From: Verrucomicrobiales bacterium
Lineage (GTDB): Bacteria > Verrucomicrobiota > Verrucomicrobiia > Verrucomicrobiales > DEV007
Assembly: GCA_029213195.1 (NCBI GenBank)
Contig: JARGNI010000025.1
Location: 1 to 64,000, forward strand
Reading direction: 5' to 3'
Length of the DNA stretch: 64,000 nucleotides
The notes below the pieces were generated by a model. The model saw nothing but the letters and a program-made list of their open reading frames with translations, was not told the DNA's origin and did no database searches. The position numbers and the translations under genes are program-made. Below are positions 1 through 64,000 of this stretch, in pieces. How positions within the stretch are numbered: the first letter of the stretch is position 1; each line of letters starts with the position of its first letter.

Positions 1-136
1 TCAAGCCTTCTCTCAGCTTTTCGGCTCGGGTGTCATTTATTTTGGCTCAATTCGTCGGATGGGTTGGCGTCATCATGTATGCAACGATTTGAGGGAACCG
101 GGGTATTCTTAAGACGTAAACCGCCGCTTCGACCCT

Positions 137-2491
137 ATGAATCACAGGACCTTTTCCATCTTTGGGGCTCTCACCCTGATCGTGACATTTTCGTTTTCCG
201 CTCCGCCCAAGGAGTTCGATGTTACCAAGGCAGCAGCGAAGATCGACCGACTGGTCGAAGCGAAGTTGAAGGAGAACGAGCTGAAGCCCAATGCGCCGGT
301 GGACGATGCGACCTTTCTTCGTCGCTCCTACCTTGATATCGCCGGTCGTATTCCCACCATCGAGGAAGCTGAAAATTTCATGGGCTCGACGTATGAGCGG
401 AAGCGCGAGCAACTGATTTCAGATCTTCTTGAGAGCGATGGACATGTCAGCCACGCGTTCAACTTCTGGGCCGACGTGCTGAGAATCAATTCGGGACTGG
501 GTATCGGCGCACGTCAGGCGGAAGCGGCCTATCAACTCTACATTCGCGAGGCCATCGCGGAGAACAAGCCCTATGACCAGTTCGTGAACGAGCTGGTATC
601 AGCGACCGGTCAGATCTGGGACAACGGGGCTGTTGGTTACTACCTTCGTGATCGTGGAATGCCTCTCGACAACATGTCGAATACGGTGCGTGTCTTTCTG
701 GGAACTCGTCTGGAGTGTGCCCAGTGTCACAACCATCCTTTCGATGTCTGGACGCAGATGGACTACTACCACATGGCTGCTTTTTCCTACGGAATGGATG
801 CTCGGAGATACGATTCGCCCAATCGCCAGGCGCTTTCGCAGTTCCAGAGGGAGGAGCGAATGGACATGCACAAGCGAATGGTCGGCATCGAGAATTTTCC
901 GTCCATCACGAATGAGAGCACCCTGAAAAAGTACGTCGAGAATCCCAAGTTCGACCGCCAGCTGGAGCGTTACAAAATGACGAAGGATGAGTTTGTTGCC
1001 GCAGCTCGGCGATCGATTGAGGCCTACGAATCCTACGCTCATGAAAGTCGTGGAATGCGCGATGCGGTGACTCAGCTTTACAATCCTGTCCGCTACATTC
1101 AGACATCGGAGAATGAAAAGACGCTGAAGCTGCCCCACGACTACCAGTACGATGACGCCAAGCCTCACGATCCGGTGAAGCCACGGACGATGTTCGGAGC
1201 CGAGATCGATCTGGAGAATATTGATGAGAGCACGATCCGGGCCTACGCCGATTGGATGACCTCTCGAGAGAATCCCACCTTTACCAAGGTCGTTGCGAAT
1301 CGACTCTGGAAGCGGGTATTTGGTCACGGCGTGTTCGAGCCGGTCGACGAGCTCACCGAGCAAACTCCAGTTTCCAATCCTGAATTGCTGTCTTATCTCG
1401 AAGAGCTGGTGCGCGAGCTCGACTATGACATGCGTGCCTATCAGGAGGTCCTGTTCAATACCAAGGCCTATCAGCGGGAGGCCAATGCGGGAGAGCTCGT
1501 GCTTGGTATGCCCTACTATTTCCAGGGACCCGTTCTTCGCCGGATGACCGCCGAGCAGATCTGGGATTCCATCGTCACTCTCGCCCTGCCTGAAGCAGAT
1601 GGATATCGTCCTCGCCTCAAGAGCCAGCTCGAGTCGATCGAGAAGGTTCGCAAAATCTACGATTCTCTCGAGAATCGCCCCGAGGAGGAATACATCGCGA
1701 TGGTGAAAGAAGTCGCGAAGGCATATGGCGATCTCAAGCCCAAGGAAAACAAGATCCGTGAGAAGATGTATGAGGCCCGCGAGGCCGAGGACGAAAAGCG
1801 CTATGTGAAGCTTCGAAACGAGCTCAATGAAGTGCGTCGGGAAGGGCAGCGGATCATTTCCGAAATCGGCTATCAGAATATCGGGGAAAAAGTCGATGGA
1901 GACAGCCTCCTCGTCGCTATGGGAATGAGTGAGATGTCCATGACGAGTGATCAGGTAGGCATGTCAGCTGCCGGTGCGGGCGAGCGAGCCGTGTTGACCA
2001 AGCTTCCCAAGCCTGCCATGCCGGAGCCACCTGCAGAAGTTGCGGAGGACAAGAAGAAGCTCAAGGTCTGGAGAGATCAGCAGAAGCGGGAATACCGGAC
2101 CTACACCGGCCTCGTCGCACAGATGGCGAGAGCTTCCGAGTTGGAGTCACCCGCAAGACGCGGCCATTTCCTTCGCGAGTTTGGCCAGTCCGATCGCGAA
2201 GTCATCGAGAATGCAGCTCAGAACGCCTCGGTTCCCCAGGCCTTGAATTTGTTGAACGGTCCCATCGTCGAAGCTCTCACGAATCCATACGCGGTCTTCG
2301 GGCGACGTGTCCACTCTGCTGGAAACCCAGAGGAAAAGATTGAGATGATTTTCCAGGCTATGCTCACGAGAGAGCCCACCGAACGCGAGATGACGATCGC
2401 AATGAAGGAGGTCGAGAATCATGGCGGTTCGGCCTACGAGGGACTCGTCTGGGCGCTCTTGAATACCCAGCAGTTCATTTTTGTTCAGTAA
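137..2491 (+). CDS. Secreted DUF1549/DUF1553 (PSCyt-type) protein
   Basis: Large exported protein of the DUF1549 plus DUF1553 type that is abundant in Planctomycetes and Verrucomicrobiota. Residues 1-22 look like a signal peptide. The DUF1549 part (about 30-240) opens with the family-like stretch LRRSYLDIAGRIPT and carries ECAQCHNHPFD (C194, C197, H198), a CxxCH motif that could hold haem. The DUF1553 part follows from about residue 360, with an intervening charged, coiled-coil-like segment near 500-600. The DUF1501 gene begins 47 bp downstream, the usual partner arrangement. The family is associated with polymer degradation gene sets, but the reaction is not established. The ATG at 137 gives a sensible signal peptide. 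Confidence 0.88.
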   Translation: MNHRTFSIFGALTLIVTFSFSAPPKEFDVTKAAAKIDRLVEAKLKENELKPNAPVDDATFLRRSYLDIAGRIPTIEEAENFMGSTYERKREQLISDLLESDGHVSHAFNFWADVLRINSGLGIGARQAEAAYQLYIREAIAENKPYDQFVNELVSATGQIWDNGAVGYYLRDRGMPLDNMSNTVRVFLGTRLECAQCHNHPFDVWTQMDYYHMAAFSYGMDARRYDSPNRQALSQFQREERMDMHKRMVGIENFPSITNESTLKKYVENPKFDRQLERYKMTKDEFVAAARRSIEAYESYAHESRGMRDAVTQLYNPVRYIQTSENEKTLKLPHDYQYDDAKPHDPVKPRTMFGAEIDLENIDESTIRAYADWMTSRENPTFTKVVANRLWKRVFGHGVFEPVDELTEQTPVSNPELLSYLEELVRELDYDMRAYQEVLFNTKAYQREANAGELVLGMPYYFQGPVLRRMTAEQIWDSIVTLALPEADGYRPRLKSQLESIEKVRKIYDSLENRPEEEYIAMVKEVAKAYGDLKPKENKIREKMYEAREAEDEKRYVKLRNELNEVRREGQRIISEIGYQNIGEKVDGDSLLVAMGMSEMSMTSDQVGMSAAGAGERAVLTKLPKPAMPEPPAEVAEDKKKLKVWRDQQKREYRTYTGLVAQMARASELESPARRGHFLREFGQSDREVIENAAQNASVPQALNLLNGPIVEALTNPYAVFGRRVHSAGNPEEKIEMIFQAMLTREPTEREMTIAMKEVENHGGSAYEGLVWALLNTQQFIFVQ

Positions 2492-2538
2492 TCTTTCCCT
2501 GCCACCCAATCACCTCAATCCGACAACCTATCAATATC

Positions 2539-3834
2539 ATGAAATCTCCCTTACAATCCGACGAGTGGAGCCGCCGTCGCTTCATGGAAGGAACCGCCAA
2601 GACGTTCCTCGGCGTCGGGGCTCTTGGTCTCACCACGAGAGGTCAAAGTGCCCTGGGTCCCAATCTCGGCCTCCAGCAACGGGCTGATGCGGCCAAGCAT
2701 GTCATCTACCTGTATATGGGCGGGGGGATGACCCACATCGACACATTTGATACCAAACCCGGGCATGAGAACCAGGGGCAGACCAAGACCATCAATACGA
2801 ACGTCGATGGGATTCGCATGTCGGAGTATCTTCCCAGCCTCGCAAAGCAGGCAGACAAGCTGGCGATCGTTCGCTCCCTCACTTCTACCGCGGGAGCTCA
2901 CGATCAGGGCAACTACCTGATGCACACAAGCTATGAGCAGCGTGCGACGATCCGTCACCCTGGAATCGGCGCCTGGGCACTCAAGTTCAAGGGGCGAATG
3001 AATCCCAATCTTCCCGGCTCGGTTTTTGTCGGTGGGAACAGTCGAATCAATGGAGGCGGTGGATTCTTCGAGCCCGAGTACGAGCCACTCGCAATCAATG
3101 ATCCCAACTCCGGGCTGAAGAATTCGCGTCTTCGCGGGATGAACCAGGAGGTGTTTGATCATCGTCTCGAACTCGCCGGAAAGTTCGACACCGAGTTTCA
3201 TGAGAAATACGACGTGAAACAGGTTCGTGCCTACAGCCAGATGTATGACGATGCGGTGCGAATCATGCAGAGTGAAGATCTCAAGGCTTTCAATCTCGCC
3301 GAGGAAGATGAGATGACTCGAGAGCGCTATGGCGACAATTCCTTTGGCCAGGGCTGCCTCCTCGCGAGACGCCTCATCGAGCACGATGTCCGGTCCGTCG
3401 AGGTCAGTTACGGCGGCTGGGACATGCACAACAATGTGTTTGTTTCTGCACCAGAGCGTTGTGCTGTGCTCGATCAGGCGATGGGAGCTCTGCTAGACGA
3501 TCTCGATCGTCGCGGAAAGCTTGAGGAAACCGTCGTCGTGCTTACGACTGAGTTTGGGCGGACCCCTCGGATCAACCAGAACGCGGGTCGCGATCACTAT
3601 CCGAAGGCGTTCAGTTCCGTTCTCGCGGGTGGTGGTATCAAGGGCGGAATTGCCTATGGTGAGACGGACGAAGGAGCCGAGAACGTGGCGGAGAATCCGG
3701 TCAAGATTCCCGATTTCAATGCAACGATTGCTCACGCCCTCGGACTTCCCTTGGATCACGTTCTTTACAGCCCCAGCAAGCGACCTTTCACCGTCGCCCA
3801 CAAAGGGAAGCCGGTCCTCGATCTGTTTGCCTGA
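2539..3834 (+). CDS. Tat-exported DUF1501 protein
   Basis: DUF1501 family protein with a sulfatase/alkaline phosphatase-like fold, exported to the periplasm. The N-terminus has a twin-arginine motif (S-R-R-R-F-M around residues 11-16) followed by a hydrophobic stretch. Typical family features are MGGGMTHIDTFDTKPG near residue 57, GAHDQGNYLMH, and the late TTEFGRTPRINQNAGRDHYP and GGGIKGG segments. It follows the DUF1549/DUF1553 gene by 47 bp and is closed by a strong hairpin terminator, so the two probably form one transcript. The two families almost always occur together and probably act as a pair in the envelope. Substrate unknown. Confidence 0.9.
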   Translation: MKSPLQSDEWSRRRFMEGTAKTFLGVGALGLTTRGQSALGPNLGLQQRADAAKHVIYLYMGGGMTHIDTFDTKPGHENQGQTKTINTNVDGIRMSEYLPSLAKQADKLAIVRSLTSTAGAHDQGNYLMHTSYEQRATIRHPGIGAWALKFKGRMNPNLPGSVFVGGNSRINGGGGFFEPEYEPLAINDPNSGLKNSRLRGMNQEVFDHRLELAGKFDTEFHEKYDVKQVRAYSQMYDDAVRIMQSEDLKAFNLAEEDEMTRERYGDNSFGQGCLLARRLIEHDVRSVEVSYGGWDMHNNVFVSAPERCAVLDQAMGALLDDLDRRGKLEETVVVLTTEFGRTPRINQNAGRDHYPKAFSSVLAGGGIKGGIAYGETDEGAENVAENPVKIPDFNATIAHALGLPLDHVLYSPSKRPFTVAHKGKPVLDLFA

Positions 3835-3857
3835 TTTTTTCTCGACCTGTTTTCGAG

Positions 3858-3897
3858 AATACGCCGGCTTGGTTCGCCAAGTCGGCGTATTTGTTTT
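3858..3897 (+). terminator. Rho-independent terminator after DUF1501 gene
   Basis: A 15-bp stem (3858-3872 with 3877-3891, one G-T pair) closed by a TTCG tetraloop and followed by TTGTTTT. It lies 24 bp after the DUF1501 stop codon. Confidence 0.9.
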
Positions 3898-4023
3898 CAG
3901 AACAGGATCTTCCGGCAGGTTGGCTTCGAATTCGGTTCTCGCGTGGTCGATTCGATGCCCGGTTGGTATTTCGATCAGGCTGGTGTAGGGTGGTCGGATA
4001 CCCCCGGATTTCGAAGTTTCCGC

Positions 4024-5331
4024 ATGTCGAGGTATCTACTCATTTCCCTTTGTATCGGTGTCGGGGCTGCGCTCATCGCCTCCCTTGCGCAACTTCTCGG
4101 TGCCTTCAGCCCCGTCAGCGAAGCACTGCGTGAAGCCTATACTGTTCAGGGCATTTTCCTCCATGAGGATATCATTCGGCTGACCTGGCTCGAGATCCTG
4201 CTCACCACGCTGGTCGCTCTCGGTGTGGCTTGGTCCATTGTCGATCTACCTGGCTTGGCGCAGAAAGGGGTGGTTGTGCTTTGCAGTCTCATCCTCATCA
4301 GCGTGCTTTCCCCTGTGCTGGCGCTGCATCATTGGCTTTTTGATCCTTCCTCGAGCCTCCTCGCCGTCCTTCTAGCAGCGCTCGGAGGATACGCCTTTTC
4401 GAGAACGACTCTGGGAATGCGAAGAGGTCGAATGATCGAGGTCCTAGGGAATCGAATCTCCCACGACAAGTTTCTCGCGTTGCTGCAGCGCCCCGAAGAG
4501 CTTCCCCTGGAGGCGAGACGAGTCGAGGTGTCGATCTTGTCCTGCCGGCTCCTCAATCACGCAGAAGTCCAAGAGAAACTTTCTCCGAAGGACTGGGTGG
4601 CGATCTCGAATTTCTTCCTGCGAAGCGTCGAGACTTTCCTGATTCGAGAGGGGGGGTACCTGGACGAAGCGCATCCCGAGAGTCTTCGGGCCTGTTTCGG
4701 ATTGCTCGATGAGAATTCTTCGCATGAGGAGGAAGTCTGCCGCGTTGCCTTGCTTCTCCAGTCGCGGCTTCGCAATCTCAGTCGAGAGTGTGAGACTCGG
4801 TGGTTCCAGTCTCTCGAGTTCGGAATCGGAATTGAAACGGGAGAAGTGACGGCAGGGGTTTTCGGAGATCGAATTTCCGCGAGACTCTCTGCAGTGGGGA
4901 AAGTCAACGAGCTGGCGTTTCGGCTCGCTGCGGCAAATCCTCCGACGGTGGAGGGAATCGTCATGGGGCCAGAACTGTTTTCGAGGGTTAGGGAGGTCTT
5001 CGCGCTGCGCCCGCTTGAAATGTTCTATGATCCTGCTCGAGGCCTTCTTCATGAGGTCTACCATCTCCTGGATCGAAAGGAGACCTTTTCCAGCGAGGCG
5101 CAGGAGGGGCTGGACCTCTACTGGAAGGGAATCATCTATCTGCGGGAGCAGCGTTATGAGGATGCACTGAATGCCTTTTCCCGGAGCCGTGCGGTGGCTG
5201 GATACGACCCCACCGTGGAATACTTTGTCGGACGCATGCAGGAGGAGCTCTCACTAACCGGTGCTTCGGAGCTGGAGACCCGGGATGAAAGCCCCGCTCG
5301 TGGACATGCGCGGCTCATCAACCGACTCTAG
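4024..5331 (+). CDS. Membrane protein with degenerate class III cyclase domain and TPR-like tail
   Basis: Four predicted membrane helices (about 5-27, 57-75, 82-103, 111-127) precede a cytoplasmic region resembling the class III adenylate/guanylate cyclase fold (about 166-330). The best-preserved part is GIETGEVTAGVFGDR...SAVGKVNELAFRLAAA (about 269-304), matching the family's GIHTG...G..G...YTVIGD.VN.AARL block. The two metal-binding aspartates appear lost: the first motif reads VSILSC and the GDxxxAxFG motif reads PESLRACFG. A short TPR-like segment follows (about 345-410). It is probably a non-catalytic cyclase homologue used in signalling or assembly. The ATG at 4024 was chosen because it begins directly before the first membrane helix; the frame is open further upstream. 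recR starts 21 bp downstream. Confidence 0.75.
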   Translation: MSRYLLISLCIGVGAALIASLAQLLGAFSPVSEALREAYTVQGIFLHEDIIRLTWLEILLTTLVALGVAWSIVDLPGLAQKGVVVLCSLILISVLSPVLALHHWLFDPSSSLLAVLLAALGGYAFSRTTLGMRRGRMIEVLGNRISHDKFLALLQRPEELPLEARRVEVSILSCRLLNHAEVQEKLSPKDWVAISNFFLRSVETFLIREGGYLDEAHPESLRACFGLLDENSSHEEEVCRVALLLQSRLRNLSRECETRWFQSLEFGIGIETGEVTAGVFGDRISARLSAVGKVNELAFRLAAANPPTVEGIVMGPELFSRVREVFALRPLEMFYDPARGLLHEVYHLLDRKETFSSEAQEGLDLYWKGIIYLREQRYEDALNAFSRSRAVAGYDPTVEYFVGRMQEELSLTGASELETRDESPARGHARLINRL

Positions 5332-5352
5332 AATCGCCGCAATCTCTATCGC

Positions 5353-5967
5353 ATGGCAGCTGTCGACTATCCCAAACCCATTCGGGACCTGATTGTCCAC
5401 CTCAAGCAACTTCCGGGGATTGGTCCCAGGAGTGCCGAGCGAATTGCGGTCTGGATGATGCAGCAGGGGCGAGCGACCACGGACCCCCTCAGTGAAATTG
5501 TAAGTCGAGCCGGGAGTGAGATCGTCGAGTGCTCCGTCTGCGGCTTTTTCTCGACGGTCGAGAGTGGTTGTGCGATCTGCGAGGAACCGCAGCGCGACGA
5601 TACCGTCCTCTGTATCGTTGAGAATCCGACGGACATCCTTCCCTTGGAGCGCTCAGGAGCGTTTCGGGGACAGTATCACTCCTTGCGAGGCCGAATTTCC
5701 CCACTGGACGGAATCGGGCCTGAGGATCTTCGGATTGGGGAGTTGCTTTCGCGGCTTCAAGCGGGAGGCTTTGTCGAGGTCATCCTTGCGCTCGGTTCCG
5801 ACGTGGAAGGTGAAGCGACCGCCAACTACCTCGCGGAGATCCTTCAAGCGCGGGAAGGACTCAGTGTGAGCCGACTCGCCCAGGGACTCCCAGCAGGAGG
5901 AGGGTTGGAATCCGCAGATGAACTGACCTTGATGCGAGCTCTCCAGGGGAGGACGGGCTTGCGTTGA
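5353..5967 (+). CDS. recR: Recombination mediator RecR
   Basis: RecR acts with RecO and RecF to load RecA onto SSB-coated gapped DNA. The 204-residue length is normal. The order is family-typical: an N-terminal helix-hairpin-helix (LPGIGPRSAERIA), a four-cysteine zinc finger (CSVC...CAIC, about 56-75), a Toprim domain starting at LCIVENPTDI, and a conserved RLAQGLPAGGGLESAD block near the C-terminus. It lies 21 bp after the cyclase-like gene and converges with the PDZ protein gene. No dnaX gene, a frequent neighbour, is present. Confidence 0.97.
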   Translation: MAAVDYPKPIRDLIVHLKQLPGIGPRSAERIAVWMMQQGRATTDPLSEIVSRAGSEIVECSVCGFFSTVESGCAICEEPQRDDTVLCIVENPTDILPLERSGAFRGQYHSLRGRISPLDGIGPEDLRIGELLSRLQAGGFVEVILALGSDVEGEATANYLAEILQAREGLSVSRLAQGLPAGGGLESADELTLMRALQGRTGLR

Positions 5968-6002
5968 GGGATCGCTTCTCCACGCGCACCGGCAGGGGCT
6001 CG

Positions 6003-6914
6003 TCAGGGTGTCTTTGAGAATTCGGGCACGAGGGCCAGCTCGACTCGTTCCAATCCACGCAGAACGGTCAACTCTGTCTTGGCCCCCGCAGGTAGGCTCC
6101 GGACCATCTCGGCAAGTTCGGTCAAGTTCTCCACGTCCTGGTCATTCAACTCGATCACCACATCGCCGGCTACGACACCGGCTTTCCGCGCCGGTGACTC
6201 TTCCCGGACTTCCAAGACTTCAGGTGTGGTCGACATCTTGTGGAATACCATTCCAACCCATACTTTTCCGGAACGCTTGAAGCGCTCAAACTCATGAACC
6301 AGCTTGTGCAGTTGCGCCACGGGTATGGCATGAGCCTGGGACTCGACTCCGTGAACTCTTTCGGTGAGAAGCCCTTCCAATTCTCCGGATGCATTGATCA
6401 AGGGAGTCCCCGGCTTGCAGAAGTGATTCTCTTCTGCGATGCGAACCCGAAGCAGGGGAACGGGAAGCGGTTTTCCCAGGTAGTGGTAGTCCTTTCCCGC
6501 AACGGTGGTGCGGCAATTGGATCGATGGGTTCGACAATGCAGTTTCGTCCCTGCTTCCGGCGAATCGAAGTCGGCAAGGGGATGGCTGCGGAATTTCGGG
6601 AGCCCTTCGGGTCCCTGGATCAGGCAGAGTTGGAGAGAGGGATGAAGGAAAAGGATTCTCGCCGGGAATTTTTTCTTGGACACTTCGAGGGAAACTTCAT
6701 CCGCAACCGACCTTTCTACTCCCTTGGGGAGGATGCTGACAAACCAATGGTCTCGCCCGAGGCAAACCGCTGGAGACGAAATCTTGTCCGTCCAGCTGAT
6801 CGTCGCGGTAGAGAGAGGAGATCCCGTTTTCGGAGCCTCTTCGATTTCGGTCTGGGCTTCGGCGTAAGAGAAGATCCCGAGCAGGATTCCGCTGAACCAG
6901 ATTCTGCTAACCAT
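6003..6914 (-). CDS. Secreted HtrA-like pseudoprotease with PDZ domain
   Basis: A signal peptide (1-20) precedes a region resembling the trypsin fold of DegP/HtrA and a C-terminal PDZ domain (about 219-295, with EESPARKAGVVAGDVVIELN). The segment CKPGTPLINASGELEGLL aligns with the protease active-site block PGNSGGPL...G, but the catalytic serine and its glycine are missing. No convincing catalytic His or Asp block is visible. It is therefore probably a periplasmic binding or sensing protein rather than a protease. It is the last gene of an operon with an ECF sigma factor and its membrane partner, starting 12 bp after that partner, which suggests a role in envelope-stress sensing. The ATG at 6914 gives a clear signal peptide. 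Confidence 0.78.
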   Translation of the reverse strand: MVSRIWFSGILLGIFSYAEAQTEIEEAPKTGSPLSTATISWTDKISSPAVCLGRDHWFVSILPKGVERSVADEVSLEVSKKKFPARILFLHPSLQLCLIQGPEGLPKFRSHPLADFDSPEAGTKLHCRTHRSNCRTTVAGKDYHYLGKPLPVPLLRVRIAEENHFCKPGTPLINASGELEGLLTERVHGVESQAHAIPVAQLHKLVHEFERFKRSGKVWVGMVFHKMSTTPEVLEVREESPARKAGVVAGDVVIELNDQDVENLTELAEMVRSLPAGAKTELTVLRGLERVELALVPEFSKTP

Positions 6915-6926
6915 GATGGGAGGAGA

Positions 6927-7382
6927 CTACAATTCGATCAGCGGACCATTCGCTCCGGTGGGGAGAAATCCCTCGTCAAACGAGGGGGCCGGTTCGACGG
7001 GAAGCTGTGAAGGAGAGGGGATCCTGAGTTCGATCACTTCATCGGTTGATTCCGGAAAGGGAGGAAGAGAGACATCGAGAGACTGATCCAGATCGGCAAT
7101 GCCATTTACAGGCAGGTCGGCCGGCTGTTCCTGGAAAGCGATCAAGGCGACTCCGCCCGCAACTACTGCCGCCATTCCGGTTGGGACCATCCAGGATACC
7201 GAGCCGGCTTGCTGATACCACATCGCAAATCGCTCTCGGAAGAGCGAGAAGGAGGACTGCCTGAGCAGTTCCGAGCGCTGCCGCTCTTTGAAGTCGGCAG
7301 TGAATCGGGCGAAGTATTCTTCGCCAGGGGTCTCATAGCGTTTGAGACCAATCAATTTGGAAACGTCTTCTGGATCTTTCAT
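6927..7382 (-). CDS. Single-TM protein, candidate anti-sigma factor
   Basis: A 151-residue protein with a cytoplasmic basic N-terminus (LIGLKRYETPGEEYFARF...), one membrane helix (about 63-83) and a Pro/Glu-rich periplasmic tail. It lies directly downstream of an ECF sigma gene (81 bp) and 12 bp upstream of the PDZ protein, the usual place for an anti-sigma factor. No HxxxCxxC zinc anti-sigma motif is present, so the assignment rests on context and topology. The frame extends to a TTG at 7391. The ATG at 7382 was preferred because GAG lies just upstream of it. Confidence 0.65.
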   Translation of the reverse strand: MKDPEDVSKLIGLKRYETPGEEYFARFTADFKERQRSELLRQSSFSLFRERFAMWYQQAGSVSWMVPTGMAAVVAGGVALIAFQEQPADLPVNGIADLDQSLDVSLPPFPESTDEVIELRIPSPSQLPVEPAPSFDEGFLPTGANGPLIEL

Positions 7383-7463
7383 CTGTCTCAAGGCTGGCGG
7401 AGCAAAAACTACGCCTTTCCAAAGGATTATTCAATGAGAGTTCAGGCAGAAGAACTGGCGCGA

Positions 7464-8186
7464 TTACTTCCTGAAGTCATCGAGATAGGTCTGCAACTGC
7501 CTGTGGGCATAGAACAGTCGAGACCGTATCGTTCCTTCGGATACCCCGAGAATCTTGGAGATCTCGGCGTGGGGCATCCCCTGGATATCGAACATGGTGA
7601 CCACTGCTCTGTGGTCATCTGACAGCTTCTGCATGGCCATGTTCAATCTTTCCTGCAGTTCGGAAATATTGGCTTCCCTCACTGGGTCGCTTTTCGAGGT
7701 GGCCTCGATGAAATCTTGATCGTGCTCGATGGCAAGATCAACGTCATCAAGGCTCATGGCACGACGGCGGTTCCTCTTCTTCAAGAAGTTCAGCGTCATG
7801 TTTGTCGCGATGGAGTAGATCCACGTGTAGAAGGAAGACTTTCCTCGGAAACGTTTCAAAGCTCGGTAGGCCTTGGCGAAGACATCCTGGAGCACGTCAT
7901 TGGTGTCCTCGTGATTCGAGGTCATATGATAGACCAATCCGTAGAGCTTGGGAGTGTATTTCTCAACGAGCTCGTCGAAGGCGTGAGTGTCGCCCTCCCG
8001 CGCACGGGCGACCAAATCCGCATCCGGATCTGGTTTTCGCATTTTCTTCTTTTCACTCATGCTCGGATCGCTGGATCCGCCTTTCTCGGAAGCCGGAGAG
8101 GAAGAAGCCGAGCCTGAAGTGGAGTCGACTGGCGCGAGTGACTCTTCTTGAGGGGGAGAGGCTAGGACTGTTTTGCCTTCTTCCAT
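7464..8186 (-). CDS. ECF-type RNA polymerase sigma factor
   Basis: Sigma-70 family, ECF subgroup. Region 2 spans AFDELVEKYTPKLYGLVYHM to about NFLKKRNRRR, including the DVLQDVFAKAYRAL core-binding segment and the FYTWIYSIATN promoter-melting segment. Region 4 is LSDDHRAVVTMFDIQGMPHAEISKILGVSEGTIRSRL with a helix-turn-helix. The first 50 or so residues are Ser/Glu-rich and not part of the family. An internal ATG at 8060 is an alternative start that would remove the 25-bp overlap with the upstream thioredoxin-like gene. With the membrane partner and PDZ protein downstream it probably forms a stress-responsive regulon. Confidence 0.9.
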   Translation of the reverse strand: MEEGKTVLASPPQEESLAPVDSTSGSASSSPASEKGGSSDPSMSEKKKMRKPDPDADLVARAREGDTHAFDELVEKYTPKLYGLVYHMTSNHEDTNDVLQDVFAKAYRALKRFRGKSSFYTWIYSIATNMTLNFLKKRNRRRAMSLDDVDLAIEHDQDFIEATSKSDPVREANISELQERLNMAMQKLSDDHRAVVTMFDIQGMPHAEISKILGVSEGTIRSRLFYAHRQLQTYLDDFRK

Positions 8187-8680
8187 GTTTCAAGAGCAGT
8201 TTCAGGATGGGACATCACATCCGTTCTCCCCGTCAAAGAGACTACTTCGCCGTCGGGAGCTATGACAACGAGAGTCGGGAGTCCCTGGACCTGGAACATC
8301 TGGGAGAGATTCTTTGCATCTCTTCGACCAGCTCCGGGAATGCTGGGCCAAGGCATCTCGTTCTTTCGGATGTAGTGTTGTTTTTCCGTATTCGATTTGT
8401 CGAAACTGACGAATACGACTTCAAAGTCGTCTGCGTGTTCGTTCCGAAAATCGACGAGGTGAGGAGTAAACGCCCGGCAGGGCGGACACCAGCCCGCGGA
8501 AAAATAGAGACCCACGTATTTTCCTTCTAGTTGAGTGGCCTCCATCTTCTTCCCTTTCGGATCCTCCAGTTTGTCGGGAAGAACCTCAAAGAGCTTGGAT
8601 TCCTCAGCTACCAACGCCGACGAGAGCAAAACGGGAAGGAGAATCGAAAGTCGAAGGGCTGTGCGAGCAGGGAGTTTCAT
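8162..8680 (-). CDS. Secreted thioredoxin-like (nucleoredoxin-type) protein
   Basis: A signal peptide (about 1-25) is followed by a thioredoxin fold with the redox motif WCPPC in YFSAGWCPPCRAFTPHL and the cis-proline segment GLPTLVVIAPDGEVV. The spacing and the FEVVFVSFDKSN segment resemble tryparedoxin/nucleoredoxin-like proteins. It should act as a periplasmic disulfide oxidoreductase. Its 3' end overlaps the sigma factor reading frame by 25 bp, so it is probably the first gene of the sigma operon, linking redox state with the sigma regulon. A sigma-70-like promoter lies about 70 bp upstream. Confidence 0.88.
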   Translation of the reverse strand: MKLPARTALRLSILLPVLLSSALVAEESKLFEVLPDKLEDPKGKKMEATQLEGKYVGLYFSAGWCPPCRAFTPHLVDFRNEHADDFEVVFVSFDKSNTEKQHYIRKNEMPWPSIPGAGRRDAKNLSQMFQVQGLPTLVVIAPDGEVVSLTGRTDVMSHPETALETWKKAKQS

Positions 8681-8756
8681 GGCGGTCGAAGAGGGTTACG
8701 TGGGGAATAGACGTGCAAGACACGTTCTTCTTGCATCGATTACGTAGAATTCGTCC

Positions 8757-8786
8757 ATTATCTTAGTGAAAATGGAAGCGTTGCAA
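8757..8786 (-). promoter_or_regulatory. Candidate promoter of thioredoxin/sigma operon
   Basis: On the - strand TTGCAA (8786-8781) is separated by 18 bp from GATAAT (8762-8757), five of six matches to the -10 consensus. The start codon at 8680 lies about 70 nt downstream of the expected start site. The leader holds an inverted TGCAAG/CTTGCA pair. Confidence 0.5.
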
Positions 8787-8792
8787 GAAATT

Positions 8793-9518
8793 CTAATGAT
8801 TCAGAAGTCTTCCCAATTCTTCTCGAAGGAGGCGTGGAGAGCTCTCGTCGCAGTGATTCAGAAGGATACCGCTCTCGAGGGGGAGCTCGAGAAGCTTCTT
8901 TGCCGAAACGAGGATTTCGCGTGATGACTCGTTGAGCCAGATTGGAGGCCAGTGTGACCGTCCGAACCAGTGAGCAAAGAGATCGTTGGCGAAAAGAAGC
9001 TGGCGATCTCGGGAATAGAAACCCGAATGCCCTTGCGTGTGGCCGGGGAGCCCGATCACCTGGAGACCTCCCCATACCGGGAGTGTCTCTTCATCATCAT
9101 ACCAGTAATCGATCTCGGGCGGGAGGTAGTGGAAGAGACTGCGTGCGGTTCTTTCGAGGATTCCGCAGAATCGGCTGGCACCCCGATAGGCGTGCACTCC
9201 CTCGATGTGATCGCGATCCCTGGCTGGGGCATAGATCCGGGCACCGGTTCGCTCTTTCCATTCCCGGAGATGGAGAGTGTGATCGATGTGGCCATGGCTG
9301 ACCAGGATGGTGTCGATCTCGCTGGCGTGATGCCCGATCTCCTCCAGCTTCCGTAGAGTGGTCTGAGGGCGGCAGGTCAGGAATCCGCCATCGATCAGGG
9401 TGATGCGTCCGCGATCCTCCAATGCGTAGTGGTGAACCACCTTTCCTCGAATCTGAAGGCAGTCCGGAGCTACCTGAATGATGCGAGGTGATGAGAGTTG
9501 ATTCCAGAATCGGATCAT
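8793..9518 (-). CDS. MBL-fold metallohydrolase
   Basis: Metallo-beta-lactamase superfamily hydrolase of 241 residues without a signal peptide. The dinuclear metal site is visible as SHGHIDH (H75, H77, D79, H80), the later GLPGHTQGHSG (third-ligand His) and FANDLF (bridging Asp), with a late His in LLNHCDE. The order matches glyoxalase II-like and lactonase-like members; the substrate cannot be told. It is divergent from, and nearly abuts, the TIM-barrel gene starting at 9533. Its stop lies 112 bp upstream of the thioredoxin start, outside the candidate promoter core. Confidence 0.88.
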   Translation of the reverse strand: MIRFWNQLSSPRIIQVAPDCLQIRGKVVHHYALEDRGRITLIDGGFLTCRPQTTLRKLEEIGHHASEIDTILVSHGHIDHTLHLREWKERTGARIYAPARDRDHIEGVHAYRGASRFCGILERTARSLFHYLPPEIDYWYDDEETLPVWGGLQVIGLPGHTQGHSGFYSRDRQLLFANDLFAHWFGRSHWPPIWLNESSREILVSAKKLLELPLESGILLNHCDESSPRLLREELGRLLNH

Positions 9519-9532
9519 GTCATGACTGCATA

Positions 9533-10516
9533 ATGCAGAATCCAGACCTTTCCAATCATCCTTGCGATCCGAGCTCTTCCGGTATGCGGCGACGCAATTT
9601 CCTCCTAGGAGCAGGAGTTGCCGGAGTTTCGAGTGCTGCGATGTGGAATACGGAGACGTTGGCCAGGGATGGCGATTCGAAAGAGTTCAAGCTTTGCCTG
9701 AACATGTCGACGATCCGTGGGCATGAACTGGATGCGGCTCAAGAGATCGAGGTCGCTGGAAAGGCCGGGTATGATGGGATCGAACCCTGGTTTCGCAAGA
9801 TCAACAGCTATGTCGAAGGTGGAGGGAGTCTCAAGGACCTGAAAAAGCGTCTCGATGATCATGGACTGTCCGTCGAGAGTGCCATTGGATTCGCGAAGTG
9901 GATCGTCAATGATCCCGATGAGCGAGCTGCAGGTCTGGAAGAAGCCAAGCGGGATATGGAAACGATTGCGGCATTGGGAGGAACCCGGATTGCGGCTCCA
10001 CCTGCCGGGGTGAAGAAGGGAGAGGTCGTAGATCTTGATGATGCAGCCGATCGCTATCGGACACTCCTCGAACTCGGGGCCTCAGTCGGGGTTACCCCCC
10101 AGATTGAGATGTGGGGAGGGCATCCCACGATCGGAACCATCGAGAAGGCCCTCTACATCGCGATTCGGGCCGGACATCCGGATGCCTGCTTTCTCGGAGA
10201 CGTCTACCACACCTACAAGGGGGGCTCTTCCTTCGATTCCATCCTCTTGATGGGACCCCATGCCTTGCGCGCCTACCACATGAACGATTACCCGGCGGAT
10301 CCTCCTCGAGAAACGATCAAGGACTCCGACCGTGTCTTTCCCGGCGATGGCATTGCTCCGATTCCCGAGATTCTCCGCAAGTTCAAGTCGGTGGGGGCCT
10401 ATCCTGCACTTTCGCTCGAGCTGTTCAACAAGGACTACTGGGCTATGCCTGTCGACGAATGTGCGAAGGTAGGGCTCGAAAAAATGAAGGCCGTTGTCGC
10501 AGCGTCGGCGTCCTGA
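9533..10516 (+). CDS. Tat-exported sugar phosphate isomerase/epimerase-like TIM-barrel protein
   Basis: Xylose isomerase-like TIM-barrel family. The N-terminus carries a Tat motif (M-R-R-R-N-F-L-L-G near residue 18) and a hydrophobic stretch ending in Ala-rich sequence, so the protein is exported folded. Conserved barrel segments include AGYDGIEPWF, TRIAAPPAG, GVTPQIEMWG, CFLGDVYHTYKGG and AYPALSLELFNKDYW, which supply the Glu/Asp/His residues expected for a divalent metal. Many secreted homologues occur in sugar catabolism sets of Verrucomicrobiota and Planctomycetes. The frame is open to a GTG at 9488, but the ATG at 9533 was chosen; an ATG at 9584, immediately before RRR, is also possible. 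Confidence 0.87.
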   Translation: MQNPDLSNHPCDPSSSGMRRRNFLLGAGVAGVSSAAMWNTETLARDGDSKEFKLCLNMSTIRGHELDAAQEIEVAGKAGYDGIEPWFRKINSYVEGGGSLKDLKKRLDDHGLSVESAIGFAKWIVNDPDERAAGLEEAKRDMETIAALGGTRIAAPPAGVKKGEVVDLDDAADRYRTLLELGASVGVTPQIEMWGGHPTIGTIEKALYIAIRAGHPDACFLGDVYHTYKGGSSFDSILLMGPHALRAYHMNDYPADPPRETIKDSDRVFPGDGIAPIPEILRKFKSVGAYPALSLELFNKDYWAMPVDECAKVGLEKMKAVVAASAS

Positions 10517-10524
10517 CGTTTGGG

Positions 10525-11103
10525 CTATCTCTCGCAGCGATAGACAAAAGCTGGCGGGAGGTTTTTCCAGACCGTGGGGCTCTGTTCGACCGTCGAGAAA
10601 TTCTCGTGGAGAAACTTTCGGAACCGCTGTCCGCTGGGTAGGGCGAGCCCCTGCCAATAGGCAAAGGTGGCAAACTTGCCTCCGGGTGGCAGCACCTCGA
10701 ACATGGCGTGGAGACACTGGTCCTGCAGTTCCGGAGAAAAGGATGCCCACGGGAGCCCGCAGATGATTGCGTCCGCAGTTTCAATCCCAGCTTCCCGAGC
10801 CAGGGGAACCACATTGCTGACGCAGTCCTCGTGAATCGTGATTTCCGGGCAGCGTCGACTTGTGATGGCTGCGAGCTCGGGGTCTCTTTCGATCGCGATG
10901 AAACGGGTGTCTTCCTTCTTTCGTTTCGCCACGGCTTCGGTAAAGACTCCCGTCCCCGGGCCAAACTCGATGACCGAGCCGATCGTATCCCAATCGATCC
11001 AGTCGACCATGGCATCGGCAAGACCCTGCGAAGAAGGGGCAATTGCTCCGACGTGTCCGAGATTCCTCAGAAAGGCTCGGAAGAAATGATGGTGATGCGA
11101 CAT
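10525..11103 (-). CDS. PmtA-like SAM-dependent methyltransferase
   Basis: SAM-dependent methyltransferase resembling the Rhodobacter-type phosphatidylethanolamine N-methyltransferase PmtA and rRNA adenine dimethylase relatives. The PmtA-typical N-terminus HVGAIAPSSQGLADAM is followed by the SAM motif VIEFGPGTGVFTEAV (about 44-58), the acidic IAIERDPE motif II and the IICGLPWASF motif. Length (192) fits. It may methylate a phospholipid head group, but the specificity is inferred only from similarity. It is last in a five-gene - strand run, 19 bp after the kinase-fold candidate, and converges with the TIM-barrel gene. Confidence 0.8.
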   Translation of the reverse strand: MSHHHHFFRAFLRNLGHVGAIAPSSQGLADAMVDWIDWDTIGSVIEFGPGTGVFTEAVAKRKKEDTRFIAIERDPELAAITSRRCPEITIHEDCVSNVVPLAREAGIETADAIICGLPWASFSPELQDQCLHAMFEVLPPGGKFATFAYWQGLALPSGQRFRKFLHENFSTVEQSPTVWKNLPPAFVYRCER

Positions 11104-11122
11104 GCCGAGTATCGAACGCAGC

Positions 11123-12151
11123 TCAGCTGCGTGTCCGAGAGAGAGAGACCTCGAGATTTTTTTTCACCAGTTCTCCCATCGTCTCGCATTTGGAGAACGC
11201 TTTGCACTCATGGTAGGTGTTGAGTTCTTCACGCAATCGCAGGACGTTTTCTTCCGGTGAAATGATATCCGGGCACATGGCCTCCCAGAAGGCACCGATG
11301 CGGTTGTGGGCGAGTTTGAGTCGACGCTTCATCAGGGTGCGCTCCTCGTCCTGATACTGTCGGGTGGTCTGGTAGTTGATCAGGTTGGTACAGAGCTCGA
11401 CCACACTTGCGTTCTCGAGAAAGAACTGGGGAAGATATATTTCCTTGTAGCCTTCGTAGGACTGCTGATCGAAGTCGATCGCGCGAACACGATACTGGGC
11501 ATCTTCGAAGTCCGGGGTGATATCGACCACGTAATTGTAGCTTCTCATATCTCCGAGGAGACGGAGAAAACTCCGTTCGTTGAACTTCACAAACTCTTTG
11601 GCGACCCGAACATCGTTGGTTTCGGGGCGGCTGAAGTATTCGGCAATGAAGTGGTCGCCGGGAACACCCGCGATATGCTCTTCGATGAGAGTGTCTCCGT
11701 TGACGAGGTAGTTGATTCGGTTGGGGGAGAGGATGTGCTCCAGCTCGAGACCATAGATCCGGGAGGCGTCAGCAATCTTCACATAGAAGTGATCGTAGTT
11801 GTCATTGAACTGGTTCACGATTCGGACGCGGAAGGGGCGGGAGTTCCCGAAATCACAAAAATCGACCCGCTCCATCACGAGGTGTTCACTGACCCTGACA
11901 TCGTTCGTCTTGAGGAGTGAGTAAATGCGGATGAGTTTCTCACTCAGGTCATCGCGAATTCCCGGTTCGTAGAACGCTGTCTTCCAAAGGGTATCGTTTC
12001 CCTCGCGATCGAACAGCGGGAAGAGTTGCGAGAATCGGTGCATGTCCTCGTAGACCACGGGGATCTCGAAGGATCGCTCGAATTGATCGAGATAGAGTCC
12101 CAGACCCTTGCTGACCGGATAGTAGCGTTTCTTTTTGAGGTTGATACTCAT
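11123..12151 (-). CDS. Conserved hypothetical protein, possible protein-kinase-like fold
   Basis: A 342-residue cytoplasmic protein not recognised by name. Three motifs in order suggest a protein kinase/aminoglycoside phosphotransferase-like fold: a strand with lysine (FYVKIAD, K125), a catalytic-loop-like segment GDMRSYNYVV (D201, N206) and a metal-binding-like segment YRVRAIDFD (D226, D228). The region before K125 does not show a clear glycine-rich loop. It lies between a sulfatase and a PmtA-like methyltransferase with gaps of about 20 bp. If the fold is right it could be a small-molecule or lipid kinase. No family name is claimed. Confidence 0.7.
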   Translation of the reverse strand: MSINLKKKRYYPVSKGLGLYLDQFERSFEIPVVYEDMHRFSQLFPLFDREGNDTLWKTAFYEPGIRDDLSEKLIRIYSLLKTNDVRVSEHLVMERVDFCDFGNSRPFRVRIVNQFNDNYDHFYVKIADASRIYGLELEHILSPNRINYLVNGDTLIEEHIAGVPGDHFIAEYFSRPETNDVRVAKEFVKFNERSFLRLLGDMRSYNYVVDITPDFEDAQYRVRAIDFDQQSYEGYKEIYLPQFFLENASVVELCTNLINYQTTRQYQDEERTLMKRRLKLAHNRIGAFWEAMCPDIISPEENVLRLREELNTYHECKAFSKCETMGELVKKNLEVSLSRTRS

Positions 12152-12171
12152 GGTGGCCTCAAGGGGAAGGG

Positions 12172-13638
12172 CTAATTGACGGTCGGCCAGATGTAGAGCG
12201 ATTGCTTCAGTGCTTCAAATTGCTCTTCGAGCAGTGCTGGGAGGTCCTCTGCCGAAGCGTCGCTGGTAGCCGGGTCGAAGGAGTTTGATTCCACCGGATC
12301 GTGTTCGAGGTCGTAGATCTCGAAATCGATCAGCTTCGATTGCAGGACTTGCTCCTTGTTGGCCTCGTCCACCTGGGAAAGTTTGGGGAGGCCGGTCAGA
12401 GAGGCGAGAACCTTGTAGTGGCCCTTCCTCATCGAGATCTTGGCCGAGTTGATCGCGTTGAAGTAGAGCCACACGAGCGGTTTCTCACGCGTGAACGTCT
12501 CGCCTTCGAACAGCGGACTGATGTCGGTTCCGTCCAACGTAAGGTCGGCCGGAAACTTCGCTCCGGACAGGGAAGCAAAGGTGGGGAGGAAATCCAGAGA
12601 AGAGACCACCTCACCAGAGATCTGTCCCGGCTCGATCTTTTCCGGCCAGCGCATCAATCCCGCGACACGATAACCGGCTTCGTGAGTGTGTAGTTTCATC
12701 CCTCGCCAGGGGCCGGGGCGCCCATAGCTGCGATTTGCGGAACGATAGCGATTCAGCGTCTCAGGTCCGTTGTCCGACGTGAAGATGACAAGGGTGTTCT
12801 TCCCGATTCCGAGTTCATCCAGGGCGTTGAGGATTTTCCCAGTCGCGGCATCCAGGTTCTCGACATTGGCGAAATACTGGGCTTCGTCGTGATTCAACGC
12901 GCTCCGGTTTTCATATTTTTTTACCATCTCCGGAGGGGAGGCGACGGGCTCATGAGGTTCGTGATAGGCAACGTAGGCAAAGAAGGGTTGCTCGGGGGAT
13001 TTCTCGTGATGTTCTCGGATCCATTGGATCGCTTCGTCCGCCACGATCTGGCAGCTGTATCCCTCGATCGGTCCGATCTCGGCTCCGTTGCGGACAAAGT
13101 TGATTGGGTTTTCGTGGGAGGGCGCTGCGTTGTTCTGGGTCGCGAACCAGTGGTCGAATCCATGATCTCCGGGTTGGGCCTGCTTCTCCGAATTGAACAT
13201 CGCATTGCAGTGCCACTTTCCGCTCATGCAGGTCGCGTAGCCCGCGTCGCGGAGCATCTCCGCGATGGTAAACTCCTCCTTCCGCATCTCGACGAGGTTT
13301 CTCGAGTTCTTTGGAGCTTGGTCAGGCGATGCCTGGGGGATCCAATCGTAAACACCCGCTCGATTGGGGTTTCTTCCTGTCAATAAACCGACTCGGGAAG
13401 GGGAGCAGACCGGAGAAGCGCTATAGAAACTGGTGAAGCGAATTCCTTCTTCCGCCATTCTCATGAGGTGTGGCGTCTTGATGGAAGGATGTCCGTAGTT
13501 CTGCAGGTCGCCCCAACCGAGATCATCGCAAAGAATGACAACGATATTGGGACGCGGCGGGCTGGAAGCCCAGGAGCCTTGAACCAGGCAAAGGCTGGAC
13601 ACGAGGAGTAGGAGAAGAAGAGGACGGAAACCGTTCAT
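12172..13638 (-). CDS. Secreted sulfatase
   Basis: Type I sulfatase that hydrolyses sulfate esters, in the periplasm or outside the cell. A signal peptide (1-25) is followed by the metal site NIVVILCDDLGWGD and the formylglycine motif C78-S-P-S-R-V-G-L-L-T-G-R, where the Cys would be converted to formylglycine. Further family segments are GKWH, the IFTSDNGPE metal site and LDGTDISPL. The 488-residue length is normal. The frame stays open upstream to 14184, but that part overlaps the pseudouridine synthase and has no family similarity, so the ATG at 13638 with a signal peptide is used. A sulfotransferase lies two genes upstream. Confidence 0.93.
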   Translation of the reverse strand: MNGFRPLLLLLLVSSLCLVQGSWASSPPRPNIVVILCDDLGWGDLQNYGHPSIKTPHLMRMAEEGIRFTSFYSASPVCSPSRVGLLTGRNPNRAGVYDWIPQASPDQAPKNSRNLVEMRKEEFTIAEMLRDAGYATCMSGKWHCNAMFNSEKQAQPGDHGFDHWFATQNNAAPSHENPINFVRNGAEIGPIEGYSCQIVADEAIQWIREHHEKSPEQPFFAYVAYHEPHEPVASPPEMVKKYENRSALNHDEAQYFANVENLDAATGKILNALDELGIGKNTLVIFTSDNGPETLNRYRSANRSYGRPGPWRGMKLHTHEAGYRVAGLMRWPEKIEPGQISGEVVSSLDFLPTFASLSGAKFPADLTLDGTDISPLFEGETFTREKPLVWLYFNAINSAKISMRKGHYKVLASLTGLPKLSQVDEANKEQVLQSKLIDFEIYDLEHDPVESNSFDPATSDASAEDLPALLEEQFEALKQSLYIWPTVN

Positions 13639-13678
13639 AGTCTTGATTCTAGACGGGAATCGGAGAGAGGGAAAACAA

Positions 13679-14401
13679 TCAGTTTTGTTTTTCTCCAGGC
13701 TTGGGAAGGAATAGGGAAACCTCCGATGGGGTAAGGTGCCGCCACTGACCCGGCGCAAGGTCATCGGGCAGTCGTAAATCTCCGATTTGTTCACGGTGAA
13801 GCGATCGGAGCCGGATGCCGTCGAGCCGGTGAAACATGCGCTTGATCTGGTGATAGCGCCCTTCGCGCAAGATGACGAGAGCTCGACAGGGATCGAGAAT
13901 CTGCAGTTCTGCCGGCTTTGTTTGAATGTCCTCTGGAAGAAAGTGAAAGCCTTCCTGAAAACGTGCCACGGCTTCGAAAGGGATCTCGCGATCGGTTTCC
14001 ACGAGGTAGGTCTTGGCCAAGTGACTCTCAGGGTCGGTGATGGAGCTCGTCCATCGACCGTCATTGGAGAGGAGCAGCAGCCCGGAGGAACTGCGGTCGA
14101 GACGACCGGCAAGATGGAGCGTATCCCGCTCGGGCAGCTCGATCTTCTCGAGGACAGTCGGGTGTTCCGGATCTCGAGTCGCACTGACCACTCCGATTCG
14201 CTTGTGGGTCATCAGGTAAACTCGGCGCAGGCCTTCCTGGAGCAGGCATGTCCCCAGCTCCACTCGGGAGAACTTGTCGATCTCGCGGCGGTGTTCCACT
14301 GTGACCGACTCGTCAACTCGAACCACCCGACGGAGGATTTCCTGCCGAGCGGTTCGTTCGCTCCACCCTTTTGTCTTGGCGAGAAATTGGTCGAGTCTCA
14401 C
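13679..14401 (-). CDS. RsuA-family pseudouridine synthase
   Basis: Pseudouridine synthase of the RsuA/RluB/RluE type, modifying rRNA. An N-terminal S4-like RNA-binding segment (MRLDQFLAKTKGWSERTARQEI) is followed by the catalytic motif GRLDRSSSGLLLLSND, with the aspartate in GRLD, then KTYLVE and the late EGRYHQIKRMF motif. Length (240) and the S4 domain favour RsuA (16S rRNA). It lies 34 bp after the sulfotransferase and 40 bp before the sulfatase; no functional tie to either is apparent. Confidence 0.92.
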   Translation of the reverse strand: MRLDQFLAKTKGWSERTARQEILRRVVRVDESVTVEHRREIDKFSRVELGTCLLQEGLRRVYLMTHKRIGVVSATRDPEHPTVLEKIELPERDTLHLAGRLDRSSSGLLLLSNDGRWTSSITDPESHLAKTYLVETDREIPFEAVARFQEGFHFLPEDIQTKPAELQILDPCRALVILREGRYHQIKRMFHRLDGIRLRSLHREQIGDLRLPDDLAPGQWRHLTPSEVSLFLPKPGEKQN

Positions 14402-14435
14402 AACGGTGTCGTCTTGGAATTTCGACGAATCGCCT

Positions 14436-15590
14436 TCAATCGATCACCTCGATCGAGTCGGGCTGCTCGTAGCCCCACTCCCGCAAAGCGAATCCCCATT
14501 CGTCGTGAATGCGGTCGATTTGCTTTTTCGTCAGCTGGTACTGGTTTCGCTTGTAGCCTTTTCTGGCTTCCGCGTAGGCAGTGACCTGTTCCAGGGAGGA
14601 CTCTTTTCCTTCGAGTTGAAACCCGTCGTAGACCCGGCCGACTTCTTTCACGGGATCCTCGACCACTTTCTCATACGAAGTCTCGATGATGCGATCCCCG
14701 ATTTTTTCTCGCTGTTCGAGGTACCCTCTCATGAGGCGGCCGTACTTGTAGAAGACCATTTCTTCGAGATCGATGTCGGCAAAATCGTGCCACGAAAAGG
14801 CGTTGAAGAGCCTGGGGTAGTGGTGGAGCATCGAGGCGAAGACCTCGAACGGATTCCGGACGATGTGGACAAATCGGGCCTCCGGGAAAATCTCGTCGAG
14901 CAAAGTGAGCCGAGCCGTCGAAGCGGGATTTTTCAGAAGGAGTTGTTTATCGCCACCGGCAATGGAGAGCTTCTTGAGGAGCAGCTGATACGAGTCCTTG
15001 AAGCGCGTTTTCTCCTCGTCTGTCGCCCCTTCCAGGAAAATGGAACGATCGAAATGCTCCTTCATCTGGTGGGGGTAGTAAAAAACGTTGTAGTAGCAGA
15101 TGGGATTCAGGTTCCCAATCGCCATTTCTTCTTCCTGGGGTTCGTCGATGGCAACCTTGACCTGATCCATGCCGCGATCTTTCGGCATCACACGCGAGAC
15201 GATGGCACGCCCGATGACCCGGGTAGGATTGAGGAGGCTGTGAGGCATTGCCGTCTGCCCGAAATCGATGGTCGAGAAGTGGGTCCCGCAGGACATCAGG
15301 TTGTGCAGATGGGTGGTCCCACTTCTCCAATGTCCGACCAGGAAAATCGGAGGGTGAGGGAGCTGATACGACGCCACCTTCGCACCAAAAAAGAGACGCT
15401 CGCTGAGGGTGAAGGGCTGGCGGAGGATTACCGCAAGAAGACTCCGGAAACGCTGGGCACGAGTTCGGGGGGAATACTCGTCATTCTGTTGGAGATGGGC
15501 ACGGAGTGTCCGATAATCGCATCCCGCGAGCGGGTGCAGCCCCGGAGGAGCTTCGGTCATCGCACGTTCCATGTTCCATCGGCCGGCCAT
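14436..15590 (-). CDS. PAPS-dependent sulfotransferase family protein
   Basis: Sulfotransferase that would move sulfate from PAPS to an acceptor. The 5'-phosphosulfate loop is PPIFLVGHWRSGTTHLHNL (about 80-98), and the 3'-phosphate binding segment is FVHIVRNPFEVFASMLHHYP. The PKDR and KNP segments are also typical of the bacterial sulfotransferase family (384 residues). Two further in-frame ATG codons lie within the first 11 residues. It heads a - strand run with a sulfatase two genes on, so sulfate transfer and removal are encoded together, though the sulfatase is exported. Acceptor unknown. Confidence 0.85.
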   Translation of the reverse strand: MAGRWNMERAMTEAPPGLHPLAGCDYRTLRAHLQQNDEYSPRTRAQRFRSLLAVILRQPFTLSERLFFGAKVASYQLPHPPIFLVGHWRSGTTHLHNLMSCGTHFSTIDFGQTAMPHSLLNPTRVIGRAIVSRVMPKDRGMDQVKVAIDEPQEEEMAIGNLNPICYYNVFYYPHQMKEHFDRSIFLEGATDEEKTRFKDSYQLLLKKLSIAGGDKQLLLKNPASTARLTLLDEIFPEARFVHIVRNPFEVFASMLHHYPRLFNAFSWHDFADIDLEEMVFYKYGRLMRGYLEQREKIGDRIIETSYEKVVEDPVKEVGRVYDGFQLEGKESSLEQVTAYAEARKGYKRNQYQLTKKQIDRIHDEWGFALREWGYEQPDSIEVID

Positions 15591-15717
15591 CGTTATTTGA
15601 AGAGGGGGAAGTCAAGAAAAGCAGGGCACCCATCGGGGTGCATCGATTCTCTTGGGATTCCTTACCCGCAATCGGCCCAGTCGCAAGCCGGGAAGAGTGT
15701 CTTTTCTCCGGGGCACG

Positions 15718-15751
15718 AAAAAAGCGACCCCGCGTTTCGCAGGGTCGCTTT
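15718..15751 (-). terminator. Terminator of pyruvate phosphate dikinase gene
   Basis: Hairpin with a 10-bp outer stem (15751-15742 with 15730-15721), one mismatch, a 3-bp inner stem and a 3-nt loop, continuing into six T on the - strand. It lies 44 bp after the ppdK stop codon. Confidence 0.85.
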
Positions 15752-15795
15752 CGAAAATCGAGGAACCGAGAAGTCAGCTCCTGATGGAAGCAAGA

Positions 15796-18627
15796 CTACT
15801 TCTTACGAGCGGTCTTCTTTTTCGTCGCCTTCTTCTTGGGAGCCGGAGCGTCCTCGAGAGCAGCCTGGGCTGCGGCGAGTTTCGCGATCGGAATCCGGAA
15901 GGGGCTACAGCTGACGTAGTTGAGCCCGGTGCGGTGACAGAATTTCACCGACTCAGGATCACCACCGTGCTCACCACAGATACCTACCTTGAGGTTGGAC
16001 TTGGTGGAGCGGCCTTTCTCTACGCCAATCTCGACCAGTTGTCCGACACCGGTCTGATCCAGTTGAGCAAACGGGTTGTTGTTCACCACCTCTGCGTCCT
16101 GGTAGGCAGGAAGGAAAGAGCTGGAGTCGTCGCGGCTCAATCCGAGTCCGGTCTGGGTGAGATCGTTGGTTCCGAAGCTGAAGAACTGAGCGTGCTCAGC
16201 GACTTCGTTGGCGGTAAGAGCCGCGCGAGGAATCTCGATCATGGTGCCGACCTGGTACTTGAGTTGGCTGGCCTTGAGACCGTGCTTCTCGCGAACTTCC
16301 TTGGCAGCTTCGTCGATGACGGCTTTCTGGAGTTCCAGCTCCTTGGCGTAGCTGACGAGAGGAACCATGATTTCAGGAAGAACCTTGATTCCCTTCTTCT
16401 GCACGTCAGCAGCAGCCTCGAGGATGGCAGTTGCCTGCATCTTCGTAATCTCTGGATAGACGATACCGAGACGGCAACCGCGGTGACCGAGCATGGGGTT
16501 CTCTTCGTGAAGCTCGCTGATGCGTCGCTTGATGAAGTTCGGGGAAACCTTGAGCTTCTTCGCGAGGTCCTTGATCTGCTGAGGCGTCATCGTGCCGATG
16601 AACTCGTGCAGAGGGGGATCGAGAAGACGGATCGTGGCGGGACGACCTTCGAGAGCCTCGAAGATTCCGGTGAAGTCTTTCTTCTGATAAGGAAGAAGCT
16701 TCTTCAGCGCCTTGGCACGACCTGCGTCGTCCTCCGCGAGAATCATCTGGCGAACTGCGTCGATTCGGTTCCCTTCGAAGAACATGTGCTCCGTCCGGGT
16801 AAGACCGATACCTTCGGCACCGAATGCGATTGCGTTGGTGACCTGGCCGGGCGTGTCGGAGTTAGTGCGAACACCCAACTTGCGATACTGGTCAGCCCAC
16901 TTCATGAGCTGGTCATACTTCTTGTAGGTCTGGCTTCGCTTGGCAGCGGCCTTGCCTTCGAGAAGAGCCTGGATGACCTGCGATGGAGCGGTCTTGAGCT
17001 CACCGGCGTAGATGCTTCCGACGAATCCGTTGAGCGAGAGGAAGTCTCCCTCCTTGAGAGTGACCCCACCACCGGAGAGTGTCTTTTTCGAGTAGTCGAC
17101 TGTCATGTCGTGAGCTCCACAGACACAGATCTTACCCATCTGACGAGCGACGAGAGCTGCGTGCGAAGAGGCACCACCACGAGTCGTGAGGATACCCTCT
17201 GCCGCGATCATTCCGCGAAGATCTTCCGGGGAAGTCTCCTGGCGGGTGAGGATGACCTTCTGACCCTTGGCAGCTGCAGCAACAGCGGCCTCTGCGGTGA
17301 AGTAGATCTGGCCGGATGCGGCACCGGGACCGGCAGGAAGTCCGGATCCGATGACCTTGGCCTTCTTCTCCTCGGCACCATCAAAGATGGGCGAAAGAAG
17401 GTGACTGAGATCCTCTGCAGGAATTCGCTGAAGCGCAGTTTCCTTGGTGATGAGCTTTTCGTTGACCATGTCGACAGCGATGTTCACCGCTGCGAAACCA
17501 GTCCGCTTTCCGTTCCGGGTCTGAAGCATCCAGAGCTTGCCCTTCTCGATCGTGAACTCGATGTCCTGAACGTCTTTGAAGTGGCTCTCGAGAATCTTGC
17601 GAATCTTGAGAAGCTGCTTGTGAGAACTCGGAAGGTCCTTGGCCATCTGCTTGACTGGCTTTGGAGTACGGACACCGGCAACCACGTCTTCGCCCTGGGC
17701 GTCGACGAGATATTCACCGTAGAAAACATTCTCTCCGGTGGCGGGGTCACGAGTGAAGGCCACTCCCGTTCCGGAAGTTTTTCCGGTGTTCCCGAAGACC
17801 ATGGCCTGAACGTTGACGGCCGTTCCCCACTCGGCGGGGATACCATACTTCTGACGGTAGACCTTGGCGCGGTCGTTCTGCCAGGAGGAGAACACGGCGT
17901 TCACGGCACCCTGGAGCTGAGCCATTGGATCCTGAGGGAAGTCCTTCTTGGTCCGTGTCTTGATGAGTTTCTTGAACTGAGCCACGATGTCCTTGAGGGC
18001 CGCAACGGAGAGTTCGGAGTCGTCTTGGACTTTCTCCTTTGCCTTGGCCTTGTCGAGGATCGCCTCGAAAGGATCGTGGTGTTCGGTTGCCTTCTGCTCC
18101 ACACCCATGACGACTTCGCCATACATCTGGAGGAAACGACGGTAACTGTCGTAGGCGAAAGCCTCGTCGTTGGCCTTGGCTGCGAGAGCCTGGACCACGT
18201 CGTCGTTGATTCCGAGGTTGAGGATCGTGTCCATCATGCCGGGCATCGACTCGCGAGCGCCGGAACGAACCGAAAGGAGAAGAGGATTCTCGAGGTCACC
18301 GAACTTGGCACCCATGACCTTCTCGGTCTTGGCGATGTTGGCCTCGATCTGCTTCTGGAGATCGGCAGGCCATTTGCGACCGTTCTCGTAGTAGTGCGTG
18401 CAGACCTCGGTCGTGATCGTGAATCCAGCCGGAACAGGAAGTCCGATCAGAGCCATCTCAGCGAGGTTTGCACCCTTTCCGCCGAGGAGGGCTTTTTGGG
18501 TTCCATTGCCATCCGCTTTTTCGCCGCCGAAAAAGTAGACTAGTTTCTTGGAGCTCTTGCGTGAGGGAGCTGCCTTCTTTGCTGCCTTCTTGGTAGCGGT
18601 TTTTTTTGCGGTTTTCTTCGTAGCCAT
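15796..18627 (-). CDS. ppdK: Pyruvate, phosphate dikinase with lysine-rich N- and C-terminal tails
   Basis: Reversibly converts pyruvate, ATP and phosphate to PEP, AMP and PPi. The nucleotide-binding part starts at [12 protein letters not shown], and [21 protein letters not shown] is family-typical. The swivelling phosphohistidine is H489 in [15 protein letters not shown], with Ser in place of the usual regulatory Thr two residues before it. The PEP/pyruvate barrel holds [12 protein letters not shown] and FGTNDLTQ, and the segment after it carries a Cys-containing CGEHGGDP loop. Length is 943, longer than usual because of basic tails: residues 1-28 are Lys/Ala/Thr-rich like histone H1, and the last about 17 residues ([17 protein letters not shown]) are similar. 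The PPi-type phosphofructokinase gene lies directly upstream on the same strand. Confidence 0.96.
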
Positions 18628-18770
18628 ATTAGGTTCGATGAGTCCTTGTTTGTTTTTTAGGAAAGGGGTTGTTGTCCTGTTAGTGCGGAGCGCTTGCAGT
18701 CAGAGACTTTTCTGGCTGGCACTGTGCGGGGGAAACGCGTGAAGAGACAGCCTCAGCGCGGAGGCGGCGG

Positions 18771-18798
18771 AATGTAAACGCGTGTGCGGGCGTGTCAA
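18771..18798 (-). promoter_or_regulatory. Candidate ppdK promoter
   Basis: On the - strand a perfect TTGACA (18798-18793) is followed after 16 bp by TACATT (18776-18771), four of six matches to the -10 consensus. It would give a leader of about 135 nt before the ATG at 18627. Confidence 0.4.
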
Positions 18799-18951
18799 AT
18801 CGCGATAGAGAACTTCGCGAGAGAGGCAGTCGAGATTGACGAAGTAGTGCAACCCTTCCCTGGTTTCATGAGTTCGCGTGGATGCAGGAGTGCGGAAGTT
18901 CGGAATCGAAAGGTGAAGAGGTCGCCGCCGTACCTTTGCGATCCAAAACAG

Positions 18952-18984
18952 AAAAGCTCCGGTGAAGCGACACCGGAGCTTTTT
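18952..18984 (-). terminator. Terminator of pfp gene
   Basis: A perfect 13-bp stem (18952-18964 with 18972-18984 region, AAAAGCTCCGGTG and its complement) with a 6-7 nt loop. The symmetric A/T ends give a U-run on either strand. It lies 43 bp past the pfp stop. Confidence 0.85.
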
Positions 18985-19026
18985 GGAAATCTGAAGGAGG
19001 TCTCCCTCCGATACGGATCTTTCGAA

Positions 19027-20241
19027 TCAATGGGCGTCGATCCGCTGGCCTTTGGGTTGGCCGATTTCTTCGAGGAGATTGGTGAACCAACTCTCATCGA
19101 TGTCGAAGGGCTTGCCACCCTTGATGCGAGGGAAGGCAATCGTGCTCATGACATCTCCGTTGTCTTCATCGAGGCCTGCGACTCCGCTCTCTCCTTTCAA
19201 TGCCGCCTCTGCAGCGTGAATGGCACTCGCCTTGATGAGTTCTAGATCGTCCTCATTGGGGGCAGCACTTCGGGCAAAGTAACCACTCTTCTGAATGAGA
19301 ACTTTCTCGGCTCCAAGTTTCTCCTGGAGTTGCGAGCCAAACCATTTCCCGACATTCACATCGTCGAGCCGATAGTGCCCAAAGGCGTCCTTGGCAGGTT
19401 CCTCTCCCTTGGACTTCAACTCTGCGATGATGTTGTCGAGACCGGCGCCTTCACTGAGAAAGATGTTCACGCTGTCGTGCTCATCCATCTTGCCGTTGAG
19501 ACGATCGATCTCTTCTTCCAGGGTGATCTCCATTTCCGGAACCCAGACGGCATCCACATCCCAGCGGATTTGGTGGAGGAGAGCTTCCGGGAGCCAGTCG
19601 TACTGGTGGAGGCTCTCATGGTATTCAAATGCGGCTCGACCGGTAAGCCAGCCGCAGTGACGCCCCATGACTTCGTGGATGATGAGCTGGCGAGCGCTGG
19701 TGGTGTTCTCGTTGGCTACATTGCGAAAGAATCGGGCGCTCTGATGTGCCGCCGTCCATGCTCCCAGGGTTTGCTTGATGGGAAAAACATCGTTGTCGAT
19801 CGTCTTGGGAAGTCCGACGACCGTCAGTTCGTAGTCATTCTCATGCAGGTAGGCGGCGAGATCGGCAGCGGTGGTGTTGGTGTCATCTCCACCGATGGTG
19901 TGCAGGATGTCGACCCCATCAGCGACGAGGCGGTCGGCGGCGACTTTGAGAGGCTCTTCACCTGGCTTGACCAGTCCGCGCTTGGTGCAGTCCTCCACAT
20001 TTGTCAGTTTGACTCGGCTGTTTCCGATGGGGCTGCCGCCGAAATTGTAGAAGATCGAAGCGTTCTCGCGAACCTGCTTGGGAAAATGATACGACTTCCC
20101 GAGAAGGAGACCTTGATACCCGTTCAAGTATCCCATGAGATCGGCATCGGGGGCGATCTTGTTGTAGTGTTCGATTAGTCCTCCGATCGAGGCCGAGAGA
20201 CAGGGCGCGATACCGCCGGCAGTAAGGAAAGCAATTCTCAT
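19027..20241 (-). CDS. pfp: Pyrophosphate-dependent 6-phosphofructokinase
   Basis: Interconverts fructose 6-phosphate and fructose 1,6-bisphosphate. The N-terminus shows the family start IAFLTAGGIAPCLSASIGG. The phosphoryl-donor site reads IGGDDTNTTAA, where Asp after GGD is the known marker of PPi rather than ATP use. The catalytic PKTIDNDV and the sugar-binding VMGRHCGWLTG are both present. Length (404) fits PPi-PFK. Next to ppdK it makes glycolysis partly PPi-driven and reversible, a common arrangement in this phylum. A weak promoter-like TTGACT lies 59-64 bp upstream on the - strand. Confidence 0.94.
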   Translation of the reverse strand: MRIAFLTAGGIAPCLSASIGGLIEHYNKIAPDADLMGYLNGYQGLLLGKSYHFPKQVRENASIFYNFGGSPIGNSRVKLTNVEDCTKRGLVKPGEEPLKVAADRLVADGVDILHTIGGDDTNTTAADLAAYLHENDYELTVVGLPKTIDNDVFPIKQTLGAWTAAHQSARFFRNVANENTTSARQLIIHEVMGRHCGWLTGRAAFEYHESLHQYDWLPEALLHQIRWDVDAVWVPEMEITLEEEIDRLNGKMDEHDSVNIFLSEGAGLDNIIAELKSKGEEPAKDAFGHYRLDDVNVGKWFGSQLQEKLGAEKVLIQKSGYFARSAAPNEDDLELIKASAIHAAEAALKGESGVAGLDEDNGDVMSTIAFPRIKGGKPFDIDESWFTNLLEEIGQPKGQRIDAH

Positions 20242-20441
20242 CAGGTTGCAGAATGGGTGTTCAGTTTGGTTGCGCGAATCTTCGAATGGTTTGTTCCGAA
20301 GTCAAGTATCTCGGATGGAAGGGGACTTCGTGCGCTGTATCAAGAGGAGCATGTTTCATGCAAAGCATCTCCTCATATGCTTGGATCACCCTTTGTGAAC
20401 CTTTTGAATCGTGCTCGAAAAGCCAGGAAAAGGGGAAAAAT

Positions 20442-20488
20442 ATTAAAGTTACTTTAATTATTGATGTTTATGAAACTTCTGATATTCT
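20442..20488 (+). promoter_or_regulatory. Palindromic site and candidate promoter upstream of the 20510 gene
   Basis: A perfect 17-bp palindrome (ATTAAAGT-T-ACTTTAAT, 20442-20458) lies immediately upstream of TTGATG (20461-20466), then 16 bp, then TATTCT (20483-20488). The AT-rich palindrome in a G+C-rich genome looks like a regulator-binding site. Confidence 0.45.
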
Positions 20489-20509
20489 TCGTTTAATTCA
20501 GAACGGTTC

Positions 20510-20920
20510 ATGATTCGCATTCCTTTCTCCACCGGCTCCGAAGCTCGAGAAGTATCATCGGCTTCCGCACGGGATCACTCGGATCCGGGTATCACCCGAG
20601 ATCAGCTGGAGTCGCGAATGCGTCTCCTTGAGACCAAGCTGGGAGACCACGCCGAGGAATTGAAAGTCAACATCGTGCAACGAGTCGAGCGGATCGAGAG
20701 CCGTGTCACCCGTGCCCTGGTGAGCCTTGGTACGGAGGCGGAAGACGAGAGTGCTCAGAACGTCGTCGAGTTCGAAGGCGAGAAGACGGCACATCATCTC
20801 CCCGCGACTTCTGCAATTGCCGCTCTCAATGAGCTGAACGATACCCTGGAGCTGACCCGGAATCACATGGAAGCGCTGGATCGCAGCGTTTCCAAGATGC
20901 GACAAACGCTTCGGCGCTAG
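20510..20920 (+). CDS. Hypothetical coiled-coil protein
   Basis: A 136-residue soluble protein, not recognised. Residues about 28-62 (ITRDQLESRMRLLETKL...VERIESRVTRAL) and 100-134 (LNELNDTLELTRNHMEALDRSVSKM) have heptad-like spacing typical of coiled coils. There is no signal peptide or membrane helix. It stands alone between the divergent pfp gene and the convergent cytochrome/LRR gene. Base composition and codon use match the neighbours, and the upstream AT-rich palindrome/promoter supports expression. Function unknown. Confidence 0.6.
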   Translation: MIRIPFSTGSEAREVSSASARDHSDPGITRDQLESRMRLLETKLGDHAEELKVNIVQRVERIESRVTRALVSLGTEAEDESAQNVVEFEGEKTAHHLPATSAIAALNELNDTLELTRNHMEALDRSVSKMRQTLRR

Positions 20921-20946
20921 TCGCGAAAGTTGCTTCTCTCACCGGG

Positions 20947-22341
20947 CTACTTCTGGCTCGCCGCGGCAGCCTTCATCAACTGGTCGAGGGCCGCCTTGGT
21001 TTCCGTAGCGACCTTCTGGGCCTTCTCCGCTTCCGCCTTCAGTGCCTCTGCCTTTTTGGTGGCCGCTTCTACCTGCTGGATGGCGTCTGAGAATGCCTTC
21101 TTCGAATCTGCTGCTTTTTTTGCTGCCTGATCCGCAGTCGATTTGAGCTCGGCAATGGCCTTGTCAAACTTGGGGTCGACCGCACCTGCCGGCTTCGGTG
21201 CAGGTTTGGCCTCTGGCTTCGGCGCAGGTTTTGGCTCTGGCTTCGGAGCAGGCTTGGGCTCTGGCTTCGGTGCAGGTTTGGGCTCTGGCTTCGGTGCAGG
21301 TTTTGGCTCTGGCTTCGGTGCAGGCTTCTTCTCCTCCTTTGCTGCGACTTCCACCGGAGCAGCTGCTTTCCAGCCAATATTTACATCGAGGCCGGGGATG
21401 GCGGCTACGAGTTTCTGAGCGCCCTGCTCAGTCGCCTTGCTCTGCCAAAGGAAGAGTTTCTTCAGATTCTTGAGGCCAGCGAGCTTCTGGATACCTGCAT
21501 CGGTCACTTGGGTGCCGTATAGATTGAGATATTCCAAGTTCTCCAATCCCTTGAGATGCTCCAGTCCGGCGTCGGTCACCTTGGTATTCTCGAGATGGAG
21601 CCGGGTCAGCGATTTCATCCCTTTGAGCTTCTCCAGGCCCTTGTCCGTAATTTGGGTGCGACCGAGATCCATCCATTTGATTTCAGAGGCGATCGGCTGG
21701 AGAGGGGCCAGGCCGTTGTCCTGAAATTCCTTGGCGACGTTCAATGCACTGAATCGCAGTTCGGGAGTGTCCTGGGCGATGCTCATGAGCGATGCTCCTG
21801 ACTTCTCGACTCGACCGATGGTTTCTGTGACCAACTTCTCGGTCGCTTCGTCTCGCTTGGGGGCGTCGGCCTTCGCCACTGCTTTTTCCGGCTCGGGAAG
21901 GTTGCCGATGACATGCGCGATCGCAGCGGAAGTTTTTTCATCGGGCTTGAGGGAGCCGATCGTGGCATCCGCCTTGGCACCCGACTGAATCCAGAACGCG
22001 AGAACTGCCGTTTCCTGCTCCGTCAGTTGCTCCTTGTCTTCTGGTGGCATGTGCTCGTCGTCATCAAGTGGCAGGTAGACTCTCTGAATCAAGGAGCTGT
22101 CGTCTACTTTGCCGGGAATCACCGATTCACCTTCGGAGCCTCCCTTCATAATTGCTTCGAGGGTATCGACACGCAGTTTTCCCTTTTGCTTTTCCTCTCC
22201 ATGACATCCGGCACACTTCGCCATGAGGACTGGCGCCACCAGTTCAGGGTAGAGTTTCTTATTGTGATGATCAGCTCGGAGATCCGAAGCCGAGAAAAGG
22301 AGGGCGGAAACGAGAAGGGGGGGAAGGATGAGTTTTCTCAT
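20947..22341 (-). CDS. Secreted cytochrome c-like protein with leucine-rich repeats and Pro-Lys repeat linker
   Basis: A signal peptide (1-23) leads into a planctomycete-type cytochrome c domain with CAGCH (C43, C46, H47) and the distal HMPPED motif. Leucine-rich repeats of the TDAGLEHLKGLENL type (about 210-315) follow. Then comes a Pro/Lys linker of PAPKPEPK repeats (about 345-390) and an Ala-rich, coiled-coil-like tail (395-464). The linker resembles periplasm-spanning Pro-Lys regions and the tail may anchor or multimerise. The frame is open to 22398, but the ATG at 22341 starts the signal peptide. Transcription could start from TTGATT-17-AATAGT at 22398-22370. Role: probably envelope electron transfer or binding, unproven. 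Confidence 0.82.
   Translation of the reverse strand: MRKLILPPLLVSALLFSASDLRADHHNKKLYPELVAPVLMAKCAGCHGEEKQKGKLRVDTLEAIMKGGSEGESVIPGKVDDSSLIQRVYLPLDDDEHMPPEDKEQLTEQETAVLAFWIQSGAKADATIGSLKPDEKTSAAIAHVIGNLPEPEKAVAKADAPKRDEATEKLVTETIGRVEKSGASLMSIAQDTPELRFSALNVAKEFQDNGLAPLQPIASEIKWMDLGRTQITDKGLEKLKGMKSLTRLHLENTKVTDAGLEHLKGLENLEYLNLYGTQVTDAGIQKLAGLKNLKKLFLWQSKATEQGAQKLVAAIPGLDVNIGWKAAAPVEVAAKEEKKPAPKPEPKPAPKPEPKPAPKPEPKPAPKPEPKPAPKPEAKPAPKPAGAVDPKFDKAIAELKSTADQAAKKAADSKKAFSDAIQQVEAATKKAEALKAEAEKAQKVATETKAALDQLMKAAAASQK
21200..21319 (-). repeat. Five tandem 24-bp repeats encoding PAPKPEPK
   Basis: Five near-identical 24-bp units starting at 21200, 21224, 21248, 21272 and 21296 lie in frame within the cytochrome/LRR gene and code for an 8-residue Pro/Lys/Glu repeat. 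They differ at only a few positions, so unit number may vary between strains. Confidence 0.92.
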
Positions 22342-22369
22342 GGGGCTGGCAAGTTTGCGGTTTTTGAAA

Positions 22370-22398
22370 ACTATTTCGATGGCGAGGGTGGAAATCAA
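22370..22398 (-). promoter_or_regulatory. Candidate promoter of the cytochrome/LRR gene
   Basis: On the - strand TTGATT (22398-22393) and AATAGT (22375-22370) are separated by 17 bp, giving a leader of about 22 nt before the ATG at 22341. Confidence 0.35.
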
Positions 22399-22449
22399 GC
22401 GTCAATGGGGTAGGTGATCGTGGGGTAGTCGCTCTTGCTTGGATTTGAA

Positions 22450-22824
22450 ATGGAAGAACTGGTCGCAAAATCATTGGGGGAGAAGGGATTTCGAGACCTT
22501 GTTGCTGCCTTCTATCGTCGCGTCCGCGAGGACGAAGTGATCGGGCCCATGTATCCCGAAGATGATTGGGAGGGTTCGGAGAAGCGGCTTCGCGATTTTC
22601 TTCTTTTCCGATTCGGATTGTCGCAGGCTTATATCGAAGAGCGAGGCCATCCCAGGCTGCGGATGCGTCACATGCCCTTTCGAATCGGCGAGACAGAAAG
22701 GGACCAATGGTTGGCACGGATGGGCGAAGCGATGGATGATATCGAACTGACCGGTCCGCCTCGCGAGGCACTGGAACAGTTCTTTGCTCAAGTTGCCGAT
22801 TTCATGCGTAATCAAGCCGGTTGA
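22450..22824 (+). CDS. Group II truncated haemoglobin
   Basis: A 2/2 haemoglobin of 124 residues that binds haem and O2 or NO. Tyr in the AAFYRRV helix (B10 position), the GPMYP turn, the proximal histidine in HPRLRMRHMPF (H74) and Trp in RDQWLARM (G8 position) are the marks of group II (TrHbO) proteins. The ATG at 22450 was chosen over an upstream TTG. It is divergent from the cytochrome/LRR gene, and the next gene starts 31 bp downstream. Possible roles are oxygen or NO handling; context does not decide. Confidence 0.92.
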   Translation: MEELVAKSLGEKGFRDLVAAFYRRVREDEVIGPMYPEDDWEGSEKRLRDFLLFRFGLSQAYIEERGHPRLRMRHMPFRIGETERDQWLARMGEAMDDIELTGPPREALEQFFAQVADFMRNQAG

Positions 22825-22855
22825 GAGCGGGTCGGTTTCAGTTGAAATTTCATCC

Positions 22856-23737
22856 ATGAATACTCTCCGCTTCCTTGCTGTCGCCGTTGTCGGGCTCTCC
22901 CCTCTTTCTGCCCTCGCCGACAAGCTGGTTGTTCAGGCGCCGAACTATCCTCTCTACTATTTCGCCAAGGAGATTGCTTCGGAGTCATTCGAAATTCGGT
23001 ATCGGGTCGATCCCGAGGTGGATCCTGCCTTTTGGGAGCCCAGCGACGAGGACCTGATCGCCTATCAGAAGGCTGATATCATCCTGCGAAATGGAGGCAA
23101 GTATTCGAAGTGGATGCACCACGCCTCTCTACCGTCTTCGCGCATTGTCGATACGACCCGGGAGATCCGTGATCAGTTCATCGAGACGGAAGGCGAGTTG
23201 CACACTCACGGGGACGGGAAAGTGCACTCCCACGGGGGCATCACCTTCACCACTTGGCTGGACTTTCGTCAGGCTATTGTTCAGGCCAACGCGATTGCCC
23301 GGCGATTTCGGGCGATGAAACCGGGAGAAGCTTCTGAGATCGAAGAGAACCTCGCCCAGCTGACTACAAATCTGGAAGCGCTCGACAAGGAGGCCAAGAA
23401 GGTCGGTACGCAATTGAAGGAGATACCTTTCGTGGCTTCCCATCCGGTATATCAGTACTTCTCCCGGGCTTATGACGTGGACCTGATGGCTCTGGAGTGG
23501 GAACCCGAAATGGAGATCTCTCCGAAGCACGAGTCGGAACTCAAAGCGATTCTCGCGAAGCATCCCGCGAAGCACATGATCTGGGAGGGGACTCCCAGCG
23601 AGGAGAATGTCGCCAAGATGAAGGAGATGGGATTGGAGAGTGTCGTGTTTTCTCCAGCCGGAAACAAACCGGAGGAGGGAGACTTTCTTTCCGTGATGAA
23701 GGACAATCTCGAGAAGCTGTCCGAGGTGGCTCCTTAG
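22856..23737 (+). CDS. ZnuA-like periplasmic metal-binding protein with altered metal site
   Basis: Cluster A-I (ZnuA/TroA) substrate-binding family. A signal peptide (about 1-21, MNTLRFLAVAV...) precedes the family fold. It has a His-rich loop GELHTHGDGKVHSHGG like that of ZnuA and the third ligand region FVASHPVYQYF. Three of four usual ligands look replaced: the PHxFEP-type motif reads DPAFWEPSDED, the PHVWLD-type motif reads TFTTWLDFRQ, and the terminal LDPLG-type motif reads FSPAGN. No permease or ATPase gene is adjacent. It may bind metal only through the His loop and act as a carrier or sensor. The ATG at 22856 gives the signal peptide; the frame is open upstream to 22784. Confidence 0.82.
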   Translation: MNTLRFLAVAVVGLSPLSALADKLVVQAPNYPLYYFAKEIASESFEIRYRVDPEVDPAFWEPSDEDLIAYQKADIILRNGGKYSKWMHHASLPSSRIVDTTREIRDQFIETEGELHTHGDGKVHSHGGITFTTWLDFRQAIVQANAIARRFRAMKPGEASEIEENLAQLTTNLEALDKEAKKVGTQLKEIPFVASHPVYQYFSRAYDVDLMALEWEPEMEISPKHESELKAILAKHPAKHMIWEGTPSEENVAKMKEMGLESVVFSPAGNKPEEGDFLSVMKDNLEKLSEVAP

Positions 23738-23879
23738 GGGCTTTTCCGATTTCCGTTCCGAGCTTCTCACGAAGCGCACGTAGAGAAGGGGCCCATGCCT
23801 TTTCCGCATCAGGCTGGCCACGAAAATACTTTGGCTAACTAAAAAGATCGCTTTTTCGAAAAGGTAAGTTTAAAATAGT

Positions 23880-23909
23880 TTGCGCAGTTCAGGGTTTGGG
23901 GTTTATAAT
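23880..23909 (+). promoter_or_regulatory. Candidate promoter of the transglutaminase gene
   Basis: TTGCGC (23880-23885), an 18-bp spacer and a perfect TATAAT (23904-23909) lie in an AT-rich stretch, 78 bp upstream of the ATG at 23987. Confidence 0.5.
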
Positions 23910-23986
23910 TTCCATAATCTGCGAACTCGCAGCGGGAGAGCTTGAGAAACTCTCCTGGAAACACACACGAACACCACAAACACGGA

Positions 23987-25201
23987 ATGATCCGAAGCCT
24001 TTTTTGCTTCGGCGGAATGTTTTTCGCCGTCGTAATTGCCCTTTCCGCAGGACTGCAGTTGTCCGGCAAGGCCGATGTGTTGGGTCTCGTGTTTCCGCTC
24101 CCGGAAGTCGATGCTGCCTACCAGCGAGGTTTTCGTTCCGATGCGATGGCCAAGGTCAATCGCATCCGTGTTCCTCTCGGCGTGGAAGCGGTTCGGGGCG
24201 ATGAGTCGATCCAGGGGATGTTGAACCGACTGGTGGAGGAACACCCCTCACCGGAAGATGTGGACCTCGATTTTGTTTTCGAACGGGTCCAGCGGGAGTT
24301 TCCCGGTGCCCAGTATCTGGCTGCCAATCTTGTGACGGCACCCAGTCGGGAATCCCTCCTCACCAACCTGACCCAGTGGACCGCTTCCGCCAACTCGGAC
24401 TTCAATACGATCAACACCGCGGTCTTTACGTCGGGTCGACGATATGGCGCTCTTGCTGTGATGTCGCGTCGCATCCCTCGCTTCACACTTCGAGAGGCCA
24501 ATGAGCGGGGCGGGAAGTTCTTCAACGAGTGCCCGCATTGCCAGGAGACCCATGCACTCGAACTGGAACGTGAATCGCGGACGTTGATCCTGTCTTGTCC
24601 GTATTGCGATCTTCCCTTTGATGTTCTCGCTCTCGATACCCGGGGAATGGTTCGCCGTGCTTCGGATTTTTTCGAGAACTTCGAACTGATCGAGCCAGGG
24701 AAACTTCGCAAGAGTGCCTCCCCGGAAGAGCGTATTCTTGCGATGTGGCAGAGAGTTGCGGATCGCTGTGATTACCAACTCGACCATCATCGGTCTTCCA
24801 AGCGGGAGGTCTGGAAGATGCCATCCGAGACCTGGAACGAGAAAGCGGGAGATTGTGAAGACACTTCGCTTCTCCTTGCCGACGCCTTGATCTCGGCGGG
24901 GTTCGAGGCGCGCGTCGCAATCGGGTGGAATGGAAACATCGGTCAGCACGCCTGGGTCGTGGTGCGGGTCGATGACAGGCAGTACATCATCGAGACGACT
25001 TTGCAGGACGAGATTTCGCAGGATAACCTCGCGCCGGTGGCGGAAGCGTCGAGTTTCTATCAGCCTGAGCAGCTTTTCGATCGCGGTCATCTGTATTACA
25101 CGACAAGCGACGAAGAGGAGTTCGCACAGGACTATTTTTCTCCTGAACTCTGGGAGTCGATTCCGGTACCCTCGGAGTCGATCGAGTACTCGCTGCGCTG
25201 A
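23987..25201 (+). CDS. Membrane-anchored transglutaminase-like protein with internal zinc ribbon
   Basis: An N-terminal hydrophobic segment (about 4-24) suggests a membrane anchor or signal peptide. Residues 40-165 are unassigned. A zinc ribbon follows (C182-x2-C185 and C204-x2-C207, in ECPHC and SCPYC), then a transglutaminase-like domain with Cys in KAGDCEDTS (C290), His in GQHAWVVV (H321) and an acidic residue in YIIETT (E336). Such domains act as proteases, amidases or cross-linking enzymes. The ribbon inserted before the catalytic domain is unusual. The ATG at 23987 is preferred to an upstream TTG. The gene stands alone with its own candidate promoter. Confidence 0.82.
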   Translation: MIRSLFCFGGMFFAVVIALSAGLQLSGKADVLGLVFPLPEVDAAYQRGFRSDAMAKVNRIRVPLGVEAVRGDESIQGMLNRLVEEHPSPEDVDLDFVFERVQREFPGAQYLAANLVTAPSRESLLTNLTQWTASANSDFNTINTAVFTSGRRYGALAVMSRRIPRFTLREANERGGKFFNECPHCQETHALELERESRTLILSCPYCDLPFDVLALDTRGMVRRASDFFENFELIEPGKLRKSASPEERILAMWQRVADRCDYQLDHHRSSKREVWKMPSETWNEKAGDCEDTSLLLADALISAGFEARVAIGWNGNIGQHAWVVVRVDDRQYIIETTLQDEISQDNLAPVAEASSFYQPEQLFDRGHLYYTTSDEEEFAQDYFSPELWESIPVPSESIEYSLR

Positions 25202-25261
25202 TCGGGAGAAAGACAGACTCCTCCGGTTGACGAGATGGCCACCCCTAGCTAGGGTCGCGCC

Positions 25262-26125
25262 ATGAAATTGATTCGCTTTGGAGCACGAGGAGAAGAAAAG
25301 CCAGGCCTGCAACTGGAGGACGGTTCCTGGATCGATGCTTCCGGGTTTGGGATGGATTGGGATTTCGAGTTTTTTGCTGACCCCGCCCAACTCGAGCGTC
25401 TGAAGTCCTGGCTGGACGAGAACGAAGCATCCGCTCCCCGGGTGTCATCGGAGACTCGCCTGGGTTCTGCCGTAGCACGTCCTGGGAAGCTGATCTGTAT
25501 CGGTCTCAATTTCTCCGATCATGCCGAGGAGGCAGGGATGCCGATACCGGAGGAACCGATCGTATTTTTCAAAGCGACCAGTGCGATTGTGGGCCCCAAT
25601 GATCCAGTGGCGATCCCGAGAGACAGTGAGAAGACCGACTGGGAGGTTGAACTTGCATTTGTCGTGGGGAAAAAGGCGAGCTATGTCCCTGAGGATGAGG
25701 CGCTTGAGCATGTCGCTGGTTATGTCCTTCACAATGATTACAGTGAGCGTGAGTTTCAGCTCGAACGTGGGGGGCAATGGGTCAAAGGAAAGAGCTGTGA
25801 TACCTTTGCGCCACTGGGGCCATTCGTCGCAACTTCCGACGAAATCGCCGATCCCGAGAACCTAGCCATGTGGCTCAAGGTAAACGGAGAGACCAAGCAG
25901 GATGGAAATTCCAGCAAGCTCATTTTCGGAATCGCTCACCTCGTCAGCTATCTCAGCCGTTTCATGACGCTCGAGCCTGGAGACGTCGTCTCCACTGGCA
26001 CGCCTCCGGGAGTGGGGATGGGTTTCAATCCACCCCAGTTCATGAAGAAAGGAGATGTCGTAGAACTCGGGATCGAAGGTCTCGGCTCCTCCAGCCAGAC
26101 GGCTGTGGCGTGGGACGAGGTATAG
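25262..26125 (+). CDS. Fumarylacetoacetate hydrolase family protein
   Basis: FAH superfamily enzyme of 287 residues, probably a hydrolase, decarboxylase/isomerase or ureidoglycolate lyase-type activity on 2-oxo acids. The metal-binding core is seen in KLICIGLNFSDHAEEAG, EEPIVFFKATSAIVGPND, TDWEVELAFVVGKKA (acidic ligands), GYVLHNDYSERE and VSTGTPPGVGMG. Length and motif order are normal. A 12-bp palindrome (CCCTAGCTAGGG, 25243-25254) lies 7 bp before the start. It converges with moaC. No sugar-acid pathway genes are next to it. Confidence 0.93.
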   Translation: MKLIRFGARGEEKPGLQLEDGSWIDASGFGMDWDFEFFADPAQLERLKSWLDENEASAPRVSSETRLGSAVARPGKLICIGLNFSDHAEEAGMPIPEEPIVFFKATSAIVGPNDPVAIPRDSEKTDWEVELAFVVGKKASYVPEDEALEHVAGYVLHNDYSEREFQLERGGQWVKGKSCDTFAPLGPFVATSDEIADPENLAMWLKVNGETKQDGNSSKLIFGIAHLVSYLSRFMTLEPGDVVSTGTPPGVGMGFNPPQFMKKGDVVELGIEGLGSSSQTAVAWDEV

Positions 26126-26147
26126 CGGAGTCCCGCCTTGGGGCACT

Positions 26148-26606
26148 CTACGACGAAATCGCGGTCTTCGTTTTTTCGACCAAGGTGATCTCGGAGAGGG
26201 TCATCTCTTTGTCGATGGCCTTGCACATGTCATAGATGGTCAGGCCTGCGGTGGTGACTCCAGTGAGAGCCTCCATCTCGACCCCGGTCTTTGCGTCCGT
26301 GCGAACCGTGCAGGAGATCCGTACTCCATCGGACTCGATTTCAAAATCTACGACGACCTTGGTGAGGGGCAGTTGGTGACAAAGCGGGATAAGTTCTGCC
26401 GTTTTCTTGGCGGCCTGAATTCCAGCGATCCGCGCCACGGCGAGGACATCGCCTTTGGGGACCTGACCCTCACTGATCGCGGCAACCGTGTCGGTTCCGA
26501 GCTTGATCAATCCGGTAGCGGTCGCCTCTCGACGGACGACAGGCTTTTCGGATACATCGACCATAGCCGCGGATCCATCGTCCCGAATGTGAGTAAGATC
26601 GCTCAT
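26148..26606 (-). CDS. moaC: Cyclic pyranopterin monophosphate synthase MoaC
   Basis: Second enzyme of molybdenum cofactor synthesis, forming cPMP from the MoaA product. The N-terminus MSDLTHIRDDGSAAMVDVSEK, the GLIKLGTDT segment, the LIPLCHQLPLT motif and the MEALTGVTTAGLTIYDMCKA motif are all family-typical. Length is 152. The frame continues upstream to 27473, but only sequence from the ATG at 26606 fits MoaC. moaA lies on the same strand 1.2 kb away, separated by the divergent DUF6807 gene. Confidence 0.95.
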   Translation of the reverse strand: MSDLTHIRDDGSAAMVDVSEKPVVRREATATGLIKLGTDTVAAISEGQVPKGDVLAVARIAGIQAAKKTAELIPLCHQLPLTKVVVDFEIESDGVRISCTVRTDAKTGVEMEALTGVTTAGLTIYDMCKAIDKEMTLSEITLVEKTKTAISS

Positions 26607-26657
26607 GCACAAGAATAAGACGTGAATTGCCGAAAAGAAAAAGGTAAAAGGTGGGAT

Positions 26658-27635
26658 ATGACGAAGCGCATTTCTCTCGTATTTCTCGGCTCTTTCTATT
26701 TTCTGCTCTCGGCAACCATCATCCAGGGGGAAACAAGTTCCATGATGAAGATCGAGGAGGGCGAGCATCGAATTTTGATCAAACGTGGAGACCGGACCGT
26801 TTTCGTATACAACAAAGCGCCCACCGAAGAAGCTGCTCAGCACGAGCCCTTTTTCTCTCGAACCGGATACATCCACCCGGTCTATTCGCCTTCCGGCAAG
26901 GAAGTCACCGGTGACTTTGCTGCGGATCACAAGCACCAGCACGGGCTCTTTTTTGCCTGGACCAAGACCCGGGTCGGGGAGCAGAAAGCCGAGTTCTGGA
27001 ACCAGAAATTGAAGATGGGCGAGGTCCGGTATCATCGCACGCTCAATGCCGTGGGCGGCAGGGAGCGATGCGAGCTGGTCGTCGAGCATCTCTGGGATGC
27101 GAAAGACAAGGCTGGCAAGCTCACCCCTGCGATCAAGGAAACCTGGAAAGTCACGGCGCGAGATTTCGGCGACGACCTGTTTCTCTTCGATATCGAATCG
27201 GTGCAGTGGCAGCGAACCGATGTGCCGATCAAGATCGAGAAACATCACTATGGAGGTATGGCGATTCGGGGAAATGACCAGTGGTTGCTGGAGAACGGTG
27301 AAACCAATCCGAGTATCGTTCTCCAGACCGATGAGGGACTCGAGCGCATCGAGGGCAATCACACTCGTCCGCGATGGGTCACCATGGCCGGCCCCATCGA
27401 TGGAGAACGGGCCGGAGTTACGGTCATGGGGCACCCTTCCAATTTTCGATCGCCCCAGTGGGTTCGGCTGCACCCAACCAAGCCCTATTTTGTCTGGGCC
27501 CCCATGGTCGAGGAGCCTTTTCAGATCGAAGGCGGGAAGCCCTACGTTTCACGTTATCGGTACGTCGTTTCCGATGGGAAAGTCAGCGCCGAAAAGCTGG
27601 AAGAGATCTATACGGATTGGACAAAGGTGGAGTAG
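26658..27635 (+). CDS. Secreted DUF6807 ('PmoA family') protein
   Basis: A signal peptide (about 1-25) precedes a domain of the DUF6807 type, called 'methane oxygenase PmoA' in some databases although it is unrelated to particulate methane monooxygenase. Visible family segments are FFSRTGYIHPVYSPSGKEV, DHKHQHGLFFAWT (His cluster), KHHYGGMAIRG, VTMAGP and GHPSNFRSPQWVRLH. These proteins are common in secreted polysaccharide-related gene sets of this phylum. Molecular activity is unknown. The ATG at 26658 begins the signal peptide; the gene is divergent from moaC with 51 bp between. Confidence 0.85.
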   Translation: MTKRISLVFLGSFYFLLSATIIQGETSSMMKIEEGEHRILIKRGDRTVFVYNKAPTEEAAQHEPFFSRTGYIHPVYSPSGKEVTGDFAADHKHQHGLFFAWTKTRVGEQKAEFWNQKLKMGEVRYHRTLNAVGGRERCELVVEHLWDAKDKAGKLTPAIKETWKVTARDFGDDLFLFDIESVQWQRTDVPIKIEKHHYGGMAIRGNDQWLLENGETNPSIVLQTDEGLERIEGNHTRPRWVTMAGPIDGERAGVTVMGHPSNFRSPQWVRLHPTKPYFVWAPMVEEPFQIEGGKPYVSRYRYVVSDGKVSAEKLEEIYTDWTKVE

Positions 27636-27779
27636 AAATTCTACTTCTTTCGCCAGCGCTGAAACCTCCAGCTGCATTTTCCTGCAGCCAGCTGAAGGGT
27701 GCTGAAGACGGGCTCGTCGATCGTCTCGATCGACTGAGGAGTGAGAATAGTCTGCAGCGAAGCTTCACGAGACTCACCT

Positions 27780-28784
27780 TTATCCCCCGATCGCGATCAT
27801 CTTGCGACCGGGTTGGTAGTTGTCGCGAAACTCGTGCATCTCTGGTTTCCGATCGACGACATGGAGAAAGAACTTGGCGATGTCCTCATCGCTCATCTCC
27901 GGGTTCCGGAGCACCTCCCTCATGTCGAATTCGAGATGACTTCCGAGACAGGGGCGAAGTTTCCCTTCGCAGGTAAGGCGGAGCTTGTTGCAGGTCTCGC
28001 AGAAATGGAGATTGGTCATCGCCCCGATGAAACCAATGATCTGGCCAGTCTTTGGAATCTCGAAATAGGAAGCCGGGCCATTGGTGCGGATGTCTGGGCG
28101 GGGGATCAGCTTCCCGAGACGGAATTCGATCAGCTTCCGAGCTTCTCCCGAGGGGAGAAAATTCTCTTCGGTCAGGACCTGGGTCGTGCTCACCGGCATC
28201 AACTCGATAAAGCGAAGGAGTAGATCGCGCTCCCGGGCAAACTCGATGAGATCCCAGAGTTCGTGCTCGTTGCGATGCCGCATCAGCACCGAGTTGATCT
28301 TGATCTTCTCGAACCCGGCTTCGCGGGCAGCATCGATTCCGGCAATGGCGTCGGGGAGTAGATCACGTCCCGTGGTTTCCGCATATTGCTTCCGGTCCAG
28401 GGTATCGAGAGAGACGTTCACGGTCCGAACTCCCGCCGCGCTCAGTTTCTCAGCGTAGCTCGGGCCTTCCCGGGTGGGGCGGGCAAGGAGGGTGCCATTC
28501 GTGGAGATACCGGTATCGGTGATCGCCTCGATTTTCTGCAACTCTTCGAAGAACCAGGTCACGTTGCGTCTCGTCAAGGGTTCGCCTCCGGTGATCCGGA
28601 CTTTCCGGATGCCCAGCGAGGTGCCGACTCGGATGACACGCAGGATTTCCTCGTAGGTGAGAATGTCTTCCCGATCGAGCCACTCCTGCTCCTCCAGCGG
28701 CATGCAATACTGGCATCGCTCATTGCAACGATCGGTGATCGAGACGCGAAGATAGCTGATGCGATGCCCGAAGCGGTCTTCCAT
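27780..28784 (-). CDS. moaA: GTP 3',8-cyclase MoaA
   Basis: Radical SAM enzyme that converts GTP to 3',8-cyclo-GTP in molybdenum cofactor synthesis. The SAM iron-sulfur cluster motif is C20-x3-C24-x2-C27 (CNERCQYC), with RITGGEPLTRRN and NVSLDTLD following. The second 4Fe-4S cluster is ligated by the cysteines in FCETCNKLRLTCEGKLRPCLG. The C-terminus ends in Gly-Gly as in active MoaA. Length (334) is normal. It starts 7 bp after the stop of a small lipoprotein gene. Confidence 0.97.
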   Translation of the reverse strand: MEDRFGHRISYLRVSITDRCNERCQYCMPLEEQEWLDREDILTYEEILRVIRVGTSLGIRKVRITGGEPLTRRNVTWFFEELQKIEAITDTGISTNGTLLARPTREGPSYAEKLSAAGVRTVNVSLDTLDRKQYAETTGRDLLPDAIAGIDAAREAGFEKIKINSVLMRHRNEHELWDLIEFARERDLLLRFIELMPVSTTQVLTEENFLPSGEARKLIEFRLGKLIPRPDIRTNGPASYFEIPKTGQIIGFIGAMTNLHFCETCNKLRLTCEGKLRPCLGSHLEFDMREVLRNPEMSDEDIAKFFLHVVDRKPEMHEFRDNYQPGRKMIAIGG

Positions 28785-28791
28785 GTGCTCC

Positions 28792-29274
28792 CTAGCGGAC
28801 TCGTTCCCAGCTGACGACGCGATCGTTCACGAACTCGACCTCGCGGGCGACATGACGTGCGAAGTCGATGTCCGTTCCATAGTTCCAACCCACGCCGGTC
28901 CCGTAGCCGAAAGTCGGGTGGACTCCGAACCGGGAATAGAAGGCGGGAGATCCTCCCACTCCGACGGAGACGGCGGGACGGGCGACCGGGGTGCTTCCAA
29001 AGTAGGCCCAGGTCTCTGTTTTGCGGCCATTGCGGCTTCCCGTTCGGATTCGGTCAGGTCGGCCCCAAGCGAGGAAAACGGCATCGGGAGACATCCCTTC
29101 CGCGATTTCGCCCTGGGCGACGAGAGCTTGCTCTTTCGGTGTGAGGCTCTGCGAAAGTTCAGGGTGTTTGTTCAGTCGACGCTCTCCCGCACTGCGATTC
29201 GCGCAGGAACTGGCGAAGAGCACCACCAGGAGCAGGGCAAGCATTCGACAGGAGATGGACGAAAAAAGAGACAT
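28792..29274 (-). CDS. Hypothetical lipoprotein
   Basis: A small secreted protein with a hydrophobic N-terminus ending in a lipobox-like FASSC (Cys near residue 24), suggesting a lipoprotein. The rest holds a conserved-looking LTPKEQALVAQGEIAEGMSP...FLAWGRPDR segment, similar to the SmpA/BamE-like 'G.s...v...lG.Pd' pattern, and an aromatic Gly-rich part. The start is uncertain: ATG codons at 29274 and 29244 both leave a signal peptide, and the frame is open to 29406. It lies 7 bp upstream of moaA on the same strand. Function unknown. Confidence 0.65.
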   Translation of the reverse strand: MSLFSSISCRMLALLLVVLFASSCANRSAGERRLNKHPELSQSLTPKEQALVAQGEIAEGMSPDAVFLAWGRPDRIRTGSRNGRKTETWAYFGSTPVARPAVSVGVGGSPAFYSRFGVHPTFGYGTGVGWNYGTDIDFARHVAREVEFVNDRVVSWERVR

Positions 29275-29399
29275 CAGAAGTACATCGGTAGTTTCAGCTT
29301 CTCTTCGCTGCAACGCAAGCCCTTCTCGGTGCAGATTCGAGAGGAGGAAGGCTGACTTCAGCATTGCTGCCGTGGGGTGGTTTCGGTAGGATGCTGTCC

Positions 29400-30182
29400 A
29401 TGCCATTGCTCATTGTGGAAAACCTGGCCCTGAAGCCGGATCCTCGCTCGGAAGACCCGCTGCGAGAGGCCTTTCCCGGGCAAGTTCAGGTGGAAGACAT
29501 ATCCTTCTCGATCGAGCCGAAAAAGTCGTTGGCTCTCGTTGGAGAAGAGGGAAGTGGAAAAGGAGCCATCGCGTCGGCCCTGTTGTTCCTGCGTCCGATT
29601 TCGGAAGGGAGCGTGACGATTGCGGAAGTCGAGGTGACCAAGCTCAGCGACCGTCAGACTCGGCGTCTACGCAAGCAGGTTCAGGGAGTTTTCTCGGATG
29701 GCTTCGGCCAGCTCACAGAGAACTTCACGGTCGACGAGATGTTTTCGGAAGTGTTGCGGTTCTGGTATCCGAAAGCCTCCGTCGAGGAATGGCATCACCG
29801 CATCGAGATGGTCATGGTCTCCTGTGGTCTCCCGGAAGCGGTTCGCCATCTCTATCCTTCGGAGCTGGATGCGGTCGAGCGCCAGGAAGTCGCTCTTGCT
29901 CGAGCCCTGCTTCTCGAACCTGATCTTCTCATTCTCCATGAATTCACCTCGAGAATGGATGCCGTGCAGCAGGCCGAGTTGCTCGACCGCGTTCGCTCGG
30001 TCCGGGAGGAGTTTGGACTCACGCTTCTCGTCTTCACGGACGACCTTGCAGTCGCACACCAATTGAGCGATGCTATCGGGGTCCTGCACCGCGGACGTCT
30101 CCTCGAGCTTTCTCTGGCACGCGATTTGATCGACCAGCCGGAGCACGACTACACGAAGCGCCTCGTCAGCTACTCCATCTAG
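29400..30182 (+). CDS. ABC-ATPase homologue with degenerate catalytic motifs
   Basis: Resembles the ATPase subunit of oligopeptide (Opp/Dpp) ABC transporters in length, order and the C-terminal EHDYTKRLV segment, but the ATPase motifs are altered. The Walker A is GEEGSGKGA (Gly where Ser/Thr should follow Lys). The Q-loop FQ reads FS. The LSGGQ signature reads LDAVE. The Walker B LLIxDEP reads LLILHEF, and the H-loop His is Asp (VFTDDLAVAH). It probably does not hydrolyse ATP as a normal ABC protein. No permease is adjacent; rodA starts 26 bp downstream. The ATG at 29400 was chosen because AGG lies 9 nt before it; an ATG at 29391 is possible. Confidence 0.8.
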   Translation: MPLLIVENLALKPDPRSEDPLREAFPGQVQVEDISFSIEPKKSLALVGEEGSGKGAIASALLFLRPISEGSVTIAEVEVTKLSDRQTRRLRKQVQGVFSDGFGQLTENFTVDEMFSEVLRFWYPKASVEEWHHRIEMVMVSCGLPEAVRHLYPSELDAVERQEVALARALLLEPDLLILHEFTSRMDAVQQAELLDRVRSVREEFGLTLLVFTDDLAVAHQLSDAIGVLHRGRLLELSLARDLIDQPEHDYTKRLVSYSI

Positions 30183-30208
30183 CCTCCTGGCCCTGTCCGT
30201 TTTCACGC

Positions 30209-31396
30209 ATGACTCCTCTTTTTCGAAAGTTCCTGGGTATGAATTGGCTGCTTTTTGCCAATATGGTTGCCTTGCTTATTTTTGGAGTTTTTGCCATCTA
30301 CAGTGCCTGCTGGATGCGTGAGGAGGAAAGTCTCGCGACGAAATGGAAGGACCAGGTCTACTGGATTCTTCTGGGTCTCATTATCTTCTTTGTCGCGAGT
30401 CTCGTTGACTACAAGTGGACGAAGTATCTGAGCCTGCCGATCTACCTGATTGTTCTCGGGGTCCTCATTTTCACGACTTATTTTGGTGTGGAAATCAATG
30501 GGACACGTGCCTGGCTCAGCCTCGGTGGTGGGGTCTTGATCCAATCGTCGCAGCTCGCCATGGCCGGGGGATTGATCCTCCTCGCCGTCGTGCTCTCGAC
30601 AATGCATCGCTGGCATCCGGCGTTGCGAAACCCGCTCGTCCGGCTCATGGTTTCCGGACTCGCGGCAGGTCTGCCCTTTGTTTTCGTCCTCCTCCAGGGA
30701 GACTTTGGATCCGCTCTTGTCTGGGTGCCCGTCTATGGAGCCATGGTGCTGATCGGGAATATTCCGTTCCGCTATCTCATTGTCATCATCCTGACGGTGA
30801 CGATGTTCTTGCCCTTTGCATTTTTCTTCGGCCTTAAGGACTACCAGAAAAAGCGGATCACGACGCAGATCGAGATGCTCCAGGGCAATGAAGTCAATAT
30901 CCTCGCAGAAGCCTACAGCGCCTACAACAACCTCCTCGCCATCGGCAGCGGTGGCTGGAGTGGAAAAGGGTTCAAGAATCCCGAATCGATCAACAACAAG
31001 GGTTTCATCTCTCCGGACACGGCGATCAACGACTTCATCTTCCCGGTTTTTTCCGAGGAGTTTGGCTTTCGGGGGTCTCTTCTCGTTCTCGGCGGATTTC
31101 TCCTGCTGCTGCTGCAGTGCGTCTATGTTGCATTCTACAGTCGCGACATGGTCGGTCGGTTGATTGTCGTGGGTGTGGTTGGACTCCTTTTTGCGCATAT
31201 CTATCAGAATGTCGGGATGAATTTGCTCATCATGCCGATCACCGGGATTCCGCTGCCCTTCATCAGTTACGGAGGAACTTTCATGGTGGTCCTGCTGTTC
31301 CTGATGGGGCTCGTACAAAGTGTCTGGGTTCACCGGATCGACCCAGAGGCAGAAAAGTCTGCCAAGCCTCAGCTTGAAATTGCGCATCTGGATTGA
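30209..31396 (+). CDS. rodA: SEDS-family peptidoglycan glycosyltransferase RodA
   Basis: Integral membrane protein with about ten helices that polymerises lipid II during cell elongation or division with a class B penicillin-binding protein. Family signatures are visible: ARAW-like NGTRAWLSLGGG, LQGDFGSALVWVPVY (with the catalytic-type Asp), the long extracellular loop with AYSAYNNLLAIGSGGWSGKG and TAINDFIFPVFSEEFGF, and the C-terminal ITGIPLPFISYGGTF. RodA is preferred over FtsW by this final motif. No mreB, mreC or pbp gene is next to it. Presence of a SEDS protein fits Verrucomicrobiota better than Planctomycetes. Confidence 0.94.
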   Translation: MTPLFRKFLGMNWLLFANMVALLIFGVFAIYSACWMREEESLATKWKDQVYWILLGLIIFFVASLVDYKWTKYLSLPIYLIVLGVLIFTTYFGVEINGTRAWLSLGGGVLIQSSQLAMAGGLILLAVVLSTMHRWHPALRNPLVRLMVSGLAAGLPFVFVLLQGDFGSALVWVPVYGAMVLIGNIPFRYLIVIILTVTMFLPFAFFFGLKDYQKKRITTQIEMLQGNEVNILAEAYSAYNNLLAIGSGGWSGKGFKNPESINNKGFISPDTAINDFIFPVFSEEFGFRGSLLVLGGFLLLLLQCVYVAFYSRDMVGRLIVVGVVGLLFAHIYQNVGMNLLIMPITGIPLPFISYGGTFMVVLLFLMGLVQSVWVHRIDPEAEKSAKPQLEIAHLD

Positions 31397-31512
31397 TGGG
31401 TTTTCGCCAGGTTTTCCAATCTCCACCGAGAAGATAGGATGCAGGGTTGAATCTCCCGGTCGAAACATGTAAAGATCGCACTCCTCGGATCTTCGCTGAT
31501 CCATGACCCCCG

Positions 31513-32535
31513 ATGATTGAAGTTCAGAACCTGACCAAGCGATACTCCGGACGGACGGCAGTGGATGCGATTTCCTTCGAAGTCGGGAAGGGGGAGATCG
31601 TCGGCTTCCTCGGTCCCAACGGCGCGGGAAAAAGCACAACGATGCGTATGCTGACCTGTTTTCTCTCCGCGACCGAGGGGAGCGCGAAGGTGGCGGGATT
31701 CGACATCTACGACGACTCCATCGAGGTCCGGAGGCACCTGGGGTACATGCCGGAAAATGTTCCGCTCTATCTCGATATGCGGGTGACGGAGTATCTGCGA
31801 TTCCGGGCTCGACTCAAGGGGCTGAGGAACCGGGAGGCGAAGCGGTCGGTTGAAGAGGTCATGGAGACCTGCAGCCTTTCCGAGGTTTCCCACAAGATGA
31901 TCTCGACTCTCTCCAAGGGCTATCGCCAGAGGGTGGGGCTCGCTGACGCCCTGATCAACAAGCCGGATCTGCTCATCCTCGACGAGCCGACGAACGGACT
32001 GGATCCGAACCAGATTCGTCAGTCACGTGAATTGATCCGAAGGCTGGGAGAAGAACACACCATCCTGTTGTCGACCCATATTCTCTCCGAGGTCGAGATG
32101 ACCTGTGGGCGGGTCGTCATCATCGACCAGGGGAAAATACGGGCCTCCGATACGCCGCAGGAGCTGATCCGTCGCCTGCGCCGACCCGGGGAACTTCTTC
32201 TCGAGGTGGAAGGCGACGAAGAGAAGATACTCTCTGCTCTCGGGAAGATACCTGCGGTCCATTCGGTGGAGAAGGTCTCCCATTCTGAAGGCTGGATCGC
32301 CTGCACCCTTCGTGTCGATCCCCAGGCAGATGTTCGTGTCGAAGTATCGGAGACCATCATTCGAAACGGAGGAAAGATCCGTGAGTTGGCGAGCCGAGCT
32401 GCTTCGCTCGAGGACGCCTTCGTCGATCTTGTCCAGCATTCCGGACCCGATCCTCGGTATGAAATGGATGCTCCGAAATCCAAGTCGAAGAAGAAACCGA
32501 AGTCGGAGGCTGTCTCGTCGGAGGGGGCGGACTGA
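31513..32535 (+). CDS. ABC transporter ATP-binding protein, GldA-like
   Basis: ATPase of an ABC-2 type exporter. It has an intact Walker A (GPNGAGKST, 35-43), the signature LSKGYRQRVGLADAL, the Walker B LLILDEPTNGLD and the H-loop LLSTHIL. The C-terminal extension (about 230-310) is like that of GldA/NodI-type proteins, and the end is Lys-rich. The permease starts 42 bp downstream, followed by GldG-like and DUF4340 proteins, so it is the first gene of a four-component operon. The substrate is unknown; in Bacteroidetes GldA/F/G are linked to gliding, which is not implied here. Confidence 0.92.
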   Translation: MIEVQNLTKRYSGRTAVDAISFEVGKGEIVGFLGPNGAGKSTTMRMLTCFLSATEGSAKVAGFDIYDDSIEVRRHLGYMPENVPLYLDMRVTEYLRFRARLKGLRNREAKRSVEEVMETCSLSEVSHKMISTLSKGYRQRVGLADALINKPDLLILDEPTNGLDPNQIRQSRELIRRLGEEHTILLSTHILSEVEMTCGRVVIIDQGKIRASDTPQELIRRLRRPGELLLEVEGDEEKILSALGKIPAVHSVEKVSHSEGWIACTLRVDPQADVRVEVSETIIRNGGKIRELASRAASLEDAFVDLVQHSGPDPRYEMDAPKSKSKKKPKSEAVSSEGAD

Positions 32536-32577
32536 ACCCTGTCGAGTGGATGACTGAACCCTATTGAATCCAAAGGA

Positions 32578-33333
32578 ATGCAATCGTTTTTGATCCTGCT
32601 TCAGAAAGAGCTTCGCTCGTTTTTCCTTTCGCCGCTGGCGTGGGTGACAATGGCGCTGTTCACCTTCCTGAATGGCTGGCTCCTCGTCGGGATCATCAAT
32701 GCGATGCGTCTTCGGGTGACGCCTCGCAGCCTGGTCTACAACCTTTTCGAATCGGGGTGGTTCTGGATGGGCTTCTTTATCCTCTTTCCCCTGATCACGA
32801 TGCGATTGTTTGCCGAGGAGCGAAAGATGGGAACGATCGAGGGATTGTTGACGGCGCCAGTCCGAACTTCGGAAGTCGTGCTTTCGAAGTATGCGGCCAC
32901 GGTCGTTGTTTACCTTCTCATCATCACTCCGGTTTTCCTCTTCTTTCCCGTGTTCCAATGGGTCACGGGAGAGCAGGCGGCGTTCCAGCCCGGGGCACTC
33001 GTGGGAAGTGCGTTTGGATTGTTTCTCGTGGGGCTCTTCCACATAGCGATCGGGACACTCGCTTCTTCGATCACCACGAATCAGTTGATCGCGGCGATGA
33101 TCACTTTCGTGTTCGTGATGTTGCATTACTTCCTCGGCTTCCTCGGGAAGTTCGGATTGACAGCGGACTCGATGTGGAGCGATTCGCTCAGCTACTTCTC
33201 GACGGTGGAGCACATGCATTCTCTCAGCGAGGGGCTGATCGATAGTCGGCCTGTCGTCTACTACGTGACGTTTAGCGCGGTGCTCCTGACATTGACTCAT
33301 CACGTCCTCGAATCGAGAAAGTGGAGAGCCTGA
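32578..33333 (+). CDS. ABC-2 type permease, GldF-like
   Basis: Membrane permease of 251 residues with about six helices, beginning LLQKELRSFFLSPLAWVTMALF, typical of ABC-2 permeases that carry an N-terminal 'KEL..FF.SP' segment (GldF-like). The EERKMGTIEGLLTAPVRTSEVVLSKY segment is the conserved coupling region that meets the ATPase. It lies 42 bp after the ATPase gene and 29 bp before the GldG-like gene. Confidence 0.9.
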   Translation: MQSFLILLQKELRSFFLSPLAWVTMALFTFLNGWLLVGIINAMRLRVTPRSLVYNLFESGWFWMGFFILFPLITMRLFAEERKMGTIEGLLTAPVRTSEVVLSKYAATVVVYLLIITPVFLFFPVFQWVTGEQAAFQPGALVGSAFGLFLVGLFHIAIGTLASSITTNQLIAAMITFVFVMLHYFLGFLGKFGLTADSMWSDSLSYFSTVEHMHSLSEGLIDSRPVVYYVTFSAVLLTLTHHVLESRKWRA

Positions 33334-33362
33334 GTCGCGGGTAGCGACAGAGACAACGAATC

Positions 33363-34883
33363 ATGGCGAAGAAAAAGGACAGAAAAGCGGACAAGACCTC
33401 CTCCTCGGAGAAAGGCTCGCTCGCGAGCGCCAGTCGCCGGATCGAGCGGGCGCGAACCGCTCTCCTCGTCGTCACGCAATTGGCGTTGGTCTTCGTGCTC
33501 TTTGTCCAGGCCAACTACTTGAGTTGCCGGCGTCACACGACACTTGACCTGACCCAGAACCAGAAGTTCACTCTTTCGGACACGGCCCAGAACTATCTCA
33601 AGAGCCTTGGAGGTGAGGTTCGGATCATCATGGCTTTCCTCGGGACTTCGGAGCTCTTTCTCGAAATGAAGGGGCTGATTTCGGAGTTCGATCGGGTGGG
33701 GGGAGACTCGGTGACGGCGGAGTATCTCGATCTCAGTCGCAGCCGTTCCCGCCTCGCGGAGCTGAAGGACAAATACAATCTACGATTTTCCGGCGACCAG
33801 GTCGTCATCCTGGGCGAATCCGGGCGGATCAAGGTCATTGCTGCCGAAGAAATGGTGCAGCGGGATGGGAATACGGGCCGGACGGTTGCTTTCCGGGGCG
33901 AAGAAGTGATCACCTCCGCCTTGCTCGAAGTCACGGAGCAGCAACAGCGCAAGGTCTACCTCATCGCGGGAGGGCGAACCGCGGATGATCTCGTGCCCAT
34001 CGCGACCCAGTTGCAGGCCTTGGCGACCGCGCAGAATGCTCGCCTCGAAAGCCTGACTCTCGAGGGGATTCCTGCCATCCCGGAAGATGCCGACGCTCTC
34101 TTTTTTCCAGGGAACGAAAGTGATCTCACTCCGCGTGAGCTGGGGTTGGTGCGCGAGTTCTGGGAAGAGCGTCAGGGAGGAGTCGTGCTTTTTCTCGACC
34201 CGGGTGCGGAATCTCCCAATTTGAACTCGTTGCTCCGTCAACACGGGGTCGCGCCGAATCGGGATCGAGTTCTCAGGGAGATCAATATCCCCGGGGTCGC
34301 GAGTCGGCGCAGCTACGATGTGCCGGTGGCCATGATGCCGGGGGACGGTCCGACCCGGGACCTGCCTGCGCTTTCGCTGCAGCTGACGGGGCAGACACAG
34401 TCGCTCGATGTGCTCTTCGATGATGATTTGCTTCGCTCCGAAAATATTCGTCCGATGCCGTTGATGGTGGCAGGAGAGGGATTCTGGGGCGAATCCGAAT
34501 TCGAAGCCGAAAAGGTTTCCTACAATCCCGATCTGGACAGCGGTCCTCCCGACCTCGTTTTCGTTGCAGCATCGGTGGAGAAAGGGCTGCCGGGTGATGC
34601 GGAGCTCTCCCAGGGCAGTTCTCGACTGGTGGTCGTCGGAAATCCGGACCTCCTTTCTCCCGATGGCAATACCTCACAGGTTGCGGCAGATTTCACGATG
34701 TCGGCGCTCAACTGGGTCATGAACCGTGAGGAACTCATGGGAATCGCGCCCCGACAGCCGACCGCCTACACCTTGAACATTTCGCCCGCCGATCTGGGGC
34801 TCTTGCAGACGTTGGTCATTTTTGTGATGCCAGGGATGGGACTGATCATCGGTGGATTGGTCTGGTTCCGAAGGAGAGCGTAA
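33363..34883 (+). CDS. GldG-like ABC-associated membrane protein
   Basis: Member of the ABC-transporter auxiliary family that includes GldG. After a charged, Lys-rich cytoplasmic N-terminus there is one helix (about 36-53), a large periplasmic region beginning RRHTTLDLTQNQKFTLSDTAQNYLKSLGGEVRI, and a C-terminal helix (about 480-500) with a short basic tail. The periplasmic part has the family's repeated alpha/beta segments (FFPGNESDLTPRELGLVREF). It pairs with the adjacent permease and probably forms the extracytoplasmic part of the exporter. Confidence 0.88.
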   Translation: MAKKKDRKADKTSSSEKGSLASASRRIERARTALLVVTQLALVFVLFVQANYLSCRRHTTLDLTQNQKFTLSDTAQNYLKSLGGEVRIIMAFLGTSELFLEMKGLISEFDRVGGDSVTAEYLDLSRSRSRLAELKDKYNLRFSGDQVVILGESGRIKVIAAEEMVQRDGNTGRTVAFRGEEVITSALLEVTEQQQRKVYLIAGGRTADDLVPIATQLQALATAQNARLESLTLEGIPAIPEDADALFFPGNESDLTPRELGLVREFWEERQGGVVLFLDPGAESPNLNSLLRQHGVAPNRDRVLREINIPGVASRRSYDVPVAMMPGDGPTRDLPALSLQLTGQTQSLDVLFDDDLLRSENIRPMPLMVAGEGFWGESEFEAEKVSYNPDLDSGPPDLVFVAASVEKGLPGDAELSQGSSRLVVVGNPDLLSPDGNTSQVAADFTMSALNWVMNREELMGIAPRQPTAYTLNISPADLGLLQTLVIFVMPGMGLIIGGLVWFRRRA

Positions 34884-34896
34884 TCAAGATACGGAT

Positions 34897-36813
34897 ATGA
34901 GAGTCATCACCACAGCCATTCTCGGGGTTCTCGTCATCGTCCTGGCGATCGTGATCCGGACCGTCGATCATGTGCCTGTCAGTGGAGCCGATGCGGCCTC
35001 CACCGCCAATGTGCTCGTCCGGTTTCCGATCGAGGCGGTGGAGAAGGTCTCGATCGAGCGGGGCCCGGCCCGTGTCGACGTGCTCCGCCGAGGGGAACAA
35101 TGGTTCTTCAGTGAACCTGAAACTGATCGAGTCGATGCGGCGGCGATGGCGAAGCTTCTCGACGAGTTGAACTATCTCACACGGATCGACGAAATCGATT
35201 CGGACGAAAATCTTTCTGCAACCCAACTCGGACTGGAGGGAGACGAGGCGATTCGTATTGTCATTTCCGGGAAGAACGAAGCGGGAGACAAGATCAACGA
35301 ATCGCTCATTCTTGGGACCGAGGCTCCGAGAGCGAACTCCATCTATGCGAAACGGCACGGGAGCGATGAGGTTTACGTGGTCGATGGGAATCCCCGGCCA
35401 TGGATCTCGGCACCTCTCCAAACCCTCAGGGATCCTAGGATTCTCAGTGTTCCGGTCGAGGCGGTGGTGCAGTTGGCAATCCGTCGGCCCGATCAGAGTT
35501 TTGCCCTGCAGAGACGAATCACTCCTCCCCAGCAGGACTGGATTCTGACCTCGCCCTTGCAGGCCTGGGCGGGCTTGGAAGAGATGGACCAGCTGATGGC
35601 TGATCTCGCGGCGTTGAAGATTGCAGAGGTGCGCCAGGATCAGGATCTCAGCGAGAAGATCCCTGAGCCTCTCCCTGAAAAGTCCGTCGTAATCCAGATG
35701 CAAGTCTTCGGAGTCGAGCAACCCTTGACACTTTTTCTCAAGGAAGTCGAAGCTCCACCGGTCGAAGGGGCGCCCGCCATGGTCGAGGCTCGTATTTCGG
35801 ACCGTCCCTACGTCTATCGCATTCAGAGTCGCATCCTCGAATCCCTGCCCGAGGAGGCGAGTGACCTGCGCAGTCGAACCCTCGCAAAGATCCCGGGCAA
35901 TTATCTCGACACCATCGTGATCGAGCACCTCATCGATCCGACCGTGCTTTTGAAATCGGAACGCTCGGAGAATGGGCTTCGTTGGGATGTCAGGATTGCG
36001 AACAAGCTTCTTCCCGCAAACCAGAGTGAAGTTCTGCGGATGGTCAATGGAGTGAACGAAGCAAGAATTCTCACCTTTGCCGCAGACAATGCTGAGGACC
36101 TGGAATCCTTCGGTCTCGATCGACCGGAGCGACGGGTGACCTTTTCGATGAAGTTTCCCGGCCAGCAACAGGCCGATGGCAGTATCAGCCCTGTCCAGGA
36201 GATGACCCGGGTCTTGCGACTGGCCTGGGGAAAAGGGGAGCAACGAAATCTCTACGCTCATTTCGAAGGCGACCCCTACGTGTTCGAAGTGGATCCATCC
36301 CTTCTCAACCTGATCCCGACTCACCCGATCAAGTGGCGCTCCCTGACCGTTCTTTCCTTCAGCGCTTTCTCGCTCCGCTCCATCACACGAGAGGTCCCTG
36401 GAAGAGAACAGCTGAAACTGGCCTATCGGTACCAGACGGATCGGTGGGAAGCCTTTCGCAATGGTGCAGATGTCAGTGCCACCTTGAATGAGGCTTCGGC
36501 GAGACGTCTCGGAGAGCGACTGGGCGATCTCAAGGCGCGAGGTTGGTATCTTTCTCTCGCGCAGGCTTATGAGGCACTCCAGGAACCAGATGCTGAGTTC
36601 ACGGTGGTGACGAGCCAGCTGGATCCGGCGATCGGAGAGGCGGTCGACAAGACCTACAAAATCCGTTTTGCGAAGTCCGGCATCGTCGTTCCTCCCTCCT
36701 CAGAGCCACTTTACTTCGGAAAGCTCGAAGATTCCCCCGATGTCTTTTTTGTCGATCCGGAGACCTTTGGAAACCTGATCCGTCCGGTGACGACTTCCCG
36801 TGCTCTCAAGTGA
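34897..36813 (+). CDS. DUF4340 domain protein of the ABC-2 operon
   Basis: One N-terminal helix (about 4-22) anchors a long periplasmic protein of 638 residues. It shows the DUF4340 pattern twice or more: VEKVSIERGPARVDVLRRGEQWFFSEP with the following LLDELNYL, and later GLRWDVRIANKLLPANQSEVLRMVNGV. DUF4340 proteins commonly accompany GldG-like proteins. It begins 13 bp after the GldG-like stop, and its own stop is one base from the ATG of the cytochrome gene, so the five genes are probably co-transcribed. The ATG at 34897 gives the N-terminal helix. Confidence 0.88.
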   Translation: MRVITTAILGVLVIVLAIVIRTVDHVPVSGADAASTANVLVRFPIEAVEKVSIERGPARVDVLRRGEQWFFSEPETDRVDAAAMAKLLDELNYLTRIDEIDSDENLSATQLGLEGDEAIRIVISGKNEAGDKINESLILGTEAPRANSIYAKRHGSDEVYVVDGNPRPWISAPLQTLRDPRILSVPVEAVVQLAIRRPDQSFALQRRITPPQQDWILTSPLQAWAGLEEMDQLMADLAALKIAEVRQDQDLSEKIPEPLPEKSVVIQMQVFGVEQPLTLFLKEVEAPPVEGAPAMVEARISDRPYVYRIQSRILESLPEEASDLRSRTLAKIPGNYLDTIVIEHLIDPTVLLKSERSENGLRWDVRIANKLLPANQSEVLRMVNGVNEARILTFAADNAEDLESFGLDRPERRVTFSMKFPGQQQADGSISPVQEMTRVLRLAWGKGEQRNLYAHFEGDPYVFEVDPSLLNLIPTHPIKWRSLTVLSFSAFSLRSITREVPGREQLKLAYRYQTDRWEAFRNGADVSATLNEASARRLGERLGDLKARGWYLSLAQAYEALQEPDAEFTVVTSQLDPAIGEAVDKTYKIRFAKSGIVVPPSSEPLYFGKLEDSPDVFFVDPETFGNLIRPVTTSRALK

Positions 36814-36814
36814 T

Positions 36815-37564
36815 ATGAAGCCCCTCCGATTTCAGACCCTTCTCCAGGTATCGTTGGCCATCGCGCTTGGACTCGGTTTTGCTGCATGCAGTAACGAGAA
36901 GGAACCGGAATCGGGCGCAGAACAAGTTCCCGGTGGAGTGAATGTGCCGCGGGAGAAGCTGGATGAGTTGGCGGCTCTCTCCGAGACGAAAGGGGCCTAT
37001 GCTCAAGTTTGTGCTGCTTGTCACGGACCCGACGGTGCGGGGAACGAGGAGCTGAAAGCCCCTTCGATTGCGGGTCTTCCGGCCTGGTATATCAAGGAAC
37101 AATTTGCCAAGTTTCGCGAAGGGAAACGAGGCGCTCACCAGGACGACGCTCCCGGGCAACAGATGCGGGCGATTGCACTCTCCCTGACCGAGGCACAGAT
37201 CGAGGAAGCCGCGGAAGCCGTGTCCAAGCTCCCCATCGTCCTGACCGAGTTGCCTCCCGAGGAGGCAGACCTGGAGCGTGGACGTTATCTCTTCGCCAAC
37301 GAGTGCATGGAATGCCATCGCTACAACGGCAAGGGGGAGGTAGTCTTTCACAGCGCTCAGCTCATTTCGTTGAACCGAAGCTACCTGCGGAGACAGCTCA
37401 AAAATTTCCATGCCGAAAAGCGAGGCGCTGCCGAGGATGATATCTACGGGAACAAGATGGTCGATGTCACCTCTCGGCTCAGTGACGAAGATATCGAAAT
37501 CCTCGTCGACTACATCGGGGCGCTGGCACACGGGGATGATCCGCGTCCGGCGCGAGAGTTGTAG
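36815..37564 (+). CDS. Dihaem cytochrome c lipoprotein
   Basis: A lipobox FAAC (Cys25) suggests membrane anchoring in the periplasm. Two class I cytochrome c domains follow. The first has C66-x2-C69-H70 and a distal Met in GQQM; the second has C164-x2-C167-H168 and a distal Met in GNKM. The arrangement resembles cytochrome c4 family electron carriers. It is translationally close to the DUF4340 gene (1-bp gap) and ends the operon. Electron transfer to or from an oxidase is likely but no oxidase genes are present. Confidence 0.9.
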   Translation: MKPLRFQTLLQVSLAIALGLGFAACSNEKEPESGAEQVPGGVNVPREKLDELAALSETKGAYAQVCAACHGPDGAGNEELKAPSIAGLPAWYIKEQFAKFREGKRGAHQDDAPGQQMRAIALSLTEAQIEEAAEAVSKLPIVLTELPPEEADLERGRYLFANECMECHRYNGKGEVVFHSAQLISLNRSYLRRQLKNFHAEKRGAAEDDIYGNKMVDVTSRLSDEDIEILVDYIGALAHGDDPRPAREL

Positions 37565-37570
37565 GAGAGT

Positions 37571-38002
37571 CTATTCGGCTTCCGCATTTCGAGCCCGAAC
37601 GGCGGAGTGATGCCAGGCATCGGTCCGACCACTTTCCCAGTCGCGTATGGTTTGCATCAGTGCGATGATTTTCCGATGAGTAGCCCCCGTGGCGCGAAAG
37701 ATGACCTGGGGCGCTCGGACCCCGGCATTGATGGCCTCTCCCTCTCCCAACTCGATTCCGGCCTTGGCGTAGAGTTGCAGGGGGGAGAGTTTGCCGTAGA
37801 TCTCGAAAGGGCGGGGATTGTCGGGGGAATCGGCAGGCTGGTAGTCGGGGGCCTCTCTTGCGACTCGCTCGAGCCAAAGCCAGTGTTGACGGCCGATGGA
37901 GTAAGCCTTGGTGTAGAGAAGATGGTCTTCCATCACCTGCGCGACGGAAGGGGAAACGATTGCGAAGACCAGTAGGAAGAGGAAAAGAGAGCGTGCAGGC
38001 AT
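37571..38002 (-). CDS. Small secreted hypothetical protein
   Basis: A 143-residue protein with a clear signal peptide (about 1-22, hydrophobic, ending SVAQ). The mature part (HLLYTKAYSIGRQHWLWLERVAREAPDYQPAD...) is not recognised. It converges with the dihaem cytochrome gene with a 6-bp gap and lies 39 bp downstream of the esterase gene on the same strand. Codon use matches neighbours. Function unknown. Confidence 0.65.
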   Translation of the reverse strand: MPARSLFLFLLVFAIVSPSVAQVMEDHLLYTKAYSIGRQHWLWLERVAREAPDYQPADSPDNPRPFEIYGKLSPLQLYAKAGIELGEGEAINAGVRAPQVIFRATGATHRKIIALMQTIRDWESGRTDAWHHSAVRARNAEAE

Positions 38003-38041
38003 CGGTTATCGTTGGTGTGGGATCGCTTGAAGGAAGAATGA

Positions 38042-39100
38042 CTAATCGAGCATCCGGAACTGCGTCCGTATGAATTCGGAAATACTGGGAGTCCCTCTCG
38101 GGTCAAAACCGTAGCGGAGAGCGTTCTCTACCCCGAGTTCGTCGAGTCTTTTCTTCAGCGCCACACCGAAGGCAGGGTGGTGGATCACTTTTCCCGAAGT
38201 AGCGGTCTCCGGGAGGGGCGTCTCATCGAGAGGTCCCGAGTAGATCAAGAATGTGGGCGGGTCATCGGCACTGACGAACTCCCAGGGAGAGATTCGAGAG
38301 ACCTTGGCTCGCAGAGACTCGGACACGGGATGCTCAACCGGCTCTCCAAACATCTTGGGGAAGCTGCCATGCACCTTTTTCGACCCGCCGATGTTCTCTA
38401 CGATCCAGTCGGGCATGAGATTGGTCGGACCATTGATGGGGACGACACAGGTGACGCGAGTGGAAACCCGGCGAACCGGATTTTCCGATTCCGGATCGGC
38501 TTGATCGTCCAGGTAAGCGATGCAGAGGGCGATGACAGCTCCGGCCGATCCGCCGGAGAGAGCGATCCTCCCTCCATCGAGATTTCTCTCGGGAGCTGCG
38601 TGACGAATGTGCTGGAGGGCGAGCAGGGCATCTTCGAGTGGGATGGGAGAGAGGGATTCCTTTCCATCGACGAGACGATAGTTGACGCTGGCGCAGGCGA
38701 TCCCATCGGCAAGATAGCCATCAGGAGAAAAACTGCTCTTGTCTCCACTGACAAAGCCACCTCCGTGAAAATACACGAGAACGGGGAAGGGGGAGCCTGT
38801 GGGATTCTCCTTGGGCAGCCAGAGGTCGAATTTCTGTCGCTCGTGTTCTCCGTAGGAGATATCGGCAAAGGTCGGTGGGGTCTTCGCCTTCTCTCGCCCC
38901 TTGCGGTCGGACTTCTCCTCCTGTTTCCGGGCTTCTCGATAGGCTTGGGCTTCCTCGAGGGTCAGCTTGCCATCCTCGTTGGCATCGGCTTCAGGGAAGC
39001 GCTCAAGTAATTGCGTGAGTCGTTCGGAAAGGGACGGCTTTTCGGCGGCTCCGAGAGTGGTCGCCAGCGTGAACAGGAGGATGGGGAAAAGGCGAATCAT
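38042..39100 (-). CDS. Secreted EF-hand alpha/beta hydrolase (esterase)
   Basis: A signal peptide (about 1-18) precedes a calcium-binding EF-hand loop (D39 in DANEDGKLTLEE) and a hormone-sensitive-lipase-like alpha/beta hydrolase domain. That domain has the oxyanion motif YFHGGGF, the nucleophile motif GGSAGA (Ser), and late acidic and His residues in the PLDETPLP and VIHHPAFG segments. It probably cleaves carboxyl or acetyl esters outside the cytoplasm. Its ATG overlaps the stop of the upstream metalloprotease gene by 4 bp (ATGA), so the two are translated together. Confidence 0.88.
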   Translation of the reverse strand: MIRLFPILLFTLATTLGAAEKPSLSERLTQLLERFPEADANEDGKLTLEEAQAYREARKQEEKSDRKGREKAKTPPTFADISYGEHERQKFDLWLPKENPTGSPFPVLVYFHGGGFVSGDKSSFSPDGYLADGIACASVNYRLVDGKESLSPIPLEDALLALQHIRHAAPERNLDGGRIALSGGSAGAVIALCIAYLDDQADPESENPVRRVSTRVTCVVPINGPTNLMPDWIVENIGGSKKVHGSFPKMFGEPVEHPVSESLRAKVSRISPWEFVSADDPPTFLIYSGPLDETPLPETATSGKVIHHPAFGVALKKRLDELGVENALRYGFDPRGTPSISEFIRTQFRMLD

Positions 39101-41709
39101 GGTTTCTCGAGGGCTTTGGTGATGAGGCGTTGCAAGTGAGTCGCGTGACGATCGGGGAGAAGTCGAGCGACGAGATTTCCATCTCTTTTGGTGAGCAGGT
39201 AGACGGCTTCGCTCTGTGCCTGGGCTACGTGTTTCGACTCGCCTTCCAGTCCACTGATTGCAATTAGTCGGCGAATGTATTCGACCTGGAGCGCTTCCCG
39301 GAATGTGTCCGCTCGACCGTCAGGATCTCCCTCCATGATCATCTGGTCGAGGTCTCCGAGGAGATCGGCGAGTGGATATCCATTCCCATACAATTCGGTA
39401 TCGACAACCCGGGCGAGTGTCTTGGGGTGAAGCAGCTGATCGAGCACTCGCTTTTGCATTCCGAGGACCCGGTCGTGGATCTTGGGGTCTTCATTCGCTT
39501 CGAGATCGAAGAAGTCGAAGCCTCGTCTTTGGAGTTGGAGCCTGCTGAGGAGCTCCGGAGAGAAGGTCAGCGAACCCGGTCCAAAAAGATGGGAGTCGAG
39601 AGCGGCGATTGCCTCTTTCTGCCGATTCTCTGGCACTGGGGTCAATGGATTTGGGGGAGCACCAGCTTGATCATGAAAGGACCGATCGACGAGGATTCCG
39701 CCTGGATAGCGAGAGAGAACTTCGGCCGCTCGGGCGTAGGTTCTCATGAGAGAGGAGAAGGCTGTCCGGAGTTCGTGGTAACTTTCGCCTTCGACAGGAA
39801 ACTGGTCGGCAAGGGTGGGCAAGGTGCTTTTCACCATTTTCATCTGATCGGCGGCGTGGGCGATGGGCTCGCTGGTCAGGTCGTTGATCATGGCCCGCGG
39901 ATCGATTCCACGACCTGTTTGCCGCATGTCATCAGCATCGTTGGCAAAGGCATGCTCTCGACGAGTCGACTCGGAGAGGACGGCAGAGACATCTTTTTCT
40001 GCTCCGTATCCGAATCGGATTGCCCAGTGATCGTAGGGCCCGGGCACGATCGAGAAATAGTGTCCCTGGTCTGCTGGATCGGTGGCCAGGTTGATCGGTG
40101 AGTATTCCATTACCGAACCGGTCAGGCCGGTCTTGACGGTTCTCTCCTTGTCGTGAATCTCTTTCCGGTCATAGAGGTGGCTCGCCCGAAAATTATGATT
40201 GAGCCCCAGGGTATGACCAACTTCGTGAAGAATCAGGTCAGTCAAGGCCTGGGTGATCAACTCGTCGGTATCGACGGGGCCATTTCCGAATCGCAGCGCC
40301 TGCGCGCGGAGGATGGCGGTGCCGCTGATTCGGCTTGCATGGAGGCAATGTCCTGCCTCGCAGTAATGGGGAGACTGATCCAAGGTGGAAGCAGGCGCTG
40401 CTTCCGAGGCCTCTCCCAGTTTTACAATTTCCCGCAAGCGAATTCGGTTGGTCAGGAAGATATACTCAAGCATGATGTCTGCTCCGAGGATCTGTCCCGT
40501 CCTTGGATTTACGAAACTGGGACCGTAGCCACCAAAGGGTGGGTTGGGGGATGAGGTCCAGCGGAGGACGTGATACCGAACATCGTCGGCATCCCATTCC
40601 GCATCGTCAGGTTGGATTCTGACTTCGATGGCATTGGAGATCCCAGCCGATTCGAAGGCAAGGTTCCAGGCGAGAACGGCATCTCGAATCGTATCTCGAA
40701 GTTCGATCGGGGTGGTGTTTTCGATCCACCAGGTAATCGGCTCGACAGGGGGCGAGAGTTTCGCCTTGGGCTTCTCTTTCTTCAAATGCCACCGATGCAC
40801 GAGGTCTCGGTAGGGGGCGCTGGACTTCGAGGTCAGGTCGGTGACCTGGGTTGTAAAGAAGCCGACTCGAGGGTCATCCAATCGCGGTTTGTAGTCATTC
40901 TCGGGGAGGGGGAGCAGACTGTGTTGGATCTTGAGGGTAACAAAGCGAGAGTCTGCGACATCCTCTTCCCCTCGCTTCGAAGGGTGCAGGTTCTCGAACA
41001 CATACTGGACTCGGAATAGCGTATTGTCGGGAAAGCTCTTCGACTCGAGAAATCGAGTTCGATCCTTGGAGAGATCGCCGAGAGAGAAGCGGTCGCCCTT
41101 GTCGTCCTTCTTCTTTCCTGGCTTGATCTGGCGAAAGAATTCTTTGAGAAAGATTTCGTCCGCTTCGACGAGATAGCGATTCTGATTTGGGGAGGCAGCA
41201 ATGATCTTGGGGGTCGCCAGGATCGCATCGGAGATGTTGGCGGAGGAAGCACGAGAGAGAGCGCTGTCAGGCCGAAAGTAGAAGCCACTGTTTTCCGCAA
41301 CAAACTCGATTCGATCAAAGTGTCTGCGAATTCGGAAGATTTTCGCGGGAGCAAACTGACCGCGGAAAAAACCAAGAGAGGGAACGCCGTCGAGGGTATG
41401 ACTGAAGTGGATGAACTCGGGTCCATCGTTTCTTTCAGAAAGCTGTGTTTTCCGAATTTCGAGGTAGAGGGTCCCGGTTTCTCGGTCCTGGTGAAGGGGG
41501 AAGAGACCGGGAAGCGTTTCGCATTTTTCGAGAACTTCGGTAAAGGATTTCTTGGAATCGTCCGGGCTTTCCTTCTCTTTCTTCTCCTCGGCACAATGCA
41601 GGGAACAGAGGAAACACAGCGAAACGGTCAGGAACAAGAGCGAGAGTTTTCGCCAGAGGCGAATTATTCGGAGTCGGGAAGAGGCCATAAATTCGAAGGA
41701 AAAGAGCAT
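39097..41709 (-). CDS. Secreted zinc metalloprotease (DUF5117/DUF5118-like)
   Basis: A large exported protein of 870 residues. Hydrophobic residues about 20-40 form the signal peptide. The long N-terminal beta-rich region and the sequence around WWIENTTPIELRDTIRDAVLAWN are typical of DUF5117-type zinc-dependent metalloproteases. The metzincin zinc site is HEVGHTLGLNHN (about residues 495-506), followed by GSVMEYSPINL with the Met-turn. It should act on proteins outside the cytoplasm. An ATG at 41688 is an equally likely start. The esterase gene overlaps its stop. Confidence 0.85.
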   Translation of the reverse strand: MLFSFEFMASSRLRIIRLWRKLSLLFLTVSLCFLCSLHCAEEKKEKESPDDSKKSFTEVLEKCETLPGLFPLHQDRETGTLYLEIRKTQLSERNDGPEFIHFSHTLDGVPSLGFFRGQFAPAKIFRIRRHFDRIEFVAENSGFYFRPDSALSRASSANISDAILATPKIIAASPNQNRYLVEADEIFLKEFFRQIKPGKKKDDKGDRFSLGDLSKDRTRFLESKSFPDNTLFRVQYVFENLHPSKRGEEDVADSRFVTLKIQHSLLPLPENDYKPRLDDPRVGFFTTQVTDLTSKSSAPYRDLVHRWHLKKEKPKAKLSPPVEPITWWIENTTPIELRDTIRDAVLAWNLAFESAGISNAIEVRIQPDDAEWDADDVRYHVLRWTSSPNPPFGGYGPSFVNPRTGQILGADIMLEYIFLTNRIRLREIVKLGEASEAAPASTLDQSPHYCEAGHCLHASRISGTAILRAQALRFGNGPVDTDELITQALTDLILHEVGHTLGLNHNFRASHLYDRKEIHDKERTVKTGLTGSVMEYSPINLATDPADQGHYFSIVPGPYDHWAIRFGYGAEKDVSAVLSESTRREHAFANDADDMRQTGRGIDPRAMINDLTSEPIAHAADQMKMVKSTLPTLADQFPVEGESYHELRTAFSSLMRTYARAAEVLSRYPGGILVDRSFHDQAGAPPNPLTPVPENRQKEAIAALDSHLFGPGSLTFSPELLSRLQLQRRGFDFFDLEANEDPKIHDRVLGMQKRVLDQLLHPKTLARVVDTELYGNGYPLADLLGDLDQMIMEGDPDGRADTFREALQVEYIRRLIAISGLEGESKHVAQAQSEAVYLLTKRDGNLVARLLPDRHATHLQRLITKALEKP

Positions 41710-41737
41710 TGAAGTCGAAATTCGATCGTCCTATAGT
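41709..41737 (+). promoter_or_regulatory. Promoter of the cytochrome-like gene at 41771
   Basis: TTGAAG (41709-41714), a 17-bp spacer and TATAGT (41732-41737) form a good sigma-70 promoter. It ends 33 bp before the start codon and overlaps the start of the divergent metalloprotease gene. Confidence 0.6.
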
Positions 41738-41770
41738 TTGCCCACTTTGTGAAGAAAACTCACTCCTAAT

Positions 41771-42256
41771 ATGCGAAAGAATATTCTCATTCTCACCCTG
41801 ATTGGCCTGGCCGCTCCCGTTGCGAGCGTGCAGGCGGAAGACATCGACTTTGCCACCCAGATTTATCCGTTCGTGAAGTCGGGTTGCGTGAAGTGCCATC
41901 AGCCTGCCTACGAAGACGAGCGGGGCCGGACCCGCAAGCCCAAGGGAGGATTCGTCCTCTCCACCAAGGCTGGAATCATGGAGTCCGAGGGAGAAGATGG
42001 TGACAAGTTCATCGTCCCAGGGAAGCCTGACGAGAGCCGTATGCTCCAGGTCACGAAGCTGCCGATCGATGACGATATGCACTTCCCACCTGAAGGAAAG
42101 GCGCCTCAGTGGACTGAAGCTGAGAAAGAGCTTTTCGCCAAGTGGATCGAAGCGGGTGCCGACTTCGGTGACTGGACCGAAGATCCCAAGCCGGGAGAAG
42201 GCCTCGAATGGGACGGAAAAGAGAAGGCTGCCGGAACGGTAGAGACCTTCGACTAG
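41771..42256 (+). CDS. Small secreted planctomycete-type cytochrome c
   Basis: A signal peptide (about 1-22, ending VQA) is followed by one planctomycete cytochrome c domain: CVKCH near residue 39, the RKPKGGFVLSTKAGI segment, IVPGKPDESRML and HFPPEG. The 161-residue length fits a single-domain protein. It has its own promoter and terminator, so it is a monocistronic gene. Role: probably an electron carrier or surface binding protein. Confidence 0.85.
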   Translation: MRKNILILTLIGLAAPVASVQAEDIDFATQIYPFVKSGCVKCHQPAYEDERGRTRKPKGGFVLSTKAGIMESEGEDGDKFIVPGKPDESRMLQVTKLPIDDDMHFPPEGKAPQWTEAEKELFAKWIEAGADFGDWTEDPKPGEGLEWDGKEKAAGTVETFD

Positions 42257-42285
42257 TCTGATTTCTCACAGAACTTTTTTGAAAC

Positions 42286-42316
42286 AAAGGCCGGGGCGAA
42301 TGCTCCGGCCTTTTTT
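42286..42316 (+). terminator. Terminator of the cytochrome gene
   Basis: A 9-bp G+C-rich stem (42286-42294 with 42305-42313) with a 10-nt loop followed by a T-run, 30 bp after the stop codon. Confidence 0.88.
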
Positions 42317-42344
42317 CGTTTTCGAGCGTAACCCGTGACCGCCT

Positions 42345-43097
42345 TTACCGAACAGGGGAGTAGTCAGTGGTTTCGAGGAAAACGCTTTTTACCCCTTTCT
42401 TCACAAGGAGGCGCCCATTGGCTTCCGATGCCTTGCGAGCGGCCTGCCAGGCGGGGTCTTCGGAGAATGCCTTGAAGGAAGCATTGCGGGCGTCTTCGGA
42501 GGGAGCCGAGATGAAGTAGAGGAGGGTGTTGTTCGTCCCTTGCTGGCCGTCAGAAAGATGGAAGTAGTAGAGATTGGTGATTCCGTGCTTCTCGAAGAGG
42601 CCGACCGTGTGATCACGAAAGCGAGCATCGAGGTCATCGAGTTTTCCTTCGCTCGTGGTGTAGGTCCGCATCTCGTAGAACGGCGATTTTTCCGGATTCG
42701 GGAGGTTTTTGATCGGGGAGTAATCAGTGGGCTCGAGGAAAACCGAGTCGACTTTTTCGACCAGTTTTCCACCCTGGGTCGAGTCTTGATAGACCGACTT
42801 CCACTCGGGATCTTCTCGAAAGCGTTTCCACGAAGCATCACGTGCCTCTTTGTCAGGGTATCCGAGAAGGTAAATCAGGAGGTTGTCCTCATTCTGCACC
42901 GGCACCCAGTAGATAAGGTTGGTCATCCCATGCTTTTCAAAGAGCGCAACGGTATGGTCCCGAAACCGAGCGTGAAGCTGCTCCAGTTTCCCTTCGTTGG
43001 CATGATAGGTCCGCAATTCGTAGCAGGTGAGATCCTCAGCAGATTGAAGGGGATAGACCAGGGCGAAAAGAATGGCGAGGAAGGGGATGGTTTTCAT
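42345..43097 (-). CDS. Secreted tandem NIPSNAP-family protein
   Basis: A signal peptide (about 1-20) is followed by two NIPSNAP-like ferredoxin-fold domains in tandem. Each begins with YELRTYHANEGKLEQLHARFRDHTV or the close copy YEMRTYTTSEGKLDDLDARFRDHTV, and continues with FEKHG.TNL and a SVFLE.TDYSP ending. The duplication is internal and recent enough that the halves are easily aligned. Biochemical role unknown for bacterial members. The frame stays open to 43835, but the ATG at 43097 gives the signal peptide. It ends an operon with the two genes upstream. Confidence 0.85.
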   Translation of the reverse strand: MKTIPFLAILFALVYPLQSAEDLTCYELRTYHANEGKLEQLHARFRDHTVALFEKHGMTNLIYWVPVQNEDNLLIYLLGYPDKEARDASWKRFREDPEWKSVYQDSTQGGKLVEKVDSVFLEPTDYSPIKNLPNPEKSPFYEMRTYTTSEGKLDDLDARFRDHTVGLFEKHGITNLYYFHLSDGQQGTNNTLLYFISAPSEDARNASFKAFSEDPAWQAARKASEANGRLLVKKGVKSVFLETTDYSPVR

Positions 43098-43105
43098 GAG
43101 AAGAA

Positions 43106-43495
43106 TTATTCGAGCGGAGGTTTGGGGCGGTATCGCGATATCACATAGCCTCCGAGGAGGATAACAGAGAAAGTCAGTGCGAGTCCGAAGATGATGCGCA
43201 GGGAGGCTGTGAGAGAGAGCAGCACACTCATGATGCCGACGACGGCACCTACAAGTAGGACGGCAACAAAACCGACGCGGAGGACCCGGGTCAGCCAGTG
43301 ATCTGACTCCTCTCCCTCTTCTAGTTGGGAAGGGTCGATTGGCTGATCGGAGACGGCAACTCGAAATCCACCCACCGTGCGCGGCCCCCAGAGAAAACCA
43401 GTGCCTTCGTTGAGAATTTCGGCGTGATATCCCTCCTGGCGTTTTTGCTCCACAAAGAAGCTGGCCTCTTCGAAGCTCGTAAATTTCTCGATCAT
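43106..43495 (-). CDS. Hypothetical two-TM membrane protein
   Basis: A 129-residue protein with a soluble N-terminal region (MIEKFTSFEEASFFVEQKRQEGYHAEILNEGTGFLWG) resembling the ligand-like region of DUF2007-type proteins, then two membrane helices (about 73-95 and 100-120). Its ATG overlaps the stop of the DUF423 gene by 4 bp, and the NIPSNAP gene follows 8 bp downstream, so all three are likely co-translated. Function unknown. Confidence 0.7.
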   Translation of the reverse strand: MIEKFTSFEEASFFVEQKRQEGYHAEILNEGTGFLWGPRTVGGFRVAVSDQPIDPSQLEEGEESDHWLTRVLRVGFVAVLLVGAVVGIMSVLLSLTASLRIIFGLALTFSVILLGGYVISRYRPKPPLE

Positions 43496-43860
43496 TCGTT
43501 CTCGAGGGATTGCTGGGAAGCAAAAATCCAGCGCGCCCATCCCACGAGGAAGGACACTCCTCCCAGCGGAGTGATGGCTCCGAGTTTCCCGATGTCTGAG
43601 AGTGCGAGGGCATAGAGGCTCCCACTGAAGAGAAGGATCCCAACAAGAAAGCAGAAGAATCCCGGTGATCTTCCTCCACGCAGGGCGACCACGAACATGG
43701 CCAGACCGTGAATGAGGTGATAGAGAGTTGCCGTTTCCCAGTTGTCGAGCCGACCGGTTTCTTCCAGCCTGCTTTCCAGACCATGGGCACCGAATGCTCC
43801 GAGGGCGATGGCCAGGAACACGAGCGTGGCAGCAAGGCGAACTTTGGCCGAAGATTTCAT
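43492..43860 (-). CDS. DUF423 small membrane protein
   Basis: A 122-residue membrane protein of the DUF423 (YgdD-like) family with four predicted helices. The family's opening AFGAHGLESRLEE...WETATLYHLIHGLAMF and the GILLFSGSLYALAL...GAITPLGG segment are clear. The function of the family is not established. First gene of a three-gene operon, overlapping the next by 4 bp. Confidence 0.93.
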   Translation of the reverse strand: MKSSAKVRLAATLVFLAIALGAFGAHGLESRLEETGRLDNWETATLYHLIHGLAMFVVALRGGRSPGFFCFLVGILLFSGSLYALALSDIGKLGAITPLGGVSFLVGWARWIFASQQSLENE

Positions 43861-43908
43861 GAAGGAAGCAAACGCGAATCCACCAACTCTGGCAAGGGCC
43901 GGATACAG

Positions 43909-43935
43909 AAAAGACCGATCTGGGTAGATCGGTCT
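43909..43935 (-). terminator. Hairpin downstream of the ECF sigma/anti-sigma genes
   Basis: A perfect 9-bp stem (43912-43920 with 43927-43935) with a 6-nt loop, followed on the - strand by a short T-run. It lies about 180 bp past the stop at 44119, so it could end the sigma operon transcript or precede the DUF423 gene. Confidence 0.55.
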
Positions 43936-44118
43936 CTGCTGGTATTAGGAGGAAATGTTGTGCGGGTGATCCGTAGATCGGGGCGAACCTTCAAGGCCGT
44001 CACTCTGGCTATCTTAGCGAGGACGGGACCCTTGTCATTTCTAAATTCTCATTTTCGAGAACGCGAGAACGTATTTGACAATAGTCTCGTCTCGGGAAGG
44101 ACGAGATCAAGGCCTTCA

Positions 44119-45009
44119 CTAACGTCGGAGAGAGCGCGATTCGATCGCGTAGCCTGCCGCGGTGATCGAAACGGCCTGAGTGTCGACGATGGAGATTTTT
44201 CCATTTTCCAGCGTTTCCAGCAGGGCCACCTCATGCAGGCGGATCAGTCCGGACACCGGGTCGATTTCCAATTGTCCGGCTTGCGCCGCGGTCACAGGGA
44301 AGTCGGGTTTCGATTTCGATGAAAACGACGCATTCTCCGCCGTCAAGAAGGCCGTGTTGGCTTCACTGGGATCCGTCCGCAGGCGGATCTCTTCGGCAGA
44401 GATGAGAAACGAACGATATCGCAATCGCACATTTCCGGAGTAGACGAGATGCTGGGATTCCTGGGAGACGGAATCCGAATCGATTTCGATTCGTTCTTCT
44501 CGGGACACGGAATCCTCCGAAGCAAGCATGACGGGTATGGGATAGGTCCATTCGGCGTCGAGGGTGGCTGCCTTCGCACCCTCGGGAATCGGTGAGAGCG
44601 AACCTGGAGAGGCAACGATGACATCGACTTCGCCGCGATAGCGAGTGCCAGGTCGCGTGGTCCGTGAGGCCGCAGCTGCCGAGTCGGACGTCTTGGCTTC
44701 GTCCGGAGTGAACCTCACTGAAAACTGAATCTCCGAGTGAGCCCGCTCAGAACTGCGGTAAGGAAAAGAACTGAGGACGCCGATGAGAAGGAGGAGAAGA
44801 GCCGCCACCGAGCCCACCCCAACCGTCCAGGTGCGCCAGTTCAAGCTAGGGGGTGGGGTTGGGACAATCGTCTTTCGCTCCACGGTGGCCATCAAAATGG
44901 AATCGACGAGTTCGGTATCGGCCCCTTTACCGTTTCTCGCGAATTCCTGCAGAGCACTGTGAACCAGGGCCTCGTCGGGAGAGATGTCGGAGGAAGAATT
45001 TGATTTCAT
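44119..45009 (-). CDS. Membrane protein with LptA/OstA-like domain, candidate anti-sigma factor
   Basis: A cytoplasmic N-terminus (1-58), one membrane helix (about 60-81) and a periplasmic region of 296 residues in total. The C-terminal part (about 175-296) has the OstA/LptA pattern: ERIEIDSDS, LVYSGNVRLRYRSFLISAEEIRL, TAENASF, QAGQLEIDPVSGLIRL and the late GKISIVDTQAV segment. Such domains carry LPS in the Lpt machine. It overlaps the upstream ECF sigma gene by 4 bp (ATGA), the usual arrangement for an anti-sigma factor. It could sense lipid or LPS transport state. No zinc-finger anti-sigma motif is seen. Confidence 0.75.
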   Translation of the reverse strand: MKSNSSSDISPDEALVHSALQEFARNGKGADTELVDSILMATVERKTIVPTPPPSLNWRTWTVGVGSVAALLLLLIGVLSSFPYRSSERAHSEIQFSVRFTPDEAKTSDSAAAASRTTRPGTRYRGEVDVIVASPGSLSPIPEGAKAATLDAEWTYPIPVMLASEDSVSREERIEIDSDSVSQESQHLVYSGNVRLRYRSFLISAEEIRLRTDPSEANTAFLTAENASFSSKSKPDFPVTAAQAGQLEIDPVSGLIRLHEVALLETLENGKISIVDTQAVSITAAGYAIESRSLRR

Positions 45010-45590
45010 GATTCGTGAGATGGGTAAACGGAGGGCCCCGATTTATGTTCGAGGCATTGCTTGAGAGACTCGCGTGCTCTTTGAAGACGTTTGCGGATCG
45101 CAGCAGGTCCCAACCCGAGTTTTGCAGAAGCCTCTTCGCTGGTGCAGCCTTCGAAATACGTCACTTCAATCACCTCCCGCAATCCTTCGGGAAGTCTGCG
45201 GAGGCAGTCCTCCAAAGCGGCAAAGAGATCACTGGATCCTTCGACCCGGGCGGTTTGCCAGGCTGCGATATCGGAATCGATCTGCGCGATTTGGGTGTCG
45301 GTGAGAGTGTATCTCTTGTTCTTTCGCAGCCACTCCCGCCACTTGTTTCGAACGATGCCTCGCATCCAGGTCGCAAAATCACGGGTGACGTCGAATGTCC
45401 TGACCTTGTCGTAGGCGATGATGAAGGCATCCTGTACAATGTCGCGAGCGGTCGCCTCGTCTTGGGTCAGCGATTGCGCATACACCACCAGCTCCCGGTG
45501 ATGCAGACGCACCAGTTCGCTGAAGTCCTGATCCGTTGTTGGATCAAGTTCACGTTTCTGGGAAGGATTACTGATAGCGACAATCTGCAT
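45006..45590 (-). CDS. ECF-type RNA polymerase sigma factor
   Basis: An ECF sigma factor of 194 residues. Region 2 includes FSELVRLHHRELVVYAQSLT, the core-binding TARDIVQDAFIIAYDKV and the promoter-melting DFATWMRGIVRNKWREWLRK. Region 4 is LPEGLREVIEVTYFEGCTSEEASAKLGLGPAAIRKRLQRARESL with its helix-turn-helix. It overlaps the downstream LptA-like membrane protein by 4 bp, which suggests the membrane protein is its regulator. Confidence 0.93.
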   Translation of the reverse strand: MQIVAISNPSQKRELDPTTDQDFSELVRLHHRELVVYAQSLTQDEATARDIVQDAFIIAYDKVRTFDVTRDFATWMRGIVRNKWREWLRKNKRYTLTDTQIAQIDSDIAAWQTARVEGSSDLFAALEDCLRRLPEGLREVIEVTYFEGCTSEEASAKLGLGPAAIRKRLQRARESLKQCLEHKSGPSVYPSHES

Positions 45591-45824
45591 CGAACACTAC
45601 CTATTGACCAGTGATTCCGAAATTGTGACCAGACTTTGACCTCTTTTCTCAGTGGATAAGTTGAGCTAATCCTAAAAAGAGGGATTTGGGGAGAGGGGAG
45701 AGAAATGATCGGGTCGGCCGTGTCTTGCCATTAGAGAAATTAATACACGCGATTTCGATGGATTTTCCTTTTGCCTCGCATTTCGCCTTCTTCTACACTT
45801 GGTGGTACAGCTCTCGAGTTCTCT

Positions 45825-48119
45825 ATGAAATTCTTCTCCCGCGTAATTCTCGCGACCACTCTTTTCGGGGCGACTGCCATGGCGCAGGACGCCGATATCC
45901 ACAAAGGAAACTGGCTTTCCTGGCGAGGACCTCTCCAGACGGGAGTCAGCTTGGAAACATACGAGAAATTCGCTTTTCAAGAGGAGCCGGTTTGGACGGA
46001 CGCGATTTCCGGTCAGGGTGTGCCGGTGATTTTCAACGGGAGGATCTATTCCTGGGGATATCGTGGAACGGGACCGGACCTGGAAGAGGTCGTCCAGGCG
46101 CGTGACGAAAAGACTGGAGATATCATTTGGGAGCGTGCGACCCACGACTTTCTTTCGGACACGATTTACAATCGCTACTCCATCGGTGCAGTCGCAGTCG
46201 ATCCCGAAACCGAGAATGTGATCGTTGCCACCACCTACGGATTGGTCACCTGCTACTCGAAAGACGGCGACCAGATCTGGCAGGTATCGATGATGGAGCG
46301 CTTCGGTCGACTCACCTTTCCGAACGGACGCGCGGGTGCTCCCATCATCGACGGAGACATCTGCATCATTCGCGGGGTTACCAGTTATTGGGGCGCCGAT
46401 GGCCCAGCGAGAGACCGCTTTTTCGGATTCGACAAGAAGACGGGCGAGCTGCTCTGGTCTTCTACCCCCGGAGTAGGGCCTCCCTACCTGAAGGATACTT
46501 CCATGGCGACCCCTTACCTCGACACGAGGGACGGGAAGCGTGTCTTCTATGTGGCGACCGGTTGTGGAAACATTGCCTGTGTCAATGTTATGGATGGAAC
46601 ACCGCTCTGGCGTTTCCAACTTTCCAAGGGTGGGATCAACAGTTCGCCAGTGCTCTACAAGGACTCCATCATCGCGATTCACGGAAAGGAAAATCTCGAT
46701 ACCACAGAGATGGGGCGGATGATCCGTCTCGATATCCCGGATGATCTTGACAACACTGGTGGCGAAATCGACCCAGCGCAAAAGGGTGCTCCGCGCATCA
46801 GCCAGGATCATGAGATGTGGAGAACGACCCTCGAGATGTTCACCAGCTCTCCTCTTCTTCATGATGGGAAAGTTTACCAGATGGTGAAAACCGGTTCCCT
46901 CTTCTGTGTCGATGCCGAGACCGGGGAAATTCTCTGGGAGGAGAAACTCGCGAACTCGCAGCTTCATGCTTCGCCCGTCCTTGTGGATGGACGCCTTCTC
47001 ATTTCCACCTTTCCGGGGGACTTTTACGTGATCAACGTCACTGGGGAAAAACCCGTCATCGAGCACAAACTGGCCCTCGAAGGCAACGGCATTGGATCTC
47101 CCTCCGTCTGCAATGGTCGCATTTATGTCCACACCACCGAGAAGCTCTATGCCTTTCAGGCAGCCGAAGGAGCTATCGAATACGCGGCAGCCCCTGAGGT
47201 TGCGATGCCGGAAGCTGGTGAGGCGGTGAAGGTTCTCCCGGTTCCGAGTGACGTGCTTCTTCGCTCTGGCGAAAGCGCGACAGTCAAGCTTCGCACGCTT
47301 GACGCAAACGGGGTCCCCGTCGGCACGGTCGAGTCGGCGGGCTGGGCGACATTCATTCCGCCAACGGCTCGGGTCAAAGCGACCATGGACGCGTCCTTCG
47401 AAGGAAACACCATCAGTGCGGGCGACGACGCGGAACTCTCTGCTGGTGCGTGGAAAGCCACCTCCGGAGACCTCAGCGGGATTCTTCGAGGACGAGTCAT
47501 TTCCGACCTGCCTTACAAAGAGGATTTCGAGGCATTTGAACTGGCAGCCAAGCCGGGAGGTTCGGTTTCCGGGCGAGAGTTCGACTTTCCTCCGTTGCCC
47601 TGGATCGGTGCCCGTCTCAAGTGGGAAGTCATTGAGAACGAGGGGAACAAAGTCCTCTCGAAGACTCTCGACCGTGTTCTCTTCCAGCGATCGCTTTCTT
47701 TCATTGGTGATCCCGACCTCTCCAACTACACGATGCAGGCGGATGTGATGACGGATGGAAATCGCCGAATCAAATCCGTGATCGGATTGATCAATCAGCG
47801 TTACATCATCTCTCTGGTGGGCAACGCCAATATTCTCGAAGTCAGTTCCAACCACGAGCGGGTCAAAGAGTCCGTGCCTTTCCCCATCTCTGCAAACAAG
47901 TGGTATACCCTCAAGACTCGCGTCGACATCGGCGAAGATGGCACGGGAACCATTCGCGGAAAAGCCTGGGTCAAAGGCGAACCTGAACCGGAAGCCTGGA
48001 CCATCGAGGTCGAGCACAAGAATGCTCACCAGAAAGGCGCTCCTGGAATCTTCGGGTTTGCCCCGCAGAGCCAGAAAACCGTATTCATCGACAATATCAA
48101 CATCACCCCGAACGAGTAG
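45825..48119 (+). CDS. Secreted PQQ-like beta-propeller protein with C-terminal domain
   Basis: A signal peptide (about 1-18, ending AMAQ) precedes a beta-propeller of PQQ-binding-like repeats, visible as EKTGDIIWER, DKKTGELLWS, MDGTPLWRF and DAETGEILWEEKL. The region after about residue 450 is a different domain, ending in a concanavalin-like segment (residues about 620-764, GFAPQSQKTVFIDNINIT). The adjacent gene encodes a related propeller. Such PVC proteins are mostly uncharacterised. The ATG at 45825 begins the signal peptide; the frame is open upstream to 45771. Confidence 0.85.
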   Translation: MKFFSRVILATTLFGATAMAQDADIHKGNWLSWRGPLQTGVSLETYEKFAFQEEPVWTDAISGQGVPVIFNGRIYSWGYRGTGPDLEEVVQARDEKTGDIIWERATHDFLSDTIYNRYSIGAVAVDPETENVIVATTYGLVTCYSKDGDQIWQVSMMERFGRLTFPNGRAGAPIIDGDICIIRGVTSYWGADGPARDRFFGFDKKTGELLWSSTPGVGPPYLKDTSMATPYLDTRDGKRVFYVATGCGNIACVNVMDGTPLWRFQLSKGGINSSPVLYKDSIIAIHGKENLDTTEMGRMIRLDIPDDLDNTGGEIDPAQKGAPRISQDHEMWRTTLEMFTSSPLLHDGKVYQMVKTGSLFCVDAETGEILWEEKLANSQLHASPVLVDGRLLISTFPGDFYVINVTGEKPVIEHKLALEGNGIGSPSVCNGRIYVHTTEKLYAFQAAEGAIEYAAAPEVAMPEAGEAVKVLPVPSDVLLRSGESATVKLRTLDANGVPVGTVESAGWATFIPPTARVKATMDASFEGNTISAGDDAELSAGAWKATSGDLSGILRGRVISDLPYKEDFEAFELAAKPGGSVSGREFDFPPLPWIGARLKWEVIENEGNKVLSKTLDRVLFQRSLSFIGDPDLSNYTMQADVMTDGNRRIKSVIGLINQRYIISLVGNANILEVSSNHERVKESVPFPISANKWYTLKTRVDIGEDGTGTIRGKAWVKGEPEPEAWTIEVEHKNAHQKGAPGIFGFAPQSQKTVFIDNINITPNE

Positions 48120-48173
48120 GATTCGAGATATCGATTCACTCTTCCCATCCCTGATCTCCCAACGAAAGAAACC

Positions 48174-49787
48174 ATGAAAATCATGCTCGAATCCATCCGG
48201 CCTGCGCTCTTTGGCGCGGCCCTACTTATCGGAATGCCGCTGGCTCAAGCCGACGAATCTGCACCGGGCGGCGGTGAATGGCCTCAGTGGGGTCGTGACG
48301 CCAGCAACAACATGATGTCACCGGCTAAGGGTCTCCCGATTGACTTCACCTCCGGTGAGTTCAATGACGAAGGCAAAGTGGACGGTGCCAAGCACCTGAA
48401 GTGGGTCGCCGAAATGGGCTCTCAGGCTTATGGAACCGCAACGGTCAAGGACGGCCGTGTCTTTATCGGGACAAACAACGAGAAACCTCGGCTCGATGGT
48501 GTGACCGGTGACAAGGGAATCATCATGTGCTTCGACGAGAAGTCTGGTGAGCTCCTCTGGCAGTTTTCGATTCCCAAGCTCGAAGCGGGGAAAGTCTCGG
48601 ACTGGGAGTTCCTCGGAGTTTGTTCTTCCGTCGTCGTGGATGGAAAGTATGGGTATGTGATCACGAACCGTGGCGAGGTGATCTGTCTCGATGTCTATGG
48701 GATGAGCGACGGAAACGACGGCCCTTTCCAAGACGAGGCAAAGTATCAGAACGGCGGTCTGGAGAAACTCGCGGGGGCTGAGCCTGCTGAGCTTTCCGAC
48801 AAGACCGCGGACATCGTCTGGGGATACGACATGCGAAGTGAGCTGGGAGTTTTTCCTCACAACATCACCTCGAGCTCGGTCGTCATTTCCGACAAGTATG
48901 TCTATGCCAGTACCTCCAACGGAGTGGACTGGTCGCACATCAATGTGCCGGCACCCTACAGTCCCTGCATTGTCGCTCTCGACAAGGAGACCGGCGAACT
49001 GGTGGCGGAAGAGGCCAGTGGGATCGGTGAGAACATCATGCACTGCAACTGGTCTTCTCCGGCTTTTGCGAAGGATCTCGCCGGAAATCCAACCCTGGTG
49101 TTCGGTGCCGGAGACGGATTCACCTACGGATTTCATGGTGACCAGTTCGTCGAGGAAGAAGATGGAGGCGAGACTTTCAATCTCTTCAAGGAGCTCTGGA
49201 AGGTAGACTGCTGTCCGAAGGAATATCGCTTCGACGAAGCCGGTGAGCCCATCAAGTATGCGACTTACCCTGGCCCGTCCGAGATCATTTCTTCTCCCGT
49301 GGTCCACAATGGCAAGGTTTACGCAGCGATTGGACAGGATCCCGAGCACGGCGAGGGCGTCGGAGCGGTGACCTGCATCGATCCAAGCAAGGGAAGCGGT
49401 GAAGAGGCCATCGTCTGGCAGTTCAAGGGAATCGGACGGACCATTTCCACGCCATCCGTAGCCGACGGGTTCGTCTACATCGCTGACTACTCGGGGCGTC
49501 TCTTCTGCCTCGATGCCGAGACCGGTGAGAAGTATTGGGAGCACGATACCCTCTCTCACATCTGGGGATCCACCCTCGTCGTGGATGGCAAGGTCCTCCT
49601 TGGGAACGAGGATGGCGAGTTGGTCATCCTCAAGGCCGGCAAGGAATACGAGGAACTCAACGTGGTTGGCTATCCTGCCCCCATCTACGCAACCCCGATC
49701 GTCGCGAACAGCACGCTTTACGTCATGACCCAGACTCACCTTTACGCCTACGAGATGGGTGGTGATTCGGTCGCTGCGGCAGAGTGA
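48174..49787 (+). CDS. Secreted PQQ-like beta-propeller protein
   Basis: A signal peptide (about 1-26, ending AQA) is followed by a propeller of 537 residues with repeats such as DEKSGELLWQFSIP, DKETGELVAEEAS, DAETGEKYWEHDTL and VIVWQFKGIG-like segments. The start GGGEWPQWGRDASNNMMSP is common in this family. A vicinal Cys pair occurs in KVDCCPKEYRF; whether it corresponds to the Cys-Cys of PQQ alcohol dehydrogenases cannot be judged. It lies 54 bp after a related propeller gene. Role uncertain: dehydrogenase or binding protein. Confidence 0.85.
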   Translation: MKIMLESIRPALFGAALLIGMPLAQADESAPGGGEWPQWGRDASNNMMSPAKGLPIDFTSGEFNDEGKVDGAKHLKWVAEMGSQAYGTATVKDGRVFIGTNNEKPRLDGVTGDKGIIMCFDEKSGELLWQFSIPKLEAGKVSDWEFLGVCSSVVVDGKYGYVITNRGEVICLDVYGMSDGNDGPFQDEAKYQNGGLEKLAGAEPAELSDKTADIVWGYDMRSELGVFPHNITSSSVVISDKYVYASTSNGVDWSHINVPAPYSPCIVALDKETGELVAEEASGIGENIMHCNWSSPAFAKDLAGNPTLVFGAGDGFTYGFHGDQFVEEEDGGETFNLFKELWKVDCCPKEYRFDEAGEPIKYATYPGPSEIISSPVVHNGKVYAAIGQDPEHGEGVGAVTCIDPSKGSGEEAIVWQFKGIGRTISTPSVADGFVYIADYSGRLFCLDAETGEKYWEHDTLSHIWGSTLVVDGKVLLGNEDGELVILKAGKEYEELNVVGYPAPIYATPIVANSTLYVMTQTHLYAYEMGGDSVAAAE

Positions 49788-49822
49788 TTTCCGAGTGGTG
49801 GTGTCCCTCGATCCCGATTGTC

Positions 49823-50038
49823 ATGAAAACCGCTGTCATTGTCATCGCATTCATCATCCTGGCTGTACTGCACCAGGACACATGGAACTGGGATAAGGCC
49901 GAACTCGTGTTCGGATTTATCCCGGTCGGACTGGGATACCACGCTGTCTATTCGATCGTCGCGGCTCTATTCTGGGCCGCTGTAGTCAAATTCGCCTGGC
50001 CGACTCGCCTCGAGGAGTGGGCCGATGGAGCGGATTGA
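49823..50038 (+). CDS. DUF3311 small membrane protein
   Basis: A 71-residue membrane protein with two helices (about 3-20 and 28-55), fitting the DUF3311 family, small proteins found next to sodium/solute symporters. The LHQDTWNWDKAELVFGFIPVGLGYHA segment is typical. The ATG at 49823 was chosen; the longer frame from 49784 overlaps the propeller stop. The symporter gene begins 135 bp downstream. Confidence 0.8.
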   Translation: MKTAVIVIAFIILAVLHQDTWNWDKAELVFGFIPVGLGYHAVYSIVAALFWAAVVKFAWPTRLEEWADGAD

Positions 50039-50173
50039 TTTTCCGGGCCGATTCTGTTTGGAATCGGCCCAGTCATCCAGGATCCGGGCACACTCTTTTC
50101 AGTGGGCTCGGCTCGGCTGGTGACCTCCGCTTGTTGAAACGTTTTTGTGTCTGTAATCCAACCCCCTTCGCTG

Positions 50174-51835
50174 ATGAACCCCACCTTCGCTGCGGCCGAG
50201 GCCGCGCCCGCTGTCTCGACGGCACCGCTCATCGTGATTGCCTGTTACCTCGGGCTGCTGCTTTCGCTTGCTTTGTTTTCCGGCAGGCTCTTTCGCGGAA
50301 CGTCCCAGGACTTTTTCGTGGCGAGCCACTCGATCGGGCCCTTCATGTTGCTGATGTCTGTCTTCGGAACGACGATGACAGCCTTTGCTCTGGTCGGTTC
50401 GACGGGTAAGGCCTTTCAGAAAGGGGTAGGGACCTACGGTCTCATGGCCTCCTCGTCCGGTCTCATTCATGCCGCATGCTTCTTCTTGATCGGGATCAAA
50501 GTCTGGTCGATCGCGAAAAAGCATGGGTATGTGACCCAGATCCAGTTTTTCAGAAATCGATTTGAGTCGAACGGGCTGGGGTATCTGCTGTTTCCCTGTT
50601 TGGTTCTTCTCGTCATTCCCTATCTCCTCATCGGGGTGATCGGGTCCTATCGAGTCATGGGGCCGGCGACTGCAGGAATGTTCCCGGAGTTGTTTCCTGC
50701 AGAAGGACAACTCAACGGATCCCTGCCTCCCTGGCTCATCGGCATCGTCATCTGTGGTGTGGTCCTGACCTATATTTTCGCCGGGGGCTCCCGCGCTGCG
50801 GCCTGGGCCAATACTTTCCAGACCCTGGTGTTCATGGCGATGGGAGTTCTCGCCTTCTATCTCATATCCAAGGCACTCGGTGGTGTTGCTGCCGCCTCGG
50901 AGCAGATCTATCCAGGCCACCTCGTTCGAACCCCAGGAGAACTGGAGGTCGCGGCAAGCTCAGGAACCTTTCAACGCGAGATCGGGATTCCGTCGATCCA
51001 GTTCCTGACCTACATGTTTATTCCTCTCTCCGTGGGGATGTTCCCGCATTTGTTTCAGCATTGGCTCACCGCGAAGAGCGCCAAGAGTTTCCGGCTCACT
51101 GTGATTGCCCACCCGATTTGTATCATGATCGTCTGGGTGCCCTGCGTGTTGATCGGACTCTGGGCGACGGGAATCTTCAACGCTCCTCCTTCTGATGCCT
51201 GGCCACAGCCGGTCATCAACATCATGGGCAGCACAGACAACTCGGGGGTCGGAAAGGTTCTCTCGGTCATGGTCAAGTTTCTTATCGAGAACCCCTTGAT
51301 TGCCGGCATGGTCACTGCTGGCATTCTCGCAGCGATCATGTCCTCGTTGGATTCGCAGTTCCTCTGCCTGGGGACCATCTTTACGAACGATATCGTCCTT
51401 CACAATAAACCCGAAGGGAAGTACACGGACAAGCAGGTGGTGTTCATCGCTCGGTCTTTCATTGTTGCGATTGTTCTCCTGACCTACATCCTTTCTTTGG
51501 TTCTGAAGGATGTTCAGAATGTGTTCGACCTTGCGATCTGGAGTTTCTCTGGTTTTGCGGCGCTCACCTCTCTCGTCTTTACGGCGCTCTATTGGAAAGG
51601 GGCGACCAAGGCTGGCGCCTATGCTTGTGTCATTACGGTGGCAGTGAGCTGGTTCTACTTCTTCGCCAAAGCAGGATGGGGAGGAGAGTACACCGTTTTT
51701 TCCAGTGCAGAGCGCTCCGACGATGGCATCATGCCTGTCGCGATTTGTTTCGTCCTGGGCCTGATCTCCATGATCGTAGTTTCTCTCATTACGAAGAAAC
51801 CGTCTGAAGATACCATTCGTAAATTTTTTCCCTGA
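50174..51835 (+). CDS. Sodium/solute symporter (SSS family)
   Basis: A Na+-coupled symporter of the SSS (PutP/PanF-like) family with about 13 membrane helices. Visible core segments are ASHSIGPFMLLMSVFGTTMTAFALVGSTGKAF and the TAGILAAIMSSLDSQFLCLGTIFTNDIV segment on the helix with conserved Ser residues at the Na2 site. The DUF3311 partner lies just upstream, as in known pairs. The substrate cannot be told; a carboxylate feeding the downstream reductase cassette is only a possibility. An upstream GTG at 50147 is in frame, but the ATG at 50174 is preferred. Confidence 0.9.
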   Translation: MNPTFAAAEAAPAVSTAPLIVIACYLGLLLSLALFSGRLFRGTSQDFFVASHSIGPFMLLMSVFGTTMTAFALVGSTGKAFQKGVGTYGLMASSSGLIHAACFFLIGIKVWSIAKKHGYVTQIQFFRNRFESNGLGYLLFPCLVLLVIPYLLIGVIGSYRVMGPATAGMFPELFPAEGQLNGSLPPWLIGIVICGVVLTYIFAGGSRAAAWANTFQTLVFMAMGVLAFYLISKALGGVAAASEQIYPGHLVRTPGELEVAASSGTFQREIGIPSIQFLTYMFIPLSVGMFPHLFQHWLTAKSAKSFRLTVIAHPICIMIVWVPCVLIGLWATGIFNAPPSDAWPQPVINIMGSTDNSGVGKVLSVMVKFLIENPLIAGMVTAGILAAIMSSLDSQFLCLGTIFTNDIVLHNKPEGKYTDKQVVFIARSFIVAIVLLTYILSLVLKDVQNVFDLAIWSFSGFAALTSLVFTALYWKGATKAGAYACVITVAVSWFYFFAKAGWGGEYTVFSSAERSDDGIMPVAICFVLGLISMIVVSLITKKPSEDTIRKFFP

Positions 51836-51889
51836 TCTTTGCCGGGAACTCTCTACACCTCTCAAACTTATCCTAACCCTTTCTGACAA

Positions 51890-52954
51890 ATGACCGCTGA
51901 CGAAGCTAGATCCCAACTTGATGAACGTGTCCGCGAAATGATGGCGTGGCACTTCTCCGAAGAAACCGGAACTCCATTCTGGCTCGATTGGAAAAAGGAG
52001 GCCGGGTGGGACCCTCGAGAGGAAGTCAAGAGCATCGACGACATCGTGAAGTTTCCTCACTTCCAGGATGAGTGGCTTCGAGACGAGAAAAACGAGCGCT
52101 TTGTTCCCAATGCCTACAAGGGCCGCCCCTTCAATATCTTCGAAACGGGTGGAACCACCGGACTTCCGAAGCAGCGGGTAGGCTGGGACGACTACAAGCA
52201 TGACTACGAGCAGTTCTCCGATCAGCTCAGTGATGAGTATTTCCCCAAGGGAGGGAACTGGATCATGGTCGGACCGACCGGGCCGCGCCGCTTGCGTCTC
52301 GCCGTCGAGCACCTCGCGAATCATAGGGGAGGAAGCTGTTACCACGTCGATCTCGATCCCCGCTGGGTGAAGCGACTGATTGGGCGCAAGGAACTCGATC
52401 AGGTGGAGCGTTACCAAGCTCACGTCATGGCTCAGGCAGTGGAGATCATCAAGCATCGCGACATCTCCTGCATCTTTACAACTCCTAAGCTTCTCGCATC
52501 GATCGGGGAAAGAATTTCGATTCCGGATCACGGAATCAAAGGGTGCTTCTGCGGAGGCACTTCCATGACTCCCGAGTATGTCCGCTTTCTGCAAGAGGAA
52601 GTCCTCGAGAACAAATCTCTCTTTGTGCCCACCTACGGCAATACCCTAATGGGCTTGGCGGTGTCGCTCCCCGAGGAGCTTCCTCAGAATGACTACAGCG
52701 TGACCTATTTCGCGCCTCAACCGCGTGCCGTTCTTCGGATTGTCGATGCGGAAAATACCGAGATCACAAAAGACTACGGCGAGTATGGGCGTGTTGAGCT
52801 GACGACCCTGACCCACGAGTTTTTCATGCCTCGCTTCCTCGAGCGCGATGAGGCGATCCGTCGTCATCCGCACGAAAAGTATCCTTGGGACGGGGTGGGT
52901 GATGTTCGTCCGTTTGGAGCGCTCACCAAGAAAGTGATCGAAGGAGTCTACTAG
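51890..52954 (+). CDS. LuxE-like AMP-binding acyl-activating enzyme
   Basis: An adenylate-forming enzyme of 354 residues. The nucleotide loop is TGGTTGLPK (86-94), with CFCGGTSMTPEYVRFL and PTYGNTLMG as later family segments and GDVRP near the end. It is short and lacks the usual C-terminal lysine domain, like LuxE acyl-protein synthetases and short phenylacetate-CoA ligase-like proteins. No Cys lies near the C-terminus where LuxE carries its acyl group. It should activate a carboxylic acid. The reductase gene starts 29 bp downstream, so the activated acyl group is probably passed to it. Confidence 0.82.
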   Translation: MTADEARSQLDERVREMMAWHFSEETGTPFWLDWKKEAGWDPREEVKSIDDIVKFPHFQDEWLRDEKNERFVPNAYKGRPFNIFETGGTTGLPKQRVGWDDYKHDYEQFSDQLSDEYFPKGGNWIMVGPTGPRRLRLAVEHLANHRGGSCYHVDLDPRWVKRLIGRKELDQVERYQAHVMAQAVEIIKHRDISCIFTTPKLLASIGERISIPDHGIKGCFCGGTSMTPEYVRFLQEEVLENKSLFVPTYGNTLMGLAVSLPEELPQNDYSVTYFAPQPRAVLRIVDAENTEITKDYGEYGRVELTTLTHEFFMPRFLERDEAIRRHPHEKYPWDGVGDVRPFGALTKKVIEGVY

Positions 52955-52983
52955 TTCGTAAACCCTCCTGAGAAAAAAAGGAA

Positions 52984-54423
52984 ATGAGTGCTCCCCACAT
53001 CCCCATCCTGAGACAAGGCAAGGTCTACCAGAGTCTCGACGTGCAAACGGTTCCCAAGTTGGGAACGGACGAAGCCGCCGCAGAGATCAGTTTCGCCTGT
53101 GCGGACATGATCAAGTATGACATGCACAAAATGGAGTCTGCTCGGGAGGCTCTGAAAAAGTTCAGTTGTGAAGAACTGGTCGCGATCACGAAGAAGGCGG
53201 GAGAGTATTTTCTCGAGGCCGATCTGCCCATAGGAACAGACGGTGAATTGCAATCTCCTGAAGACTACGTTCTTTCCCTGGCCTCGACCAGTGGGCTTCC
53301 TCATTCGCTGATCCGGATGAACATGAAGCGTCTCGGAGGGATCTTTGGTCAGATCGACGATATTTTCCAAGGACTTACTCGAGGACTGGAATGGTCTGTC
53401 CTCGATCGAGGCTACGGAGAGCAGGGCGGCGCGCCTGTCAGCTTTTCGCCCACTACCACGGAACTTGCGGTCATCCTGCCGAGCAATTCGCCTGCAGTGA
53501 ACGCTCTCTGGATTCCTTCCATTGCGATGAAGGTTCCTGTTCTCTTGAAGCCGGGGCGCGAGGAGCCTTGGACGCCTTGGCGTATCATCCAGGCTTTCAT
53601 CAAAGCTGGTTGCCCGCCGGAAGCGTTTTCGCTCTACCCCACCCAGCATGATGGCTCCGGGGCCATCATTCGTCGGGCTGGGAGAGTGATGCTTTTCGGT
53701 GATGACTCGACGGTGAAGCAATACGAGAACGACGAGCGTGTCGAGGTTCACGGCACCGGATACTCCAAGTTTGTTATTGGCGAGGACGAGATCGAAAATT
53801 GGGAGCAGTATGTCGACTCCATGGTCGAGTCGGTCTCTGCGAATTCCGGCCGAAGTTGCATTTGTACTTCGACCATCGTGGTCCCGCGATACGGGGATGA
53901 AATTGCCGATGCCATTTCAAAGCGCCTCGCCGAGATCAAGCCTCTCGCACAGGACGATCCCGAGGCGAAGCTCTCCGGTTTTGCCAATCCCAAGTTTGCC
54001 GAGTGGATCAACGAAGCCGTCGAAGACGGTCTCACTTCTTCGGGTGCCACCGATGTGACAGCGAAGTATCGAGACGGGGACCGCTTCCAGGAGCGAGAGG
54101 GAATGAATTACCTTCAGCCTACCATCGTTCGCGTCGATTCCTTCGATGAGAGTCTCGCTCTTCGAGAGTTCCTCTTTCCGTTCGCCAGCGTGGTAGAATG
54201 CCCTCAGGGAGAAGTGCTGGAGAAAATCGGCTATTCCCTGGTGCTCACTGCAGTCACGAAGGACGTGAAGTGGATCAACCAGCTCTTCGACTGTCCGGAG
54301 ATCGAGCGACTTAACATCGGAAACGTTCCGACGAACCGGATCAGCTGGAATCAGCCGCATGAAGGGAATCTCTTCGAGTTTCTCTATACGCGCCGTTCCT
54401 TCGCATTTGCGGAGAGCGCTTGA
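52984..54423 (+). CDS. LuxC/ALDH-like acyl reductase
   Basis: Aldehyde dehydrogenase superfamily protein of 479 residues, resembling acyl-CoA or acyl-protein reductases of the LuxC type. The cofactor-binding LLKPGREEPWTPW lysine (K189), the GTGYSKFVIG segment and a catalytic Cys in SANSGRSCICTST (C292 or C294) are visible. It is placed between an acyl-activating enzyme and an alcohol dehydrogenase, which predicts reduction of an activated acid to an aldehyde. Direction and substrate are inferred. The alternative is oxidation of aldehydes to acids. Confidence 0.82.
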   Translation: MSAPHIPILRQGKVYQSLDVQTVPKLGTDEAAAEISFACADMIKYDMHKMESAREALKKFSCEELVAITKKAGEYFLEADLPIGTDGELQSPEDYVLSLASTSGLPHSLIRMNMKRLGGIFGQIDDIFQGLTRGLEWSVLDRGYGEQGGAPVSFSPTTTELAVILPSNSPAVNALWIPSIAMKVPVLLKPGREEPWTPWRIIQAFIKAGCPPEAFSLYPTQHDGSGAIIRRAGRVMLFGDDSTVKQYENDERVEVHGTGYSKFVIGEDEIENWEQYVDSMVESVSANSGRSCICTSTIVVPRYGDEIADAISKRLAEIKPLAQDDPEAKLSGFANPKFAEWINEAVEDGLTSSGATDVTAKYRDGDRFQEREGMNYLQPTIVRVDSFDESLALREFLFPFASVVECPQGEVLEKIGYSLVLTAVTKDVKWINQLFDCPEIERLNIGNVPTNRISWNQPHEGNLFEFLYTRRSFAFAESA

Positions 54424-54440
54424 TCGGTTAGGCTCAGCTG

Positions 54441-55616
54441 ATGCCAGACGATTCGCTTGAGATAGCGGCGCTTTGCGCCGATTGGGACATCCCCGAATTT
54501 GTTCAGTCGTTCCGGCATATTCCCGGAGGCAAGGTTGTTTTTGGTGCGGGAAAACTGTCGACGATCGGTGAGGAGGCTCACAACTTGGGTGCGACTCGCG
54601 TCCTCATCGTGACCGACCCCGGGATCGCCCAAACCGGAGCCGTCGATCGGGCTTCCGAGTATCTTGCGGAGCGTTCGATCGCCGTGTCGACATTCGACGA
54701 TGTTCACGAGAATCCCACCACGGAAGATGTCGCTCGGTGTGTCGAAGCTGCCCGGGAAGCAGAAGTGGATCTCATCATCGGTCTAGGGGGCGGATCCTCG
54801 ATGGACACTGCCAAGGGCTGTAACTTTATCCTGACCAACGGAGGTCGCATTCATGATTACTGGGGCGTCGACAAGGCGGAGAAACCAATGCTCCCTTTGA
54901 TCGCGGTTCCCACCACTTCGGGAACCGGGAGTGAATGCCAGAGCTTTGCCCTGATCGCCGATGCTGAAACCCATGCCAAGATGGCCTGCGGAGACAAGAA
55001 GGCAGCGGCCCGGGTTTCCATACTCGATCCGGAATTGACCCTGACGATGCCCCCCGCCGTGACGGCGCACACCGGGATCGATGCGATCGCTCATGCTCTT
55101 GAGACTGCCGTGTGCAGGAAACGAAGCGAAGTGTCCTTCGCGTATTCCAAGGCTGCCTGGCAACTATTGGACCGGGGCTTGGAGAAAGTCATGGCAGATC
55201 CAGGTGACATTCACGCGAGATCTTTGATGCAGCTCGGAGCTGCCTTTGCGGGCACCGCGATCGAGAATTCAATGCTGGGCGTGGCCCATTCCTGTGCCAA
55301 TCCTCTCACCGCTCACTTCGGGATCGTTCATGGTCAGGCCGTCGGAACGATGCTGCCTCATGTCATTGATTTTAATGCGCAGGCCCCTGAAGCCCAGGAG
55401 GCCTATGAACAACTCCACGCAGCCGGAGGTCTCAGTGGACGGGTCAGAGCGCACCTCTTGGCTTCGAGGATGGATCTTTCTCTTTCCCAGTTGGGTGTCG
55501 ATCAGTCTCTTCTCGGGACTCTTTCCGAGGAAGCAGCGAAGCAATGGACTGCCCAGTTCAACCCGGTCGAGGTGGATGAGGATTCACTTCTTCGATTGTA
55601 TCAGGACGCTTGGTGA
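54441..55616 (+). CDS. Iron-containing alcohol dehydrogenase
   Basis: Type III (iron-containing) alcohol dehydrogenase of 391 residues. The NAD(P)-binding GLGGGSSMDTAKG and the metal-site residues in HTGIDAIAHALE (Asp, His), GVAHSCANPL and GIVHGQAVG (His) are all present. The FGAGKL start and PTTSGTGSE segments are family-typical. It would interconvert an aldehyde and an alcohol, completing the cassette with the two genes upstream (17 bp gap). Its stop overlaps a GTG start of the ATP-grasp gene by 4 bases (GTGA). Confidence 0.92.
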   Translation: MPDDSLEIAALCADWDIPEFVQSFRHIPGGKVVFGAGKLSTIGEEAHNLGATRVLIVTDPGIAQTGAVDRASEYLAERSIAVSTFDDVHENPTTEDVARCVEAAREAEVDLIIGLGGGSSMDTAKGCNFILTNGGRIHDYWGVDKAEKPMLPLIAVPTTSGTGSECQSFALIADAETHAKMACGDKKAAARVSILDPELTLTMPPAVTAHTGIDAIAHALETAVCRKRSEVSFAYSKAAWQLLDRGLEKVMADPGDIHARSLMQLGAAFAGTAIENSMLGVAHSCANPLTAHFGIVHGQAVGTMLPHVIDFNAQAPEAQEAYEQLHAAGGLSGRVRAHLLASRMDLSLSQLGVDQSLLGTLSEEAAKQWTAQFNPVEVDEDSLLRLYQDAW

Positions 55617-57136
55617 GCGACTCTCGGTGGAAGCTTCCCGGATTGGCATCGAAGTTGCTTTTTCCCGTGGAAGTGAAACCCCTCTTCGAAAACTACGAGA
55701 CAGAAAGCTTTTTTGACGAAGCTTTCGAACCCGGAGGTGATCGGTGCCGCGCTTCCTATGAGGGCGCGGCTTCCTATTTCCGCGAGATGACCCCGGACCG
55801 GATGCAGGCGAGCCTGCGTTCCCTGGAGAGAACCTTCCTCAAGCAAGGGGTGACTTTCACGGTCTACTCCGATGGGCAGGGCACCGAGCGAATCTTCCCG
55901 TTCGATCCCTTTCCACGGATTATTCCTCACGAAGAGTGGAGTGTTATCGATGCTGGACTTCGACAGCGGATCAAGGCACTCAACATGTTCCTGGCCGATA
56001 TTTACTCCGATCGCAGGATTCTCAAGGAAGGCATCGTCCCCGATTACCTGGTCAAGACTTCGAAACACAATCGAGCGGAGTTCTCGGGGCTGAAGCTTCC
56101 TCACGATACTTACATCCACATCTGTGGTTCCGATTTGATCCGTGACGATCAGGGACGGTATTGCGTGCTCGAGGACAATGGACGCTGTCCTTCTGGGGTA
56201 TCCTACATGCTGGAGAATCGCGTCGCGATGAAACGGACATTTCCCGATTTGTATCGGAAGATGAATGTGGAGAGAGTCTCGCCTTATCCGCGTGAGCTTC
56301 TCAAGACGCTCAAAGCGGTCTCGCCTCGCCAGCAGGATGATCCGGTTTGCGTCCTCCTGACTCCTGGACAATACAACAGCGCCTATTTTGAGCACACTTT
56401 CCTGGCGCAGCAGATGGGCATCGAAATTGTGGAGGGGCGTGACCTGACGGTGGAGAATGAGAGGGTGTATATGCACACGACCCAGGGACTGGTCCAGGTC
56501 GATGTCATTTATCGCCGAATCGACGACGACTTTCTCGATCCTCATTTCTTTCGTCGAGACTCCACCTTGGGAGTTCCGGATCTGATGAAGGCGTATCGAG
56601 CAGGGAATGTCAGCCTCGTCAATGCCATTGGAACCGGAGTTGCCGATGACAAAGCCACCTACGCCTATGTCCCCGATATGATCCGGTTCTACCTCGGCGA
56701 GGACGCGATCCTGCCGAATATTGAAACCTTTCTCGGGAGTCGAGATGACGATCTCAAGTATATGCTTGAGAACGTGGAAAACATCGTGATCAAGGCTGTG
56801 GATGAAGCCGGGGGGTACGGGATGTTGATCGGTCCGGCGTCGACCAAGGAGGAGTGTGAGGATTTTCGAAGAAGAGTGAAGGCCAACCCACGGGGATACA
56901 TCGGACAACCGGTGATCTCACTTTCGCGGCACCCTACCTTTTGCGACGACAACTTGGAAGGGCGGCATGTCGACCTGAGACCTTTCGTTCTGACCGGAGA
57001 GAAGACCGTTGTGATTCCGGGCGGGCTCACGCGGGTCGCGCTCCGAAAAGGCTCGCTGGTCGTCAATTCATCCCAGGGCGGGGGAAGCAAGGACACCTGG
57101 GTCCTTCGAGACCCTTCTCAATCGAACGCTTCCTGA
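55613..57136 (+). CDS. Circularly permuted ATP-grasp protein (amidoligase-type)
   Basis: Circularly permuted ATP-grasp (DUF404/DUF407) protein of 507 residues, predicted to form peptide or amide bonds with ATP. The segments FFDEAFEPGG near the N-terminus, RIIPHEEWSVIDAGLRQRIKALNMFLADIYSDRRIL, LVNAIGTGVADDKATYAYVPDMIRFYLG and the late GLTRVALRKGSLVVNSSQGGGSKDTWVL are typical. The start GTG at 55613 overlaps the alcohol dehydrogenase stop by 4 bp; the next ATG would remove the conserved N-terminus. The alpha-E gene starts 2 bp after its stop. Part of the ATP-grasp/alpha-E/transglutaminase system. Confidence 0.92.
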   Translation: MSDSRWKLPGLASKLLFPVEVKPLFENYETESFFDEAFEPGGDRCRASYEGAASYFREMTPDRMQASLRSLERTFLKQGVTFTVYSDGQGTERIFPFDPFPRIIPHEEWSVIDAGLRQRIKALNMFLADIYSDRRILKEGIVPDYLVKTSKHNRAEFSGLKLPHDTYIHICGSDLIRDDQGRYCVLEDNGRCPSGVSYMLENRVAMKRTFPDLYRKMNVERVSPYPRELLKTLKAVSPRQQDDPVCVLLTPGQYNSAYFEHTFLAQQMGIEIVEGRDLTVENERVYMHTTQGLVQVDVIYRRIDDDFLDPHFFRRDSTLGVPDLMKAYRAGNVSLVNAIGTGVADDKATYAYVPDMIRFYLGEDAILPNIETFLGSRDDDLKYMLENVENIVIKAVDEAGGYGMLIGPASTKEECEDFRRRVKANPRGYIGQPVISLSRHPTFCDDNLEGRHVDLRPFVLTGEKTVVIPGGLTRVALRKGSLVVNSSQGGGSKDTWVLRDPSQSNAS

Positions 57137-57138
57137 TT

Positions 57139-58116
57139 ATGCTCTCCCGAGTTGCCGAGAACCTGTATTGGATGAGCCGATACATCGAGCGTGCAGACAA
57201 CCTTGCTCGACTTGTCACTGCGCACCAAAATGAACTGCTCGACGCGACTTCCTCCCTGACCGGGGACGAACACGACTGGCACCCCTTGCTGGAGGTGACC
57301 TCGATGGGAGACGAAGAGTCGGAGGAAGGTGTCGTCACCTACATGGTCAGTTCACAGAAAAATCCTGACAGCATTCTCAACTGCGTTCACAATGCGAGAG
57401 AGAATGCTCGTGCAGTGAGGGACCAGATTTCCGAGGAGATGTGGCTCGAGTTGAATTCCCTGTGGCTCGACCTGAAAGGGATCAAGGATACGGATCCCAA
57501 TCGCCATCAGACAATCTGTGAGATGACGATGCAATCCTCCCTGATGTTTCTCGGCATTGCCGAGTCCTCGCTTCCGAGGACGGATATCTGGGCGTTTGTG
57601 AAACTGGGGAGCTATATCGAACGAGCCGACAAAACGAGTCGGATCGTCGATCTCCCTCATTTCCTGCCTCAGTTCGAGAAAGACTCTGCGTGGAACACGA
57701 TGTTGCGGGCCTGCAGTGCCACTGCCGAGCATCGGCATCGATTTGGCGGCGAGGTCGGGAGCGCCAGTGCCTCCGGCCTGCTCCTGTTTTCAGCGACTTT
57801 CCCACGATCGGTTCGCTACTGTGTTTGTCAGATGGATGAGCTCCTCCACCGGATCTCGGGAACGAATCTGGGCGACTATCTCAATGAAGCCGAGCGGGAA
57901 ACCGGTGCGCTTCTCGCCCGACTCAATTTTGCCGGTGTCGAGGAAATTGGAGAACTGGGCCTTCACGATTATGTCGACTCCATCCAAACCGACCTCAACG
58001 AGATCGGCTGGGCGATCGCCCAACGCTACTTTTTGCTCCGCAAGGATGCACCGCCTGCCAGCGCCGAAGAATATGTCACGAGTCGGATGCACGCCCAGCA
58101 TCAGCAGCAACAGTGA
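57139..58116 (+). CDS. Alpha-E domain protein (DUF403)
   Basis: A 325-residue all-alpha protein of the alpha-E (DUF403) family. The N-terminal MLSRVAENLYWMSRYIERADNLARL motif and the later SYIERADKTSRIVDL motif are clear. The family is found with circularly permuted ATP-grasp and transglutaminase proteins and probably helps bind or carry the peptide substrate. It begins 2 bp after the ATP-grasp stop. Confidence 0.94.
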   Translation: MLSRVAENLYWMSRYIERADNLARLVTAHQNELLDATSSLTGDEHDWHPLLEVTSMGDEESEEGVVTYMVSSQKNPDSILNCVHNARENARAVRDQISEEMWLELNSLWLDLKGIKDTDPNRHQTICEMTMQSSLMFLGIAESSLPRTDIWAFVKLGSYIERADKTSRIVDLPHFLPQFEKDSAWNTMLRACSATAEHRHRFGGEVGSASASGLLLFSATFPRSVRYCVCQMDELLHRISGTNLGDYLNEAERETGALLARLNFAGVEEIGELGLHDYVDSIQTDLNEIGWAIAQRYFLLRKDAPPASAEEYVTSRMHAQHQQQQ

Positions 58117-58163
58117 TCTTTGATTTGGTAATTTTGTTTCTCCTCCCCTGGTGACCCCACTTC

Positions 58164-61100
58164 ATGTCCACCCACGTCGCTCTTTATCATCGTACGACTT
58201 ATTCCTACGACCGCTCCGTAACGATCCACCCGCAAGTAGTTCGGTTGCGCCCCGCTCCCCACTGCCGGACTCCGATCCTGTCCTACTCGCTTCGAGTGGA
58301 ACCGGCGGAGCATTTTCTCAACTGGCAACAGGACCCCTTCGGGAACTATCTCGCTCGTCTCGTTTTTCCGGAGAAGGCTCAAAAGTTGGAGTTCGTCGTC
58401 GATCTGGTCGCCGACCTGACATCGATCAACCCGTTCGACTTCTTTCTCGAAGAATCGGCCCAGCACATTCCGTTTACCTACAGCGCGAATGCTCTTGAAG
58501 AACTCGCCCCTTATCTCCGAAGAACCGATTTTGGCACTGCTCTCGACGACCTCGTCGCCGAACTGCGACCGGAGAAAGAGGTCACGACGATTGATTACCT
58601 CATCGAGGTGAATCAAAAGGTGCAGCAGTTGGTTTCCTACAAGGTTCGATTGGAACCTGGCATTCAAACCTGTGATGAAACGTTGAGTCTGCGATCCGGT
58701 TCCTGCCGGGATTCCGCGTTTCTTCTCTGCCAGGTTCTGCGTGAGCTCGGAATTGCGTCCCGTTTCGTTTCCGGGTATCTCATCCAACTGGTCGCCGACG
58801 AGAAGCCTCTCGAAGGTCCGGAGGGACCCACGGAAGACTTCACCGATCTCCATGCCTGGACCGAAGTCTACATCCCCGGGGCCGGCTGGATCGGCCTCGA
58901 TCCGACATCGGGGCTGATGGCGGGGGAGGGCCATATTCCCTTGGCTTGCACCCCGGAACCGACCAGTGCAGCCCCCGTCGTGGGAAGCGTTGAGCCCTGT
59001 GAAACCGAGTTTGATTTTGAGAATCACGTTTCTCGTGTTCATGAAGATCCACGAGTGACCCGTCCCTACACCAACTCCGAGTGGAACGAGATTTTGTCGT
59101 TGGGCGATGAGGTCGATCGGCGGCTTGAAGAAGGGGATGTCAGGCTGACGATGGGAGGGGAACCCACTTTCGTATCGATCGACGATATGGAAGGGGACGA
59201 ATGGAACACCGCTGCAGACAGTCCGGTCAAACGCGAGCGGGCCATCGAATTGACGGAACGACTTCGCGAAGAGTTTGCTCCGGGAGGACTGATTTGGTAT
59301 GGGGAGGGGAAATGGTATCCGGGAGAGCCTGTCCCGAGGTGGGCCTACGGAGTCTTCTGGCGAAAGGATGGATACCCGATGTGGCGCTCCTCGAATACCC
59401 AGGGAGATCCCGCGAAACCGGGGAGTCACTCGATCCATGAAGCGGAAGAACTGATCCGCGAGATTGCCAGTATCCTGTCGATCTCCGATGACTGCGTGTC
59501 CCCCGCCTTCGAGGATCACGAATACTACGAATGGAAAGCGGCCGCGCTGCCGATTCATGAGAATCCGGCCGAAGTAGGGGAGGAAGAGAAGTCTCTCGAG
59601 CGGCGAACGCTCGCGCGATTGGTGGCTCGGGGTCTCGATGTCCCTTCGGGCTTTGCCCTTCCGCTGTTTGTGAGCAAAAAGGTAGGACGTTGGGTGGGCG
59701 CTCATTGGGAACTTCGACGAGGAAAGCTTTTCTTGATTCCTGGTGCCTCGGGGATGGGCTTTCGACTGCCTCTCGATTCGATTCGAGAAGCGACGAAGGA
59801 GGACCTCCTCGATGAGCGATCTCCGATGGAGGAGGACTGGGAACCTCTCAACCCCGATCCACTGGAACCGTATCATCACCTTTCGGAGAAAGGGTTCGAG
59901 GATGACTGGATTCCTCGAACGGCGCTGACGGTGGAAGAGCGCGAAGGACGCCTGCATGTGTTCTTCCCACCCGTGGGCAAGCTCGAAGAGTATCTCGAAT
60001 TACTCGCCGCCGTAGAACACGCCGCCGAAAGGACAGGGCTGCAAGTGATCGTCGAGGGCTACGAACCTCCGCGAGATCCTCGAATCGAGAATCTGAAAGT
60101 GACTCCTGATCCGGGAGTGATCGAGGTGAACATTCATCCCGCCTCTTCCTGGCGGGAACTGGTCAGCAATACGGAAACGCTTTACGAGGCGGCCAGGCAG
60201 TCTCGACTGGGTGCCGAAAAGTTCATGCTCGATGGGCGACATACGGGAACCGGAGGTGGCAATCACGTCGTCCTGGGGGCCAGTTCTCCTTCGGAAAGTC
60301 CCTTCCTGCGTCGTCCCGATGTCCTCGCCAGTCTCATCACCTACTGGCAGCATCATCCGGGATTGTCCTATCTCTTCGCGGGTTTGTTCATCGGCCCGAC
60401 CAGTCAGGCGCCAAGGGTCGATGAAGGTCGCGACGATCGTCTCTTCGAACTTGATATCGCCCTGGAAACTCTTCATCGAGGAGTCAAAGAGCCCTATCTC
60501 GTTGACCGAACCTTGCGGAACCTTCTCACCGATCTCACGGGAAATACGCACCGAGCGGAGTTTTGTATCGATAAGCTTTTCTCCCCGGATTCTCCCACCG
60601 GCCAACTGGGACTCCTGGAACTGCGTGCCTTCGAGATGCCACCTCATCGCCAGATGGCTTTGGTTCAAGCTCTGCTTGTGCGTTCCTTGATCGCTCGATT
60701 CTGGAAGCAACCATATCGCCATCGTTGCATTCGGTGGGGGACGAGTCTGCACGATCGCTTTTTGCTCCCGCACTTTGCCCGGGAGGATCTACGCGAGGTC
60801 TGTGACGAACTGGAAGCATCCGGACTGCCCTTCTCCTTTTCCTGGCTCCAGCCTTTCTTCGAGTTTCGTTTCCCTCGCTTTGGGACCGTCCGGCTTCGGG
60901 GATTGGAGCTTGAAATTCGCAGTGCCCTTGAGCCCTGGCATGTCCTGGGCGAAGAGTCTTCCAGCGCTGGAACTGCTCGATTTGTTGACTCTTCTGTGGA
61001 GCGTATCGAAGTCAAGATCAAGGGGCTGATCGAAGGCCGCCATATCCTGACCTGCAACGGGCGGAGGATTCCGATCTATCCAGGAACAGCCCGAGGGGAG

Positions 61101-61517
61101 TGGGTTGGAGGAATTCGGTTCAAAGCGTGGGATCCGCCTTCGGCTCTTCATCCTTCCATCGCGGCCCAATCCAAACTCGTGATCGATCTCGTCGACCTCC
61201 GAACCCGCAAGTCGATGGGCGGATGTGTCTATTTTGTGGGACATCCCGGCGGGCGAAACTATGACACCTTCCCAGTCAATGCCCGGGAAGCCGAGGGTCG
61301 GCGACTCGCGCGCTTCTGGAACGAAGGACACACTCCGGGCGTGATCGAAGCCGCTCCCATTGAACGGCCCTCGGTCGCTCGCATGGAGAATCGGATCGAG
61401 GAACGGGAAGGGGGTGCCCCAGTGGAGATCATCCCTCTGGAGCGAGACTCCTCGGAGTTTCCTCACACCCTCGATTTGCGGACAGCTTCTATTTTCCAAA
61501 TCACTGATCCCGAGTAA
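58164..61517 (+). CDS. Transglutaminase-DUF2126 fusion protein
   Basis: A very long protein (1117 residues) with an N-terminal bacterial transglutaminase-like domain with its own N-terminal subdomain. Its catalytic residues are C181 (LRSGSCRDSAFLL), H230 (DLHAWTEVYIPGAGW) and D246 (GLDPTSG). A DUF2126 domain covers most of the rest (about 330-1100, starting near MGGEPTFVSIDDMEG). The domain order is the standard one for this family. In the known system it could cleave, transfer or modify peptides made by the ATP-grasp proteins. It follows alpha-E by 47 bp. Confidence 0.93.
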   Translation: MSTHVALYHRTTYSYDRSVTIHPQVVRLRPAPHCRTPILSYSLRVEPAEHFLNWQQDPFGNYLARLVFPEKAQKLEFVVDLVADLTSINPFDFFLEESAQHIPFTYSANALEELAPYLRRTDFGTALDDLVAELRPEKEVTTIDYLIEVNQKVQQLVSYKVRLEPGIQTCDETLSLRSGSCRDSAFLLCQVLRELGIASRFVSGYLIQLVADEKPLEGPEGPTEDFTDLHAWTEVYIPGAGWIGLDPTSGLMAGEGHIPLACTPEPTSAAPVVGSVEPCETEFDFENHVSRVHEDPRVTRPYTNSEWNEILSLGDEVDRRLEEGDVRLTMGGEPTFVSIDDMEGDEWNTAADSPVKRERAIELTERLREEFAPGGLIWYGEGKWYPGEPVPRWAYGVFWRKDGYPMWRSSNTQGDPAKPGSHSIHEAEELIREIASILSISDDCVSPAFEDHEYYEWKAAALPIHENPAEVGEEEKSLERRTLARLVARGLDVPSGFALPLFVSKKVGRWVGAHWELRRGKLFLIPGASGMGFRLPLDSIREATKEDLLDERSPMEEDWEPLNPDPLEPYHHLSEKGFEDDWIPRTALTVEEREGRLHVFFPPVGKLEEYLELLAAVEHAAERTGLQVIVEGYEPPRDPRIENLKVTPDPGVIEVNIHPASSWRELVSNTETLYEAARQSRLGAEKFMLDGRHTGTGGGNHVVLGASSPSESPFLRRPDVLASLITYWQHHPGLSYLFAGLFIGPTSQAPRVDEGRDDRLFELDIALETLHRGVKEPYLVDRTLRNLLTDLTGNTHRAEFCIDKLFSPDSPTGQLGLLELRAFEMPPHRQMALVQALLVRSLIARFWKQPYRHRCIRWGTSLHDRFLLPHFAREDLREVCDELEASGLPFSFSWLQPFFEFRFPRFGTVRLRGLELEIRSALEPWHVLGEESSSAGTARFVDSSVERIEVKIKGLIEGRHILTCNGRRIPIYPGTARGEWVGGIRFKAWDPPSALHPSIAAQSKLVIDLVDLRTRKSMGGCVYFVGHPGGRNYDTFPVNAREAEGRRLARFWNEGHTPGVIEAAPIERPSVARMENRIEEREGGAPVEIIPLERDSSEFPHTLDLRTASIFQITDPE

Positions 61518-61526
61518 GTTCGGCGA

Positions 61527-64000
61527 ATGTCACCCATCCAGTTTGACGACCGAATCACGAACGACCAGATCATGGATTCGATCGGATACACCACTCTGCC
61601 CGGTCGTCGAGATGAGGCCGTGGGTGAGGATGGGTTGATCCGTCCCGAATGGCAGCCGCTTTTTGAGTCGATCAGTCGTCACGGAACGAGCGAACTTCCG
61701 GAATGGAGGACGGTGGCCAACCGGATCTCGAGAAAGCGCGGTCTTGCGTATCGACTCGCCAATCCCGACCCGTCCGGAGATGATGGTTGGTCCCTCGATC
61801 CGATTCCCTGGATCATTGGGGAGAACCAATGGCACCCCCTGCAATCCGGGATCTCTCAACGCATTCGGCTCTACGGCGAGATCCTCAAGGATGCTTATGG
61901 CGAGCAGCGGATCTTGAGTGAGAAGCTTCTTCCAGCCGAGATTCTCCTGGGACACACGGGCTTTGTCCGATCGCTTCACGATCTCACGCCGAGCGATTCG
62001 GTGATTGGGATCGGGATGTCAGCCTTTGACGTGACCCATGACAATGCGGGGCGTCCCTTCGTCGTGAATGACCGTTTCGATTGTCCTTTCGGACTTGGAC
62101 TTGCCCTCGAGAACCGGACGGTGGTCAACCAGGTCCTCCCGCGACTTTTTCGCCGATGTGGCGTCAAACGGATCGGGAAATTCTTTGCCGACTGGTTCGA
62201 GTTTCTCAGAAGGAGCGCACCGGAAGGAGTTACCGACCCTCTCGTCGTCATTCTCGATTCTTCCGGGGAGGAGGAAGAATCTGAAATTGGTTTCCTGGCG
62301 AATTATTGTGGAGTTCTCCGCGTGCATCCAAGCGATCTCACCGCCCGGGGAGGGCGGGTCTGGATCAAGGCACTTCGTGGACTCGTCCCTGTCGATGTGA
62401 TTTGGAAGACCGACCCCGGGAAAACAATCGACTCCCTGGAAGCCGAGATTCGCGGGCATGTGGGGGTGGCTGGGATTTTCGAGGCGATGCGAATCGGTGG
62501 GGTGACTCTGGCGAGCCATCCTGGAACGGAGATTCTTCAGTCACCAGGACTGTATCCTTATCTTCCGCAACTCTGCCGAAAGCTTCTCGGCGAGGAGTTG
62601 GAGATTCCACCGGTGGCTTCGTGGTGGTGTGGTCAGACCAAGGCTCTCTCCCATGTGATCGAGAATCTTTCCTCCATGGTCATCAAGTCGGTGGGGCATC
62701 ATCGGGATTTCCGAACCGTCTACGGGAGTCGTCTCGACGAAGCGGGAAAAGAGGCGCTCCGGGCGAGAATCCAGGCAAACCCAGCAGGATTTGTGGGGCA
62801 GGAGGAGCTTGCGATCTCCAGTGTCCCGACTTCTCGAGGAGAAACGCTCACCCCAAGAGGGTCCGTTCTCCGAATGTTTGGCTTTCTTGATGGCGAGGAG
62901 GGGCCGAAGATCATGCCCGGAGGACTGGCCCGTGTCAGCACGAGGGAGGGCTTTGTCATTTCCACCCGATCCGAGGGCGAGTCCAAGGACGTGTGGGTGC
63001 GAACCGCGAGCGCTCCCGAGCCCTTCAGCATCTCATCGGTGCTCGACCGCTCCTTACCCGCGGCACCCGACATCGTGCCGAGTAGGACGGGGGAGAACCT
63101 TTACTGGACGGGCCGATATGCCGAACGCGCTCATGTTGCCGCAAAATTTGCTGCGAGAATTATCGTTGGTCGCAATCGAGGCTATTCTCATGACGAGAAA
63201 TTCGAGCAACGTCATGAAGATCTCCTTCTCTCCTGCTTGTTTCGGATCTTTGACTGCGAGGCTTCCTATGACGCGAAGAAAACGGCAGACGCTCGCCTTG
63301 AGCTGGTGCTAAAGGATCGAGACTGTCATGCTGGTATATCCTTTAACTTGGAGCGTCTTCGTTACGCAACGCAGGTGACCAAGGAGTCGTGGTCGCCGGC
63401 AAGCATCCTTTCGATCGAGAGTTGTCTTACGGGTTGGCGCTCGGCGACCTTGCGCGCTCGTTCGCATTCCGGATTCCGATCCGAGCTCGACGACCTCCAA
63501 TTGCACTTGTCGGCATTTCTCGGGCTCAATCTCGATAGCATGACTCGGGATGAGGGCTGGGCCCTGTTGGACGCAGGACGTCGTATCGAACGAGGCTCGA
63601 CCATTTGCAAGGTCCTCTCCTTCCTGCTCGAGTGCGAGGAAGAGGGGGATATGAGTTCACTGCTCAACGAATCCATTCTCTACATCCTCGATAGCGTCCG
63701 CACTTACCAAAGGCGATATCATGCCCTTCCCGAAACTGCGCACACCATGGAGTTGCTGATCGGAGAACGAAATTACCATCGCGCTTTGCTTCAAATCCTG
63801 AACCGACTTCACGAGGACCTCGAGATGCTTCCACCGCCGTCTCAGCGAGAGCATGTCGGGGAACACCTGCGAGAGGAGATCGGAGAACTCGAGCAGTTCA
63901 TCCTGCAGATGACCGGAGAGATCGAATCCGGTCTTTTTCAGCAGGGGCCGGTCTTGGCCTGTATCGAAAGACTCGAAGAATCCTTCGCCTCGATTTCGGA
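61527..64000 (+). CDS. ATP-grasp/alpha-E fusion protein, truncated by the window end
   Basis: An open frame with no stop up to the end of the window (at least 824 residues). Residues about 80-505 form a circularly permuted ATP-grasp domain, with GENQWHPLQSGISQRIRLYGEILKDAYGEQRIL, LSHVIENLSSMVIKSVGHH and a late GGLARVSTREGFVISTRSEGESKDVWVR. The alpha-E domain begins at RTGENLYWTGRYAERAHVAAKF (about residue 522) and continues to the edge. It is therefore a fused version of the two separate genes at 55613 and 57139. It starts 9 bp after the transglutaminase stop. The 3' end lies outside. Confidence 0.9.
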   Translation, partial: MSPIQFDDRITNDQIMDSIGYTTLPGRRDEAVGEDGLIRPEWQPLFESISRHGTSELPEWRTVANRISRKRGLAYRLANPDPSGDDGWSLDPIPWIIGENQWHPLQSGISQRIRLYGEILKDAYGEQRILSEKLLPAEILLGHTGFVRSLHDLTPSDSVIGIGMSAFDVTHDNAGRPFVVNDRFDCPFGLGLALENRTVVNQVLPRLFRRCGVKRIGKFFADWFEFLRRSAPEGVTDPLVVILDSSGEEEESEIGFLANYCGVLRVHPSDLTARGGRVWIKALRGLVPVDVIWKTDPGKTIDSLEAEIRGHVGVAGIFEAMRIGGVTLASHPGTEILQSPGLYPYLPQLCRKLLGEELEIPPVASWWCGQTKALSHVIENLSSMVIKSVGHHRDFRTVYGSRLDEAGKEALRARIQANPAGFVGQEELAISSVPTSRGETLTPRGSVLRMFGFLDGEEGPKIMPGGLARVSTREGFVISTRSEGESKDVWVRTASAPEPFSISSVLDRSLPAAPDIVPSRTGENLYWTGRYAERAHVAAKFAARIIVGRNRGYSHDEKFEQRHEDLLLSCLFRIFDCEASYDAKKTADARLELVLKDRDCHAGISFNLERLRYATQVTKESWSPASILSIESCLTGWRSATLRARSHSGFRSELDDLQLHLSAFLGLNLDSMTRDEGWALLDAGRRIERGSTICKVLSFLLECEEEGDMSSLLNESILYILDSVRTYQRRYHALPETAHTMELLIGERNYHRALLQILNRLHEDLEMLPPPSQREHVGEHLREEIGELEQFILQMTGEIESGLFQQGPVLACIERLEESFASIS

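Follow-up and report, generated by a model that had tools for sequence, protein, structure and literature searches.

Why should the gene of an ECF sigma factor be coupled to that of a membrane protein whose outer part resembles the lipopolysaccharide (LPS) transport protein LptA/OstA, and could such a protein report on envelope lipids to the cell that carries it? This question is raised by a locus in the window, i.e. the whole 64,000-nucleotide stretch of Verrucomicrobiales DNA that was analysed. An earlier note on this DNA had described a sigma gene coupled to that of a protein with one transmembrane (TM) segment, and both open reading frames were found at the positions it gives, on the minus strand, the second one (hereafter the partner) with a single clear hydrophobic segment at residues 62-80. 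The two genes and the parts of the partner are as follows.

45006 to 45590, minus strand: ECF sigma factor gene, 194 aa (Sigma70_r2, Sigma70_r4_2 and TIGR02989 matches)
44119 to 45009, minus strand: putative membrane anti-sigma factor with an LptA-like outer domain, 296 aa
44881 to 44979, minus strand: pair of predicted helices at the N-terminus, residues 11-43, putative sigma-binding module (AlphaFold2 model)
44770 to 44838, minus strand: transmembrane helix, residues 58-80 (AlphaFold2 model and hydrophobicity)
44707 to 44742, minus strand: beta strand directly past the TM helix, residues 90-101 (AlphaFold2 model)
44134 to 44508, minus strand: LptA/OstA-type beta domain, residues ~168-292 (sequence profiles and predicted fold)

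The reading that we prefer, and to which we give slightly better than even credence, is a sigma/anti-sigma switch in which a periplasmic jellyroll of the LptA/LptC type would act as the sensor of an envelope lipid or of the Lpt bridge. The sigma frame holds Sigma70 regions 2 and 4 only, within ~190 aa, which identifies it as an ECF sigma factor; against TIGR02989, the Rhodopirellula/Verrucomicrobium ECF family, it scores 117.8 bits and thus misses the subfamily threshold of 124.55. Region 4 stops at residue 176 of 194 and is followed by no C-terminal regulatory extension, which sets it apart from ECF41. The coupling of the two genes was borne out: the sigma stop and the partner start overlap as ATGA in the window and in 18 of 25 orthologous pairs, a count that is favoured by the script's choice of the start codon nearest to the sigma stop.

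The same fusion was sought in relatives, as the note had proposed, and a sigma factor with an LptA-like, one-TM partner proved to be kept genus-wide. A sigma search with open reading frame extraction gave 25 pairs from 33 genomes of one Verrucomicrobiales genus, known here from metagenome-assembled genomes (MAGs). Searching with the partner protein at E≤0.01 was positive in 27 of 56 genomes, 24 of them within the 33 genus genomes; the pairs of G001 and G029, missed in this way, were recovered via the sigma search, and the partner of G002 is cut by a contig end. Eight of the 33 genomes stand outside the 25 pairs (G003, G008, G010, G015, G016, G017, G027 and G031). G031 was left out with a sigma split over two contigs (its partner is L007), G027 with a partial sigma and G010 with a sigma fragment only; both G010 and G016 are >90% complete. 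The count also excludes loci L057-L060 and a second pair in G004 (L028). The sigma of the window is 52-67% identical to its 24 genus orthologues, and partner identity is 19-31%, a divergence so fast that a conserved ligand is not evident. An LptA-like partner also occurs in 14 of the 35 loci L061-L095, several of which are the same contigs as those of the genus genomes, and those records of this sigma clade that bear a name are MAGs labelled Verrucomicrobiales, Akkermansiaceae, Verrucomicrobia or Verrucomicrobiia. A single-protein search of genome contigs found no relative. A class-wide profile search of 286 genomes (a subset of a larger group), with up to 8 candidates per genome scored, gave a match in at least 20; those 20 matches comprise the genome of the window itself, 16 LptA-like proteins (beta domain, no sigma in the fetched stretch) and three sigma partners that match by the N-terminus only.

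Several sequence comparisons point to LptA as the relative of the outer part. PF03968 (LptD_N) matches partner residues 174-265 with E 2.1e-6 and 28.4 bits, above the gathering cut-off of 20.4, and the same family is matched at E≤0.1 by 21 of the 25 orthologues. A profile built from the 25 partners has LptA as its best sequence match in the PDB (E 7.3e-6). Matches of this strength are beyond chance. The LptA model TIGR03002 matches with E 3.7e-7, yet its 30.1 bits stay below the equivalog cut-off of 71.7, and the partner differs from LptA also in being TM-anchored and in having an N-terminus common to sigma partners. PF06835 (LptC) gave no match to the partner at E≤1 and none among the 25 members at E≤0.1. 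Weak hits to further Pfam families in this set are Cupin_3 in four members (best E 0.0064), DUF6457 in one (E 2e-4) and Rv2743c in one.

The predicted fold agrees with the profiles. An AlphaFold2 model made with an alignment of 25 rows as input shows helices at residues 11-26 and 31-43, a TM helix at 58-80, a strand at 90-101, a linker of ~50 residues of low confidence and then the beta domain. Over the whole partner the mean pLDDT is 72.1 and the pTM 0.55; block means reach 80-96 across residues 171-290 of the beta domain and a modest 54-78 for the two N-terminal helices. Foldseek placed LptA (2r19) at the top with E 1.9e-5. In VIA-align 2 the first model matched LptA 2r1a with Z 13.1 (rmsd 2.9, 117 aligned) and LptC 6mit_C with Z 12.2 (rmsd 2.7, 123 aligned, range 88-292), the latter alignment extending up to the strand past the TM helix. 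A second model, led by the orthologue L038 and built from the same 25 sequences, gave Z 12.7 for LptA (rmsd 3.2, 115 aligned) and Z 11.6 for LptC 6mjp_C (rmsd 2.5, 118 aligned, range 94-293). Of the top 30 VIA rows (Z ≥8.3), 29 bear the title of an Lpt protein or complex; the remaining one, 4q35, is titled only as a membrane protein, and we take it to be LptD. The first unrelated row has Z 6.0. The earlier note had staked its idea on a beta-jellyroll of the OstA type in the periplasmic part, and this is what both AlphaFold models return, each with LptA ranked first. The assignment of residues ~168-292 to a predicted LptA/OstA-type domain thus holds, and the partner is like LptA, LptC and the N-terminal domain of LptD both in predicted fold and in sequence profile.

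With a TM helix and a strand right after it, the predicted layout of the partner is as LptC-like as it is LptA-like. This brings in another explanation, in which the jellyroll would insert into the Lpt bridge in the manner of LptC and signal, through protein contact, that the bridge is assembled, rather than the presence of free lipid. The order of TM helix, strand and jellyroll favours it, as do the Z scores of 6mit_C and 6mjp_C, which are LptC chains of LptBFGC complexes, but the missing PF06835 match speaks against it, and 6mjp_C superposes on the first model with an rmsd of 15.3; we put its chances at about one in four. In the genome of the window, LptC (PF06835) and LptA are encoded next to each other and to an ABC ATPase; this genome further has two LptF/LptG proteins and a frame of 780 aa that matches PF03968 and is, by size, the probable LptD. 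Given these separate components, the partner is an additional protein of the OstA type, linked to a sigma factor, and a docking part not needed for transport could serve in sensing. As a replacement of LptC the partner was ruled out, since a PF06835 LptC adjoins LptA in the same genome. The ATPase beside lptC-lptA (L214:7900-9669, contig C11), LptB by position, carries an N-terminal extension of ~360 residues ahead of the ATPase domain, rich in Pro, Ala and Lys in the part seen.

A further question regards the origin of the inner part of the partner. The N-terminal module aligns with the N-termini of the partners of sister sigmas (hhalign) with E 1e-11 across 28 columns, and with E 6.1e-11 in a rerun in which the best of 40 column-permuted controls reached 0.0029. 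In the sister profile (A5), 13 rows had been selected among the 20 loci L076-L095 and two more were found by the family profile; conversely, a profile of the LptA-type N-terminus (E≤0.01) matches open reading frames in 12 of these 20 loci. The beta domain aligns with the profile A4, built from LptA-like proteins of this class, with E 3.6e-13, and with E 5.1e-13 in a rerun against a best control of 0.055 (again 40 column-permuted), values that are favoured because 11 of the 12 A4 rows were found by the family profile itself; the Pfam, NCBIfam and PDB matches are independent of that profile. The partner therefore looks chimeric by sequence comparison, its N-terminus like that of the sister-sigma partners and its C-terminus like the free LptA-like proteins of the class. 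In a tree of the sigma factors, calculated without L088 and L095, the 26 sigmas with an LptA-type partner lie on one side of a single branch with support 80/81 (80% of bootstrap trees), and none of 500 label shuffles was as low. L074 stands next to these sigmas, and its partner has the N-terminal module with no LptA-type match and an outer part that is YfbK-like by eye. The tree fits a single origin of the LptA-type partner, for which one exchange of the outer domain is the simplest reading.

Six sister partners were scanned, and their common N-terminal module had no Pfam match. Their outer parts are four YfbK/vWA proteins (one with TPR), one alpha-2-macroglobulin (A2M) and one galactose-binding-like (F5/8-like) domain that is below the cut-off. 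With L077, L085, L086, L090 and others, Verrucomicrobiota and Lentisphaerota thus harbour a modular family of sigma partners with one short N-terminal module and varied outer parts. A module held in common next to differing outer parts suggests that the sigma-facing part stays constant while the outer part is exchanged, and the LptA-type partner fits this picture of Verrucomicrobiota anti-sigma factors. It could also mean that the OstA fold is a mere scaffold, for another ligand or for a shape sensitive to proteolysis, with no relation to LPS. The very different outer domains of the sister partners, which speak for diverse inputs in the family, and the fast divergence of the partner itself are in line with this explanation; the homology specifically to LptA, and to the LptA-like proteins found elsewhere in the class, argues against it, and we put it, too, at about one in four.

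Does the partner hold the sigma factor at all? There is a likeness in shape to the CnrY/CnrH pair of metal resistance, in that two N-terminal helices are predicted in the partner, which by shape makes it more class II than class I. According to PMC7406223, a class I anti-sigma domain (ASDI) is a four-helix N-terminal domain, and the two helices of CnrY, a class II anti-sigma domain, wrap around sigma. Both models of the partner have two helices, of modest confidence, before the TM segment and not four, which places it outside class I. No Pfam anti-sigma family was matched by the partner N-terminus, either in the window protein (E≤1) or in the 25 members (E≤0.1); the FecR family (PF04773, which we take to be the FecR domain) was absent from the same matches, and RseA from those of the window protein and the 25 members. 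No anti-sigma structure appeared among the rows of the fold lists, but as the beta domain fills these lists, the absence carries no weight. Only one Lys or Arg is found in the 15 residues before the TM helix and two in the 15 after it, so that an N-inside orientation is not favoured and the charges do not help in fixing the orientation in the membrane. The missing anti-sigma match, the short N-terminal region and these charges would suit an accessory protein of the Lpt system that shares a transcript with the sigma gene without being an anti-sigma factor. Against this stand the conserved coupling and an N-terminal module that is common to sigma-adjacent sister partners without any OstA domain, and we regard the accessory role as improbable. 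Judging by this homology and by the pairing of the genes, the partner N-terminus would bind the sigma factor. The partner would then belong to a known kind, the membrane anti-sigma factors, with the LptA-like outer domain as the new part. No anti-sigma factor with an LptA/OstA domain was found by title or abstract in the open-licence PMC literature, and within that literature the architecture appears undescribed.

As for the targets of the sigma factor, one promoter can be proposed from the sequence upstream of its own gene.

45604 to 45629, minus strand: GTCACA-N14-GGTCAA, proposed as an ECF promoter for autoregulation, 13 bp ahead of the sigma start codon

GTCAC stands ahead of the sigma start in all 25 loci and GTCACA in 23 of them. 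It is followed after 14 bases (19 loci), 15 (five) or 13 (one) by a -10-like element, which lies 11-19 bases before the chosen start codon and agrees with CGTCAA at three to six of six bases, the 13-base case (L044) being poor. The motif persists where the upstream neighbour differs and is weaker in L045 and L046. The presence of both elements in all loci, regardless of the neighbour, makes it likely that the sigma autoregulates its own operon. For ECF41, PMC3426412 gives a -35 motif TGTCACA and a -10 motif CGTC with a spacer of n16, and a fused C-terminal regulatory extension. The elements here (GTCACA and SGYC) are similar, whereas most loci have N14 between them and the sigma has an anti-sigma-like partner in place of the extension. 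The exact pattern GTCACA-N14-SGYCAA occurs once in the 5.9-Mb genome, at the sigma promoter, and a reversed-pattern control also once, so that the weight of the promoter lies in its place and conservation, not in its rarity. A position weight matrix (PWM), trained on these same promoters with that of the window included, scored the sigma promoter at 25.0 and the next best site of the window at 12.4; 12 Markov-shuffled copies of one window strand had no site of ≥18.

Beyond the operon the picture is less clear. Allowing up to two mismatches (and one extra base per half), the genome of the window has 81 places against 44 in the control. Among 32 sites picked by hand from these and one from a looser-pattern search, the sigma promoter scored 25.5 and the next, which is inside open reading frames, 19.6. 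Across the 33 genus genomes the looser pattern matched in 32, with 79 sites (17 of them sigma promoters by our count) against 92 in the reversed control; as this is no excess, we claim no regulon beyond autoregulation. In two families with TM segments by eye, PWM values of ≥20 were reached by two of five scored members (L159) and of ≥18 by three of 29 rows (L166), against a null drawn from the same loci with the true sites included; these sites are partly circular, four of the five coming from genomes whose motif match had led to the family and only L272 (18.4) being independent. The member of these families in the genome of the window had no site. That genome has a site of PWM 16.3 (L215) 28 bp before a gene that is receptor-like by eye. 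In G004 a near-perfect sigma promoter (PWM 25.2; L206, ~2837-2865, contig C15) lies directly before an open reading frame of ~1000 aa, on a contig that also carries a paralogous sigma pair. In the stretches scanned in the genome of the window, no strong sigma promoter was present upstream of lptC/lptA, the probable lptD or lptF/lptG. Near lptC-lptA there is a weak promoter-like site of PWM 14.6 (L214 ~4956-4984, minus strand, contig C11); it precedes, by 33 bp, a frame of 769 aa on the other strand that is Ser/Thr kinase-like by eye, and it also falls inside an 844-aa frame on the opposite strand. The missing promoter upstream of the lpt genes opposes a simple circuit in which LPS flux controls LPS export, and is a further point for the OstA fold as a mere scaffold.

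Food for thought is how the switch that we prefer would work. The parts of it that were computed are the coupling, the predicted fold, the two-part ancestry, the genus-wide conservation and the shared promoter; we infer the binding of sigma, the membrane orientation, the ligand, the release by proteolysis and any targets beyond the operon. LptA, LptC and LptD dock to one another through edge strands. By analogy the N-terminus should be the holder of sigma and the jellyroll the sensor: the two-helix module would keep the ECF sigma at the inner membrane, and the single TM helix would link it to the periplasmic jellyroll. The most likely input would be an amphipathic lipid of the envelope (LPS, or else LPS escaped from the Lpt bridge) or an attachment to the bridge via those same edge strands. 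A change in occupancy might then alter the conformation of the partner or its exposure to proteases and free the sigma, which would first of all raise its own operon. What the earlier note described as a sigma factor with a one-TM partner and an outer domain of LptA/OstA fold thus stands, on profiles, predicted fold and genus-wide conservation, while its idea of direct LPS sensing by the jellyroll is plausible.

Faults in LPS traffic of Gram-negatives are known to be sensed mainly by multi-protein pathways, e.g. RseA/RseB and Rcs. PMC6358824 describes a case of such multi-protein sensing: LPS that is off-pathway from Lpt binds RseB and lifts the protection of RseA, which is freed for proteolysis, LptA opposes this, and the scheme is presented there as a model needing further study. 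The pair described here resembles RpoE/RseA/RseB of E. coli in having an ECF sigma held, as we propose, by a one-TM anti-sigma factor. It differs in that no RseA family is among the Pfam matches of the partner, and in that LPS binding in E. coli is on the separate RseB, whereas here an LptA-type domain is within the anti-sigma-like protein itself. A bolder thought, for which we would allow a chance of roughly a quarter, is that the anti-sigma factor itself belongs to the Lpt bridge, as a tethered protein like LptC whose jellyroll lies edge to edge with LptA or LptC and is filled by LPS in transit. If true, LPS flux through the bridge would be read in one protein, with no RseB-like go-between. 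A transport-bridge domain inside an anti-sigma factor would make a very short sensor, and a hypothesis that can be tested on one protein.

On the other side of the promoter, two beta-propeller genes of the PQQ_2/BamB type (window 45825-49787, plus strand) diverge from the sigma operon; between genomes their products are about 61-88% identical, far above the anti-sigma-like protein. The stretch that separates the sigma gene from the divergent propeller gene contains a pair of 15-bp inverted repeats, ATTAGnnnnnCTAAT, at 45656-45670 and 45730-45744. As an operator of the sigma gene this pair was set aside, since its occurrence follows that of the divergent propeller gene: 17 of the 25 orthologous loci have a close pair, all with a propeller gene within ~450 bp, and in seven other loci both the pair and a propeller gene at such a distance are missing (the L042 sequence runs into a contig end). 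The repeats of the pair are 72-74 bp apart; L053 has two inverted repeats with a different spacing. The pair has the look of an operator of the propeller genes that has been conserved.
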